A DNA stretch of 64,000 nt. Source: an uncultured Commensalibacter sp. (GTDB taxonomy: Bacteria > Pseudomonadota > Alphaproteobacteria > Acetobacterales > Acetobacteraceae). Shown here piece after piece: positions 1-64,000 of this stretch. Made by a program: the position numbers and the translations under genes. The notes beneath the pieces were generated by a model, which was given only the letters and a program-made list of their open reading frames with translations, did not search any database and was not told the origin of the DNA. Location of the stretch: assembly GCA_945266285.1 (NCBI GenBank), contig CALYOP010000002.1, positions 248,001-312,000 of the forward strand, written 5' to 3'. Position 1 is the first letter of the stretch. Each line of letters opens with the position of its first letter.

Positions 1-2
1 CT

Positions 3-344
3 TTACGTGCAGCATTACACCCCGATATTTTAGCAGCAGCTTGTTTCTATGCAACGAATGTTCATGATTCAACTTTGGGAGAAGGCCAGCATGATAATAC
101 TATCCAACGGTTGAGTGAATTAAAAGGCGAAGCATTATTTGTCTGGGGAAGGCAAGATCCGCATGTGTCATTTGAAGGAAGAACTTTAATTCGTTCACGT
201 TTGGAAGAAGCAAATGTTCACTATGAATGGCACGAATTTAATGCGCAGCATGCTTTTTTACGTGACGAGGGACCTCGTTATGACTCGTCATTGTTTCATA
301 CCTGTATGGGCTTGGTAAATAGCCTGTTTCAGCGGAATTTATAG
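3..344 (+). CDS. alpha/beta hydrolase (dienelactone hydrolase family), 5'-truncated by window edge
   Basis: Frame is open from base 3 (LRAALHPDILAAACFYATNVHDSTLGEGQHD...) and continues through the 75..344 ORF; GxxDPHVS...HAFLRDEGPRYD matches the C-terminal Asp/His region of DLH-type hydrolases. Confidence 0.75.
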   Translation, partial: LRAALHPDILAAACFYATNVHDSTLGEGQHDNTIQRLSELKGEALFVWGRQDPHVSFEGRTLIRSRLEEANVHYEWHEFNAQHAFLRDEGPRYDSSLFHTCMGLVNSLFQRNL

Positions 345-348
345 AAAT

Positions 349-390
349 CAGCCATCAGCAATAATAAAGCAGTCACCTTAAAGATGGCTG
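349..390 (+). terminator. putative intrinsic terminator after the hydrolase
   Basis: cagccatc ... gatggctg inverted repeat followed by tttta; long loop. Confidence 0.45.
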
Positions 391-610
391 TTTTAAGGGT
401 GAATCTCACCAATTGAAGTTTTGTATAAATTTGTTTGGAAATTTCACTTTGAAGAAGTGGGAAATATTAGTCGCTATCAAAAGCTATTAAAGCTGAAGCA
501 CCCTCAAATTTTTCATTAACGATTTATTAGCGTTTCTAACGAGAAATAATGGTGCTATTTTAATGTTCGCTATTTTTAGATTAAGCATTTTCTTATAGAA
601 AGGCTTCAAA

Positions 611-1930
611 ATGTCGAACTATTTTAATCAAGTTAATAAGATCAAATTCGAAGGTTCTAAAACCACCAATCCTTTAGCTTTCCGCCATTACAATGCTCAG
701 GAAATGATTCTTGGCAAAACTATGGAAGATCATCTTCGTTTTGCTGTTTGTTATTGGCATAGTTTTTGTTGGCCCGGCATTGATATGTTTGGTTCCAACG
801 CATTTAATTATCCTTGGCAGCGTTCTGGTGATGCGATGGATTGCGCAAAAGCCAAAGCAGAAGTTGCTTTTGAATTTTTTCAAAAATTAGGAGCATCTTT
901 TTATTGTTTCCATGATGCCGATGTTGCGCCTCAAGGGAATAATGTTAAAGAATATTTAAACAATCTTTCCGTCATGACTGATTTTCTTGCTGAAAAGCAG
1001 GAAAAAACCGGCGTTAAACTTTTATGGGGAACGGCAAACTGCTTTACGCATCCTCGTTATGGGGCGGGGGCTGCTACCAATCCTGATCCTGAAATATTTG
1101 CATGGGCCGCAACACAGGTTGTAGCTGCTATGAATGCTACTAAAAAATTGGGTGGTGTCAATTATGTGCTTTGGGGTGGAAGAGAAGGTTACGAAACGCT
1201 TCTAAATACGGATTTGCGTCATGAAAGAAACCAAATTGGCCGCTTTATGCAGATGGTAGTTGAGAATAAATATAAAATTGGTTTTGAAGGTACCTTGCTG
1301 ATTGAACCAAAGCCTCAAGAACCAACGAAACATCAATATGATTATGATGTTGCCACTGTTTATGGGTTCTTGAAACAATTTGGCCTTGAAAAAGAAATCA
1401 AAGTTAATGTCGAAGCCAATCATGCAACCTTGGCTGGTCATACTTTCCATCACGAAATTAAAACAGCGATTGACCTTGATATTTTGGGTTCGGTTGATGC
1501 CAATCGTGGTGATGCACAATTAGGTTGGGATACCGATCAGTTTCCTAATAGTGTCGAAGAAAATACCCTCGTTTTATATGAGATTATTAAAGCTGGGGGA
1601 TTTACAACGGGTGGATTGAATTTTGATGCCAAAGTTCGTCGTCAGAGCACTGATCCAAATGACTTATTTTATGCGCATATTGGTGCAATGGATGTCATGG
1701 CGCTTGCTTTGAAAAAAGCGGCGAAAATGATTGAAGATGGGCGTTTAGAAAAAGCGGTACAAGCGCGTTATGCTGGTTGGAATAAAGATTTCGCGCAGAA
1801 AATCCTCAAAGGAGAGATGTCACTTGCTGATCTAGCCAAATATACAGAAGAACATAATTTATCACCAACTCATCAATCTGGTCATCAAGAGTTATTAGAA
1901 AACATTGTTAATCAGATTATTTTTGACTGA
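611..1930 (+). CDS. xylA: xylose isomerase
   Basis: 439 aa; [40 protein letters not shown]-like, [36 protein letters not shown]. Confidence 0.97.
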
Positions 1931-1990
1931 TTTATTTGAATCCGGGCGATCATTTGTTTTTAGATAATCGAATTTTAAAAGAGTATTCTT

Positions 1991-3445
1991 ATGTATATTG
2001 GAATTGACCTTGGAACATCAGGCGTCAAGGCTATATTGCTTGATGGTCAGCAAAATGTTCTTGCCACACATACAGAAGGTTTGGCGGTTTCCCGACCGCA
2101 TCCCTTATGGTCGGAGCAAAATCCAGAAGAATGGTGGCGCGTTACAGACAAAATCATGCAGTCTTTGTCTCAACAGCATTCGCTAAAGGAAGTAAAAGCG
2201 ATTGGGCTGACTGGACAAATGCATGGAGCCGTTTTGCTAGGAGATCAAGGTCAGATTCTGCGTCCTGCTATATTATGGAATGATGGACGTAGTTTTGAAG
2301 AATGTCTCTGGTTGGAAAAAATGGTACCAACCTTAAGAGCGATTACTGGAAATTTAATGATGCCCGGTTTCACAGCTCCAAAAATATGCTGGGTTAGAAA
2401 CCATGAACCAGAGATCTATCGTCAGATTGATAAAGTCTTGTTACCCAAAGATTATCTGCGATGGAAAATGACCGGTGAATTTGCGTCTGATATGTCCGAT
2501 TCTGCTGGTACAATGTGGTTGGATGTAAAGAAGCGTGCTTGGAATGACGCACTTCTTTCTGCCTGTGGTTTGACACAAAAACATATGCCAATCTTATTTG
2601 AAGGAAATCAGATTACGGGTATCTTAAAATCTGACCTCGCATCTAGATGGGGGTTATCGGCTTCTGTAAATATTGTTGCTGGAGGTGGAGATAACGCAGC
2701 AGGCGCTATTGGTGTAGGGATCTGGCGTGCAGGTCAGGCGATGCTTTCTTTGGGTACATCGGGGGTTTATTTCGTCGTTAGTGATGGTTTTTTGTATAAT
2801 ACAGAAAAAGCCGTTCATAGCTTTTGTCATGCTTTACCCAATACATGGCATTTAATGTCGGTGATGTTGAGTGCGGCTTCCTGTCTTGACTGGGCAGTTA
2901 AGGCAACAGGAATAAAAGATGTTCCGACCTTGTTAGCTATTGCGGAGAAGAAAGGTTATGAACCTTCTCCGATTACCTTTCTACCTTATTTATCAGGAGA
3001 AAGAACGCCATATAACAATCCGAATGCTAAAGGTGTATTTTTCGGAATGACCCATCAACATGATTCCAGTGATCTTGCCCACGCTGTTGTTGAAGGGATT
3101 AGTTTGGGACTTGCACAATGTATGGAGGTTTTGCATGAAACAGGATTACAACCGGATCAAATAACTTTAATCGGTGGTGGTGCACGAAATCATTTCTGGC
3201 GGCAACTTTTATCAAATATTACAGGGCGTTCGTTGCAATATCGAGAAGGGGGAGATGTTGGCCCTGCGCTCGGTGCGGCACGTCTTGCACTTTTAAGTCA
3301 AAATCCGACCGTATCATTTGGCGAATTATTATCGGAATTGCCTTTGGAAGCAACCTATGATCCCGATATGACCATTTGTGATCATTATCAGGAAAAGATA
3401 CAATTTTTCAAAAAGTTGTATAAACAGCTGCAACCGTTATTTTAG
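1991..3445 (+). CDS. xylB: xylulokinase
   Basis: 484 aa FGGY kinase; MYIGIDLGTSGVKAILLD, GLTGQMHGAVLL, GGGDNAAGAIGVG. Confidence 0.96.
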   Translation: MYIGIDLGTSGVKAILLDGQQNVLATHTEGLAVSRPHPLWSEQNPEEWWRVTDKIMQSLSQQHSLKEVKAIGLTGQMHGAVLLGDQGQILRPAILWNDGRSFEECLWLEKMVPTLRAITGNLMMPGFTAPKICWVRNHEPEIYRQIDKVLLPKDYLRWKMTGEFASDMSDSAGTMWLDVKKRAWNDALLSACGLTQKHMPILFEGNQITGILKSDLASRWGLSASVNIVAGGGDNAAGAIGVGIWRAGQAMLSLGTSGVYFVVSDGFLYNTEKAVHSFCHALPNTWHLMSVMLSAASCLDWAVKATGIKDVPTLLAIAEKKGYEPSPITFLPYLSGERTPYNNPNAKGVFFGMTHQHDSSDLAHAVVEGISLGLAQCMEVLHETGLQPDQITLIGGGARNHFWRQLLSNITGRSLQYREGGDVGPALGAARLALLSQNPTVSFGELLSELPLEATYDPDMTICDHYQEKIQFFKKLYKQLQPLF

Positions 3446-3456
3446 AAAACAAATTT

Positions 3457-3496
3457 TTTAAAAAGCCAGAATTTTTAATATTACTGGCTTTTTAAA
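3457..3496. terminator. bidirectional intrinsic terminator between convergent xylB and DUF3297 gene
   Basis: tttaaaaagccag ... ctggctttttaaa perfect 13-bp stem. Confidence 0.8.
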
Positions 3497-3500
3497 GTGG

Positions 3501-3752
3501 TTATTCGTTTTCTTTTGATTCGCGTAAATAAACTTCAACCGGCCCTGTTAATTTCATCGTCATGGGTTTGCCATTACGGGTAACGGTATTCCCCACAGTT
3601 ACACGAATCCATTGTTCACTAAGGCAATACTCAAGAACATTGTCTTTTTCTACACCTTTAAAACGAATGCCAACCCCTTTTGTCAGCAGTTCTTCATTAT
3701 AATAAGGACTTTCAGGATCGGCGGATAGACGGTCAGGAAAAATTTCACTCAT
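3501..3752 (-). CDS. DUF3297 family protein
   Basis: 83 aa; MSEIFPDRLSADPESPYYNEELLTKGVGIRFKGVEKDNVLEYCLSEQWIRV. Confidence 0.85.
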   Translation of the reverse strand: MSEIFPDRLSADPESPYYNEELLTKGVGIRFKGVEKDNVLEYCLSEQWIRVTVGNTVTRNGKPMTMKLTGPVEVYLRESKENE

Positions 3753-3883
3753 AGTTCAACTTTCACGTTAGTCTTTATAAATATAGTTTACAGCTTTACA
3801 AAAAAAGGATTTTGTTGAGCAAGGGAATTTAACGCATAATTGCTCAATCATGAATCGTGCAAAAAAGGTTAAGGAGATTAATC

Positions 3884-6800
3884 GTGCGGCCAATGCAAAA
3901 GAAAAGTTGGAAAAATCTGCTATTAAGTACTGCGCTTGCTCAAATTGGGTTCATAGGGTTAGGACAAACAAATTTTACGCTGGCCGCAGAAAATCAAAGC
4001 TTAATGCGTTTTCCAACGATTCATGGAGATACGATTGCCTTTGTAGCACGAGGAAATGTTTGGACGGTCGCAAAATCGGGTGGAATAGCACATCGTATGA
4101 CCACCGATAGTGGCGAAGATCTTATGCCACGTTTTTCTCCTGATGGTCAGTGGTTGGCTTTTACTGGAAGTTACCAAGGTAATCGTGATGTTTATATTAT
4201 GCCTGCCAAAGGTGGTGCTGCGCAACGATTGACTTATCATTCGGATATTGTAGCGCAGGCTCCTGATCGTTGGGGACCAAATAATTTGGTAGTAACTTGG
4301 ACACCTGATTCAAAATCAGTCATATTTTTATCACGTCAAAATGCCTGGAATAGCTGGATAAGCCTTCCTTTCGAAGTTTCAGTTCAAGGCGGATTACCAA
4401 AACCCTTACCAATTGATCGTTCAGGATTTATGAGTTATGGCCCAAATGGACATGAAATTGCTTATACTCGTATTTATCGCGATTTCCGAACATGGAAACG
4501 CTATGATGGAGGGCTTGCACAAGATGTCTATACTTATGATTTTGAGAGTAAAAAGCTAAAACAACTTACGCATTGGAAAGGTACGGATACCATTCCAATG
4601 TGGTATGGTAATACGATTTATTTTCTTTCCGATCGTGATGCTAATCGTCGTTTAAATCTATGGGCATATGACCTTAGAAATGGCAAGGAAAGACAGATCA
4701 CCCATTTTGATGACTATGATATTGATTTCCCTTCACTTGGAGATCATGCAATTGTTTTTCAGCAAGGGGGTAATCTCTATGTAATGGATTTGCCGAATGA
4801 ACAATTGCACAAAATATCGGTGGTAGTACCCGATGATGGCACAAGAACAATGCCAAGATTTGTTGACGTTTCTGATGCTATTCGAACGACAGATTCTGCA
4901 CAACAACCTGATTATGCATTATCTCCTAATGGTAAACGGGCAGCTTTTGCAGCACGTGGTAATATTTTTACAGTTCCTGTTGAACATGGGGCGATCCGTA
5001 ATCTTACAAATACCAGCAAGGCAGATGCAGATCGTCCAGCGTGGTCACCTGATGGAAAATGGATTGCTTATACAACGGATATTAATGGGGAACAGAATAT
5101 TGCTATTCGTCCAGCATTAGGTGGTGAAGAGAAATTACTGACGCATTTTGTATCAGGATATTTATATAAACCTCGTTTCTCACCTGATGGGAAAAAATTG
5201 GTTTTTGCTGATGCTGCCCATCGTTTATGGATGATGAATGTCAATGGTGGAGATACTAAACAGATTGCTCAAGATCCTTATGCTGAAATGCATGATTTTG
5301 CATTTTCACCTGATAGTAAGTGGATTGCATATAGTTTAACACATAAGAACCAGCAAAAAACTTTGTGGGTTTATGATTGCGATTCAGGGCATTCTATTCA
5401 GTTAACTTCGGGTAAAAATAATGATTATTTACCTGTCTTTTCTCCAGATGGGAAATATCTGTATTTTGCTTCTAACCGTCATGAAAATACAGTTTTTGCC
5501 GATAATGAGATGAATGCCATCGCTTTAAAAAGTAGTGGTCTTTATATTGCAACCCTACAAAAGAAAACGCCGTCTCTTTTTGCTCCACGTTCAGATGAAG
5601 GACAGGAAGTTTACCCAACACCCAGTAAAAAAGAGGACAAATCTTCTTCACTTCAAAAGACAAATGTCCTTATAGAATCAGAAGGGTTTGAAGATCGTAT
5701 CGTTCCTGTTCCGATGGATGGGGGATTAATTACCGATATGCAGGCTGCAGGTGACAAGATTTATTATCTTGTCAGCCCACCGCAGATGATTGAAAGTAAT
5801 TTCCCAGAAGAGCAACCAACCTTGCATGTTTACGATTTAACCAAGCGTAAGGATGCTGTTATTGAAAAAAATATCGAAAATTATAGTTTTTCAGAAGCTA
5901 CGCAGAAAGTTTTATACAAAGGTAAAGATGGTTGGTTAATTATTGACGCTAAAGAAAAGCATGAAGCGGGTAAAAGCTTGAATGTGAATAATATGCGTAG
6001 TCTGTTTGTTCCTATCGAGGAATGGACAGAAATGTTCAATAATGCTTGGCGGCTTGAACGTGATCTTTTTGTTAATCCTCATATGAATGGACAAGATTGG
6101 CAAAAAATTCATGATAATTATGCTAAATTATTGCCGCTTGCAGGTTCTCGTTCTGATATTAATTACATTATCGGTCAGATGATCGGTGAGATTGGTAATT
6201 CTCATACTTATGTCGGTGGTGGAGATGATCAAAATCTTACAAAAGCTGTTCCTGTTCCATTAATTGGAGCCGAATTTGCATATGATAGCCATAAGCAACG
6301 TTATATCTTGGCCAAAATTTATCCAGGTGATAATAGTCGCGAGAAATATCGTAGTCCATTAACCGAACCTGGCATTGATGTGCATCAGAATGATATTCTT
6401 ATCTCGGTTAATGGTCAGGATATCAAAGGGCCCGTTAATCCCTATCGGTATTTTGTTGGTTCATCAAGTTTAATACAACTTGGTTTTGCCGATGCCAAAA
6501 CGGGAAAATTGAAACAGGTTGAAATCAAACCTATTGCTAATGAATTATCTTTGCGTGAAAAGGCATGGATTGATCATAATCGCGAAGTCGTTGATCGCTT
6601 ATCAGGCGGAAAAGTTGCTTATATCTATCTTTCCGATATGGAAGCATTGGGGATGGAACAATTTGTCCGTCAATTCTATTCGCAGCTGAATAAAGAAGCG
6701 TTAATTATTGATGACCGTTGGAATGGTGGCGGATTTATTGATCAAATTCTTTTGGAGCGGCTAAGACGGATTTTGATTGGGATGACGACTAATCGCATTG

Positions 6801-7237
6801 GAGGCACACAAACCTTGCCTCAACAATTAATTATGGGTCCTAAGGTAACACTGATTAATCAATATTCTGCATCAGATGGTGATATTTTCCCCTATTATTT
6901 CCGTAAATATGGTTTAGGAAAGCTTATCGGGCAACGAACTTGGGGGGGAGTGCGCGGTATTCGGGGCATGTGGCCTTTGCGTGATGGCGGTTATATCACT
7001 ATTCCTGAAGAAAGTATCTATGGATTACATTCAGAATGGATTATCGAAAACCATGGGGTAAAACCCGATATTGAAGTTGAAAATACACCTGAAGAGCTGT
7101 TATCGGGTCATGATCGGCAATTAGAAACAGCAGTAATGTATTTAAAGGATCAATTAGAGAAACATCCTGTTGCTACGCCAGATTCTCCTAGTTGGAAGAC
7201 TGCCTATCCGAAGGATGGAGAACCTTTTCAAAAATAA
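3884..7237 (+). CDS. Tricorn protease-like S41 family peptidase with TolB/WD40-like beta-propeller repeats
   Basis: SPDGxxxAF/Y repeats, PDZ-like region, C-terminal S41 core (DDRWNGGGFIDQ, NQYSASDGDIFPYYF, GQRTWGGVRGI); signal peptide. Start set to GTG 3884, in frame, 7 nt after AAGGAG (ORF track opens at 3857). Confidence 0.88.
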   Translation: MRPMQKKSWKNLLLSTALAQIGFIGLGQTNFTLAAENQSLMRFPTIHGDTIAFVARGNVWTVAKSGGIAHRMTTDSGEDLMPRFSPDGQWLAFTGSYQGNRDVYIMPAKGGAAQRLTYHSDIVAQAPDRWGPNNLVVTWTPDSKSVIFLSRQNAWNSWISLPFEVSVQGGLPKPLPIDRSGFMSYGPNGHEIAYTRIYRDFRTWKRYDGGLAQDVYTYDFESKKLKQLTHWKGTDTIPMWYGNTIYFLSDRDANRRLNLWAYDLRNGKERQITHFDDYDIDFPSLGDHAIVFQQGGNLYVMDLPNEQLHKISVVVPDDGTRTMPRFVDVSDAIRTTDSAQQPDYALSPNGKRAAFAARGNIFTVPVEHGAIRNLTNTSKADADRPAWSPDGKWIAYTTDINGEQNIAIRPALGGEEKLLTHFVSGYLYKPRFSPDGKKLVFADAAHRLWMMNVNGGDTKQIAQDPYAEMHDFAFSPDSKWIAYSLTHKNQQKTLWVYDCDSGHSIQLTSGKNNDYLPVFSPDGKYLYFASNRHENTVFADNEMNAIALKSSGLYIATLQKKTPSLFAPRSDEGQEVYPTPSKKEDKSSSLQKTNVLIESEGFEDRIVPVPMDGGLITDMQAAGDKIYYLVSPPQMIESNFPEEQPTLHVYDLTKRKDAVIEKNIENYSFSEATQKVLYKGKDGWLIIDAKEKHEAGKSLNVNNMRSLFVPIEEWTEMFNNAWRLERDLFVNPHMNGQDWQKIHDNYAKLLPLAGSRSDINYIIGQMIGEIGNSHTYVGGGDDQNLTKAVPVPLIGAEFAYDSHKQRYILAKIYPGDNSREKYRSPLTEPGIDVHQNDILISVNGQDIKGPVNPYRYFVGSSSLIQLGFADAKTGKLKQVEIKPIANELSLREKAWIDHNREVVDRLSGGKVAYIYLSDMEALGMEQFVRQFYSQLNKEALIIDDRWNGGGFIDQILLERLRRILIGMTTNRIGGTQTLPQQLIMGPKVTLINQYSASDGDIFPYYFRKYGLGKLIGQRTWGGVRGIRGMWPLRDGGYITIPEESIYGLHSEWIIENHGVKPDIEVENTPEELLSGHDRQLETAVMYLKDQLEKHPVATPDSPSWKTAYPKDGEPFQK

Positions 7238-7242
7238 ATAAA

Positions 7243-7278
7243 GAACGTGACCTTTCCACGATAAGAAAGGTTACGTTC
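7243..7278. terminator. bidirectional terminator hairpin between convergent genes
   Basis: gaacgtgacctttc/gaaaggttacgttc 14-bp stem with one G:U. Confidence 0.65.
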
Positions 7279-7280
7279 AT

Positions 7281-7892
7281 CTAATTTGTATCAAAAAGAT
7301 GATTTACAAAACATAGATTGAACCAGTTTTTGCTTTGAATACGATAAAGCCAATGTGGGCGTAAAGGATGTGAATAAGGTAAATCGGGATGATCAAAAGG
7401 TACTGCCGAACAAATCATTCCGAGGTTTTTCATTACAGCAATTGAACGGCGATTCTGAATCGTCGTAACGGCTACGATTTCTTGAAGATTTAAAATATTA
7501 AATCCGAATTCCATAGCGGCTATTGCACCTTCAGTAGCATAGCCTTTACCCCAAAATACAGAATCTAATCGCCATAGAATCTCAGTAGCCGGCGCAAAGG
7601 AAAAAGAGGAAGATACTTCTCTAAGTCCTATAAAACCAATAAAGGATTTGGTTTTCTTTAGTTCAACTACCCAAATTCCCCAATTTTTCTCCTGAAATTC
7701 ATTTTTTAGGCGATCGAATAAAATATTACTTTCCTGTGTTGATAATGTGTGAGGAAAATAATGCATAACCTGAGTATTCTTGTTTAGCTTTATCAACGCT
7801 TCCCGATCTTCTTCCTCCCACGGGCGTAATAATAATCGTTTAGTATTAAGGATAACGCTTTCTTTTACTGACGGATAATTGCTAATAACCAT
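7281..7892 (-). CDS. GNAT family N-acetyltransferase (RimJ/RimL-like)
   Basis: 203 aa; TKRLLLRPWEEEDREAL, VFWGKGYATEGAIAAMEFGF, NRRSIAVMKNLGM. Confidence 0.9.
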   Translation of the reverse strand: MVISNYPSVKESVILNTKRLLLRPWEEEDREALIKLNKNTQVMHYFPHTLSTQESNILFDRLKNEFQEKNWGIWVVELKKTKSFIGFIGLREVSSSFSFAPATEILWRLDSVFWGKGYATEGAIAAMEFGFNILNLQEIVAVTTIQNRRSIAVMKNLGMICSAVPFDHPDLPYSHPLRPHWLYRIQSKNWFNLCFVNHLFDTN

Positions 7893-7966
7893 GAATAAAA
7901 TCCATTATGGAATCATAGAATAGAATTTTCTATTACGTTATTAAAAAAGAGCCAACACCAAAATAT

Positions 7967-8299
7967 CTATTTAATAATACCGTACCCTTGAGCAAGATTA
8001 CACTCAGATTGTATTTTTCCATTAATAACGAGACATTTGTACCAACGGCCTTTATCTAAAATTAAGGCAGTTCCTTCTTCGTTAACGCAATTTTTTTTTA
8101 ATTCTCCGCTTTGGACATTACATTTTTTTAACTGGTTTCCGATTTTCTTGAAAAAATAACCATCTGCGGGGTTACAGTTTACCGTTGGACGACCATTGTA
8201 AAGCCAACATCTTCTATATTCTGCCCATCCTGATTCTGTTGAAAGGATCAGGAAACTGCTAACTACCCATAAAGTTATCAAACAACGCTTAAAGAACAA
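7967..8299 (-). CDS. hypothetical secreted protein with three C-x(3)-[NS]-G-x(5)-C repeats
   Basis: 110 aa; N-terminal signal peptide; repeats CWLYNGRPTVNC, CNVQSGELKKNC, CLVINGKIQSEC. Confidence 0.7.
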   Translation of the reverse strand: MFFKRCLITLWVVSSFLILSTESGWAEYRRCWLYNGRPTVNCNPADGYFFKKIGNQLKKCNVQSGELKKNCVNEEGTALILDKGRWYKCLVINGKIQSECNLAQGYGIIK

Positions 8300-8409
8300 A
8301 ATGATTAACCTTTAGTAAAGATAATTATTATAATAAAATAAAAACGTTTTTGCATAGTTTATCTAAACTATTTTGATAAGATAATTTTTGTTAAAAATAT
8401 AGTAGGGTA

Positions 8410-8874
8410 TTGAAGGTGAATTTTCGAATCGTATTTAAATTTATATTGCCATTCCTTGTAATGCCTTTTTGTTTGATAAACGCCCAAGCCGCTGATTTAA
8501 TTGATTCTACGCTTAAAAAAGATGCAACACTACAGGCAGGAAATCAAAGCATTACGTTAAAATTCAACGAGGAATTTGATCCATTTAGAGTTCGTATTCT
8601 TTTATTTGGATCTGATCGTTTGCCGATACTGATCCCAGCAACAGCTACTTTGGATCATAAGGCAGTTCAGGCAAATATTAATGCCAAAATAGGAGATTAT
8701 ACATTACAATGGCATGTCTGGAGTTGGAAGGGTACGGAATCATCGGGATCTATTCCTTTCTATGTAACGGATAATCCGAGTAATTATTCAACAGCTAATT
8801 TTAATCCTAATCCAGCAATTAAAGGACAGATCGGTAAAGCTGCTGAAAAGGCAGCCGTTAGCAATTCTAAATGA
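8410..8874 (+). CDS. CopC-domain (copper resistance-like) periplasmic protein
   Basis: 154 aa, TTG start; signal peptide ...INAQAADLIDSTLKKDATLQAGNQSITLKFNEEFDP; YTLQWHVWSWKGTESSGSIPFYV typical of CopC. Confidence 0.75.
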   Translation: MKVNFRIVFKFILPFLVMPFCLINAQAADLIDSTLKKDATLQAGNQSITLKFNEEFDPFRVRILLFGSDRLPILIPATATLDHKAVQANINAKIGDYTLQWHVWSWKGTESSGSIPFYVTDNPSNYSTANFNPNPAIKGQIGKAAEKAAVSNSK

Positions 8875-9449
8875 GGCCAGAAATCAGTATCATTTAACCG
8901 CATTTCAATAGCCATAGTGCCAAAAATCAAAATGGGGGTAAGCAAGGGTAAAATTAGTAAAGGCAATAAAATGGCACTTCGTCTTGTACCTAAAGTAATG
9001 CTGGCAACCATACCCCCAAGAAGTGACAGAGTTGCGGTTCCTATTCCTAGACAAAAAAGAAATACAGGAAGTGTATTCAAAGGTAGGTCAAACATGATTG
9101 CTACTGGAAAAGCAGCAATAAGTAAGGGTAAGCCTGTAATCAACCAATGACCAACGATTTTAGCGAAAGCAATATTATAGGCTGAGCTTCCCAGTAATAA
9201 TAATTGTTCTAAAGATCCATCTTCCAGTTCACTATTAAAAACGCGATCCAGTGGTAAGAGCGCTGAAAGCAGAGCGCAGACCCATAATACTCCAGGTGCA
9301 ATTTGTTGTAGGAATTGGGGAGAAGGGTTTAAGGCCAAGGGAAAAAGCGCCGTGGTAAGAACAAAAAATAGAATAGCGCCCAGCGTATCCGTTCCAAAAC
9401 GAATAGCCAGTCGCATTTCTCTTTGAATTAAGTAAAAAAACGTAAGCAT
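8784..9449 (-). CDS. ccmB: heme exporter protein CcmB
   Basis: 221 aa membrane protein; IQREMRLAIRFGTDTLGAILFFVLTTALFPLAL, LPLDRVFNSELEDGSLEQLLL; directly downstream of ccmA. Confidence 0.92.
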   Translation of the reverse strand: MLTFFYLIQREMRLAIRFGTDTLGAILFFVLTTALFPLALNPSPQFLQQIAPGVLWVCALLSALLPLDRVFNSELEDGSLEQLLLLGSSAYNIAFAKIVGHWLITGLPLLIAAFPVAIMFDLPLNTLPVFLFCLGIGTATLSLLGGMVASITLGTRRSAILLPLLILPLLTPILIFGTMAIEMRLNDTDFWPHLELLTAAFSAALPICPLIAGLGLKLAVE

Positions 9450-9479
9450 TAAAAACCAGGATTGATTATAAGGTGATGA

Positions 9480-10124
9480 TTAAGGTGCCGTAATCTCCAA
9501 TATTTTGGGATTTTTAAGCGGTAAAGGGATATGGGTTGTTGCAATAATCATTCCTCCCTTTTGCTGAAACTGATGAAATATTTCGCCAAGTTGAATAAGC
9601 GCCTTTGTATCCAAACCTGAAGATGGTTCATCTAATAACCATAATGACGCAGGTTTTAGTAAAAGACGTGCTAACGCAACGCGTCTTTTCTGACCTGCAG
9701 AGAGCATGCGCACAGGGATTTCAGCTAAATGGTCAAGTTGAACCGATTTTAATGCTGTTTCTATGCTGCTTTTGTAAATTGAGCTTGGCAACAAAAGATT
9801 TTCGCGCAAAGTCATGCTTGATTTTAAAGAGTCTTGATGTCCTAACCATGCAATCCGATTCATATGAGCAGAATAATCATCGGCAATATTTTGATTGTTC
9901 CATAGGATTTCTCCTGAATCGATTTTCCGAAACCCGGCTAGTAATCGTAGAAGCGTGCTTTTGCCGATTCCGTTAGGACCCTGAATGAGTAAAGATTCAC
10001 CAGCAGCGATGGAAATGTTGATATTTTTTAATATCAATACCTCGCCACGAAAGGCACTAACATTACGCACAGAAAACGTTTCGGTTGGAATTTCGGCAGA
10101 AATAACGGAATCCTTTCTATACAA
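9480..10124 (-). CDS. ccmA: heme ABC exporter ATP-binding protein CcmA
   Basis: 214 aa; Walker A GPNGIGKSTLLRLLAG, signature LSAGQKRRVALARLL, Walker B LWLLDEPSSGLD. Confidence 0.92.
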   Translation of the reverse strand: MYRKDSVISAEIPTETFSVRNVSAFRGEVLILKNINISIAAGESLLIQGPNGIGKSTLLRLLAGFRKIDSGEILWNNQNIADDYSAHMNRIAWLGHQDSLKSSMTLRENLLLPSSIYKSSIETALKSVQLDHLAEIPVRMLSAGQKRRVALARLLLKPASLWLLDEPSSGLDTKALIQLGEIFHQFQQKGGMIIATTHIPLPLKNPKILEITAP

Positions 10125-10282
10125 AAATGAGTGAATTCTAAGGCATCGCTGGTATTTGTTTTTCTTAAAACCGAATCTTCCTGTAGAACAGCTATTGAAT
10201 TATGTGTCAGCCTATAAAGTTCTTCAAGAGAAGAAACAATTAAATAGGCGTTCTACAAAGATGTGTTTAAGGGGTGTTTATT

Positions 10283-12973
10283 ATGAAATCAATTGGCCAG
10301 GATAGCTGCAACACGTGTCGTACCCTGGAAATCGATGGGAAAACCTACCATTATTTTTCGATACCTGAAGCAGAAAAAACGCTTGGTTCTTTGCGGCGAT
10401 TGCCTAATACATTAAAAGTATTATTAGAAAATGTTTTGCGTTTTGAAAATGGCCAGTCTTTCAAGGTCGAACATGCAAAATCAGTTGTAGAATGGTTAAA
10501 AAATCGCCATATCGATGCTGAAGTACCCTTTCGTCCTTCACGTATATTGATGCAGGATTTAACTGGTGTTCCTGGGGTGGTTGATTTGGCTGCCATGCGT
10601 GAAGGCATGATCCATTTAAAAGGCGATCCACAAAAGGTTAATCCGCTTATTCCTGTTAATTTGGTCATCGATCATTCGGTTATGGTTGACCATTATGGCA
10701 CCTCAAGTGCTTTGCAAGAAAATATTGCAATTGAATTCCATCGTAACGCAGAGCGTTATAAATTTTTGCGGTGGGGACAAGAAGCTTTTAAACATTTCTC
10801 CGTTGTTCCACCGGATACAGGCATATGCCATCAAGTGAATCTTGAACATATTGCAAAAGTAGTTTGGGTGAATGAAGAAAACGGCCGTAATTATGCTTAT
10901 CCAGATACGTTGTATGGTACTGATTCACATACAACAATGATTAACGGTCTTGGTGTTTTAGGTTGGGGTGTCGGTGGTATTGAGGCCGAAGCTGCAATGC
11001 TGGGACAACCGATTACAATGCTTATTCCAGATGTGGTTGGGTTTAAACTAACAGGAAAATTAAATCCTGGTGTTACAGCAACGGATTTAGTGTTAACAAT
11101 TACCCAGATGCTTCGTAAAAAAGGTGTGGTTGGAAAATTTGTCGAATTTTTTGGCCCAGCACTTGATTTTCTGCCCTTATCTAATCGCGCAACTATTGCA
11201 AATATGGCGCCTGAATATGGTGCAACTTGTGGTTTCTTCCCTGTTGACCAGCAAACTTTGGATTATTTGCGTTTGACGGGTCGGGATGAACACCAAGTTC
11301 GTCTGGTTGAAGCCTATCAGAAAGCCCAAGGTATGTTCCGTGAGGCTGGTACCGAAGATCCTGAATTTACCGATATGTTAGAATTGGATTTAGGAAAGGT
11401 TGTTCCATCCATATCTGGACCACGTCGCCCACAGGATTTGCTTGCTCTAGCCGATGCTAAATCTTTATTTGAAAAAGAAATTGATGGTGGATTTGGTGTT
11501 GATCCAAAGGATAGAGACAAACAATTTGCAGTCGAAAACAAGGATTATAAACTCGAAAACGGTTCTGTTGTGATTGCTGCAATTACTTCTTGTACGAACA
11601 CATCCAATACTGACGTTATGATTGCTGCAGCATTATTGGCAAAGAAAGCGCATGCTTTAGGATTAAAACCAAAACCTTGGGTTAAAACTTCGCTTGCACC
11701 CGGTTCTAAGGTTGTAACCGAATATTTAGACAAAGCAGGATTAACGGCATCATTAAATGCATTGGGTTTCAATACTGTTGGTTATGGATGTACGACTTGT
11801 ATCGGTAATTCAGGTCCATTAGCACCTGAAAATGTAAATACGATTGAAAATAATAAGCTGGTTGCCGTGGGCGTACTTTCGGGTAACCGTAATTTCGAAG
11901 GACGTATTTCACCGAATGTTCGTGCTAATTATCTTGCCAGTCCTCCGTTGGTCGTAGCTTATGCATTATTGGGAACGTTGCGAAAAGATATCACACGCGA
12001 TCCAATAGGAATTTCCAAAGATGGCAAAGAAGTTTACCTAAAGGATATTTGGCCTTCTGCTGAAGAAGTTGAAAATGTTTTGGCCTCTGCTGTAACGCGC
12101 GATGCGTTCCGCAAAGGATATGATGGCGTGGAACTAGGTTCTGCTGAATGGCAATCGCTGAAGATTGAAACGGGTTCTCAAACCTATAAATGGGACGAGA
12201 ATTCCACCTATGTTCGCAATCCGCCTTATTTTGTTGGAATGAGCATGGAACCCAAAGCAAGCTTCTCTGATATTAAGGGAGCAAGCGTCTTAGCAGTTTT
12301 GGGTGATAATGTTACAACCGATCATATTTCACCTGCTGGTTCGATTCGTAAAGATTCACCTGCTGGGAAATATTTGTTGGAACATGGCGTTAAATTCGAA
12401 GATTTTAACTCTTATGGTTCTCGTCGTGGAAATCATGAAGTTATGATGCGTGGTACTTTTGCGAATATCCGTATCCGAAACGAAATGGTTGGCGGAATTG
12501 AAGGTGGGTATACAAAATATTATCCCAGTGGCGAACAAGATTCGATCTATGATGTGGCCATGCGTTATAAAAAGGATAATATCCCGCTGGTTGTCTTTGG
12601 TGGAAAAGAATACGGTATGGGATCTTCGCGAGATTGGGCTGCAAAAGGCACAATGCTTTTAGGCGTTAAAGCTGTTATTGCCGAAAGTTTCGAACGTATT
12701 CATCGTTCTAACCTTGTTGGAATGGGTGTTCTTCCGCTTTTATTTGAAGCAGGCACAACACGTAAAACGCTTCAATTAAAAGGTGATGAAAAAATTGATG
12801 TGATCGGTATTGAAAATCTGAGTCCACGTCAAAAAATGACCTTACGTATTCATCGTGCAGATGGAACTCAGCAGGAAGTTCCCGTTATTTGCCGCGTCGA
12901 TACGCAGGAAGAAGTGGAATATTTCCGCCATGGCGGTATATTGCCTTATGTTTTGCGATTAATGGCAAAATAA
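10283..12973 (+). CDS. acnA: aconitate hydratase A
   Basis: ~896 aa; GTDSHTTMINGLGVLGWGVGGIEAEAAMLGQP, ITSCTNTSNTDVM, GGKEYGMGSSRDWAAKGT; ATG 10283 preferred over upstream GTG 10274. Confidence 0.97.
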   Translation: MKSIGQDSCNTCRTLEIDGKTYHYFSIPEAEKTLGSLRRLPNTLKVLLENVLRFENGQSFKVEHAKSVVEWLKNRHIDAEVPFRPSRILMQDLTGVPGVVDLAAMREGMIHLKGDPQKVNPLIPVNLVIDHSVMVDHYGTSSALQENIAIEFHRNAERYKFLRWGQEAFKHFSVVPPDTGICHQVNLEHIAKVVWVNEENGRNYAYPDTLYGTDSHTTMINGLGVLGWGVGGIEAEAAMLGQPITMLIPDVVGFKLTGKLNPGVTATDLVLTITQMLRKKGVVGKFVEFFGPALDFLPLSNRATIANMAPEYGATCGFFPVDQQTLDYLRLTGRDEHQVRLVEAYQKAQGMFREAGTEDPEFTDMLELDLGKVVPSISGPRRPQDLLALADAKSLFEKEIDGGFGVDPKDRDKQFAVENKDYKLENGSVVIAAITSCTNTSNTDVMIAAALLAKKAHALGLKPKPWVKTSLAPGSKVVTEYLDKAGLTASLNALGFNTVGYGCTTCIGNSGPLAPENVNTIENNKLVAVGVLSGNRNFEGRISPNVRANYLASPPLVVAYALLGTLRKDITRDPIGISKDGKEVYLKDIWPSAEEVENVLASAVTRDAFRKGYDGVELGSAEWQSLKIETGSQTYKWDENSTYVRNPPYFVGMSMEPKASFSDIKGASVLAVLGDNVTTDHISPAGSIRKDSPAGKYLLEHGVKFEDFNSYGSRRGNHEVMMRGTFANIRIRNEMVGGIEGGYTKYYPSGEQDSIYDVAMRYKKDNIPLVVFGGKEYGMGSSRDWAAKGTMLLGVKAVIAESFERIHRSNLVGMGVLPLLFEAGTTRKTLQLKGDEKIDVIGIENLSPRQKMTLRIHRADGTQQEVPVICRVDTQEEVEYFRHGGILPYVLRLMAK

Positions 12974-13011
12974 CTCAAAAATATCTTCTGAATAAATAAT
13001 TGTTTAGAAAG

Positions 13012-13034
13012 GAGGGATGATCATTTCATCCCTC
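13012..13034. terminator. intrinsic terminator downstream of acnA
   Basis: gagggatga tcatt tcatccctc followed by tattttta. Confidence 0.75.
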
Positions 13035-13050
13035 TATTTTTATAGAATTC

Positions 13051-14055
13051 TTAATTAGGTTCTGGATATATCTGAAATGGTGTTTTGTTAACGGGTTGAA
13101 AATAAAGTTTTTCGCCATCCGTTGTCATTTGCACTATTTTAGCTTCTTTTTGTTTTGCTATTACTAATGATTCTGCAATCATCGAATCAATTGCTTGCGT
13201 AGCTCGATTTAAACGTATGGTATCTGCTTTCTGATCAGTAATATCTTTCAGATAAGGCAAAAGTAGATTTGGGTTTATACCGTTAGGTGGCACGTGTAAC
13301 CCATAACTATTAATTAAATTTTCAATTTCCAAAGTGATAGCTTTAGCAAGATCAAGACCTGTCAAAGGTTGGAAAACATAAATTCGGTTTGTTTTCTCGA
13401 GCAAAGAATCTGGCAATCCTTTTCTTTGGAAGAATAATAAAATATCTTTAGGAGAAAGAGGTTTGCCATTATTGGAAAAAGAAATTTCTTCGTTGATATC
13501 AACGAGAAATAAATAATTACTCATGGGACGGTGTTGTTGCCCTTCTTTAAAGGGTAATGCCTTGACATCCCATGCTTTTTGCCATGTCTGAAAAATCTCA
13601 TAAGGCATCGCTTTTTCAGCGCCGTATATCATGACTATAGCATTCTTATAATCATAAAGATCGGTTGGTAGATGTTTCGTATGCTCATCAATATGATTTT
13701 CTATTTTTTGATTAGAAAGATTCATATTAACCGTAATTAACGGCCAATCAAATAAAGAAGCGAGCTCCCGAGCTAATGTGATTTTGCTATATTTAGTGGT
13801 TCCTGCCAAAAGGAAAATACCGATAGGATCATTGATATGATCTCGTGCAGCTCTTCTTCGAAGGTATTTAGCAATATCTTCGCATATTCTATTCTGACCA
13901 TGAACAAGAGAACGTAAAAAAGCGGCTGTTTCTTCAGAATTCATGGCCTGAGCTGGCCAAAATTGTTGTGTCGGATTATCGGTGCGTTTTGTAAGACGGC
14001 TGATTAAATTTTTGGTAAAGTTCGTGGTTGGTGGAGTATGTCTTCGTGAAACCAT
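13051..14055 (-). CDS. degenerate ClpA/ClpB-like AAA+ family protein
   Basis: 334 aa; VHGQNRICEDIAKYLRRRAARDHINDPIGIFLLAGTTKYSKITLARELA and RIYVFQPLTGLDLAKAI resemble the Clp AAA2 module but motifs are substituted. Confidence 0.6.
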   Translation of the reverse strand: MVSRRHTPPTTNFTKNLISRLTKRTDNPTQQFWPAQAMNSEETAAFLRSLVHGQNRICEDIAKYLRRRAARDHINDPIGIFLLAGTTKYSKITLARELASLFDWPLITVNMNLSNQKIENHIDEHTKHLPTDLYDYKNAIVMIYGAEKAMPYEIFQTWQKAWDVKALPFKEGQQHRPMSNYLFLVDINEEISFSNNGKPLSPKDILLFFQRKGLPDSLLEKTNRIYVFQPLTGLDLAKAITLEIENLINSYGLHVPPNGINPNLLLPYLKDITDQKADTIRLNRATQAIDSMIAESLVIAKQKEAKIVQMTTDGEKLYFQPVNKTPFQIYPEPN

Positions 14056-14259
14056 TTTAAAAACATAATTCCTTCAAAGAGAATTGAATCTAACGTGCCG
14101 AATGACAAATTGTATCAGAATAAAATACTTTATAATCTTAATTTCTTTGCAAATTACAAGGTGAAGCGTAAAATTTTTAATAGTTTTAAAATAAAAATAC
14201 CAAGAATATTGAAAATCCTAATTTTCATCAAAGGAACAAGTAGTAAATAAAGTAAAAGC

Positions 14260-14288
14260 TTGAAATTTCCGAAAAGATCATCTATATG
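14260..14288 (+). promoter_or_regulatory. putative sigma70 promoter for rimP-nusA-infB operon
   Basis: TTGAAA (14260-14265), 17-bp spacer, TATATG (14283-14288). Confidence 0.5.
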
Positions 14289-14314
14289 GCAAGAAAATCA
14301 TCTTCCATTGTGGG

Positions 14315-14341
14315 GGGTGGCCTTAATAGGCCGCCTTTTTT
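14315..14341 (+). terminator. putative intrinsic terminator/attenuator in rimP leader
   Basis: gggtggcc ttaata ggccgcc tttttt, immediately upstream of rimP TTG. Confidence 0.65.
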
Positions 14342-14344
14342 GTT

Positions 14345-14962
14345 TTGGATTCAATAAATATTTCATCAGATATTGGCATTGAACAACGTATTATTACGTT
14401 AATAGAACCAACTTTAACCGATATGGGCTTTGAACTGGTTCGGGTTGCTCTTTTAGGGAAACAAGCCCCTACCTTGCAGATCATGGTTGATCGTGCTGAT
14501 GGTTCTTTGATTAATATCGAAGATTGTGAACAAATTAGTCATGCACTCAGTGCACTTTTGGATATTCACGATCCATTAGAAGGTGCATGGAATCTTGAAG
14601 TGTCTTCTGCAGGTATTGATCGACCATTGGTTCGTCCAAAGGATTGGAATCGCTTTGCTGGTCACCTTGCTAGAGTAGAAATGATGATTCCTATTGGAGG
14701 AAGAAGACGATTCTCTGGTATTGCTCTTGGTTCTGATGAGGAAAATGCGCGTTTGCGTCTGGATGATGGTGATGAAGTCGTGTTACCATTAGCTGAGATT
14801 CGTAAGGCTAAACTGGTTTTGACTGATGCGCTGATTGATGCTTGTCGTCACATGAATCCATCTGCATTATCGGATGAGGATGAACAGATTTCTGGTTCAG
14901 GTCGTCGTAAAGAAAACCATTTTAAAAAGACTGATAAGACTCATCGTTCTAAAACACATTGA
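14345..14962 (+). CDS. rimP: ribosome maturation factor RimP
   Basis: 205 aa; [50 protein letters not shown] is the only conventional start before the conserved N-terminus. Confidence 0.93.
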
Positions 14963-14970
14963 GAGGTAAC

Positions 14971-16503
14971 ATGGATACGTCCGTTTCCCGTCCCGAATTA
15001 TTACTGGTTGCTGATGCGGTAGCTCGTGAAAAATCTATTAGCCGTGAAGAAGTTTTGGAAGCTATGGAGTCAGCTATTCAAAAAGCAGGACGTGCTAAAT
15101 ATGGTCATGAAAAAGATATTCGGGCGGTAATAGATCGCAAAACCGGTGAAGTTCGTTTGTCTCGGTGGACGGAAGTTGTCGAAAACGTAGAAAACGAGGA
15201 TGCGCAAATCCCGTTTCATATTGCTCGGAAAATTCAACCGAATATTAAAATTGGTGAATATATTATTGATCCTTTACCACCAATTGATTTTGGACGTATT
15301 GCAGCTCAGACAGCGAAACAAGTTATTGTGCAGCGTGTTCGTGAATCAGAACGAAATCGTCAATATGATGATTTTAAAGATCGGGTCGGTGAAATCGTTA
15401 ATGGAACAGTAAAGCGCACTGAATATGGCAATTTACTTGTTGAAATTGGTAGTACCGAAGCTTTACTACGCCGTGATGAATTAATTCCACGTGAAACTTT
15501 CCGTAACTCGGATCGTGTTAGAGCGTATATTTACGATGTGCGCAAAGAACCTCGTGGTCCACAAATTTTCTTGTCACGGACGCATCCTGCTTTTCTAGCG
15601 AAATTATTTGCTCAAGAAGTGCCAGAAATTTATGATGGGATTATTGAAATCAAGGCCGTAGCACGTGACCCTGGGTCGCGTGCTAAAATGGCGGTTACCT
15701 CTCATGATGCGGCTATTGATCCTGTTGGGGCCTGTGTTGGTGTGCGCGGTTCACGCGTTCAAGCCGTTGTTCAAGAATTACAGGGAGAAAAAATTGATAT
15801 TATCCCCTGGAGCGGTCAAGCTGCAACTTTTGTGGTCAATGCTTTGGCTCCCGCTGAAGTAACCAAAATGGTTATGGACGAAGAAGCCGGTCGGGTTGAA
15901 GTTGTCGTTCCTGATGATCAACTCAGTCTTGCTATTGGACGTCGTGGACAAAATGTACGTTTGGCTAGCCAACTGACACGTTGGGATATTGATATTCTCA
16001 CTGAAACCGAAGAATCGGAACGCCGTCAGGAAGAATTCCGTCGTCGCTCTGCGTTATTCGTCGAAAGTCTTGATGTTGATGACGTAATTGCTGGCCTTCT
16101 GGTTACGGAAGGATTTAACAGCATAGAAGAGCTGGCTTATGCTACACCAGAAGAACTGGCTGAGATTGACGGATTCGACGAAAATTTAGCTCAGGAATTG
16201 GTACAACGTGCAGAAGAATATCTCCAACAATTAGCTCAATCTCTAGATCAAAAACGTCAGGAATTAGGTGTTTCTGACGATATTCTAAATCTGGAAGTCT
16301 TTACACCTCAAATGTTGGTTATTTTAGGTGAAAAAGGGATTAAAAGCTTGGATGATCTTGCGGATTTGGCTAGTGATGAATTAATTGAGATATTAGGGCC
16401 TGATTCTTTTGAAGAAGATGCCGCGAACGAAATCATTATGAGGGCCAGAGCACATTGGTTTGACGATGAACCGAATAAAAAACCTGAAAGTAATAATGAT
16501 TAA
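14971..16503 (+). CDS. nusA: transcription termination/antitermination factor NusA
   Basis: S1/KH domains; RDPGSRAKMAV, DPVGACVGVRGSRVQAVVQELQGEKIDIIPW, C-terminal HhH repeats; ATG 14971 (MDTSVSRPE) after GAGAGG. Confidence 0.97.
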   Translation: MDTSVSRPELLLVADAVAREKSISREEVLEAMESAIQKAGRAKYGHEKDIRAVIDRKTGEVRLSRWTEVVENVENEDAQIPFHIARKIQPNIKIGEYIIDPLPPIDFGRIAAQTAKQVIVQRVRESERNRQYDDFKDRVGEIVNGTVKRTEYGNLLVEIGSTEALLRRDELIPRETFRNSDRVRAYIYDVRKEPRGPQIFLSRTHPAFLAKLFAQEVPEIYDGIIEIKAVARDPGSRAKMAVTSHDAAIDPVGACVGVRGSRVQAVVQELQGEKIDIIPWSGQAATFVVNALAPAEVTKMVMDEEAGRVEVVVPDDQLSLAIGRRGQNVRLASQLTRWDIDILTETEESERRQEEFRRRSALFVESLDVDDVIAGLLVTEGFNSIEELAYATPEELAEIDGFDENLAQELVQRAEEYLQQLAQSLDQKRQELGVSDDILNLEVFTPQMLVILGEKGIKSLDDLADLASDELIEILGPDSFEEDAANEIIMRARAHWFDDEPNKKPESNND

Positions 16504-16557
16504 ACGGATCTTTTATCTGAATAATTATAGAATATATAATAAGGAAATATCTAGTCG

Positions 16558-17190
16558 TTGATTCAGAAAACGTCTTTAAATTCCGTATTGACCACTGTAC
16601 AATGTAACAACCCATCGCATGATGAGGAAGGGAAACAGCAACGCTGTTGTTTAGTTACAAGAGAGAAATTAAATAAATCGGAAATGATCCGTTTTGTAAT
16701 CTCTCCAGAAGATATGGTGGTTCCTGATCTTTCGGGACGACTTCCTGGACGTGGAATGTGGTTGAAAGCTAATGAAAATGTGCTAAATACAGCACTACAA
16801 CGGCGCATTTTTTCTCGCGCTTCACAACGACAAGTGAGAATTCCTGAAGATTTGTCTATAATGATTAAAATAGGGTTACGACGTAGAATCATTGAAGCTT
16901 TAGGTCTTGCGAGACGGGCAGGACAAGTTACATATGGTTTTGTGAAAGTGCGAGAAAAGTTAGCCAAAAACCGAGTTGGAGCGATTTTACAGGCGGTGGA
17001 TGGCAGTGATGAGGAACGAAAACGTCTGCTTTCTGGTGTGAAAGATTTGCCGATTGTAATTATTTTGTCGGCTAAGGAATTAGGGAAAGTATTCGGTCGT
17101 GAACATGTGGTTCATGTAGCGATAGAAGCAGGTTCGTTAGCCTCTCGGATTCGTTGGGATAGCAATCGTCTAACAGGGTTTTTGGATTAA
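16558..17190 (+). CDS. YlxR (DUF448)/L7Ae-like fused RNA-binding protein
   Basis: 210 aa; RCCLVTREKLNKSEMIRFVISPEDMVVPDLSGRLPGRGMWLKA then L7Ae-like ALGLARRAGQVTYGFVKV; between nusA and infB. Confidence 0.9.
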   Translation: MIQKTSLNSVLTTVQCNNPSHDEEGKQQRCCLVTREKLNKSEMIRFVISPEDMVVPDLSGRLPGRGMWLKANENVLNTALQRRIFSRASQRQVRIPEDLSIMIKIGLRRRIIEALGLARRAGQVTYGFVKVREKLAKNRVGAILQAVDGSDEERKRLLSGVKDLPIVIILSAKELGKVFGREHVVHVAIEAGSLASRIRWDSNRLTGFLD

Positions 17191-17243
17191 ATATTTTGGA
17201 TTCGACGGGATGATCCGCCGAATGATAGAGAACAGGCAGGTAT

Positions 17244-20054
17244 ATGAGCGAAGGTAACGATCAAGAACAAGGACAGGGCAAGAAACGTCTATCATTGCGT
17301 TCTTCAGGAAGGCGGGAAGTGGGGCGTACTGTTGATGCTGGGTCTATTAGACAAAGCTTCAGTCATGGTCGTACCAAGGTTGTCCAAGTTGAAGTACGTA
17401 AAAAAAGAGGCGCAAACCCTGAAAAAGTAGCAGCAGGTTCAGCGGTAGGAACGGCAAAAACAGGCACCGCAAAACGGTCAGGTGCTTCCCATGGAAAGCG
17501 CGCTTTAACAGCAGCAGAGTTGGCAACGCGTCAACGTGTTCTGGAAGAACAGAAACAGGAAAATATCCGTAAAGAAGCCGAATTGCGTGAGCAGGAAAAG
17601 ATTCTAATCCTTTCTGCAGCCGAAGAAGCACGTCGTCGTGAAGAAGAAGAAAAGAAACAGAAGGAAGCAGAAGCTTTAAAAAAACAGCAGGAAGAAGCTG
17701 AACAGGCTAAACTTGCTGCTGAAGCAGAAAAAGCGTCCATAGAAAAGGCAAAAGCGGAACAGAAAGCTGCAGCTTCTAAAGAAAAACCGGTACAGGAAAA
17801 GAAGAAAACAGCAACTTCTACGAAATCGGCGACGTCAAAACCAGCAGTGGAACGGAAAGCTAAAGTTTCACATGTTCCTATTCCAGGTGAAATTACCTTA
17901 ACGCCTGATCCTTTGCCTGTTGAACCATTGGCAAAACGAGCAATTATGCCCAGCAAGCCGATTGCGTCAAAGTCTGGGGAAAAAGAGAAAAAGGGTTCCT
18001 ACGACACATTGCGGTTGCGCGATGATATGATGCGTGATGAAAATGATGGCGATGGCGATGGCGATAACCGTCGTGGAGGTGCTCGTCGTGGTGCTGGTGG
18101 TAGTCCAAGCCGTAAAACCTCTAATGGTGGAAGAGGAAAAGGTGGAGAAGGTCGCCGTTCTGGAAAAATTGACATTCAAGCTGCTATTGAAGGAGAGGAC
18201 GATAACAAGGTTCGTTCCTTAGCATCGGTTCGTCGTCAAAGAGAACGGGAACGTCGTCAGGCAGAATTAGAAAAACTCCGTTCGGATCAAGTTAAGGTTG
18301 TTCGTGATGTTGTTCTTCCTGAAACCATCACCGTCCAAGAATTAGCTAATCGTATGGCCGCGCGTCAGGGTGATGTGATTAAGGCGCTGATGAAAATGGG
18401 GGTAATGGCAACCGTTACCCAGTCGCTTGATGCTGACACAGCCGAGTTGATTATTGAAGAATTCGGACATCGCGTTCATCGCGTTGCTGATAATGATGTT
18501 GAAATTGGTATTGAAGGGATTGAAGATAAACCAGAAGAGATGCTTCCACGCCCACCTGTAGTGACGGTGATGGGACATGTTGATCATGGTAAAACTTCTT
18601 TGCTTGATGCGCTTCGGACAACAGATACAGCACGTAGTGAAGCTGGTGGAATCACGCAGCATATTGGAGCATATCAGGTTACATTACCTTCAGGTGCCAA
18701 GATTACTTTCCTTGATACACCAGGTCACGAAGCCTTTACTGCCATGCGTTCTAGAGGTGCTTCGGTTACTGATATCGTGGTATTGGTCGTTGCTGCAGAT
18801 GATGGTGTTATGCCTCAAACAATTGAAGCAATTAAACATGCCAAGGCTGCGGATGTACCAATTATCGTTGCAATCAACAAATGTGATTTGCCGGGTGCAA
18901 ATCCTGATCGTGTTCGCCAGGAATTACTGCAACATGAAATTGTTGTGGAAAAGATGGGTGGCGATACGCAGGATGTTGAAGTTTCAGCAAAAAAGCATAT
19001 AGGTTTAGATAAATTAGAAGAAGCAATCGTTCTTTTAGCAGAGTTGCTGGAACTTAAAGCTAATCCTAATCGTATTGCTGAAGGTACTGTTATTGAAAGT
19101 CGTTTGGACAAAGGTCGTGGGCCTGTAGCAACGTTGTTGGTACGTAAAGGTACTTTACAAAAAGGTGACGTCATTGTTGCTGGAGCTGAATGGGGTCGTG
19201 TTCGGGCAATGCTTGATGATAAAAGCAAGCCTATGAAAAAAGCCAATCCTTCAACACCCGTTGAATTGTTGGGATTGACCGGTGTCCCCAGAGCAGGCGA
19301 ACCTTTCGTTGTGGTTGATAATGAAAGCCATGCTCGCGAAATTTCAGAATTCCGTCAACGGAAGATTCGGGAAAAACAAAATGCGGTTAAGATGGCAGCA
19401 CGTGGTACGTTGGATCAGATGCTTGCTCGTATCCAGGCGGGTGAACAGAATGAGATTGCTGTATTAATCAAGGCTGATGTTCAAGGTTCTGCTGAAGCTA
19501 TTCAGACCACCGTTCTTAAACTGGAACATGAGGAAATAAAAGTACGTGTCTTATCAGCGACCGTTGGTCAGATTACGGAAAGTGATGTGCAACTTGCTAA
19601 AGCTTCGAATGCGATTATCATTGCATTTAATGTACGCGCAACCGTCCAAGCACGTGAATTAGCACAGCATGAAGGTGTAGATATTCATTATTACTCAATT
19701 ATTTATCAAGTAATTGATGATATTGAGAAACTGATTAAAGGTCGTGTAGCTCCAAAACAACGTGAAAAATTCTTGGGTTATGCTGAAATCCGCAAAGTGT
19801 TTAACATTAGCAAAACTGGTAAGGTTGCCGGTTGTTACGTTACCGAAGGTGTCGTGCGTCGTGGTTGTGGTGTTAGACTTCTGCGTGACAATGTTGTTAT
19901 CCATGAAGGTAATTTAAGCCAGCTGAAACGTTTTAAAGACGATGTTAAAGAAGTAGCGCATGATTACGAATGTGGTTTGTCTTTTGCCGGATTTAATGAT
20001 TTGCGTGAAGGCGATGTCGTTGAATGTTATGAAATGGAAACCGTTGAAGCATGA
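17244..20054 (+). CDS. infB: translation initiation factor IF-2
   Basis: 936 aa; [37 protein letters not shown]. Confidence 0.98.
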
Positions 20055-20464
20055 GTCGAATGGGCTCACAAGGGAATAATGCGGGGAAATCTTTAAGAGG
20101 ACCCTCGCAAAGGCAATTACGTGTAGGGGAACAATTGCGCCATATTTTGGCGGACTTGTTTATTCGCACAGAATTTCGGGATCCTGAATTAACTGGAGAA
20201 CGTCTTACGGTTACTGAAGTTCGTATGACACCTGACCTAAGACGTGCAATTATTTATGTTACGCGTTTAGGTCGAAGTGATATCGACGATTTATTACCTG
20301 CTTTAAAACGTGTTACGCCATTTCTGCGTGGTCAGTTAGGACAAAAATTGCGGCTTAAATTTCTTCCAGATTTGCATTTTCAAGCGGATACAACACTGGA
20401 TTATGCAGACAAGATCGATCAGATTTTGCATAGTCCAGAAGTAAGAAGAGATTTAGAAGATTAA
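20051..20464 (+). CDS. rbfA: 30S ribosome-binding factor RbfA
   Basis: 137 aa; [38 protein letters not shown]; overlaps infB stop. Confidence 0.95.
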
Positions 20465-20466
20465 TT

Positions 20467-21060
20467 TTACCGCAAATTACGAATATCAATATGTTTTGCA
20501 AGTTCGATTAAGGCGTCTTGTTGTAATTTGATAATATCACTATCGTTCTTTATAGAACTACTTTTCGTAAATAAACCTTTTTGATTTTCAATAGGATTTT
20601 TTTCGTTTTCAGGAACGATAGACCAATTCGCTTCTAATGTAGCAACGCCCATTCCTGCTGAGGTTTCATTTAAGTCAAAACGACTAATATTAATAATAAT
20701 CTGATATTGCGGTAGCATAAGTTGATTTTGGTTGGTAACCAAAGCATCTGGTCTTTGCATTGCAAGATAATGTGTGATCAGTTCTGTTGCTCCCACCGAT
20801 AGCACACTGCTCATACGGCCATTTTGGCTTCGGTTTAATGCTGCACCCCGACGGATAATAATATCGGCAGTATCTAAATAATCAGGAACCGTAACACGGG
20901 TTACTAAAATAAATGGGCTTTGTATGGATGATAATTTTATGGGTTGTTTCCCGCTATTATCTCCAATTTCACTGAGCGTATAATATTGTAATGGTGGTGC
21001 CGCACAGGCTGAAATTACGATCAATGGAATTGCAATTAAAAAAGGATAAATCTTTTTCAT
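20467..21060 (-). CDS. ABC-type transport auxiliary lipoprotein (PqiC/DUF330-like)
   Basis: lipobox VISACAAPPLQYYTLSE; follows MlaD-like gene with ATGA-type overlap. Confidence 0.8.
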   Translation of the reverse strand: MKKIYPFLIAIPLIVISACAAPPLQYYTLSEIGDNSGKQPIKLSSIQSPFILVTRVTVPDYLDTADIIIRRGAALNRSQNGRMSSVLSVGATELITHYLAMQRPDALVTNQNQLMLPQYQIIINISRFDLNETSAGMGVATLEANWSIVPENEKNPIENQKGLFTKSSSIKNDSDIIKLQQDALIELAKHIDIRNLR

Positions 21061-22007
21061 TGACGACGACCTATCAGCAATAATTTAGGGTTGCGTTCGA
21101 TTTCGTTTGAAAATCCGCGTAATGAAGCTGCAGCATCTGCAAGGTTACGACTAATGGATTCCATATTGTTACGGAATGGCGCACGTGGTGAAGTAATTGA
21201 TTTAAGATTCTCCATCAATGCAGAAATATCCGCTAAAGTTTTATCAGTTGAAACCAGTACTTTGTGAATATCTTTTCCACGATTGTTGATTTGTTCATTA
21301 CTGGTTGTTAGCAAACGATTAAAATTCTGTATTGTACTATTAAGCTGACGATTAACGTTATTTAATAATACCGATGCATTGTCTGAAGTAGAGCGGAAAC
21401 TTGTTACTAAAGGAGGTAATTCATTAGAGATTTGATCAGCAAGTTTGCCGATTTTGAGAATTGTTTCGTTTGTATTTTTTGACAGTTTTTCTAGTTGAAG
21501 ATTCATTAATTCAGATTTGATCTTCTGAATGGTTGATGGATGTGCTGGGATTTCCAGCATATTATCAGCCATCTCTGGATGGAAAATAGCAGGGTTGTCT
21601 TTGTCAAAATCCAGGAAAATATTGGAAGTGCCCGTAACAAAACTTTCAGTACTGATTTCTGCTTGTAAACCGTGATTAACCATTTCCTGTAATTCATTAT
21701 TAAAGGAATCTTTGTTTTGACGGAAACCAATCCGTCGAGGGTCAAAGTTAATTACAACCGGTATAAAAGCTTTGTGTTTTTTTGTGTCAAATTGCAGTTT
21801 TACAGAATCGACGCTACCTACTTGTACGCCACGAAATGTAACGGGTGCGCCAACAGAAAGACCACTTACAGAGCCAGGGAAAATGATAATGGCATGCTTT
21901 TTGCGAGAAAAGAGACTAAAATTGCCGAAAAAAATCAGCGTGCATAAGGCCAAAATCAGCCCCCCCAGTACAAACGCTCCAATAGTGGCAGATTTGTTTG
22001 CTGTCAT
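21057..22007 (-). CDS. MlaD/MCE family lipid transport protein
   Basis: 316 aa; N-terminal TM, FPGSVSGLSVGAPVTFRGVQVGSVDSV MCE motif. Confidence 0.9.
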   Translation of the reverse strand: MTANKSATIGAFVLGGLILALCTLIFFGNFSLFSRKKHAIIIFPGSVSGLSVGAPVTFRGVQVGSVDSVKLQFDTKKHKAFIPVVINFDPRRIGFRQNKDSFNNELQEMVNHGLQAEISTESFVTGTSNIFLDFDKDNPAIFHPEMADNMLEIPAHPSTIQKIKSELMNLQLEKLSKNTNETILKIGKLADQISNELPPLVTSFRSTSDNASVLLNNVNRQLNSTIQNFNRLLTTSNEQINNRGKDIHKVLVSTDKTLADISALMENLKSITSPRAPFRNNMESISRNLADAAASLRGFSNEIERNPKLLLIGRRQ

Positions 22008-22013
22008 AATTGT

Positions 22014-22802
22014 TCAGCCTTTCTGTTTCTTATAATCGGATCGTTGACGGTGCATAAAATCATCAACAAATTCATTTGGTGGATGATCGCGTAAATAACT
22101 GGGGGATCCATAAGCAATAGGGGTTTTATTCTCGCTACCCATAAACAGACCATCATCGGCAATAGAAAACAGACTAGGCAATTCGTGACTGACTATAATA
22201 ATAGTAGCTCCTAAACCATCACGTAAATTCAAAATTAAATCATCTAATCTTTTTGAAGTAATCGGATCAAGGCCTGCGGAGGGTTCGTCAAAAAATAGAA
22301 CTTCTGGATCTAAGGCTAATGCTCTTGCTAAACCGCAGCGTTTTCGCATACCACCGCTTAATTCGGAAGGATAAAGATCAATAGCATATTCCATACCGAC
22401 AAGGCCCAATTTAAGTTCAACAAGACGGTGAATCATTGAATCTGAAAGATGTGTGAACATTTGCAAAGGTAAAGCAACATTTTCACCAACGGTCATGGAA
22501 CTCCATAAAGCGGCACTTTGGAATAAAACACCAAATTTATGTGCGATATCAATACGGCGGTTTTGGGATGCAGCCCAATAGCTTTCTCCATTGACCTGAT
22601 AATCACCTTTTTTAGGTTGAAGCAATCCGATCATTGATTTTAATAAAGTGCTTTTACCACAGCCGCTTCCACCCATTAAAGCAAATATACTGCCACGTTT
22701 AACATCGAAATTGATATTTTCTTGAATAACCCGTGATCCATAAGCCAATGTCAGATTTTTTACGGATAATAAAGGAGGATTCTTTGCTGCGATATTGCTC
22801 AT
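22014..22802 (-). CDS. MlaF-like ABC transporter ATP-binding protein
   Basis: 262 aa; GGSGCGKSTLLKSMIGL, LSGGMRKRCGLARALALDPEVLFFDEPSAGLDP. Confidence 0.92.
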   Translation of the reverse strand: MSNIAAKNPPLLSVKNLTLAYGSRVIQENINFDVKRGSIFALMGGSGCGKSTLLKSMIGLLQPKKGDYQVNGESYWAASQNRRIDIAHKFGVLFQSAALWSSMTVGENVALPLQMFTHLSDSMIHRLVELKLGLVGMEYAIDLYPSELSGGMRKRCGLARALALDPEVLFFDEPSAGLDPITSKRLDDLILNLRDGLGATIIIVSHELPSLFSIADDGLFMGSENKTPIAYGSPSYLRDHPPNEFVDDFMHRQRSDYKKQKG

Positions 22803-22806
22803 GAGG

Positions 22807-23958
22807 TTATATCCCTATGATATCGGCAATAACCGCAAATATAGCATCCAAGGCGATTACTCCAACAATACCAGCAACTACGGCGCGAGTTGCAGCAACA
22901 CCAACATCAGCGGCACTTCGTCCGGCTTTTAAACCAATATGGCAACTGCTAATTCCGATAAAGATTGCAAAAGCAATACTTTTAACACCACCAAAAATAA
23001 ACTGGTTAAATTCCACTGCACCAAAAGTTTGTTGTAGAAACCCGATAACCGTCACATTTAACATGATGATAGAAACGGTAAGGCCTCCTAAAATGCCCAT
23101 AAAACAACCGTAAAGGTATAAAAAAGGCATAGTGAAAACCAGTGATAACATGGAAGGCAATATAAGATATTGGGATATTGGGATTCCCATTACCTTGAGC
23201 GAATCGATTTCTTCATTACCTTGCATGGTCGCAATACGGGCAGCATAAGCACCTCCTGTGCGGCCAGACATGACGATGGCCGTCATTACAACGGCCATTT
23301 CACGAACCGTGGCAATTCCAACCAAATTGGCGACATAGGCATCTGCTGCAAAACGACGTAATTGTACTGCGCCAACGAATCCTAGAATAGAGCCAACCAG
23401 AAAGTTAACAATGCTGATAATAATTAATGCAGAAGGACCAGCATCGCGAATATATTGGATCAGATCCACTATTCGCATATAAGATTTTCCAGCTACTATG
23501 GAAGTGATACCTTTAAGTGTTTCGATAAAAACCATCCAGGCTTTTCCGAGATCACTTAAGGATTGAATAAACCAATCGCCAACACGAACCAGGGGTTGAA
23601 AATGATAAGGAGCACGTTTGGCTACAGGAGCAGGTTTTTCAGAAAGCAAAGATAATAATTTGCAAGCTGCTTCTGGTAACGAATCTTGATCAAATGGGAT
23701 ATTGCTCTGCGCAGCCTGTAATTTTATAGACCAAAGAAAAACGATTAGGCTGCTATCCCATTGTTTCAGTGAACTTGTATCAAAATAAAGTGACTGGTTA
23801 TCATAGGCATGGCGAAAACAACCATCTGGAATCGTTGGAATATTATTATTTTTTGCCAACCATATTCCCGATAGGGTAAGTATGTTACGACCATTATTAC
23901 AATCGAGTTTCCATGAAGGAGAAGATTGTAAAGGCGTTACTTCACTTTTAATAGTCAA
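22807..23958 (-). CDS. MlaE-like ABC transporter permease with N-terminal STAS-like domain
   Basis: 383 aa; C-terminal MlaE permease (GRTGGAYAARIATMQGNEEIDSLKVMGI). Confidence 0.92.
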   Translation of the reverse strand: MTIKSEVTPLQSSPSWKLDCNNGRNILTLSGIWLAKNNNIPTIPDGCFRHAYDNQSLYFDTSSLKQWDSSLIVFLWSIKLQAAQSNIPFDQDSLPEAACKLLSLLSEKPAPVAKRAPYHFQPLVRVGDWFIQSLSDLGKAWMVFIETLKGITSIVAGKSYMRIVDLIQYIRDAGPSALIIISIVNFLVGSILGFVGAVQLRRFAADAYVANLVGIATVREMAVVMTAIVMSGRTGGAYAARIATMQGNEEIDSLKVMGIPISQYLILPSMLSLVFTMPFLYLYGCFMGILGGLTVSIIMLNVTVIGFLQQTFGAVEFNQFIFGGVKSIAFAIFIGISSCHIGLKAGRSAADVGVAATRAVVAGIVGVIALDAIFAVIADIIGI

Positions 23959-24265
23959 GTTTATACCCCAATGAAGGAATCTTTTTACGATAAAGTAAGG
24001 AACTATACATTAATCTTATTAAAGTTCAAAATTTGATAATTCTACAATTGGAAAATTACTTTTTTTACCTACATTAAATTCAACATTAGGTTTTTAATAC
24101 GAAAACCCAATGGTGACAAGTTATTGATAGGGAAACATAGACTTTTTTCAAATGACAAGCAATCAAAGCATGAAATAACTTTACGAAGACGTGTAAGCAC
24201 TTTAAAGCATGAATAAAATATTGAAAATTTATGACGTTTGATGATTTATAAAGTACATGGGTTGA

Positions 24266-25189
24266 ATGCGAAATAGAAGAGGACAAGAACTGGACGGCTG
24301 GATCGTTGTGGACAAACCGGTGGGCGTAACCTCGACTTTCGTAGTGAACAAGGTAAAAAGAGTCTTTAATGCCCGTAAGGCTGGACATAGTGGAACATTA
24401 GACCCGCTTGCAAGTGGGATATTGCCGATCGCTTTTGGTAAGGCCACGAAAACTATCCCTTATGTCATGGATGAAATGAAGATATATCATTTTACTTTGA
24501 CCTTTGGCGAAGCCAGAGAAACTGATGATGCTGAAGGTGCCGTTACGCAAAGATCAGATGTCCGTCCTAGTGATTTAGAAATTTCGGAAGCATTGAAAGC
24601 TTTCCAAGGTGATATCTTACAGATTCCTCCTATTTTCTCTGCGATTCATGTAAATGGTCAGCGTGCTTATGATCTGGCACGTAAAGGTGAAACACCGAAT
24701 ATGACTCCAAGACATGCCTATATTGATCGTTTTCGAATGATAAATAGAAACAGTCCGGATGAAGCAGAATTTGAAGTTATTTCGGGTAAAGGCGTTTATA
24801 TGCGTTCGCTTGCCCGAGATTTAGCAGTGGCGTGTGGAAGTGTGGGATATATTTCACGCTTACGTCGCTTAAAAGTAGGTCCATTTGGAATTGATAAAGC
24901 AATTTCTCTGGACAAAATTGTCGAAACCGACGAAAAAGCATTTGCCTCTACAAAAATGATCTTGCCTGTTGAAACTGCGCTGGACGACATCCCGGCGTTA
25001 GCTTTGACTACCAGTGAGGTCATTGATCTTAAATATGGGCGGTCTATTGATTTGTCGCATAATGAAGATCGTTTTTTGCAAAAGGATTGTGCACAACAAC
25101 ACAACATAATCCGAGCAATGAGTGGGGAGCAGTTGGTGGGATTGTGCCGATTAGATGATGGTTGGTTACGTCCTGTACGTTTATTTTAA
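24266..25189 (+). CDS. truB: tRNA pseudouridine(55) synthase TruB
   Basis: 307 aa; [45 protein letters not shown]. Confidence 0.97.
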
Positions 25190-25206
25190 TAAAGAAAGGA
25201 TATACG

Positions 25207-25476
25207 ATGTCGATTACAGCAGATCGTCGTACTCAATTAATTAAAGAATATCAGACCTCAGCAAATGATACGGGTTCACCTGAAGTTCAGGTAGCTTTGC
25301 TGACTGAAAGAATCACAAATCTGACCGAACACATGAAAGAACATGCGAAAGATTTTCATTCACGTCGTGGGATGTTAAAATTGGTTGGTCAGCGTCGTCG
25401 TTTGTTGGACTATCTACGCCGTAATGATCAAGGACGTTATGAAAGCTTAATCAAACGTCTTGGTTTGCGTCGCTAA
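25207..25476 (+). CDS. rpsO: 30S ribosomal protein S15
   Basis: [39 protein letters not shown] 25207 after AAAGGA (ORF track opens upstream). Confidence 0.98.
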
Positions 25477-25579
25477 TCATCAGGCATAAAGCGGCTGGTA
25501 AGGAAGAATAAAGCCAGACCAGCCACGAATCATTCGTTTATAAGGGTTACAAACGAGGAAAGATATTTCAAAACACATT

Positions 25580-25651
25580 ACAGCGTTTCAGGCCACATGG
25601 TGCGGAAATTATTATAAAGGATGTTATGCCCCATGCCGTCCGAGACGCTGT
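25580..25651 (+). promoter_or_regulatory. structured pnp leader (long imperfect hairpin)
   Basis: acagcgtttc (25580-25589) pairs with gagacgctgt (25642-25651) with one G:U; 64 nt upstream of pnp ATG. Confidence 0.5.
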
Positions 25652-25714
25652 TATTACACAGCCTGTATACGTGTTTAATTTTTCCCGTTAACGGCCAAAA
25701 ATTAGGAAAATTAA

Positions 25715-27889
25715 ATGTTTAACTATTATCGCAAAGAAATTGAGTGGGGCGGACGCCCTCTTATTTTAGAAACGGGAAAAATTGCACGTCAGGCCGATGG
25801 AGCTGTAGTAGCAACTTATGGAGAAACGGTTGTTTTGTGTACAGCAGTCGGTAGCCGTCATGTCAAATCTGGACAAGATTTTTTTCCATTAACCGTTCAT
25901 TATCAGGAAAAAGCTTTTGCTGCGGGTAAGATACCCGGTGGATTCTTTAAACGTGAAGGCCGTGCTTCAGAAGGTGAAACATTGGTTTCTCGCTTGATCG
26001 ACCGACCCATTCGCCCTTTATTTCCTGATAATTTTTATAACGAAGTTCAGGTCATTGCTACGGTTCTAAGCCATGATATGGAAAATGATCCAGCCATTGT
26101 TGCAATGATTGGTTGTTCAGCAGCATTAACTTTATCTGGAATCCCATTTTTTGGACCAATTGCTGGTTGTCGTGTAGGCTATAAGAATGGTGAATATATT
26201 CTGAACCCTGTGATTCAGGAAATCGATTCCAGTGAGCTTGACCTTGTTATTGCTGGGACCAGCGAAGGTGTGCTGATGGTTGAATCCGAAGCCCAAGAAC
26301 TTAACGAAGACATTATGTTGGGTGCGGTTACTTTTGGTCATGAAGCTTGTCAGCCTGTTATTGATGCGATTATTTCCTTGGCAGAACATGCTGCACGGCA
26401 GCCATGGGAGCTGGCAGAGCTTACGGATGAAGAAAAGAAGCTAAAAACCAGCATCGAAAAATTGGGTCGTAAACCACTGGCCGAAGCATATAAAGAAAAA
26501 GAGAAGCAGGTTCGTTACCAATTATTGGATGCTGCGCGCACTAAAATTGTTGAGACGATCACTGAAGAAGGATTCGATCCTGAAAAAGCTGGGGCTATTA
26601 TTGAAAAGCTTGAAGCAAACATCGTTCGTACATCCGTATTGAAAACGGGTCGCCGTATTGATGGTCGTGATTTGACAACAGTTCGTCCAATTTTGGGTGA
26701 AGTAGGTATTTTGCCGCGTTCTCATGGTTCTGCACTTTTCACGCGCGGTGAAACACAGGCATTAGTGGTTACGACTTTAGGTACTAGCCAGGACGAACAA
26801 GTAATTGATTGTCTTGAAGGTGAATATCGTAGCAACTTTATGTTGCATTATAATTTCCCTCCTTATTCTGTAGGGGAATGCGGTCGTTTAGGTTCTCCTG
26901 GTCGTAGAGAAATTGGTCATGGTAAGCTTGCATGGCGTGCTATTCACCCACTTTTACCTTCGAAAGATAAGTTCCCTTATACTATGCGTGTTGTTTCCGA
27001 GATAACGGAAAGCAATGGTTCATCCTCTATGGCCACGGTTTGTGGTAGTTCGCTTTCTTTAATGGATGCTGGTGTGCCTATGGAACGTCCGGTTGCTGGT
27101 ATTGCGATGGGTCTTATTAAAGAAGATAAAAAAGTTGCGATTCTGACCGATATTTTAGGCGATGAAGATCATCTGGGCGATATGGACTTTAAGGTTGCTG
27201 GTACTGAGATCGGTGTTACAGCCCTTCAGATGGATATTAAGATTACTTCAATCACACCTGAAATTATGAAAAACGCGCTCGCCCAAGCTCGGGAAGGTCG
27301 TATACATATTTTAGGTGAAATGGCGAAGGCTTTGACGGAAAGTCGGGGACATCTTGCGGCGAGTGCTCCACAAATTGTTATCATGAATGTGCCTAAGGAA
27401 AAGATCCGTGATCTGATTGGTGCAGGTGGTAAGACGATTCGTGAAATCGTTGAATATGCTGGTTGTAAGATTGATATTGAAGATGACGGCACGGTTAAGA
27501 TTGCTGCAACCTCTGATGATCAACTCAAAAAAGCTCAAGAGCGAATTGAAGGTATTGTTGCTGATCCAGAAATTGGCCGGATTTATAACGGTAAAGTTGT
27601 TAAAACTGCCGATTTCGGAGCTTTTGTTAACTTCCTTGGTGCTCGTGATGGTTTGGTTCATATTTCTGAACTGGCTGCCAATCGTGTCGCTCGGACAAGT
27701 GACGTTGTAAAAGTTGGTGATGTCGTTAAGGTCAAGGTGCTTGGTTTTGATGATCGTGGAAAGATCAAGTTGTCTATGCGTTGTGTTGATCAACAAACAG
27801 GTGCCGATATCAGTGAAGAAGTAGGCCCACGCAGTAGCAATACGCATCGTTCACGTGGTGAGCGTTCTAAGCATAATTCTGACAACTAG
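25715..27889 (+). CDS. pnp: polyribonucleotide nucleotidyltransferase
   Basis: 724 aa; RNase PH domains ([28 protein letters not shown]), KH ([17 protein letters not shown]) and S1 domain. Confidence 0.98.
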
Positions 27890-27899
27890 GGCTGATTTT

Positions 27900-27930
27900 A
27901 CAAAAGGGTGTAGTATCCACACTCTTTTGT
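27900..27930 (+). terminator. intrinsic terminator after pnp
   Basis: acaaaagggtgt agtatcc acactcttttgt. Confidence 0.7.
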
Positions 27931-28009
27931 AATGGAAGAACTAATGACGCAATTAATAAACACTCTATAAAGTTAGGGGAGTGTTCTTGGGTTTGAGGCT
28001 AGAAGGATA

Positions 28010-29428
28010 ATGAAAGCAGTTAATGCAATCCGTATGAGCGGCAGGGAAGTTTTGCCACTGGTTGAAGGTGGAAAGGGTGTTTCCGTCTCAACAGGGGTTT
28101 CTGCTGGATACTGGGCCGCTGCTGGGGGTATCGGAACGGTTTCCATAGTGAATGCGGATAGCTATGATGCTGACGGAAATGTTATTCCTCAAATTTATCA
28201 TGGACGAACACGTCGTGAACGTCATGAAGAACTGATTAAATATGCTATTGAAGGTGGCATTACCCAAGTCAAATTAGCGCATGAGATATCAAATGGCAGA
28301 GGCCGTATTCACGCGAATATCTTGTGGGAAATGGGCAATAGCGAACGGGTTATTTCCGAAGTTTTAGAACAGACCAAAGGGATGTTACATGGTGTTACCT
28401 GTGGTGCTGGTATGCCTTTTCGGATTTCTGAGATTGCTGCTCATTACAATGTTTTTTATTATCCTATTGTTTCTTCAAGTAGAGCATTTAACGCGTTATG
28501 GCGTCGTTCCTACTTCAAAAACCCTGACAAATTAGGGGGGGTAGTTTACGAAGATCCTTGGCGAGCAGGGGGCCATAATGGTTTGTCGAATAGCGAAGAT
28601 CCATTAAAACCACAATCACCATTACCGCGTGTGATCGAACTGCGGAAGGTTATGAATCATTATGGTCTGCAGCATGTGCCGATTGTAATGGCGGGTAACG
28701 TATGGTGGCTTTCGGAATGGCAAGATTGGTTGGATAATCCAGAAGTGGGTCCTATTGCGTTCCAATTTGGCACAAGACCTTTGCTAACTCAAGAAAGTCC
28801 AATTCCCCAGGCATGGAAAGATCGTTTGCGGACATTAAAGAAGGGCGATGTCTATCTGAATAAATTCTCACCAACTGGATTTTATTCTTCGGCTGTTAGA
28901 AATAGTTTTTTAAAAGAACTACAGGAACGTTCTAATCGTCAAGTCGATTATAGTAATGAACCTACGGGTAATTTAACAACCGTTTACGAGATTGGTAATC
29001 GAGGGCGTTGCGTTTATGTTAGTGAAGTCGATCGTGGACGTATTCATCAATGGGCAGAGCAGGGTTTCGTTATGCCAATGCGTTCACCGGATTCGACGCT
29101 TATTTTTGTAACTCCAGAAAAAGCCAAGGAAATTATGGAAGATCAGACAGCCTGTATGGGATGTCTATCCATGTGTAATTTCTCTAACTGGTCACAAAAA
29201 GGTCCAGATTATACGACAGGGCGTCGTCCTGACCCTCGTTCTTTCTGTATCCAAAAAACATTGCAGACGATTGCCCATGCTTCTGGGCCTGATGCTGCTG
29301 AAATTATTGATCATAATTTGATGTTTAGTGGTACAAACGGATGGCGGTTCGGAGCGGATCCTTTTTATGCGGATGGTTTTGTCCCAACCGTTAAACAATT
29401 AATTGATCGAATTATCACGGGTTATTAA
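28010..29428 (+). CDS. NAD(P)H-dependent flavin oxidoreductase / nitronate monooxygenase family protein
   Basis: 472 aa; ISTGVSAGYWAAAGGIGTVSIVNAD, VMAGNVWWLSEWQDWLDNPEVGPIAFQFGTRPLLTQES. Confidence 0.8.
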   Translation: MKAVNAIRMSGREVLPLVEGGKGVSVSTGVSAGYWAAAGGIGTVSIVNADSYDADGNVIPQIYHGRTRRERHEELIKYAIEGGITQVKLAHEISNGRGRIHANILWEMGNSERVISEVLEQTKGMLHGVTCGAGMPFRISEIAAHYNVFYYPIVSSSRAFNALWRRSYFKNPDKLGGVVYEDPWRAGGHNGLSNSEDPLKPQSPLPRVIELRKVMNHYGLQHVPIVMAGNVWWLSEWQDWLDNPEVGPIAFQFGTRPLLTQESPIPQAWKDRLRTLKKGDVYLNKFSPTGFYSSAVRNSFLKELQERSNRQVDYSNEPTGNLTTVYEIGNRGRCVYVSEVDRGRIHQWAEQGFVMPMRSPDSTLIFVTPEKAKEIMEDQTACMGCLSMCNFSNWSQKGPDYTTGRRPDPRSFCIQKTLQTIAHASGPDAAEIIDHNLMFSGTNGWRFGADPFYADGFVPTVKQLIDRIITGY

Positions 29429-29434
29429 AGAGAA

Positions 29435-29462
29435 AAATCCCTTAAGAAGGCTTAAGGGATTT
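29435..29462. terminator. bidirectional terminator between convergent genes
   Basis: aaatcccttaag aagg cttaagggattt perfect 12-bp stem. Confidence 0.85.
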
Positions 29463-29468
29463 TCGATT

Positions 29469-30755
29469 TTAATTTACTTTTTTACGTAAAGCACGATTAC
29501 CAATATCTTTGCGCCATATTCCATCTTTCCATTGAATTGCAGCAACTCCTTGATAAGCTTTTTTCTGTGCTTCTTCTAAGGTGGAAGCGAATGCAGAAAT
29601 GCACAAAACACGCCCACCTGCTGCGCAAAGCTGATTATCCGCGTTGATCTTTGTGCCAGCGTGAAAGACCTTTAAGTCAGTCAACTTTTCAGCTTCCTTA
29701 ATTCTAGAAATTAATCCACCTGTTTTTGGTTTTCCTGGATAACCTTGAGCCGCCATAATCACGCAAACTCCAGCTTGATCAGAAAATTCAATTTTAGATT
29801 GAGAGAGCTTTCCTTGGCAGAGATTTTTAAAAATAGTTAGCAAATCGGACTTAAGTCTTGGTAACAGAACTTCGGCTTCGGGATCGCCAAAGCGCACATT
29901 ATATTCAATAAGGTAAGGACCCTTATCGGTTAGCATGAGGCCAGCAAAGATAATACCCCGAAAAGGAGTACCTCGTTTAGCCATTTCGCGTAACATGGGG
30001 CGAACCGTAATATCTAATGCTTTTTCTTGTGCATTGCGGTCAAAGAATGGTGGAGGAGAAATAGCACCCATTCCACCCGTATTTGGACCGGTATCACCAT
30101 CACCAATGCGTTTATGATCTTGTGCTGCACCGATAAGAACCGCATTTTCACCATCGCAAAAAGCAAAAAGGGAGACTTCTTCACCCGTTAAGAATTCTTC
30201 AATAACCAGAAGTTTTCCTGCATTTCCGAAAGCCGATCCATCCAGCATGGTTTTGATCGTTTCTTCGGCTTCTTGCATCGTTGTAGCGATAATTACGCCC
30301 TTTCCCGCAGCTAAACCATCCGCTTTGATAACAATGGGTAAGGACTGCTGATGAAGATAATCAATGGCTGCTTTGCTATCGGTAAAAGCTTGCCATTGAG
30401 CAGTGGGAATATGTGCGGCATCGCAGACGGATTTGGTAAATTTCTTACTGCCTTCCAGTTGGGCCGCAGCTTGAGTAGGGCCTGCACAAGCAATTCCTAT
30501 TTTTTGACATGCATCGGTTAGACCTGCCACCAATGGTGCTTCAGGCCCAGGGATGACCAGATCAATTTGATTTTGCTTGGCAAATTCTATTAGTCCTGCA
30601 ACGTTGTCAGCTTTTATATGTGAAATATTTGTGCCATATTGCGCTGTTCCTGGATTACCAGGAGCGATATATAAAGCTGAAAGATTGGGGGAATGTGCCA
30701 AAGCCATTGCCAAAGCATGTTCTCTTCCGCCTGAACCAACCAGCAAAACCCGCAT
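29469..30755 (-). CDS. purD: phosphoribosylamine--glycine ligase
   Basis: 428 aa; MRVLLVGSGGREHALAMALA, IGDGDTGPNTGGMGAISP. Confidence 0.98.
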   Translation of the reverse strand: MRVLLVGSGGREHALAMALAHSPNLSALYIAPGNPGTAQYGTNISHIKADNVAGLIEFAKQNQIDLVIPGPEAPLVAGLTDACQKIGIACAGPTQAAAQLEGSKKFTKSVCDAAHIPTAQWQAFTDSKAAIDYLHQQSLPIVIKADGLAAGKGVIIATTMQEAEETIKTMLDGSAFGNAGKLLVIEEFLTGEEVSLFAFCDGENAVLIGAAQDHKRIGDGDTGPNTGGMGAISPPPFFDRNAQEKALDITVRPMLREMAKRGTPFRGIIFAGLMLTDKGPYLIEYNVRFGDPEAEVLLPRLKSDLLTIFKNLCQGKLSQSKIEFSDQAGVCVIMAAQGYPGKPKTGGLISRIKEAEKLTDLKVFHAGTKINADNQLCAAGGRVLCISAFASTLEEAQKKAYQGVAAIQWKDGIWRKDIGNRALRKKVN

Positions 30756-30816
30756 ATTGAACTCCTTTTGATCAATAATTCTTTTCTATCCGTGTGCTGT
30801 AGCATATTCTAGACTT

Positions 30817-32262
30817 ATGGATGACATAGTTTCCGATTCGAAGCCTCATAATATTCCAGAATTTAGTGTAAGTGAGATTTCTGGTGCGATCAAACGCGTA
30901 CTTGAAGGTAATTTTTCGCGGGTTCGTATTCGTGGCGAAATAACCGAACTGAAAAAATATCCTTCGGGGCATATCTATTTTTCTTTAAAAGATGAAGGCG
31001 GAAAAATTACGGCCATCATCTGGCGTTATATGGCGTCGCGTTTAAAGATGCCTTTGGAAAACGGCACAGAGATTATAGCGACTGGCAAAATTTCTTCTTA
31101 TGGTGAGCGTTCTTCCTATCAGTTGATCGTTGACCAGGTTGATTATGCGGGTGAAGGTGCATTGCTTGCCCGAATTGAGCATCTGCGCAAGAAATTGGAA
31201 GCTGAGGGTCTATTTGCACAGGAACGCAAACGGAATTTTCCATTACTGCCTAAGGTAATTGGGGTTATAACTTCGCCCCAAGGGGCGGTATTACATGATA
31301 TCCGAACTACTTTGGAACGGCGTTTTCCTAGACATTTATTAATTTGGCCAGTTGCTGTTCAAGGCGAGGGCGCTGCAGAACAAATTGCGTCAGCAATTGA
31401 GGGTTTTAACCAGTTTGGCAAGGGTATTGCTTTACCTCGCCCCGATATTTTAATTGTTGCACGTGGTGGTGGATCTTTGGAAGATCTGATGGCCTTTAAT
31501 GATGAAGCGGTAGTGCGTGCCGCTGCCAATTCAGCCATTCCTTTAATTTCTGCTGTTGGTCATGAGACAGATACCACATTAATCGATTTTGCATCTGATC
31601 GTAGGGCACCAACCCCTACGGCTGCAGCAGAGATGGCGGTTCCCTCGCGTATTGATATGCAGGCACGTTTAACGCAGCTTTCAACGCGTCTTGATAAATC
31701 ATGGTTGCATCAGTTTCAAAATCTATGTGTGCGTCTTGGACAAGCTATAGCATTATTACCCGATGCACCGACGCTATTGGCACAGAATCGGATGCGTTTG
31801 GATGATCGTGCCTATCGGCTGGAATTGGCTTTGCCTTCATTAATGTTTCGAAGGCGTTCTGAGCTTGCTGCTATTCAACCTGTAGATCATTATGTACATA
31901 ATCTAATAGAACGGCAAAAAGCTAATCTGATCCTACAAACAACACAGATGAAAGCAGCTTGGCAAAATTATTGGCAAGAACATAAGAATCGTTTTCCAAT
32001 ACTTCCTGCTGGTTTTTTACAGTCTTTATGTCGAGAAAGAAGGATTCAGATAGAAGGGTTAGGAGCACGTCTGGAATCGTTATCTCCACAGGCTGTATTA
32101 GAGCGGGGGTATGTTTTTGTGAAAGATAAACAAGGCAATCCAGTTACGCAGGCTAAGAATCTACGCACAGGTTCGGATTTGACGCTGACTTTCTATGATG
32201 GTGAACGAGATGTGAGGGTTCTAAAACCGGAAGATACCAAACAAAAAACCCTTAACCTTTAA
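30817..32262 (+). CDS. xseA: exodeoxyribonuclease VII large subunit
   Basis: 481 aa; FSVSEISGAIKRVLEGNFSRVRIRGEITELKKYPSGHIYFSLKD, DILIVARGGGSLEDLMAFNDE. Confidence 0.97.
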   Translation: MDDIVSDSKPHNIPEFSVSEISGAIKRVLEGNFSRVRIRGEITELKKYPSGHIYFSLKDEGGKITAIIWRYMASRLKMPLENGTEIIATGKISSYGERSSYQLIVDQVDYAGEGALLARIEHLRKKLEAEGLFAQERKRNFPLLPKVIGVITSPQGAVLHDIRTTLERRFPRHLLIWPVAVQGEGAAEQIASAIEGFNQFGKGIALPRPDILIVARGGGSLEDLMAFNDEAVVRAAANSAIPLISAVGHETDTTLIDFASDRRAPTPTAAAEMAVPSRIDMQARLTQLSTRLDKSWLHQFQNLCVRLGQAIALLPDAPTLLAQNRMRLDDRAYRLELALPSLMFRRRSELAAIQPVDHYVHNLIERQKANLILQTTQMKAAWQNYWQEHKNRFPILPAGFLQSLCRERRIQIEGLGARLESLSPQAVLERGYVFVKDKQGNPVTQAKNLRTGSDLTLTFYDGERDVRVLKPEDTKQKTLNL

Positions 32263-32395
32263 ATAATGTTTTTAAAAGCGTGATAATAAATTGTTACATT
32301 GATTATTGATTTTCCTGTTTTGATTTGCTTCCTCCGATACAATATAGGGACATGTCATTCTCACAATATCATTGTTGAACATTATTAGGATATTC

Positions 32396-32842
32396 ATGGA
32401 AAAATTCTGGGAAAAATTATCGCTATCGGAAATGGATACCGAACAATGGGAAGCATTATGTGATCGTTGTGGGCGATGCTGTTTACATAAATTGCGAGAC
32501 GATGATACGGATGAAGTGCTGTTTACAAACGTAGCTTGCTGTTTATTAAATGTAGATAGTGGTCAGTGTAAAGATTATGAAAATCGGCATAAAAAGGTTC
32601 CAGACTGCTTACAGCTAACAATGGATTTGCTTGTAAAAGTGGATTGGCTTTCTCCAACTTGTGCTTATCGCTTATTGAAAGAAGGAAAAGCGTTACGTCA
32701 ATGGCATCCATTGATTTCTAAAAACCATGAATCCGTGCATAAAGCCGGTATTTCTGTTCGGGGAAGAGTAATTAGCGAAAGAAGAGCCGGAGATATAGAG
32801 GATTATATTGTTGATTGGCCCGGTTTGTCCGACAAAGATTAA
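32396..32842 (+). CDS. YcgN family cysteine cluster protein
   Basis: MEKFWEKLSLSEMDTEQWEALCDRCGRCCLHKLRDDDTDEVLFTNVACCLL; in-frame ATG 32396 preferred. Confidence 0.88.
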   Translation: MEKFWEKLSLSEMDTEQWEALCDRCGRCCLHKLRDDDTDEVLFTNVACCLLNVDSGQCKDYENRHKKVPDCLQLTMDLLVKVDWLSPTCAYRLLKEGKALRQWHPLISKNHESVHKAGISVRGRVISERRAGDIEDYIVDWPGLSDKD

Positions 32843-32967
32843 TGATTATTCGATATAATTTCTTAGAAATTTGCAATTTTAAGGGTAAAAATAAAAAAAT
32901 ATTGCTTTTTTTGAAATTTTTAGTTTTCGTAAAGTTAACTTCGTGCTAGAAGGCGGCATTACCATTT

Positions 32968-33054
32968 GCGAGCTTGGCGGAATGGTAGACGCACAGGACT
33001 TAAAATCCTGAGTCCATAACGGACGTGCGGGTTCAAGTCCCGCAGCTCGCACCA
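32968..33054 (+). tRNA. tRNA-Leu (anticodon UAA), CCA encoded
   Basis: 87 nt: acceptor GCGAGCT/AGCTCGC, anticodon stem AGGAC..(TTAAAA)..TCCT, long variable arm, TPsiC loop GGTTCAAGTCC, terminal ACCA. Confidence 0.96.
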
Positions 33055-33957
33055 TCTTTTCCCTTTCATAGAAATGAACGGTGTAGGTTGCAGAAATATT
33101 TTTTCTGTTACTGGGTGATACCATTTTTATAGTATTATAACGATCAGATAATAAAAACTTTATCCCTTTATTAAAAAAAGAAACTTTCTAATTTTTATGA
33201 TGTTTGCTGGGATTATTGTTAGGTTATAGCGAAACTATATAAAGGCTTTACGCAAATAAATAATCTTTTGAGTGATAGCGAATCTATTTCGTTGTCATGT
33301 GAAATATTTTTGTCTTTTCTAAATTTCCTAATGAGAAAGCGTAAACTAACGAACAAATTATTGATTATCTGCGGCGAGAAGATAATCCTATATTGATATT
33401 TGGAAATGCATTGTTTCAAGAACGAAGAAAAATATTGCGAAAACTAGATTGTTGTTCTTGATGAAATTCACTTTTATGCCAATAGTTATTAGCTATATTT
33501 CAAGATTATTAAGAATTTGTAAAAGCTTTTTTAAAGTTTGTAAGAGTTTTTCATAATCTTAAACCTTAAATGCATATTAAAATATAATAGAGATATAAGC
33601 AAAAAGGTTTAGGTTATATGTTTTGTCTAATATTCTTTTCATGAATATTCACGTTATATTTGTTTTAATCATATTCCTATCAAAATAAATGATCATTTAT
33701 TTCTTAAAATTTATATAATTAACAATTATTTATAATTTATTAACAAAATGTCAATATAAATTTATAGAAAGGTAAGTATTATTTATTTTTATAGATTGTA
33801 AAAATATTATCTTAAAATATGGATAGTATATTTTTGACCATAAAGTAAATTATTTTATATAAAATTATGTAATTATATTTCTAAATATTAGGTTATTTCT
33901 ATTCTATGTTGGATGAATACCATTATCATTTCTGATTGAGGAAAAGGTAGTCTCATC

Positions 33958-34227
33958 ATGAAAAAATCGAAAACGCTTTACCTTAGTCTTGTTGTTACAA
34001 TTTTGAGCGGATGCAGCGCAGTTGCTAAAGATAATCAATCCATGCCTATACAGGCTAAGATTAATATCGCAAATCCAGCTTCAGTTTATTGTGTCAAACA
34101 AGGTGGAAAATTAGAAATTCGCAAAGATTCAAATGGCGGTGAAAAGGGATATTGTCATTTACCAGATGGCAGAGTTGTCGAAGAATGGGAATTTTTCCGC
34201 GCTAATTCTACCCATAAAAAAGAATAA
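33958..34227 (+). CDS. DUF333-domain putative lipoprotein
   Basis: lipobox ILSGCSA; NPASVYCVKQGGKLEIRKDSNGGEKGYCHLPDGRVVEEWEFFR. Confidence 0.85.
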   Translation: MKKSKTLYLSLVVTILSGCSAVAKDNQSMPIQAKINIANPASVYCVKQGGKLEIRKDSNGGEKGYCHLPDGRVVEEWEFFRANSTHKKE

Positions 34228-34318
34228 CCGATCAGAAAAATTAGAAATATCACTGTGTTTATTTTAAAATCATTGTAGGATGAATTGATCCGAATGCTAA
34301 TTTCTTAACCCTTCGCAT

Positions 34319-34576
34319 ATGGATATAATCGGCATGTCCTCCATTATCCCTCCTTTTCTGAAGAAATTTTATCTTGCTATAGCAGCGCTGGTTATCGGGC
34401 TAATTATTGGAGGGTGGTCGGGTATTTATATTATGTTTTATATCTATGATGAAAACCATGATCTGCTGATAGATTGGGTTTTTTTAGCAATTGGTATCGC
34501 TTTTTTAGTTTGGAGCATTCGGCAATTCATTATCTTAGGACGTCAGAGTGACCCCGACGATCCTAATGCAATTTAA
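34319..34576 (+). CDS. small hypothetical membrane protein (two TM segments)
   Basis: 85 aa; two hydrophobic stretches. Confidence 0.55.
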   Translation: MDIIGMSSIIPPFLKKFYLAIAALVIGLIIGGWSGIYIMFYIYDENHDLLIDWVFLAIGIAFLVWSIRQFIILGRQSDPDDPNAI

Positions 34577-34577
34577 A

Positions 34578-36089
34578 TTATTTTAAGAATGCTTTCGCTA
34601 AAGCATTTTGTTGATCAAGCGTTATCGGAAGCTCGGTTTTAGTAATGTCAACACCTTGCCAACCAGCCCCTAAAGCTGTGAAAAGATTAACGGCATCTTG
34701 AAAGCGGTCAAGCAAAGCAATCGCTTCGGCATTTTCAGCGTTAACAGCTGTTCTCTGGGTTGTTAGAACATCTAGGTAACCCGTTAAACCAGCTTTATAT
34801 AGTTTCTGAGCACGGCTTAACGCTAATTGACTGCTTAACTTTGATGCATGTAGCAATTTAACATGATCAGCATCATCGCCCCAAGCAGTAATAACGTCTT
34901 CAACTTCTTTGAGGGCATTTAGTATTGTTTGACGATATTGTAACCGAGCCGCTTCTGCATTGGCTTGTTCTGCTTGAACTTTTGCAGTCAATTTCCCACC
35001 ATGGAATAGCGGAATAGACAAATTTAAGAAGTTATTCGATATTAAACTTGCAATATCGGCAAGTTGTGAAGCATGCGAGGTGCTTGGCATAGCACTCATA
35101 TCTAATGAAAACTGCGGATAGAGTTGGGCAACCGCAATCCCGACATTCGCTGTTGCTATTGCATATTGGCGTTCTGCATTACGTACATCCGGTCGATTAG
35201 CCAAAACGATAGATGGCAAAGAGGGTGGAAAAGGAGGTAAATCCGGCAGAGGATGATCTTGCTTTAATTCAGTTTCAGTTGTGCCTGGCGGTTGGCCTAG
35301 TAAAACGTCAATCGCATGCGTAATTTGTGAAATACTTGTAAGCAAAGGCACACGGGCAGCCATCTGTGATTGTAATTCAGCTTGTGCCTGAGCTGTTTGT
35401 AAGGTTGTACCTGTTCCTTCGGCATATTCACGTTGCGCAAGATTGTAAATATATTGGGCAACAGCTACGTTCGTATCAGCAATTTTAACCCGTAATTGCA
35501 TAACACGCAAAGTAACGTAGTTATTTGCCAATTGGGACAGCATGGTTAGTAAAACCGCTCTACGATCTTCAATTGAAGATTTTACAGCTTCTTCGTGTGA
35601 TTGTACAGTACGGCGGATCAATCCAAAAGCATCAAGTTGCCAGCTAAAATTCGCACCATAACGTCGAATAACGGCATTATTAGGAGTAGCTCTAGTAACT
35701 TCAGTATTTGTTTGTGTATTGGAGGTCGTAGAATAACCAAAGCCAGCAGAGCCATCCAGTTGTGGATACCAATTAGCTGCTTGTTGATCGCGTAGTGCTT
35801 GAGCGGCAATAATACGTTGGCCAGCTATTTGAAGGTCATAATTGTTCTGGATGGCTTTTTCAACCAATCGATTTAATAATGGATCATGAAATTGTTCCCA
35901 CCAACGACGCATATCATTAGCAGCCTGCGCGATTTCTTGTGCTGTTGCAGGATGATCATTAACTTTTTCTGCCCATTCCTGAGGAATCTTCATATGATCA
36001 CGATGGAAGTTTGGCCCAACATTACAGCCGCTCAGTCCAATTAAAACGGTAACTAATGCGGTCTTCCAAAGTATTTTTTTTCGAAACAT
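34578..36089 (-). CDS. RND-type efflux outer-membrane lipoprotein, NodT family
   Basis: LIGLSGCNVGPNFHRD lipobox; TolC-like repeats; ATG 36089 preferred because the longer ORF overlaps the adaptor gene. Confidence 0.9.
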   Translation of the reverse strand: MFRKKILWKTALVTVLIGLSGCNVGPNFHRDHMKIPQEWAEKVNDHPATAQEIAQAANDMRRWWEQFHDPLLNRLVEKAIQNNYDLQIAGQRIIAAQALRDQQAANWYPQLDGSAGFGYSTTSNTQTNTEVTRATPNNAVIRRYGANFSWQLDAFGLIRRTVQSHEEAVKSSIEDRRAVLLTMLSQLANNYVTLRVMQLRVKIADTNVAVAQYIYNLAQREYAEGTGTTLQTAQAQAELQSQMAARVPLLTSISQITHAIDVLLGQPPGTTETELKQDHPLPDLPPFPPSLPSIVLANRPDVRNAERQYAIATANVGIAVAQLYPQFSLDMSAMPSTSHASQLADIASLISNNFLNLSIPLFHGGKLTAKVQAEQANAEAARLQYRQTILNALKEVEDVITAWGDDADHVKLLHASKLSSQLALSRAQKLYKAGLTGYLDVLTTQRTAVNAENAEAIALLDRFQDAVNLFTALGAGWQGVDITKTELPITLDQQNALAKAFLK

Positions 36090-36099
36090 ATTTAAAAAC

Positions 36100-37011
36100 T
36101 CATAAATGGTCTTGTAGCCAGGTCGATAATTTTCCACGTCGACCTTTGGTTTGTGGGCCTACACTAATCGTAGCAGTCATACCTGCTGAAAGGTTGATTG
36201 TATCTGGAATATGATCAATATGGATTCGAACAGGTATTCTTTGTGCTAGACGAACCCAGGTAAAAATAGGATCAACATTCTGAAGACCAAAGCCATCAGG
36301 ATCAGCGTTCTTATCATTGATACCACGTGCAATACTGACGACATGTCCAGGTAAAATCTGTTTATAACCCATTAATTTAATACGGGCGACATCTCCAACA
36401 TGTATTCCCCACATTTTGGTTTCTTCAAAATAACCATAAACCCAGTAGGAATCAGCGTCGATAACGGAAAGGTAAGATTGCCCAGCATTTACGTAATCAC
36501 CCACGCGTAAATTAAGGTTGGTAATGTAACCATTGACTGGAGAATAAAGAATAGAGCGCTGTAAATTTAATCTTGCAGTATTCAAACTTGATTGTGCGGA
36601 ATCGACGTTTGCCTGAGCAATACGGACTTTTGTATTATAATCTTCTTTTTCTTCTGTTGAAACAATGCCTTCAAGATTTTTACGACGTGAAGCATTACGC
36701 TTTTGTAGTGCCAGATCGGCTTGGGCTGAATCTAATCGAGCCTGAGCTTCATCAATTGCAAGGCGGAAACGAACGGGATCAATGACGAATAAGGGATCGC
36801 CTTTATGTACAAATTTATTATCTAATACTGGAATTTGAACAACCGTTCCTGAAACTTCGGGGGCGATTTTGACCACATAAGCGCGCACCCGGCCATCTCT
36901 TGTCCATGGTGCTACCATATATGTATTCCATAAGGTCATTCCTAGGATGAGTGCTACAGCTACAACAACGAGCGTTAAAATAACACGAATAATTTTACTG
37001 ACAGAAAACAT
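36100..37011 (-). CDS. HlyD/EmrA-type periplasmic adaptor (AaeA-like)
   Basis: 303 aa; WTRDGRVRAYVVKIAPEVSGTVVQIPVLDNKFVHKGDPLFVID. Confidence 0.92.
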   Translation of the reverse strand: MFSVSKIIRVILTLVVVAVALILGMTLWNTYMVAPWTRDGRVRAYVVKIAPEVSGTVVQIPVLDNKFVHKGDPLFVIDPVRFRLAIDEAQARLDSAQADLALQKRNASRRKNLEGIVSTEEKEDYNTKVRIAQANVDSAQSSLNTARLNLQRSILYSPVNGYITNLNLRVGDYVNAGQSYLSVIDADSYWVYGYFEETKMWGIHVGDVARIKLMGYKQILPGHVVSIARGINDKNADPDGFGLQNVDPIFTWVRLAQRIPVRIHIDHIPDTINLSAGMTATISVGPQTKGRRGKLSTWLQDHL

Positions 37012-37043
37012 AGTCGAAGATTAAACTTTCCTAGAATGGCACA

Positions 37044-37238
37044 TTATGCATAAAGAATAAGTAAACATAAAACACAGACATATAACGCAACTTCAAATAG
37101 TGCGAGATGCCAAAATAATTTTATTAACCCTGTCCGCCATAAGATTGAGCGGATTATCATTGTTATTATCAAAGCAATCAAGGCGTAGACAACAAATGGT
37201 GCGATAAAAACACCAAATAAATCAAATTCCGCTATCAT
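37044..37238 (-). CDS. DUF1656 (AaeX-like) small membrane protein
   Basis: 64 aa; EFDLFGVFIAPFVVYALIALIITMIIRSILWRTGL. Confidence 0.85.
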   Translation of the reverse strand: MIAEFDLFGVFIAPFVVYALIALIITMIIRSILWRTGLIKLFWHLALFEVALYVCVLCLLILYA

Positions 37239-37244
37239 TAAATT

Positions 37245-37421
37245 TTACTCAATCAAAAAGGCTTCATAACTGCCAATAATACTTGAACCCAATAGTTTAC
37301 GGGCGATGAACATAATACCAGATAAAAAAATACTTAAAAGAAAAAGCACAATGAAGATCAATTTATAGAGATTGAAATTTAGTATGATCAAAGAAGCGCA
37401 TAAGTCTATAATTTTCTGTAG
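37245..37421 (-). pseudogene. possible truncated membrane-protein gene (candidate C-terminal remnant of a FUSC-type permease)
   Basis: 58-codon open frame not in ORF track: LQKIIDLCASLIILNFNLYKLIFIVLFLLSIFLSGIMFIARKLLGSSIIGSYEAFLIE*; ends 6 bp before DUF1656 start on the same strand. Confidence 0.3.
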
Positions 37422-37946
37422 TCAAGCATTTTCATTATGTTTTTCGATGGCGGAAAAGCAAATATGAAGTTATGTAAACCTCAAAAAGACGGATGGTAAT
37501 ACTGAAATCTATGCTTTGAATTGTTTAGATTGGTTAATTAGAACCCATTGAAATGGGTTTGAAATTGCTGATTATTATGAAAAATGTTTATTGTTTTTCT
37601 ATTAACAGTCTGAAAAAAAGATAGTATTTCTGAAATGTTAGATAAGGGAATTATTTGTTAACCAATTATTAAATTGGATCCGTTGGAATTTCTCTTTTTA
37701 TTGCGGAAAAGCAATCAAAAATAAAATGTGGGAATAATATGATTGTAAGATTCAAAAGCTTTCAGCGGGTGAAAAATCTATGGTGAAACCTTTTGGTTTC
37801 GATATCGTTATATTAATTATCAAAGTGAACTGATATTAAATTTACACGATGTTTACCGTTTATGGGTTATCAATTTATTAAATTAAGCCTATGTTTAAAT
37901 TGGCAAGTTTGATCTATCTATGCAGAATTATAAGGAGGAAAAGTTA

Positions 37947-38222
37947 ATGTTTTTCAAAAAGAAAAAGAAACCGGAATATATTGCCGAAAACGTTAACGAT
38001 GAAATAGCATCTCTTAAAAAACAAGTTGAATCTTTGCTGAATGAAAGAGTTACACCAGCTATCGCCAATGCTGCTGATAAGGCCGAGCATGTTGTTCATA
38101 ATGCAAAAGAAATGACAGATTGTCAGATGAAACAAGTTTCTGACAAAGTACAGTCTCGTCCTTTGATGGCGATTGGTATTGCTGTGATCATCGGATGCTT
38201 TATAGGTAAGATTATTCGTTAA
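37947..38222 (+). CDS. DUF883 (ElaB/YqjD-like) membrane-anchored protein
   Basis: MFFKKKKKPEYIAENVNDEIASLKKQVESLLNERVTPA...RPLMAIGIAVIIGCFIGKIIR; start after AAGGAGG. Confidence 0.75.
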   Translation: MFFKKKKKPEYIAENVNDEIASLKKQVESLLNERVTPAIANAADKAEHVVHNAKEMTDCQMKQVSDKVQSRPLMAIGIAVIIGCFIGKIIR

Positions 38223-38233
38223 TAACACACAAT

Positions 38234-38686
38234 TTGAAAGTGGCTTATAACCCTATGAAGATCGCTGATTTAGGTAAGTCTGCCTTTAACGCAGAAGTGT
38301 TTCTTTGGAAAAAAAAGACAAGCAGAGTAGGAAAACAAATCATTTTTCTTGTTGCTGCAGCGCTTTTTGGTTTGTTTACTTTGATATCTTTCCATGCGCT
38401 ACTCGCTGCTATTTGTTGGGTATGGTTGGATGTAGGTCTGATTTCAACAGCAGCGATTGTCTGCGGCGTTGATATTTTCTTTATGCTACTGATGCTTGTT
38501 TTTTCTAGACAAAAAATCACTGCTGAAGAAATAGAAGCCCGTTTTAATCGCAATAACAATTTGAATGAATTACGTAATACATTAGCTTTGACAACTGTTA
38601 TAAATGCGTTGAGTGGTCCTTTAGGAAGTTATCTTGGACAACATTTATGGAATTTATTAGGGAAGTTGTTTAGAAGAAAAAAATAG
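38234..38686 (+). CDS. YqjE/holin-superfamily-like small membrane protein
   Basis: two TM segments (IIFLVAAALFGLFTLISFHALLAAICWVWLDVG...); adjacent to DUF883 gene; real start may be an internal ATG. Confidence 0.5.
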   Translation: MKVAYNPMKIADLGKSAFNAEVFLWKKKTSRVGKQIIFLVAAALFGLFTLISFHALLAAICWVWLDVGLISTAAIVCGVDIFFMLLMLVFSRQKITAEEIEARFNRNNNLNELRNTLALTTVINALSGPLGSYLGQHLWNLLGKLFRRKK

Positions 38687-38941
38687 CGCTTAATGCCAGA
38701 ATAAGAAAACCTTGCTTGTTCTGGTGTCCTGAATATTGCAGTTATTTCGTCTTTTTTCGATATTTATTTTATAGACAAGCCTCTGTTCTTACAAAAAGTT
38801 ACGCTTAACGGAATAAAAATCGTATAAGCAACCATTTTTATCCCTAATCCTTACAATGTTGTACAACATATATTGATTTTCGAAATGATATATGCAATTT
38901 TAAGTAGTCATAAGATCATTTCATAACCTGGAGTAGAGAAT

Positions 38942-39664
38942 ATGCGTATTCTTTTAATGGGAGACAATTTCTTTACCGAGTATGAACTTTGTCAAGAATT
39001 GAAAACTGCGGGATTTATCATCGATTGCATTAGCTACGACGAACGATTGTTGGAAACTTCTCGCTTCTATGATTATGACATCATCATTTTTAATGTCGAT
39101 AATCCTACACAGAATATTTTCTCGGTTATCAAGGAAATTAGACTGGCCGGGAGTAAGACTCCGATTATCATTGTGTCAAAACAAAATGATACTCATACCA
39201 AAGTTCAAGCCTTTACTGCGGGTGCAGATGATTATGTCGTTGCTCCTTTTGATAGGGCAGAATTAATTGCACGTTGTAAAACGATTCTTAGACGTATGAA
39301 AGGATACAGTGAATCTATTATTCATATCGACAATTTACAACTTAATCTCGACACACATGAAGTTTTTGTAAATGGTAATCCTGTTCATCTAACGGGGAAA
39401 GAATATTCAGTACTTGAATTACTTATTCTCAGAAGGGGCATGTTACTTAGTAAGACAACATTTCTTAACCATCTTTATGGCGGTAGTGTTGACGAACCAG
39501 ATGTAAAAATTATTGATGTGTTTGTTTGTAAATTGAGAAAGAAATTACAACAAGCCGGTGCGGGCGATATTATTGCGACGTTGTGGGGTAGGGGTTATAT
39601 CCTCCGTAAACCTACACGCACGGAGGAGGTGAATGATAAATCTAAATACGAAAAAGTATATTGA
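38942..39664 (+). CDS. CtrA-like OmpR-family response regulator with degenerate receiver domain
   Basis: 240 aa; VHLTGKEYSVLELLILRRGMLLSKTTFLNHLYGGSVDEPDVKIIDVFVCKLRKKL...LWGRGYILR closely matches the CtrA winged helix. Confidence 0.85.
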   Translation: MRILLMGDNFFTEYELCQELKTAGFIIDCISYDERLLETSRFYDYDIIIFNVDNPTQNIFSVIKEIRLAGSKTPIIIVSKQNDTHTKVQAFTAGADDYVVAPFDRAELIARCKTILRRMKGYSESIIHIDNLQLNLDTHEVFVNGNPVHLTGKEYSVLELLILRRGMLLSKTTFLNHLYGGSVDEPDVKIIDVFVCKLRKKLQQAGAGDIIATLWGRGYILRKPTRTEEVNDKSKYEKVY

Positions 39665-39700
39665 AATAACGGTCTCGTTTTTCTGATATAATATTATTTC

Positions 39701-40483
39701 TTATACAGTAAATTGTTCAGAAAATATTCTTTCAGAAAGACTATGATCAGGATTAAATAAAATCCACGACTGGATAGATAAATTTTCCTGAATTGATATG
39801 TGAATAACATCTCTGATTTCGGTAAAATCAGCGACTGCTGCAACTGGACGTTTTTGTTCTTCTAATATAGAGCAGTCAATCTTTGTAGAAGATGGTAACA
39901 AAGCGCCCCGCCAACGTCTAGGTCTAAAAGGACAAATAGGCGTTAATGGGATTAAACCGGAATCCAAAGGTACGATTGGTCCATGAGCTGATAAATTATA
40001 AGCCGTAGACCCCGCAGGCGTTGATACAATAACACCGTCACATATAAGTTCAGGTAAACGTATCTTACCATCTGTAGAGATTTGTATTTTAGCTGCTTGG
40101 CGTGTTTGTCTGTAAAGAAAGACATCGTTAAACGCCAAAGCAGTATGTTTTTTATTGTCTGCTGTTGTTGCCGTCATTGTCAACGGATTTAACCGCGTGG
40201 GATGAGCTTTTTTCATTATGGCGATTAGATCGCCTTTGACACGAGGATTTGTTAAAAATCCGATTGAACCAAAATTAATACCATAAACAGGTATTTGGTA
40301 ATTCATGTAATGATGAAGTGTTTCAAGAATGAAACCGTCACCCCCAATACATATAATCGCTTCAGCATCTTGTATCGGAGCGTTACCATACTGATGAATC
40401 AGCGTGTCACGATAGCGTAGTGCTGAAGGTTCATGAATAGAAAGAAAGTGTAATTTTTGAGATAGGTTAGCTGGTGGCCACAC
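39701..40483 (-). CDS. nadK: NAD kinase
   Basis: IICIGGDGFILETLHHYMNYQIPVYGINFGSIGFLTN, DGVIVSTPAGSTAYNLSAHGPIV. Confidence 0.95.
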   Translation of the reverse strand: MWPPANLSQKLHFLSIHEPSALRYRDTLIHQYGNAPIQDAEAIICIGGDGFILETLHHYMNYQIPVYGINFGSIGFLTNPRVKGDLIAIMKKAHPTRLNPLTMTATTADNKKHTALAFNDVFLYRQTRQAAKIQISTDGKIRLPELICDGVIVSTPAGSTAYNLSAHGPIVPLDSGLIPLTPICPFRPRRWRGALLPSSTKIDCSILEEQKRPVAAVADFTEIRDVIHISIQENLSIQSWILFNPDHSLSERIFSEQFTV

Positions 40484-41095
40484 TGTAAATTACCTATAAA
40501 ATAACGCTTAAATTAATATCAGATTAAAGTCTGTCGAATCAGCCATTCTTCTGTATGCTCAAATTCATTTATTTAGGCTATTCATAGTGAATTTGTAAGG
40601 CCTATCGTCAATAAATTATCCAGCATGTGAATTTAAGTAAAATTTTTATCAAATCATCAAATTTTAATGATTTATAAACTTTATAGTATTAATCTTTGCT
40701 GAGATACTGTTACTAAGGTAGTTTATCAAATTTAATATTCTTTCAAAATAAGTTCCATAAATTATATTAATACTTAAACGAAAATTAGCATTCAGTAATA
40801 TGAGAGTAAAAAAGCTTAGAAAAAAAATTGCATTAACAGAAAAATAAAAAATTAAGAAAAGATATACAAGATTAAATTATAAAATTAAACGTAATGTTAT
40901 TATTTTAACATATTTCGAGGATACAGCTGCTTATAACATTATAAATCATCATCCTAATGCTATTAGGTGAAATAATAATTTTATATTCGAAACTATAAAT
41001 ATGAAATATTATCTGTTTATGACTAAACAAATAATTAATAAAATGTTAACATATAGGATAGTGTTTTGATGTTAATTTTCAGATGAAGGTAAGAG

Positions 41096-41614
41096 ATGGC
41101 TCAGAATAGTGAAAAGCGTATGCCATCCAGTTCTGTCAACAACAAAAACATTCCTAATCCAATAGATGTTAGGGTTGGAAGCCGAATTCGTTTAAGACGG
41201 ATGTTATTAGGAATATCTCAGGAAAAACTTGCATCAGCTTTGGGACTAACGTTTCAGCAGGTGCAGAAATATGAGCGTGGAACCAATCGTGTTGGAGCTT
41301 CCCGTTTGTTTCATCTTTCTCAAATATTACAGGTTCCTGTAAATTTTTTCTTTGAAGATCTATCCGAAAATTTGTCAAGTAATCAAGATGAATCTTTGAC
41401 TTCAGCGAATTTGGATAACGATAATAATGCGAAAACTAATCAGGAAAAGAAGCTTTCTTTCTATGAAAATATTCAAGATATGAAAGAAAATATTTATCGT
41501 TATGTTAATAGTAAAGAAACATTGGACTTATTGATTCATTATTATCGAATAAAAGATGAAACATCTCGTCATATCATTTTAAATTTTATAAAATCCATGA
41601 GTGAGAAATTATAA
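41096..41614 (+). CDS. XRE-family helix-turn-helix regulator
   Basis: VGSRIRLRRMLLGISQEKLASALGLTFQQVQKYERGTNRVGASRLFHLSQILQVPVNFFFE. Confidence 0.92.
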   Translation: MAQNSEKRMPSSSVNNKNIPNPIDVRVGSRIRLRRMLLGISQEKLASALGLTFQQVQKYERGTNRVGASRLFHLSQILQVPVNFFFEDLSENLSSNQDESLTSANLDNDNNAKTNQEKKLSFYENIQDMKENIYRYVNSKETLDLLIHYYRIKDETSRHIILNFIKSMSEKL

Positions 41615-41624
41615 TTATCGTTAT

Positions 41625-42299
41625 TTATTCTCTGTGTAATATTTGGTCATTTATAAAAGAGGATAATTTGCTGGCCTTAAAAAGTGAACGCAATTCCTGT
41701 TCGTTATAGTCATGACGTACCCAATCTAGGAAATTTTGTTTTTCCTGAGTTTGCTGAGCATAAAGCATAAAAAAAGCGTCAAGTATACCCGTTCTTGAAT
41801 GCTTAAAATGACCATATTTCCATGAAAGTTGCTTCATTGCTTGACGAACTGACCGTCCTTCTAAAAGCATTATGAGTGCAGAGACTAATCCTGCCCGGTC
41901 AGCTCCCGACTTACAATGAATAAGAATGGGGAATTCCATTTTAGAATAGGTATCTGCAAGGCGGAGAATACGGTCTCGATGCGGCGCTCCACGACTTTCA
42001 AAAGGAAGATCGTAAAAATCTAAACCCAGTTTTTTACTCTCAGTTCGAGACAGCGCATCGGAACCGCAATAACGATGTCCACGAAGATTTACCAAGGTTT
42101 TTATTTTATAGCGATGAACCAAAGAGCGTAATCTTCGTGGGGTAGGATGATTGCAGCGATAAACCTTACCAGGAATAACGGTATCAAAATTAGTCCATAC
42201 GAGACGGAAAATCGCGTGATCAATAAATAAACTGTTTAACCAGGCTTTTCCTTTATCGGATACCCTGGTTAAAGCAGGATCAAAATGAAAAAAGCTCAT
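41625..42299 (-). CDS. dual-specificity/tyrosine phosphatase-like protein
   Basis: HCKSGADRAG (CX5R) signature; VNLRGHRYCGSD. Confidence 0.82.
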   Translation of the reverse strand: MSFFHFDPALTRVSDKGKAWLNSLFIDHAIFRLVWTNFDTVIPGKVYRCNHPTPRRLRSLVHRYKIKTLVNLRGHRYCGSDALSRTESKKLGLDFYDLPFESRGAPHRDRILRLADTYSKMEFPILIHCKSGADRAGLVSALIMLLEGRSVRQAMKQLSWKYGHFKHSRTGILDAFFMLYAQQTQEKQNFLDWVRHDYNEQELRSLFKASKLSSFINDQILHRE

Positions 42300-42310
42300 T
42301 TCGACATTTT

Positions 42311-43093
42311 TTAAAGTTTGCGTTCAAATTGCAAACGCTTAAGTTCAGCAATTGCCTTGGCTGGATTAAGGCCTTTTGGACATGTCTGTGTACAGTTCAT
42401 AATAGTACGACATGCATAAAGACGCATCGAATCTTCCAACTCATCTAAACGTTCACCCGCATATTCATCACGGCTATCTGAAACCCAACGGAACGCAGCG
42501 AGCAAAATAGCCGGACCTAAATATTGATCACCATTCCACCAATAAGATGGACATGAAGTTGAGCAGCAAAAGCATAAAATACATTCATAAAGCCCGTTAA
42601 GCTTTGCCCGCTCTTCAATACTTTGTAACCGCTCACTATCAGGAGGCGGCGGTGTATCCGATTTTAACCACGGTTTAATCTCGCGTAGCTGTGCATAAGG
42701 TCCACTAAGATCAGGGATTAAATCCTTTACCACAGGCATATGAGGAAGTGGGAAAATGGGGACGTCTGATTTGATGTCCTTGATATATTTTAAGCAAGCT
42801 AATGTATTATGACCGTCAATATTCATAGCACAGGATCCACAAATCCCTTCGCGGCAAGAGCGACGAAATGCTAAGGTCGGATCAATTTCATTTTTAATAT
42901 AAATCAAGGCATCCAATACCATAGGGCCGACCTTGTCCAGATCAATCTCATAGGTATCAATAACCGGATTATGATTGTCGTCAGGATTCCAGCGATAAAT
43001 CTTGAATCGCTTAACATTTTTTGCATCTGCTGGTGCATAAAATGTTTTACCAACGCCAATCCGACTGTTTTTTGGTAATCTAAATTCAACCAT
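42311..43093 (-). CDS. sdhB: succinate dehydrogenase iron-sulfur subunit
   Basis: [59 protein letters not shown]. Confidence 0.97.
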
Positions 43094-43113
43094 CGATTTG
43101 TTGCCTTTCTAAC

Positions 43114-44925
43114 TTAATATACCCGTTTTTTCGGCGGAAATACCTGAACTTCATCAGTCAGCGTATACATATGCACCGGACGGTAAGTGAAAGACACTTC
43201 TCCCTTATTATTTAAATAAGATACCGTATGTTTAAGCCAATTTTTATCATCACGTTCTGGATAGTCGTCATGAGCATGAGCGCCACGGCTTTCTTGACGC
43301 TGACCTGCGCTTAACATTGTTACTGTACCATTTGCCAGAAGATTTTCGAATTCCAAACCTTCCATCAAATCAGTATTCCAGATCAAAGAATGGTCTGCGA
43401 TAGAAATATCACCCAGTCCTGCCCAAATATTTTTGATCTTTTGAGCACCTTCTTCTAGGCTTTTGGTATTGCGGAACACAGAAGCATGACGCTGCATGGT
43501 TCTTTGTAAATTATCCCGCATTTCTGCAACACGCGTTCCTTTGTTAGCGTAGCGTAGTTTGTCAAAACGACTTAATGTTTCTTCACCAGCATTTTTCGGA
43601 AGTGGTGCAACAAAGCCACCCGGTTTTAGTATTTCTGTTGCACGTTTTGCAGCAGCTCGTCCGAAAACAATTAAATCTAATAGTGAATTTGTTCCTAGAC
43701 GGTTTGCACCATGAACAGAAACACAAGCAGCTTCCCCAACAGCCATTAAACCCGGAACTATAGCATCCAAATTATTGCTATTTGGCCGAATAACTTCGCC
43801 ATGAATATTGGTAGGAATACCACCCATATTATAATGAACGGTGGGAAGAACCGGTACGGGTTCTTTGGTTACATCAATACCGGCAAATACCCGAGAGGTT
43901 TCAACAATACTTGGTAAACGTTCGTGAAGGATATCAGCTCCCAGATGCTCCAGGTGTAACATGATATGGTCTTTATTCGGGCCACAGCCACGACCTTCAT
44001 GGATTTCAACAATCATTGCGCGTGAAACCACGTCTCGTGAAGCCAAATCCTTAGCATGTGGGGCATAACGTTCCATGAAACGTTCCCCTTCAGAGTTGGT
44101 TAGATATCCACCTTCACCACGACAACCTTCGGTTAATAAGCATCCAGCTGGGAAAATACCTGTAGGATGGAATTGTACAAATTCCATATCCTGTGTTGGA
44201 ATGTCAGCACGCATAACCATAGCCGAACCATCACCTGTACAGGTATGTGCTGAAGTACAAGATTGGAAAGCGCGTCCATATCCGCCAGTAGCTAAAACTA
44301 CCAGATTGGCATTGAAACGGTGCATTGTTCCATCTTCAAGACACCAGGCAATAACACCACAACATGCGCCATCTTTATTCATAATTAAATCAAGCGCAAA
44401 ATATTCAACAAAGAATTCAACATCATGTTTTAAACTTTGCTGATAAAGTGTGTGTAGAATGGCATGACCCGTACGATCCGCAGCTGCACAAGCACGTTGT
44501 ACTGGTTCTTTACCAAAATCTCTCATATGACCGCCAAAAGGACGCTGATAAATTTTACCGTCCTCTGTACGAGTAAAAGGTACCCCCATATGTTCTAGTT
44601 CATAAACAGATGGAACTGCCTCACGGCAAAGATATTCAATTGCGTCTTGATCACCCAGCCAATCTGATCCTTTGATCGTGTCATACATATGCCATTGCCA
44701 GTGATCTTCTCCCATGCTTCCTAAAGAAGCGGCAATACCACCTTGTGCTGCAACAGTGTGACTACGAGTCGGAAAAACTTTGGTAATACAGGCTGTACGG
44801 AGACCTGAAGCACCCATACCTAGGGTTGTACGTAATCCTGACCCACCAGCTCCAACTACAACCACATCATATGAATGGTCAATAATTCTATAAGCGCGTT
44901 GCGTTGGTAAGGTTATTGTATTCAT
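43114..44925 (-). CDS. sdhA: succinate dehydrogenase flavoprotein subunit
   Basis: [34 protein letters not shown]; start set to internal ATG ([18 protein letters not shown]) to clear sdhD. Confidence 0.97.
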
Positions 44926-44959
44926 TTTTTCTTTTGTCCTGTTCCGTTCACGCTTGGGA

Positions 44960-45406
44960 TTATTCTTTGATTGACGAAGGGGCAAAAGCCAGCTTCAGCA
45001 CAGAAAGAACGGCAAACAAACCCATGAGTAATGTACCACCTCTAATCAACAGACCTAGTGCCATACGATATTTTCCACGCGAATAATCTTCGCTAATGAC
45101 CCTTAATCCAAGTTGCATGTGGTTAAATGTTAAAAGCATTAATGCCAGTAATAAAGATGTGTTAACGGGTTTACCAACCCATTTGACGACTTCTTTATGA
45201 TCGGCGTCGCCTAGTCTAACAATTTGTATAATGAACCAGATTGATAAAGGGGTCATCCCTATGGCGCATAGACGTTCTGCCCACCAATGTTCAAAAACAT
45301 TATGGCCTGCGCCCAATCCACGCATACGTCCCAAAAAAGAACGCATAATGGTTGGTCTATCAGTTGGTTTAGTCACGCTATCTCTCCTTTTTATGGCATA
45401 AGCCAA
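44960..45406 (-). CDS. sdhD: succinate dehydrogenase membrane anchor subunit
   Basis: [34 protein letters not shown]; gene order. Confidence 0.9.
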
Positions 45407-45491
45407 GGATTTAACTTTATTGTACTCAAATCAATAATGACTTTGAAAATGATGTTCTGTTGAAAAACAGAATTTTGATTTAAGAAATTAA

Positions 45492-45941
45492 TTATTTTTT
45501 CTTTTTGAGTTTTCTACCAAAAATAATGGTCCAAAGACCGAGCGTCAAAGCGGTGGTAGCAACTACAGCTGTTTTGCTGTCTTGATTAATTTCATCTTTT
45601 TCCAGACGATGCCCACAAGAATCCCACATTAAATGGCGCAAACCACCGATAAAATGTAAGAAAAAGGCAGAGGAGCAGCCAAATAGTACTGTTTGACCGA
45701 CAAGGCTTCCGGCTACTTTTTGTACTTTTCCAAATGTACGAGGACCTTTGGCGGCAGAAGCAAGCCATGCAACGGCTAAAGTAGATCCACCTGCAAGTGC
45801 TGCTCCAGTAATACGGTTAGAGATGGATAAAACCATCGATAAATAAGGCTTATAAACCTCTAAATGGGGAGACATTGGACGTTCATTTATCGAGCCATCA
45901 CTCGTGTGACCGACATAAAACGTCTTACGCATATCCGACAT
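45492..45941 (-). CDS. sdhC: succinate dehydrogenase cytochrome b556 subunit
   Basis: RPMSPHLEVYKPYLSMVLSISNRITGAALAGG, FLHFIGGLRHLMWDSCG. Confidence 0.93.
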   Translation of the reverse strand: MSDMRKTFYVGHTSDGSINERPMSPHLEVYKPYLSMVLSISNRITGAALAGGSTLAVAWLASAAKGPRTFGKVQKVAGSLVGQTVLFGCSSAFFLHFIGGLRHLMWDSCGHRLEKDEINQDSKTAVVATTALTLGLWTIIFGRKLKKKK

Positions 45942-46071
45942 AACAAATTCCTATGGATAGTTACGGCTATAAAATGTCCCCCAGTGTAACACTTTATTCT
46001 CCAAAACGTCTAGGACATGAAATGGTCATTTCCTAAGGAAAGGGGAATGAACGTTTTGTGAGTAAGGTAAA

Positions 46072-47094
46072 TTAATGATGATGAACCAAATTAAGAGCGA
46101 TTAAAGTTTCAGCAATTTGAACGGTATTCAGTGCTGCACCTTTGCGCAAATTATCGGATACACACCATAAAGCTAATCCATTGGGGACGGTTGGATCAAC
46201 GCGTAAACGTGAAACATAGGATGCATCTTCTCCAGCAGCTTCGATTGGAGTGATATATCCCTTATCTTCACGTTCATCGAATAAAATTACCCCTTCCGCA
46301 TTTTTAAGTGCCTGGCGCGCTTTTTGTAGATCAACGGGTTGTTCACATTCAATTGTAATTGCTTCACCGTGACCAACAAAGACAGGAACCCGAACGCAAG
46401 TAGCAAAAACAGCGATATCAGGATCAAGAATTTTTCTTGTTTCCACGGCCATTTTCCATTCTTCCTTGGTTGATCCGTCATCCATAAAACGGTCAATATG
46501 AGGAATGCAATTAAAAGCAATTTGTTTGGTGAAATGTTGTGGAAAAATAGGATCACCAACCAAAGAAGCCTTGGTCTGGTTAAAGAGTTCGTCCATTCCT
46601 TTTTTTCCAGCACCAGCGGTTGCTTGATAGGTGGAAACAACAACCCGTTTAATTGTAAATAAATCATGCAAAGGTTTTAGAGCCACAACCATTTGAATCG
46701 TTGAACAATTAGGGTTAGCAATAATATTGCGTTTCATTTTTTTAAGGTCATTGGGGTTAACCTCTGGCACAACCAAAGGAACATCGGGTTCCATACGAAA
46801 GTGAGAGGTATTATCGACAACAATACATCCTGCAGCGGCGGCAATGGGAGAGTAAATAGCGGATACAGAAGCCCCTGGAGAAGAAAGCGCGATGTCCCAT
46901 CCTTTGAAATCAAAGGTTTCCAGATTTTGAATCTTCAGAACTTTTTTGTCTCCAAAAGAGACTTCTTTCCCCGCAGAACGTGGAGATGCAAGAGCAGCAA
47001 TTTCGTCAATTGGAAAATCCCGTTCCGCTAGAATTCTTAAAATCTCTCTACCCACAGCGCCAGTTGCGCCGATAACCGCTACGCGATAACCCAT
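46072..47094 (-). CDS. asd: aspartate-semialdehyde dehydrogenase
   Basis: 340 aa; MGYRVAVIGATGAVGREILRIL, NPNCSTIQMVVALKPLHD. Confidence 0.97.
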   Translation of the reverse strand: MGYRVAVIGATGAVGREILRILAERDFPIDEIAALASPRSAGKEVSFGDKKVLKIQNLETFDFKGWDIALSSPGASVSAIYSPIAAAAGCIVVDNTSHFRMEPDVPLVVPEVNPNDLKKMKRNIIANPNCSTIQMVVALKPLHDLFTIKRVVVSTYQATAGAGKKGMDELFNQTKASLVGDPIFPQHFTKQIAFNCIPHIDRFMDDGSTKEEWKMAVETRKILDPDIAVFATCVRVPVFVGHGEAITIECEQPVDLQKARQALKNAEGVILFDEREDKGYITPIEAAGEDASYVSRLRVDPTVPNGLALWCVSDNLRKGAALNTVQIAETLIALNLVHHH

Positions 47095-47365
47095 TGTATT
47101 CTTTCCTTAAAATCAATATAGGATCGTAATAATAAAAGCATCATAATTGTTTAATTAGGAAAAACTTATACTACCTTTTCGCGAAAGAAGTAAATAACTC
47201 AAATTTGGTTTGCTTTATTAGTAGACTCGGAAAAGATTTGTTGGTCGTTATAAGAAAACATTAAGGATAAATGCTACATAATAATAGTGTTTTATCTTAT
47301 GATTATGTGCAAATGATTGTGTGCAAAGCATTTTATAAGATTATTTTTAGAAAGATTTTAGATAA

Positions 47366-48469
47366 ATGATTTTACCCAGTTTTATTTATAATGAACGTGT
47401 AAAAAATGGGCAGTTACAAAAGGATGAAGCACAGCAGAAAACGGTTGGTTTGCTGGATCAGCTTTGCAAGAAATTGGCTTATTATCGGCCCGCTGAATCT
47501 TCAGCGGGGTTGTTGGGTACAATAACGAATATATGGAAAAAACCCGTTGAAGTGCCTAAGGGGTTATATCTGGTGGGTCCAGTTGGGCGTGGAAAATCCA
47601 TGTTGATGGATTTGTTTTATAATCAAGTTCCTGTTCAGCATAAACAGCGCGTGCATTTTCATTATTTTATGCAAAATACCTATAAGCGTTTTCATGAACT
47701 GAAAAAACTTTATCCCAAAGGTGGTGATCCCGTTCCGCAACTTGCCAAGGAAATAAGCAAAAATGCTTGGTTACTTTGTTTTGATGAATTTCAGGTAAAT
47801 GATATTGCAGATGCTGTATTGCTTGGCCGGTTATTTCAGAATCTTTTTGCTTGTGGAGTCGTCGTTGTTGCGACCTCGAATGTTAACCTGAGAAATCTGT
47901 TTCAGAACCGTCCAGGTGCCGACGCTTTCAAACCTTTTATTAAAATTCTTCAGCAAAATTTACAGGAAGTTGAGCTGTTTGCTACGCGTGATTATCGTAC
48001 GGGTCGTCCTGAAGATGAAAAAAGATGGCTTTTTCCGATTAATGAAGAAAACAGAGCTATTCTAGATCACGTTTTTTTGCGTGAATCAAAAGGAAAACCT
48101 GTGAAGCCCAGTGCATTACAGGTAATGGGACGATCATTTATAATTGATGAAACAGCAGATGATGTTGCACGCATTTCTTTTGAAAAGTTATGTGGTTCTG
48201 CATTGGGAGCGGGTGATTACCTAGCATTGGCACAACGTTTCAGAGTGTTAATAATCGACGATATTGTTAAATTCAATGCTGAAAATCTTGATATGATTCA
48301 ACGATTTACAAACCTTATTGATGTTCTTTATGAACAACATGTAAAACTTTATGTATCGGCAGAAAGCAATTACGAATTTTTATATGATCAAAAGGATAGA
48401 AAAGCATTTTTTGAAAGAACAATTTCCCGTTTAAATGAGATGCAAAGCCAAGATTGGGCCGAAAAGTAA
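47366..48469 (+). CDS. zapE: cell division protein ZapE / AFG1-like ATPase
   Basis: 367 aa; GLYLVGPVGRGKSMLMDLFY, FHYFMQNTYKRFHELKK, LLCFDEFQVNDIADAVLLGRLF. Confidence 0.95.
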   Translation: MILPSFIYNERVKNGQLQKDEAQQKTVGLLDQLCKKLAYYRPAESSAGLLGTITNIWKKPVEVPKGLYLVGPVGRGKSMLMDLFYNQVPVQHKQRVHFHYFMQNTYKRFHELKKLYPKGGDPVPQLAKEISKNAWLLCFDEFQVNDIADAVLLGRLFQNLFACGVVVVATSNVNLRNLFQNRPGADAFKPFIKILQQNLQEVELFATRDYRTGRPEDEKRWLFPINEENRAILDHVFLRESKGKPVKPSALQVMGRSFIIDETADDVARISFEKLCGSALGAGDYLALAQRFRVLIIDDIVKFNAENLDMIQRFTNLIDVLYEQHVKLYVSAESNYEFLYDQKDRKAFFERTISRLNEMQSQDWAEK

Positions 48470-48558
48470 CATAATTTAGATTTGACGCTAAAATGAACAT
48501 AAACCTAATATGACCGTGCTAAATATTGGCTTTAATCATCTAGGAGACTAGGGAAAAC

Positions 48559-49512
48559 ATGAAAAATAAGATTGCTTTGATTGGTGCTGGGAACATTGGT
48601 GGTACCATGGCACATCTAATCGCTTTAAAAAAAATGGGCGATGTTGTTATTTTTGACGTTAATGAAGGGGTTGCCAAAGGGAAAGCTTTGGATATTGCAC
48701 AATCTTCAGCGATTGAGCACTTTGACCTTAGCATAAAAGGTACTTCTAATTATGCAGATATCAAAGATGCGGATGTTGTAATTGTCAGTGCTGGTTTTGC
48801 ACGTAAACCTGGTATGTCTCGAGATGATCTTCTGGTAAAGAATGCCGGTGTGATGAAAGAGGTTGCAGAAGGTATCCGTCAATACGCACCGAATGCTTTT
48901 GTAATTGTCATTACAAACCCACTTGATTTAATGGTTGCTGAAGTTCAGGAAAAATCTGGGTTGCCAGCAAATAAAGTGGTTGGTATGGCGGGTGTACTGG
49001 ATAGTTCACGTTTACGTCTTTTCTTAGCAGAAGCATTAAATGTTGTGCCTGATGAAGTAAATGCTTTTGTATTGGGTGGTCATGGGGATACCATGGTTTC
49101 GATGATCCGTTATGCATCTGTTGGTGGTGTTTCAATCCAAGAATTGATTGATATGGGACGGATCACGAAGGAACAAGTTGATCAAATTATTGCTCGTACT
49201 GCTGATGGTGGTGCAGAGGTTGTTAAATTACTGCAAACGGGATCTGCATTCTTTACGCCAGCTTCTTCGGCTTTGTTAATGGCGGAAGCTTACTTAAGAG
49301 ACAGTAAAAGAGTTCTGCCTTGCTCTGTTAAGTTAAATGGGGAATACGGATATAAAGATATTTATGTTGGTGTGCCTGTGGTAATTGGCAAAAACGGTGT
49401 TGAACAGATTATTGAAGTTCACATGAATAATGAAGAGAAAGAGAAGTTCCAAATTTCTTGCGGCAAGATTTTAGAAATGAAGAAACAAGCTGCTCAGATA
49501 CTTGGTAAATAA
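48559..49512 (+). CDS. mdh: malate dehydrogenase, copy 1
   Basis: 317 aa; [51 protein letters not shown]. Confidence 0.97.
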
Positions 49513-49513
49513 A

Positions 49514-49553
49514 AATAAAACCGTAGCTTTATTTCTAAGGCTACGGTTTTATT
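49514..49553. terminator. bidirectional terminator between mdh copy 1 and convergent peptide gene
   Basis: aataaaaccgtagc ... gctacggttttatt 14-bp perfect stem. Confidence 0.9.
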
Positions 49554-49580
49554 GAATTAACAGTTTATATTAAACTATTA

Positions 49581-49889
49581 TTAGGACATAAGGCCTTTGA
49601 TATTTGTGTATGCTGCACTTAAAGAATCACCGACACCTTTGAAAAGATTTGTAAGACCATTGCTTCTATCGGTAGCTTCACCATGGATTCTTGAATCAAC
49701 TAAATAGCCGATTCCAGTTCCGATTTCAGTTAATGGATTTACTTGTGAAGCAGATGCTTCTTTACCGGTGATAAGGTGGAAGCCTTTATCAATAGCCTTA
49801 CCAAAAAAGCCACCAAGTTTAGAACCGATATCAGCACCTATACCAGCACCAGATACGGATTCGATTTCTACGAGTGAAAGTTCACGCAT
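49581..49889 (-). CDS. bacteriocin-like peptide with double-glycine-type (SGA/G) leader, copy 1
   Basis: 102 aa; MRELSLVEIESVSGAG leader then Gly-rich GIGADIGSKLGGFFGKAIDKG; AGGAG 8 nt upstream of ATG. Confidence 0.75.
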   Translation of the reverse strand: MRELSLVEIESVSGAGIGADIGSKLGGFFGKAIDKGFHLITGKEASASQVNPLTEIGTGIGYLVDSRIHGEATDRSNGLTNLFKGVGDSLSAAYTNIKGLMS

Positions 49890-50162
49890 TTACGTTCTCC
49901 TAAAAATTAAAAAGTTAAAGATAAATTAAAGTATATTTTTAGTGTCATTTCTTATCAATAAATAACAATGTGTAAACGTGGTTTATTAAGTAATATTTTT
50001 GTGAATTATATTGATAATATACTAATTTTTTAATGCTTCGGTTAAAGGATATGTTTTTCATAAAATAGTTTTTGCATAGGAATTCCGAATGCTAAAATGA
50101 ACATAAACCTAATATGATCGTGCTAAATATTGGCTTTAATCATCTAGGAGACTAGGGAAAAC

Positions 50163-51116
50163 ATGAAAAATAAGATTGCTTTGATTGGTGCTGGGAACAT
50201 TGGTGGTACCATGGCACATCTAATCGCTTTAAAAAAAATGGGCGATGTTGTTATTTTTGACGTTAATGAAGGGGTTGCCAAAGGGAAAGCTTTGGATATT
50301 GCACAATCTTCAGCGATTGAGCACTTTGACCTTAGCATAAAAGGTACTTCTAATTATGCAGATATCAAAGATGCGGATGTTGTAATTGTCAGTGCTGGTT
50401 TTGCACGTAAACCTGGTATGTCTCGAGATGATCTTCTGGTAAAGAATGCCGGTGTGATGAAAGAGGTTGCAGAAGGTATCCGTCAATACGCACCGAATGC
50501 TTTTGTAATTGTCATTACAAACCCACTTGATTTAATGGTTGCTGAAGTTCAGGAAAAATCTGGGTTGCCAGCAAATAAAGTGGTTGGTATGGCGGGTGTA
50601 CTGGATAGTTCACGTTTACGTCTTTTCTTAGCAGAAGCATTAAATGTTGTGCCTGATGAAGTAAATGCTTTTGTATTGGGTGGTCATGGGGATACCATGG
50701 TTTCGATGATCCGTTATGCATCTGTTGGTGGTGTTTCAATCCAAGAATTGATTGATATGGGACGGATCACGAAGGAACAAGTTGATCAAATTATTGCTCG
50801 TACTGCTGATGGTGGTGCAGAGGTTGTTAAATTACTGCAAACGGGATCTGCATTCTTTACGCCAGCTTCTTCGGCTTTGTTAATGGCGGAAGCTTACTTA
50901 AGAGACAGTAAAAGAGTTCTGCCTTGCTCTGTTAAGTTAAATGGGGAATACGGATATAAAGATATTTATGTTGGTGTGCCTGTGGTAATTGGCAAAAACG
51001 GTGTTGAACAGATTATTGAAGTTCACATGAATAATGAAGAGAAAGAGAAGTTCCAAATTTCTTGCGGCAAGATTTTAGAAATGAAGAAACAAGCTGCTCA
51101 GATACTTGGTAAATAA
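50163..51116 (+). CDS. mdh: malate dehydrogenase, copy 2 (identical protein)
   Basis: Amino-acid identical to 48559..49512. Confidence 0.97.
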
Positions 51117-51117
51117 A

Positions 51118-51157
51118 AATAAAACCGTAGCTTTATTTCTAAGGCTACGGTTTTATT
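51118..51157. terminator. bidirectional terminator, copy 2
   Basis: Same 14-bp stem as 49514..49553. Confidence 0.9.
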
Positions 51158-51184
51158 GAATTAACAGTTTATATTAAACTATTA

Positions 51185-51493
51185 TTAGGACATAAGGCCT
51201 TTGATATTTGTGTATGCTGCACTTAAAGAATCACCGACACCTTTGAAAAGATTTGTAAGACCATTGCTTCTATCGGTAGCTTCACCATGGATTCTTGAAT
51301 CAACTAAATAGCCGATTCCAGTTCCGATTTCAGTTAATGGATTTACTTGTGAAGCAGATGCTTCTTTACCGGTGATAAGGTGGAAGCCTTTATCAATAGC
51401 CTTACCAAAAAAGCCACCAAGTTTAGAACCGATATCAGCACCTATACCAGCACCAGATACGGATTCGATTTCTACGAGTGAAAGTTCACGCAT
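51185..51493 (-). CDS. bacteriocin-like peptide with double-glycine-type leader, copy 2
   Basis: Identical 102 aa to copy 1. Confidence 0.75.
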   Translation of the reverse strand: MRELSLVEIESVSGAGIGADIGSKLGGFFGKAIDKGFHLITGKEASASQVNPLTEIGTGIGYLVDSRIHGEATDRSNGLTNLFKGVGDSLSAAYTNIKGLMS

Positions 51494-52109
51494 TTACGTT
51501 CTCCTAAAAATTAAAAAGTTAAAGATAAATTAAAGTATATTTTTAGTGTCATTTCTTATCAATAAATAACAATGTGTAAACGTGGTTTATTAAGCAATAT
51601 TTTTGTGAATTATATTGATAATATACTAATTTTTTAGTAAATCAGTTAAATTTTTTCATTTTAATAAATAATTCTTATATAGAATTTTTGAAGGATGATT
51701 TTTAATCAATCATATCAAAATTTTATTAATTTTCTATTTTTTCCAATAACTTATAAGAAACCATATTGATTTTTTAAAGCATATATTTTTGAAGAAAATA
51801 CTTAATTTTTATCAGGTGATAGATGAATAAGAAATATCATTCATCAACTTTGAGTTGATATTTAGTTGTAATTTACATAACAAAATAAATGTGTATTATA
51901 TCAATACATTTAAATAATGTATTTAATATATAGGTATTTTTTGAAGGAAAATAACCGAATTTTTGTTGTATATTCCGAATTGCTAATATGCTTTCTATAA
52001 ATTATTGAGGAAATTTAGCGGTTATATAAATCACGAATGATATGAATATTAGGAATTTAACCCTATTTGGAAATTGGTTTGATGAATAAGACTGTAAAAT
52101 AGAGGCGAT

Positions 52110-52155
52110 ATTTTTATATTGACCATCACTTTATTTTTATATTGACCATCACTTT
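52110..52155. repeat. perfect 2 x 23-bp tandem repeat upstream of sucA
   Basis: atttttatattgaccatcacttt x2 (52110-52132, 52133-52155). Confidence 0.95.
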
Positions 52156-52314
52156 TGGAAAATAATCAATTTTTCTAAATAAAGTCCAAATCTTATCTTA
52201 TTCGACTCTTAGATATCGATAGCAATATTTTTTCTGCTCCTTTAGATATGATTTGCAGAAAACCCAAATATTGCCTAGCGATAATCATTGTTCAGAATTA
52301 CTAAGGATTAGATT

Positions 52315-55197
52315 ATGGCGACGGCTGATCAACTCGCAGGCGCTCTTAATGGAACAAACGTAGCATATCTTGCTGAGCTTTATACACAATGGGTAAAAGA
52401 TCCAAAAAGTGTTGACTCTTCTTTTGCTATTTTGTTTGAAGCAATGGATGATACGGGTTCCGTGGTTGAACGTGATGCCAGAGGTGCTTCTTGGGCACCA
52501 CGAGCTTTTAAAATTGATGAGCAGGACAAACTTGCAGAAAAACAAAAAGAAAAGACTGCGTTTAAAGATAGTCAAATTTCTAAAGAACAAATTTATGCTG
52601 CGGCTGATGATAGCCTGCGGGTAACACAAATGATTCGTGCCTATCGGGTCAGAGGGCATATGGAATCACATCTTGACCCTTTGAAACTTGATAAGAACGA
52701 ATCTTATCCCGAGTTGGATCCTCAGACCTATGGTTTTGGACCTAATGATCTTGATCGTCCTATTTATCTGGGAAAGTTGATTGCGCATTTCTTACCAGGT
52801 GATGTCCATACCATCCGTGAAATTTTAACGGCGTTGCGGCGTGTATATTGCGGTTCAATTGGCTGGGAGTTTATGCATATTCAGGATTATGCAAAGCGTA
52901 AATGGCTTTTGGAACGTATTGAAGGTGAAAACTGGAAACAATTTTATAAGTCCGAAGATAAAAAGCAATTTTTACACGATTTAACATCAGCAGTCGGTTT
53001 TGAAGCATTTTGCCAAAAACGTTTTGCAGGTGTTAAACGTTTTGGACTTGATGGCGGTGAAGTAACGATATCGGCTTTGAAACTGCTGATTAAACGGGCG
53101 GCTCATCACGATGTTGAAGCAATCGTTTTTGGTATGGCGCATCGTGGAAGACTTAATGTTCTTACCAATATAATTGGAAAGCCTTATTCCGCTGTATTTA
53201 GTGAATTTTTTGGTAAATCCTTTAAACCTGATTTTATTCCTGGAACAGCCGATGTGAAATATCATCTAGGTTATTCTAGTATGGTAGAAGTTGAAGGGAA
53301 AAAGCTTGATATTTCCTTGGCTTTTAACCCATCGCATCTTGAAGCTGTTGGACCTGTTGTTGAAGGAAAAACCCGAGCACTTCAGGATAACTATAAGGGT
53401 ACAACACGTAAAAAACACATGGCTGTCCTTATTCATGGGGATGCAGCTTTTGCAGGTCAAGGCATTGTATATGAAACAATGTCGATGTCACAGCTTGTCG
53501 GATATAAAACGGGTGGTACTATTCATGTTGTTATCAACAACAAAATTGGATTTACGACGCTATCAACCCATGCTTATTCAGGATTTTATTGTACAGACGT
53601 AGCAAAAGCGGCACGTGCGCCTATTTTCCACATTAATGGCGATGTTCCTGAAGCGGTAATGTATGCGATGCAACTGGCTGTTGATTATCGCGAAGAATTT
53701 GGTACGGATGTTGTTTTAGACATTGTTTGTTATCGTCGGCATGGACATAATGAATCTGATGAACCTTCGTTTACGCAGCCGATTATGTATGAGGCCATTC
53801 GTAAGCATGAAACGATCCGTCAACTTTACGCCGATCAATTGGTTAAAGAAGGCTGTATTTCTGAGGCTGATGCCCACAATTCATGGATAGAATTTCAAAG
53901 CCATTTGCAAGCAGCCTATAATACAGCAAAAGATTACCGCCCAAATGATGTGCATTGGATAGCAAAAGATTGGCAGGAAATGCAATGGCGTGGTCAACAT
54001 CGCAAAATGATGACAACCGGCGTATCTAAGGATGATTTGAAACGTATTGGCGATGCTTTATATACGGTTCCTGCTGATTTTCACTGCCATCCAAAACTAT
54101 TACGTCAGCTTGAAGTCAAGCGGAATATGTTTGAATCAGGGAATGGAATTGATTGGGCTACCGGTGAAGCTTTAGCCTTTGGATCTTTGCTTATTGAAGG
54201 TCATCGCGTTCGTCTTTCAGGACAAGACTGTCAACGAGGCACCTTTAGTAACCGTAATGCGGTACTCATTGATCAACGCGACCAGAATAGTTATGTCCCA
54301 CTAAATCATATACAGGATGTACAAGCGCAGATTCGTATCTATAATTCGCATTTATCTGAATTTGGTGTGCTTGGATTTGAATATGGCTATTCGCAAGCAA
54401 GCCCGAATATGTTGGTGTTATGGGAAGCACAATTTGGTGATTTTGCTAATGGTGCGCAGATTATAATTGACCAATTTATTAGCGCAGGTGAAAGCAAATG
54501 GCTTCAAATGTCGGGGCTGGTATTGTTATTACCACATGGGCAAGAAGGTCAGGGTGCAGAACATTCTTCTGCACGTTTAGAACGTTTCTTGCAGCTTTGT
54601 GGTGAAGAGAATATGCAGGTCTGCAATCTAACCACGCCGGCAAGTTATTTCCATGCATTAAGGCGGCAATTAAAACGAAATTATCGACAGCCATTGGTTA
54701 TTATGACGCCAAAATCGCTTCTCCGTCATAAATTAGCGCTTTCATCTTTGTTAGATTTTACAACAGGAACCGAATTCCAACCGGTAATCGGCGAAATTGA
54801 TACAAACCTTGTAGCGCCTGATAAAATTAAACGCGTCGTTTTATGTTCGGGTAAAGTTTATTACGATCTGTTGGCGCGTCGAAGAGAACTTGAATTGGAT
54901 CAAGTGGCTTTGATACGTTTGGAACAATTATATCCTTTCCCAGCAGATCAGTTGAAAAAAATATTATCAACTTATTCTAAAGCTAAAATCATTTGGTGTC
55001 AGGAAGAAACCCAAAATATGGGAGCTTGGCAATTTGTTGACCGTCAAATCGGTTCTATTCTCAAAGAAATAAAACACCCAACCTTACAACTTGATTATGT
55101 AGGCCGTTCGATAGCGGCAAGTCCGGCACCTGGTCTTGCTTCTACATTTAAGGAAGAACAAGATCGTCTCGTCGATCAGGCTCTGGGTTGCGTATAA
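52315..55197 (+). CDS. sucA: 2-oxoglutarate dehydrogenase E1 component
   Basis: 960 aa; IRAYRVRGHMESHLDPL, VFGMAHRGRLNVLTNI, FNPSHLEAVGPVVEG, RRHGHNESDEPSFTQP. Confidence 0.97.
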   Translation: MATADQLAGALNGTNVAYLAELYTQWVKDPKSVDSSFAILFEAMDDTGSVVERDARGASWAPRAFKIDEQDKLAEKQKEKTAFKDSQISKEQIYAAADDSLRVTQMIRAYRVRGHMESHLDPLKLDKNESYPELDPQTYGFGPNDLDRPIYLGKLIAHFLPGDVHTIREILTALRRVYCGSIGWEFMHIQDYAKRKWLLERIEGENWKQFYKSEDKKQFLHDLTSAVGFEAFCQKRFAGVKRFGLDGGEVTISALKLLIKRAAHHDVEAIVFGMAHRGRLNVLTNIIGKPYSAVFSEFFGKSFKPDFIPGTADVKYHLGYSSMVEVEGKKLDISLAFNPSHLEAVGPVVEGKTRALQDNYKGTTRKKHMAVLIHGDAAFAGQGIVYETMSMSQLVGYKTGGTIHVVINNKIGFTTLSTHAYSGFYCTDVAKAARAPIFHINGDVPEAVMYAMQLAVDYREEFGTDVVLDIVCYRRHGHNESDEPSFTQPIMYEAIRKHETIRQLYADQLVKEGCISEADAHNSWIEFQSHLQAAYNTAKDYRPNDVHWIAKDWQEMQWRGQHRKMMTTGVSKDDLKRIGDALYTVPADFHCHPKLLRQLEVKRNMFESGNGIDWATGEALAFGSLLIEGHRVRLSGQDCQRGTFSNRNAVLIDQRDQNSYVPLNHIQDVQAQIRIYNSHLSEFGVLGFEYGYSQASPNMLVLWEAQFGDFANGAQIIIDQFISAGESKWLQMSGLVLLLPHGQEGQGAEHSSARLERFLQLCGEENMQVCNLTTPASYFHALRRQLKRNYRQPLVIMTPKSLLRHKLALSSLLDFTTGTEFQPVIGEIDTNLVAPDKIKRVVLCSGKVYYDLLARRRELELDQVALIRLEQLYPFPADQLKKILSTYSKAKIIWCQEETQNMGAWQFVDRQIGSILKEIKHPTLQLDYVGRSIAASPAPGLASTFKEEQDRLVDQALGCV

Positions 55198-55260
55198 AAC
55201 CAAATAATTAACATGATTACGTATCATTATTCATTATGAGAAGAAATTAAGGAAGAAAGT

Positions 55261-56463
55261 ATGTCCATCGAAATTAAAGTTCCGCAATTGGGTGAAAGTA
55301 TTTCAGTAGCCACGCTGTCTAAATGGCTTAAACAACCGGGTGAAGCGGTTGCAGCTGACGAAACTATTGCTGAACTTGAAACAGATAAGGTCAGTTTAGA
55401 AATTACGGCACCTCAAGCCGGTGTGGTTGGCCCACACATGGTTCAGGAAGGTGAAGAAGTCGAAGTGGGTGCTGTATTAACAACGCTTGGAGAAGCCGGT
55501 AAAACATCACCTGTTGTTGCACCTGTGAAAAAAGAGATTGATCCTCCTGTTTTAGCTCAAACAGTTCCTGTAGTTTCTGATAAACATCAAGCCATGCCTG
55601 CTGCACAGAAGATGATGAATGAAAGAAATCTTTCGTCCGAACAAATCGGCCAAGGAACAGGACGCGATGGACGAATTACACGTGAAGATGTGGTTAATTT
55701 CCTTAACAAAGCCCCTGTAACGCCACCTCCACCAGCCCCATCTGCGCCAAGAACTGATGATCCTCGTGAAGAACGTGTTAAGATGACACGGTTACGTCGC
55801 ACAATTGCGCGTCGTTTGAAAGATGCACAAAATATAGCTGCTATGTTAACGACATTTAACGAAGTGGATATGTCCGCAGTAATGAAGTTACGCAGTAGCT
55901 ATAAAGATGATTTTTCCAAAAAGCATGATGGAACACGATTGGGCTTTATGTCTTTTTTTGTAAAGGCAACGGTTTCTGCATTAGCCGAATTCCCGGCACT
56001 TAACGCTCAAATTGATGGGGAAGATGTGATTTATCGCAACTTCGTCAATATGGGTATTGCTGTAGGGGGACCAAATGGTTTGGTTGTCCCTGTGTTACGT
56101 GATGCTGAAAAAATGAGTTTTGCTGATATTGAAAGTGCTATTGCTGAATTTGCAAAAAATGCTCGGAATAATTCGCTGAAACTGAATGATCTTTCTGGTG
56201 GAACTTTCTCCATTACGAATGGTGGGATTTATGGTTCGCTGATGTCAACGCCGATTTTGAATATGCCCCAATCAGGTATTCTTGGTATGCATGCGATCAA
56301 AGAGCGTCCTATTGCTGAAAATGGTCAAGTCGTTATTCGTCCTATGATGTATTTGGCACTTTCTTATGATCACCGCATTGTCGATGGGAAAGAAGCGGTT
56401 AGTTTCTTGGTTCACATTAAAGATCGTATTGAGCATCCCGAAAAATTGCTGCTGAATATCTAA
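55261..56463 (+). CDS. sucB: dihydrolipoyl succinyltransferase (E2) of 2-oxoglutarate dehydrogenase
   Basis: 400 aa; lipoyl [40 protein letters not shown]. Confidence 0.96.
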
Positions 56464-56509
56464 TCTAAAAATGGACTAAATCTTGATATATTAAAGGATT
56501 ACAAAGCAT

Positions 56510-58201
56510 ATGTCTGTAAAAGTTGTAGTACCAGTTTTGGGTGAAAGCATTTCAACAGCAGTAATATCAAAATGGCTTAAACAACCGGGAGATGCTGTCA
56601 GAGAAACAGAAGTTATCGTTGAGCTTGAAACGGACAAAGTGAATTTGGAAGTGACTGCGCAAGAGGCTGGTTTTCTTGGTAATCATGCGTTTAAAGAAGG
56701 CGATGAGGTAGCCGTAGGTGAAATCCTTACGACGATTGAATCTTCTTCTAATATGCCTGCAAAGGCAACGGAAAGCATTGCCGAAACCAAGGAAAAACCA
56801 GATGAAAAAAAGGGTTTTGATTATGATGTTCTCGTAATTGGAGCCGGACCAGGCGGTTATGTAGCTTCTATTCGTGCGGCTCAACTTGGTATGAAAGTAG
56901 TTTGTGTTGAGAAACGGTCAAGTTTGGGCGGAACCTGTCTGAATGTTGGTTGTATTCCTTCGAAGGCTTTGCTTTATGCATCTGAACAATATGAGGCTGC
57001 ACATAAAAATTTTGCTGATTTAGGGATTGTTGTGAAAGATGTTCAAGCGAATATCAGCAAAATGCATGCTCATAAACAATCGGTTATTGATGCAAATGTT
57101 TCTGGGATTGAGTTTCTTTTCAAGAAGAATCATATTACATGGCTGAAGGGTAGTGTCCAAATCTTAGAGGCTGGTAAGGTCTCTGTTGATGGTAAAATTG
57201 TTACAGCCCGCTCCATCATTATTGCTACAGGAAGTGAATCCGTTTCCTTGCCAAATGTGAAGATCGATGAACAACAGATTATAACATCAACCGGCGCTCT
57301 TTCTCTTTCCGAAGTTCCCAAGAAAATGGTGGTCATTGGCGGTGGGGTTATCGGTGTTGAATTGGGCAGCGTATGGCAGCGTCTTGGTGCTCAGGTAACC
57401 ATCGTTGAATATTTTGATCGTCTACTTCCTGGATTCGATAAAGAAATATCGACGACATTTGCAAAGCTTCTTGAAAAACAAGGTTTCATATTAAAGCTGG
57501 CACATAAGGTTGAAAAAGCTGAAGCTAAAAAGAAGAAGGTTCATCTGACTATTTGTTCAGTAGATGGCAAAAATAATGAATCTTTGGAGGCTGATGTTGT
57601 ACTCGTGGCTGTTGGACGTCGACCGGTAACAGAAGGCTTAGGTCTTGAAAAGATCGGTGTTGCCTTGGATGAAAAGGGTCGAATTAAGACAGATCATCAA
57701 TTCCAAACGAACATCACAGGTATTTATGCAATTGGAGATGTGATTGCAGGCCCTATGTTGGCGCATAAAGCTGAAGAAGAAGGTGTTGTATTGGCTGAAA
57801 TTCTAGCGGGTCAGAAATCTTGTGTTCATTACGATACTATTCCTGGCGTCGTTTATACGGAACCTGAAATTGCTATGGTTGGTAAAACTGAAGAAACGCT
57901 TAAGGCAGAAGGTATTGCGTATATCGTTGGAAAGTTTCCATTTTTGGCCAATGGTCGTGCCAGAGCAATGGGGAAAACACAAGGTTTTGTCAAAATCCTA
58001 GCAGATAAAACAACCCATAAAGTTTTGGGTGTTCATATAATCGGACCAATGGCTAGCGAATTAATTGGTGAAGCAGGCTTAGCAATGTCCTTTGGTGCAT
58101 CAGCTGAAGATATTGCGTTAAATTGTCAAGCACATCCTACTTTGAGTGAAGCACTTAAAGAAGCTGCTTTAGCAACCGATAAACGCGCAATTCATATATA
58201 A
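56510..58201 (+). CDS. lpd: dihydrolipoyl dehydrogenase (E3) with N-terminal lipoyl domain
   Basis: 563 aa; lipoyl domain MSVKVVVPVLGESIST...ELETDKVNLEV then FAD domain VIGAGPGGYVASIRAAQLG, GGTCLNVGCIPSKALL. Confidence 0.95.
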   Translation: MSVKVVVPVLGESISTAVISKWLKQPGDAVRETEVIVELETDKVNLEVTAQEAGFLGNHAFKEGDEVAVGEILTTIESSSNMPAKATESIAETKEKPDEKKGFDYDVLVIGAGPGGYVASIRAAQLGMKVVCVEKRSSLGGTCLNVGCIPSKALLYASEQYEAAHKNFADLGIVVKDVQANISKMHAHKQSVIDANVSGIEFLFKKNHITWLKGSVQILEAGKVSVDGKIVTARSIIIATGSESVSLPNVKIDEQQIITSTGALSLSEVPKKMVVIGGGVIGVELGSVWQRLGAQVTIVEYFDRLLPGFDKEISTTFAKLLEKQGFILKLAHKVEKAEAKKKKVHLTICSVDGKNNESLEADVVLVAVGRRPVTEGLGLEKIGVALDEKGRIKTDHQFQTNITGIYAIGDVIAGPMLAHKAEEEGVVLAEILAGQKSCVHYDTIPGVVYTEPEIAMVGKTEETLKAEGIAYIVGKFPFLANGRARAMGKTQGFVKILADKTTHKVLGVHIIGPMASELIGEAGLAMSFGASAEDIALNCQAHPTLSEALKEAALATDKRAIHI

Positions 58202-58302
58202 TTATAGAACAAGATCGCAATTAATTTACATTGAGAAAAATTATCCATATATTGGAGGACGTTATGCAGTCATAATTCATGCCGGTTAAGGAGAAAAGGA
58301 AA

Positions 58303-59286
58303 ATGAAGCGACATTGGTGTGCAATAGTCAGCTTATGTTTTGCCGCATTTCCTGCGATAGCACAAATGCCTGCCTCCATTAGCCGCATGGATAATAGTTC
58401 TGATCAGTCAAAAGATGTTATCGATTCTTTCTTTTCAAAACAGAATTTGCAAACGACCTCTAATTTTTCTCGCGTAGATGCTGCGCAATTGGCTGGCTCT
58501 TCTTTATATCAAGATAACGCTTTAGTTGATTTGCCGCCTTTACCGTCACTTGATGATAAGGCGGCGCATAAAGAAGCTTTACGTCTGATTGGCTTGCTTA
58601 GAAATCATATTCCTCATTATACGTTATATACGCCTGAAAAACGAAAGCGCTGGATTACTTTGGCACGACAGGAAACCAAAAAAGCCGGCATAAAAATTAA
58701 CAGGCCGCAAATTCTGGTGGTGGTTGATCGTAATCCCAAGGTTCAAGCGCTTTGTCTGATTCTTGCCTTTCCTCAGGGGTATAGCCCGTGGATGGTTTTG
58801 GGAGGAGATCGCATATCAACGGGAAAAAAAGGGCGAAAACTTTATTATATTACGCCTACAGGTGTATTTATTAATTCAACAGAGCGGTTGGGTTATCGTG
58901 CTCAAGGAACCAAGAATAAATATGGAATTCGTGGCAACGGCATCAAAGGAATGCGCGTATGGGATTTTGGTTGGCAATGGGCTGAAAAAGGGTGGTTGCC
59001 TAATCACGAAAAAGGGCAAATTCGATTGGAAATGCATGCAACCGATCCTGACTATCTTGAAGCACGTTTGGGACATACGGCTTCAGAAGGATGCGTTCGT
59101 ATTTCTGCGGCTATGAATCGATTTATTGATCAACATGGTTTGATTGATGCGCTGTATTTACAAGCTGCTACCAAAGATAAACGTTTCCGTTCCGTTTTGA
59201 GTAAACAGCAAGAACCATCATTAATTGCGGGTGATGCTTTGGTGGTTGTTGATTCTTCGGATATGAATGTAGAGCGGCAGAGTTAA
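58303..59286 (+). CDS. L,D-transpeptidase (YkuD-like) family secreted protein
   Basis: signal peptide MKRHWCAIVSLCFAAFPAIAQ; LEMHATDPDYLEARLGHTASEGCVRIS; ATG 58303 after AAGGAG. Confidence 0.82.
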   Translation: MKRHWCAIVSLCFAAFPAIAQMPASISRMDNSSDQSKDVIDSFFSKQNLQTTSNFSRVDAAQLAGSSLYQDNALVDLPPLPSLDDKAAHKEALRLIGLLRNHIPHYTLYTPEKRKRWITLARQETKKAGIKINRPQILVVVDRNPKVQALCLILAFPQGYSPWMVLGGDRISTGKKGRKLYYITPTGVFINSTERLGYRAQGTKNKYGIRGNGIKGMRVWDFGWQWAEKGWLPNHEKGQIRLEMHATDPDYLEARLGHTASEGCVRISAAMNRFIDQHGLIDALYLQAATKDKRFRSVLSKQQEPSLIAGDALVVVDSSDMNVERQS

Positions 59287-59401
59287 TTTATAGTAATTTA
59301 ATTAACGATTTTACTATTAAATACGATAAATATGCGTAATTTATAAAAATATATTTTAGTTAGAATAAATAATCAGACGCTAAATATTAATAAATAAGAA
59401 A

Positions 59402-59968
59402 TTATCCCTGCCTATTATTATTTGTATTTCTTAAAGAAATATGTGGAGCGCTTTCTGGTAGGATAATTTCTGTTATTTTCCAATGCCATCGTTGAAGTTG
59501 TAAGGTCAGATGTAAAGGTGTTTTATTTTCGTTACCTGGCATAACAATATCGGCATGAAATGTTAATGGCGAAGAAAAATAAGTATGAGCAGCAAAAAAA
59601 GCTTTTAATGCCGTCTGAAAATTGAAAGTAGCACTCTTTGAAAATTCAGGAGCTAGAAATTGAACAACTTCATTGAGATTCTCAGCATTAACATTCTTAT
59701 CAATAGAATTGGAAATGGCTGTTGTTGCAAAAGAGGAGCCAAAGTCAGGCAGCTCATTTTCTAAGGGTACATGTTCTGTAGCTTGGAAACTGGAAATAAC
59801 TTGATTTTTTAAGCTATTTTTTACAGCACGCCAATTAATATTACTTTTAAGCTGTTTGACATCACGATCTTGAATTGCCTGCGAAATTGACCACAAAGTA
59901 GCGTAAGGATAAACCAAATACAAAGCCATTAACGCGAAAAAAATACCAGCATAATGCCGTTTTTTCAT
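59402..59968 (-). CDS. DUF2939 domain-containing protein
   Basis: MKKRHYAGIFFALMALYLVYPYATLWSISQAIQDRDVKQLKSNINWRAVKNSLKNQV. Confidence 0.75.
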   Translation of the reverse strand: MKKRHYAGIFFALMALYLVYPYATLWSISQAIQDRDVKQLKSNINWRAVKNSLKNQVISSFQATEHVPLENELPDFGSSFATTAISNSIDKNVNAENLNEVVQFLAPEFSKSATFNFQTALKAFFAAHTYFSSPLTFHADIVMPGNENKTPLHLTLQLQRWHWKITEIILPESAPHISLRNTNNNRQG

Positions 59969-60396
59969 GGCTAAGTAAGATATTGAGATTAAGCGAGAAC
60001 AAAAAGATACAAACATCTTATTATATATTTAACTTAAGAGGAATACGATGTCACGATATCCTCATCCTTCAAATTATTTACCACTTATTTTGATGATATC
60101 GTATAAGAATGTTGAAAGATAGCGTTTTTTCAGCGGAATAACATGTTGAAGTAATTTAATAAAAAACAACCGTTGAAAAAAAGATCATAGCCTAATAAAT
60201 TATTCGTGTTCTATTTCGTGCATAATCTTGTATAGTAAAATCTGCTTAAGATAGAGAATGTTTTTTTAATAGCTTTTTAGTAAGTATAACATATTTGATT
60301 TTTCCCAATTTATTCAATGGAATATGTCTGAGAAAAGTAAGAAAAATCTTCAACTTTCTATTTAGCAATAAAAAATTTCGAGAGTTTTAAAAAAAT

Positions 60397-61341
60397 ATGT
60401 TCAAGTTTTTCTTGGAGCTTTCTGATGAAAACCGTATTGGTTTTCGTACTATAAAGATAATGGTTTTTATCAATTTGATATTCGGTTTTTGGGGGATATC
60501 TAATGATGGTTATGCAGAAACATTGTCTCATAAACATAGCAGCAAGCATACACATCATGCTGAAACCAAAAAAAATATATCAAAACATAAGGTAAAAAAA
60601 GCATCTCAATCGACACATCAGAAAAAACATCCTCATACGAAAGCGACAGCGCATACGAATAAACAGCCAATAGCTGCGCATCACGGTAATAATTCAGTAA
60701 CGCACACGCATTCAGTTCAGAAACCATCTGAACCGGTGGCAACACCTATTCCACCTCCTGCACCACAGGAACAACCTAAGGAACCAGATAAAGGTTCGGT
60801 AACGGGCCAACCGCTTCCTCGTTTTTCTGCGTTACGTGCAGATGAAGTCAATATGCGTGCTGGGCCAGGGATGAATTATCCTATTTTATGGGTCTATCAT
60901 CGTCGAAGCATGCCTGTAAAAATCTTGCGTGAATTTGACGTTTGGCGTTTAATCGAAGATCAAGATGGACAAAAAGGTTGGGTGCAAGGGGCTACTTTGG
61001 TCGGTAATCGCACCTTTATCGTAAGGGGTTCTGCCTTAACAACGGAAGATGCTCCTCCTACAACTACGAAAACCGAGAAGAAAGAAACGGATAGCCGTAT
61101 AATTGGCTATATTTCCGATATGGAACATGAAGGAAAAGGTAAAGATACCATTATCCTACGAAAAGAAGCAAATGATGCCTCTTTACCCATAGCCGTTTTA
61201 AAACCTGGAGTGGTTGGATTACTGAAACTATGCCCTACAGGTTCTGATTGGTGTAAAGTCAGTGTTAAACAATATTCAGGCTGGTTACGACGCGATAGTA
61301 TCTGGGGATTATTACCTCAGGAGGTTATCCAGTCTCCATAG
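60397..61341 (+). CDS. SH3-domain (DUF1058-like) protein with His/Lys-rich linker
   Basis: ALRADEVNMRAGPGMNYPILWVYHRRSMPVKILREFDVWRLIEDQDGQKGWVQGATLVGNRTFIV; second SH3-like repeat to ...GWLRRDSIWGLLPQE. Confidence 0.85.
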   Translation: MFKFFLELSDENRIGFRTIKIMVFINLIFGFWGISNDGYAETLSHKHSSKHTHHAETKKNISKHKVKKASQSTHQKKHPHTKATAHTNKQPIAAHHGNNSVTHTHSVQKPSEPVATPIPPPAPQEQPKEPDKGSVTGQPLPRFSALRADEVNMRAGPGMNYPILWVYHRRSMPVKILREFDVWRLIEDQDGQKGWVQGATLVGNRTFIVRGSALTTEDAPPTTTKTEKKETDSRIIGYISDMEHEGKGKDTIILRKEANDASLPIAVLKPGVVGLLKLCPTGSDWCKVSVKQYSGWLRRDSIWGLLPQEVIQSP

Positions 61342-61446
61342 ATGCATCTTCATTATTTACATCAATCAACTTAAGGAACAATTTTTTAATTGTGACCATT
61401 TTAAACATATTACGGATTTAAATTATTCAAAAGGAATTGTTATATT

Positions 61447-62892
61447 ATGACAGATGCACCAAAATTATTAAGGTCAAGAAGGACCAAGATTGTATCAACA
61501 CTTGGTCCTGCTTCTTCAACTAAAGAAATGATCCGTGCTTTGCTTTATGCAGGGGTTGATGTATTTCGACTTAATTTTTCCCATGGAACGCATGAAGATC
61601 ATGCTGCACGTTTCAAAATTATTCGTGAGCTTGAAAAAGAAACAGGAAAACCAATTGGCGTTTTGGCAGATATTCAAGGACCTAAACTTCGTGTTGGTCG
61701 CTTTGAAAATGGTAAGGTAATGTTGCATAAGGGCTCAACATTTCGTTTAGATCAAGATGAAACGTTGGGTACTACGGAACGGGTTTGTCTGCCGCATCCA
61801 GAAATTATTCAGACTGCAGAGGTTGGATGTCGTTTATTGTTGGATGATGGTAAGTTATGCCTAATTGTCCGCAAGGTTGGCAAAGATTATCTAGAAACCG
61901 AAGTTGTTGTCGGTGGGCCCTTATCTGACCATAAAGGTGTTAATGTTCCAGATGTCGTTTTACCAATTCCTGCATTAACTAAAAAAGATCACGAAGATCT
62001 GCGCTTTGCTTTAGATATGGGTGCTGATTTAATTGGCCTTTCTTTCGTTCAACGTCCTGAAGATGTGCAAGAGGCAAAAGATATTGCAAAGGGTCGTGCC
62101 TGGGTTATTACCAAGATGGAAAAACCGCAGGCCATGCAAAATCTGGATGCGATTATTGATATAACCGATGGCGTAATGGTGGCTCGGGGTGATTTAGGCG
62201 TTGAAATGCCTCCTGAAGAAGTCCCTCTGGCACAAATTAAGATCATTCGTAAAGCGCGTAAATTGGGTAAACCGGTTATTGTTGCTACACAAATGATGGA
62301 AAGTATGATTACTTCGCCAACACCTACACGTGCAGAAGCATCGGATATTGCAACGGCAGTATTCGAAGGAACCGATGCTGTAATGTTATCCGCCGAAAGC
62401 GCATCGGGTCAGTATCCAAAAGAAGCCGTGACAATGATGAATCGTATCATCACGCGTGTTGAAAAAGATGTTGAATGGCAGAAAATGATGGCTGCCAATC
62501 GTGAACATCCTGAAACCAACACGGCTGATGCAATTGTTGCTGCAGCTCAACAGATATGTGACACTTTGCGGTTACCTGCTGCGGTTGCATTTACGCGTCG
62601 TGGTAAAACAGCACAGCGTATGGCTAGAGAACGGCCAAATTGTGTTATTTTCGGTGTAACACCTACTCCAGAAGTTGGTCGTCGTTTAGCACTGACATGG
62701 GGTGTTCATCCATGTATTACTGAAAAAGGTGATGATCCATCCTGTACGGCTGAAACTATTATTCATGAAGCGCTGAAAATCGTTCACGAATTGAACGTTG
62801 TAAATCGCGGTGATTCTATTGTAGTCGTTGCTGGTATGCCTTTTGGTGAAGCTGGAAGCACAAACCTTATTCGTGTTGTGAATATTAATTAA
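61447..62892 (+). CDS. pyk: pyruvate kinase
   Basis: 481 aa; RRTKIVSTLGPASSTKEMIRALLYAGVDVFRLNFSHG, VMVARGDLGVEMPPEEVPLAQ, MMESMITSPTPTRAEASDIA. Confidence 0.97.
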   Translation: MTDAPKLLRSRRTKIVSTLGPASSTKEMIRALLYAGVDVFRLNFSHGTHEDHAARFKIIRELEKETGKPIGVLADIQGPKLRVGRFENGKVMLHKGSTFRLDQDETLGTTERVCLPHPEIIQTAEVGCRLLLDDGKLCLIVRKVGKDYLETEVVVGGPLSDHKGVNVPDVVLPIPALTKKDHEDLRFALDMGADLIGLSFVQRPEDVQEAKDIAKGRAWVITKMEKPQAMQNLDAIIDITDGVMVARGDLGVEMPPEEVPLAQIKIIRKARKLGKPVIVATQMMESMITSPTPTRAEASDIATAVFEGTDAVMLSAESASGQYPKEAVTMMNRIITRVEKDVEWQKMMAANREHPETNTADAIVAAAQQICDTLRLPAAVAFTRRGKTAQRMARERPNCVIFGVTPTPEVGRRLALTWGVHPCITEKGDDPSCTAETIIHEALKIVHELNVVNRGDSIVVVAGMPFGEAGSTNLIRVVNIN

Positions 62893-62933
62893 TTTTCTAA
62901 AAACATTGGAAAAGCGGATTTAGTCCAGCTTTT

Positions 62934-64000
62934 TCAATGTTTCGTTGACATATTTTCTAAGTTTTGAATTTTTTCGATTAGTACTGTTTGTGTAATTGGT
63001 TTTCGTATTACGTCGCTTTTTGTGTCTAGAAAATATTTAAGGTTAAACCCTTCTTTTTCGTAACCCGTAATAAATAAAATGGGCAAAGAATCAAAAAGAT
63101 TTCGTATATTTTTTACAAGATGATTTTCTGTTTCTTCAGCAATGATGCGCGTATCAATAATGACAAGATTAAAATTGGCATTACTGCTTAATAGAGCCAG
63201 CGCTTCGCTTTCCGATTGTGTTAAATTAATTGTATAGTTAATTTCTTCAAGATTTTCGCCAACTATACTTCTAAGATGCAAGTCGTGTGAAATGATCAAT
63301 GCGACTTTATTGGGATTCGTATGAACCGATGGTAAAAAGGTTTTAGGTTCCAAAGGTCTACGATATCGTGGTAACCAAAGATATATCTTGGTCCCTAAAC
63401 CTGGTTTTGAATCAACCGTAAGATATCCTTTAGACTGTCTGGCAAATCCAAAAGCCATGGATAGACCAAGACCTGTTCGTTGTCCGCCTAGTGGTTTAGT
63501 CGTAAAGAAAGGATCAAAAACCCGGTCGATGATATCAGGGGCTATACCTGTTCCTGAATCTGAAACGGCAATGACAACATAGTCGTTCGGTCTGATGATT
63601 TGTTTTGTGTCGTTATTGACCGTTACGGTTTTACAGAAGCTTTCAACCTTTATTGTGCCACCTGGGGTGGGAATGGCTTCACACGCATTAGTAAAGATAT
63701 TGATTAGCGAATCTTTGAACTGTTCCAAGTCACAAAAAACTGGCCAAATATTTTTATTTAATTTGATAGAAAGCTTAATATTTTTTTGGGTTTCTTTTTT
63801 GATCAGCTTATCAAAAGTTTCTGTCAGAGACTGAATCATATGGTTCGGATCGGTTACATGCGGTGTTAACGTTTGTCTACTAGAAAAAGCCAGCAATTGA
63901 TGCGTGATAACCGTTGCCTGAGCAGCTGCTTTTTGAGCTGCTAACAAATATTTTTCAAGGATATTAAATTTACCCTGTTTGATGCGTAAATCAATTAATT
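62934..64000 (-). CDS. hybrid sensor histidine kinase (CckA-like catalytic domain + C-terminal receiver), 5'-truncated by window edge
   Basis: HATPase: NIFTNACEAIPTPGG, VSDSGTGIAPDIIDRVFDPFFTTKPLGGQRTGLGLSMAFGFARQSKGYLTV; HQLLAFSSRQTLTP; receiver LVIIDTR..FITGYE..IRKPI; frame stays open to the window end. Confidence 0.88.
   Translation of the reverse strand, partial: LIDLRIKQGKFNILEKYLLAAQKAAAQATVITHQLLAFSSRQTLTPHVTDPNHMIQSLTETFDKLIKKETQKNIKLSIKLNKNIWPVFCDLEQFKDSLINIFTNACEAIPTPGGTIKVESFCKTVTVNNDTKQIIRPNDYVVIAVSDSGTGIAPDIIDRVFDPFFTTKPLGGQRTGLGLSMAFGFARQSKGYLTVDSKPGLGTKIYLWLPRYRRPLEPKTFLPSVHTNPNKVALIISHDLHLRSIVGENLEEINYTINLTQSESEALALLSSNANFNLVIIDTRIIAEETENHLVKNIRNLFDSLPILFITGYEKEGFNLKYFLDTKSDVIRKPITQTVLIEKIQNLENMSTKH

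Follow-up and report, generated by a model that had tools for sequence, protein, structure and literature searches.

The window analysed here, a 64,000-nt stretch of an uncultured Commensalibacter genome (2.16 Mb, 12 contigs), carries two copies of a gene for a member of a multi-copy peptide family not described before. The product is very probably a C39-exported peptide, whose leader would be recognised and cleaved after Gly-Ala during one-step export through a C39 ABC exporter, an adaptor and a TolC channel. Peptides of this kind most often act against bacteria, and for this reason we lean, with more reserve, towards a class II microcin-like bacteriocin of which the gene would encode the precursor. 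In its leader and predicted export it resembles class II microcin precursors; this does not establish membership of the class. The family is new and its arrangement unusual, with multiple dispersed cargo genes and no immunity genes linked to them; the kind of system is already known.

The peptide gene was found on the minus strand at 49581..49889 (copy 1) and at 51185..51493 (copy 2). ORF translation gave two identical 102-aa products, which begin with MRELSLVEIESVSGA and continue beyond the predicted cleavage site as GIGADIG, and which matched other family members. An AGGAG Shine-Dalgarno sequence preceded the ATG of each copy and both genes were convergent to mdh, so that the reading frames, ribosome binding sites and orientation given in the original prediction all stood. 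It had also described a duplicated peptide gene. Two copies are indeed present, but the duplicated unit is larger, about 1546 bp (1.55 kb), and includes a complete mdh that had been missed. Repeat comparison placed the two blocks at 48487..50032 and 50091..51636, a direct, near-tandem duplication with an offset of 1604 and a 58-bp spacer. The blocks differ by two mismatches, both non-coding, and the duplication is spanned by a 372-kb contig as assembled. The mdh copies (48559..49512 and 50163..51116, both on the plus strand) encode the same protein, with Pfam Ldh_1_N and Ldh_1_C domains in copy 2, the one scanned. We regard mdh as a neighbour that was copied together with the peptide gene, and do not think that it takes part in peptide function.

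Between the convergent ends of mdh and the peptide gene, direct reading of the sequence revealed an inverted repeat at approximately 49517..49550 (copy 2: 51121-51154), composed of an A-tract, a stem and a T-tract (AAAACCGTAGC...GCTACGGTTTT). It was absent from the list of a consensus terminator scan, which was limited to loops of 8. The repeat looks like a shared bidirectional terminator, in which case mdh and the peptide gene would be separate transcription units. A promoter scan placed a weak sigma-70-like site, TTGATA-17-TATACT, 5′ of the peptide ATG on the minus strand (49930..49958; copy 2: 51534-51562). The site is suggestive only, because promoter-like sites are just as numerous in the region as expected by chance. 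A perfect 23-bp tandem repeat (TATTTTTATATTGACCATCACTT x2) was seen 5′ of sucA, at 52109-52154 of the window.

The source genome was the only one of nine Commensalibacter genomes with mdh and the peptide gene between zapE and sucA. In the seven relatives read, zapE was followed directly by sucA, and G008 had the same sucA match as G005. A search at E<=1e-50 detected no mdh in any of the eight relatives, and none of them had a peptide orthologue at the zapE/sucA site. In the outgroup Acetobacteraceae, zapE lay upstream of mdh at 10 of the 13 loci read. We therefore rejected the import of mdh and the peptide gene as one cassette. It is more likely that mdh at the zapE site was ancestral, that the other eight genomes of the genus lost it, and that the peptide gene was a newcomer inserted beside it.

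The double-glycine-type leader comprises residues 1-15 (49845..49889, minus strand; copy 2: 51449-51493), as delimited by conservation and by a genus-wide pattern, with cleavage predicted after Gly14-Ala15. It was conserved as MREISxxEIxxVSGG in a 24-row family alignment and, across 28 family members, better conserved than the core (mean majority fraction 0.65 versus 0.40). Its end is of the GG/GA/GS type and its hydrophobic positions are conserved, as expected of a C39-exported peptide. A degenerate MREL..EI..VSGA pattern, allowing up to two mismatches, gave 39 matches in nine Commensalibacter genomes versus one for the reversed pattern used as control, an enrichment that supports the double-glycine leader proposed earlier. 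Four of the 39 were discarded, three because they belong to copies of a helicase-like protein and the fourth as a match by chance.

The suggestion that further MREL leaders might exist elsewhere in the genome was likewise confirmed. Several carriers had unrelated cores behind the same leader, and two such peptides were found in the source genome, which was searched with the family profile and the leader pattern (such a search may overlook peptides whose leaders diverge). One, on contig 3 (C3:173649; L125:5580-5771), has a leader ending in MRELTTTEVKDIAGG followed by FGVQWGHTHNSFWIKPFLGRRPGRG, and the other, on contig 4 (C4:169108; L126:6090-6272), has a leader ending in MRLLTEVEIKDVSGG followed by HHHNSKP. 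The contig 3 peptide shared the C-terminus FLG[RK][RK]PG[RK]G with a C. communis peptide (L135:3988-4161), in which VAGG is followed by FGAYISWNNKDGFHAGAFLGKKPGKG.

The original prediction had supposed a transporter elsewhere in the genome and had named the lack of a C39 exporter beforehand among the refuting observations. The source genome contained exactly one C39 domain (E=1.5e-38), in a 733-aa peptidase ABC exporter (C2:135469-137670) with the catalytic Cys/His/Asp motifs ECGLACL, NHFVVL and NDPAHG and the ABC motifs. A gene for a 459-aa HlyD/CvaA-type adaptor overlaps the start of the exporter gene, the pair lying about 160 kb from the peptide genes. Six TolC-type outer-membrane factors accounted for 12 OEP domain matches. 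The exporter, the membrane fusion protein and the channel are thus all encoded in the genome, none of them adjacent to the peptide.

No leader peptide was found beside the exporter in the source genome or in C. communis G003. In seven of the nine Commensalibacter genomes, leader peptides lay directly upstream of the HlyD-C39 ABC pair (G001, G002 at two loci, G004, G005, G006 and G007, with G008 assigned by position). In G006, five paralogous leader peptides follow one another 5′ of the pair (L132:7719-9962), with no convincing gene between them. The same order was observed in a second acetic-acid genus (G312, G179, G221), whose exporter-linked peptides matched the window peptide best over the full length (37% identity, E=5e-19), its own copies set aside, and fell in its clade with moderate support (92/75) and weak resolution. 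Family members thus adjoin CvaAB-type genes in relatives, and together with the leader and the exporter genes this makes CvaAB-type export and cleavage well supported. A related 72-aa peptide (E=4e-9 against the G312 peptide) was found on Klebsiella michiganensis plasmid NZ_CP048111.1 (L197:8001-13989), from the fruit fly Bactrocera dorsalis. It lies 2.4 kb 5′ of HlyD and C39 ABC genes, among transposases and insertion sequences. Transfer of the peptide system between insect-gut bacteria is possible.

The earlier description of a host-associated acetic acid bacterium agrees with the assignment to Commensalibacter. A comparative study of the genus reports a COG2274 “bacteriocin exporter gene” in all of its genomes, in a passage that names no cargo (PMC10149009). 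The peptide family provides candidate cargo for this exporter, and the bacterium that carries it is a tractable symbiont of bee and fly guts.

The gene had been described as sitting alone between housekeeping genes; what had been missed is that it belongs to a large dispersed family. Using the window peptide alone as query, we found homologues in seven of the eight relatives, with best E values from 4e-10 to 3e-3, and the peptide matched the family profile at E=1.5e-27. Profile searches recovered ten full-length members in G006 (E<1e-20) and one to three in most other Commensalibacter genomes. Orthologues adjoined mnmE in G002, G004, G005 and G006; the G008 peptide was nearly the same as that of G005, and the source genome had no peptide at the mnmE locus. 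The family genes are under purifying selection (dN/dS 0.09-0.33 among closer pairs and 0.34-0.61 among distant, near-saturated pairs). As a single query, the window peptide had no match in the public genome collection or among viral contigs; the family alignment contained no segment of sufficient conservation for such a scan. No description of these peptides was found in open-licence papers.

The predicted mature peptide (49584..49844, minus strand; copy 2: 51188-51448) was judged from alignment and composition. It has 87 residues, rather than the approximately 86 predicted earlier, a mass of 8.9 kDa, a pI of 6.9, 18% Gly and no Cys. The predicted Gly-rich character held, and GxxxG motifs exceeded what composition explains, being about twice as frequent in the family cores (141) as in shuffles (69 +/- 6.8). 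Two glycine-zipper segments, GSKLGGFFGKAID and EIGTGIGYLVD, correspond to the conserved patterns GxxxGxxxGxxxD and G-x-G-[IL]-G-xxx-D. An AlphaFold model was all-helical with low confidence (pLDDT 62), and a search for relatives of solved structure returned none (best E 0.8, unrelated). With its GG/GA signal the peptide falls within the 5-10 kDa of class II microcins as defined in PMC10233263. The C-terminus (...AAYTNIKGLMS) is not the Ser/Gly-rich one to which class IIb siderophores are attached.

Pfam and NCBIfam searches yielded no core similarity to known bacteriocin families above accepted thresholds, the NCBIfam matches of the family being below the cut-offs. Pfam MccV matched 12 of 24 family members (best 1.4e-4) with the leader included, and the match disappeared once the leader was removed. 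Membership of MccV by core sequence was therefore rejected, the match coming from the leader, and core homology to any microcin is not established.

An adjacent immunity gene is normal for class II microcins, though such genes are difficult to detect and perhaps not present in every system (PMC9746304). A hydropathy-based, Shine-Dalgarno-filtered search within 700 bp of 27 family genes gave no recurring candidate; beside 24 of the 27 there was no small ORF with a Shine-Dalgarno sequence and a transmembrane segment, and none was found at the window loci, a point on which the peptide departs from class II microcins. The pore-forming bacteriocin of the original prediction is thus not established, given a core without bacteriocin similarity and the lack of a linked or recurring immunity gene.

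The closest known systems are class II and especially class IIa microcins, with microcin V (colicin V) and its exporter CvaA-CvaB-TolC. The window peptide shares with them a 15-residue GG/GA leader of the MRxLxxxExxxVSGG type, an 8-9 kDa, unmodified-looking, Gly-rich mature peptide with GxxxG, and a CvaA-like HlyD protein with a C39 ABC exporter. Unlike microcin V, the window peptide has no MccV core homology, no Cys and no linked immunity gene, is unlinked to its exporter in the source genome and belongs to a large paralogous family. The MccV-like peptides of Xylella fastidiosa (review PMC10233263), compared by description and not by sequence, also comprise several GG-leader genes with export machinery, but these are three adjacent genes and are iron-regulated. 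Most of the roughly ten verified class II microcins come from E. coli or Klebsiella (PMC9746304, PMC10233263).

On the microcin-like reading, the 15-residue MREL(S)xxEIxxVSG(A/G) leader would be recognised by the single CvaB-like C39-peptidase ABC exporter and cut by it after Gly-Ala. The exporter, the HlyD/CvaA-type adaptor and a TolC-family channel would then release an 87-residue, Cys-free, presumably helical peptide, whose two glycine-zipper segments would suit membrane insertion and tight helix packing. The likeliest effect of such a peptide would be to depolarise the inner membrane of related bacteria that compete with the producer in the insect gut. The cargo family would multiply and scatter away from the exporter, leaving one exporter with many alternative cargo genes. 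Membrane insertion, the antibacterial target and the producer's avoidance of self-killing are inferences, as are cleavage and secretion. Several observations stand against this reading: core homology to a microcin is not shown, the MccV match being lost without the leader; no candidate recurs and 24 of 27 family genes lack one, while the ten members in one genome would each need immunity; the peptide is neutral and not cationic; the AlphaFold confidence is low; and some peptides with GG leaders serve purposes other than acting on competitors (PMC4997328, PMC11798529).

We put forward more tentatively the idea of an expandable arsenal without immunity genes. In acetic acid bacteria of the insect gut, one C39 exporter would be kept, while glycine-zipper cargo and unrelated cores behind the same leader are repeatedly duplicated and scattered about the genome; self-protection would not depend on cognate immunity proteins, and the family would reach insect-gut enterobacteria on plasmids. 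How ten peptides without linked immunity genes spare their producer, or whether they are non-toxins, is testable.

Among the alternatives, the one that survives best, though we judge it rather unlikely, is a C39-exported matrix or surface peptide serving aggregation or biofilm formation on the insect gut wall, with glycine zippers mediating self-assembly instead of killing. The precedent is EbfG1-4 of Synechococcus elongatus (PMC4997328), a set of small proteins that have GG leaders of the microcin type, need the single C39 peptidase PteB and enable biofilm formation. Compared by description and not by sequence, they differ from the window family in this biofilm function and in being clustered together. 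The lack of a recurring immunity gene fits a matrix role, as do the conserved mnmE-locus orthologues, which suggest a stable function more than a fast-turnover weapon, and the several leader peptides that adjoin Hint_2 proteins (G001, G006, other genera) or, once, an autotransporter. However, the window locus has no Hint_2 neighbour, nor do most exporter loci in Commensalibacter, and the family varies in copy number, in sequence (30-40% identity) and in whether a member is present at all, more in the manner of arms-race cargo.

We consider it improbable that the peptide acts on the producer's own population, in self-directed lysis or kin discrimination, although the absence of a linked immunity gene would follow from such action. 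The Neisseria Nap peptides (PMC11798529), likewise several bacteriocin-like GG peptides, have no antimicrobial activity and promote autolysis, but the gonococcal Naps are short (16-36 aa) and cationic, whereas the window peptide has 87 residues and is near-neutral. Their C39 peptidase works with a FapF-like outer-membrane protein and a LagC-like immunity homologue lies nearby. Bacteroidetocins, which are antibacterial (PMC6671954), inhibit their own producers and, like the window peptide, have a GG leader, a peptidase-ABC exporter, a Gram-negative gut host bacterium and no immunity protein. They differ in length (35-50 aa), in conserved Cys with a thiol oxidoreductase, in phylum and in being exporter-linked.

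Peptide pheromones are also carried by C39 exporters, and the lifestyle is host-associated; a signal or a host-directed peptide is nevertheless as improbable as lysis, since pheromones are seldom as long as the mature peptide (about 87 aa), and the loci read had no linked receptor kinase or regulator, save an S24/Cro-type repressor at some exporter loci. A spurious or decaying ORF next to mdh, as might be suspected of a short orphan with no same-site orthologue in any relative, is refuted by the full-length homologues in seven of eight relatives (E to 4e-10; profile E=1.5e-27), the Shine-Dalgarno sequence, the intact state of both copies and dN/dS <1.

Some neighbours of the wider set of leader peptides were recorded. 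Leader peptides adjoined Hint_2 (hedgehog/intein-type) domain proteins in G001, G006 and other Acetobacteraceae genera (L123, L121, L149, L151, L155, L159), one leader peptide adjoined an autotransporter, and an S24/Cro-type repressor was present beside some exporter loci.
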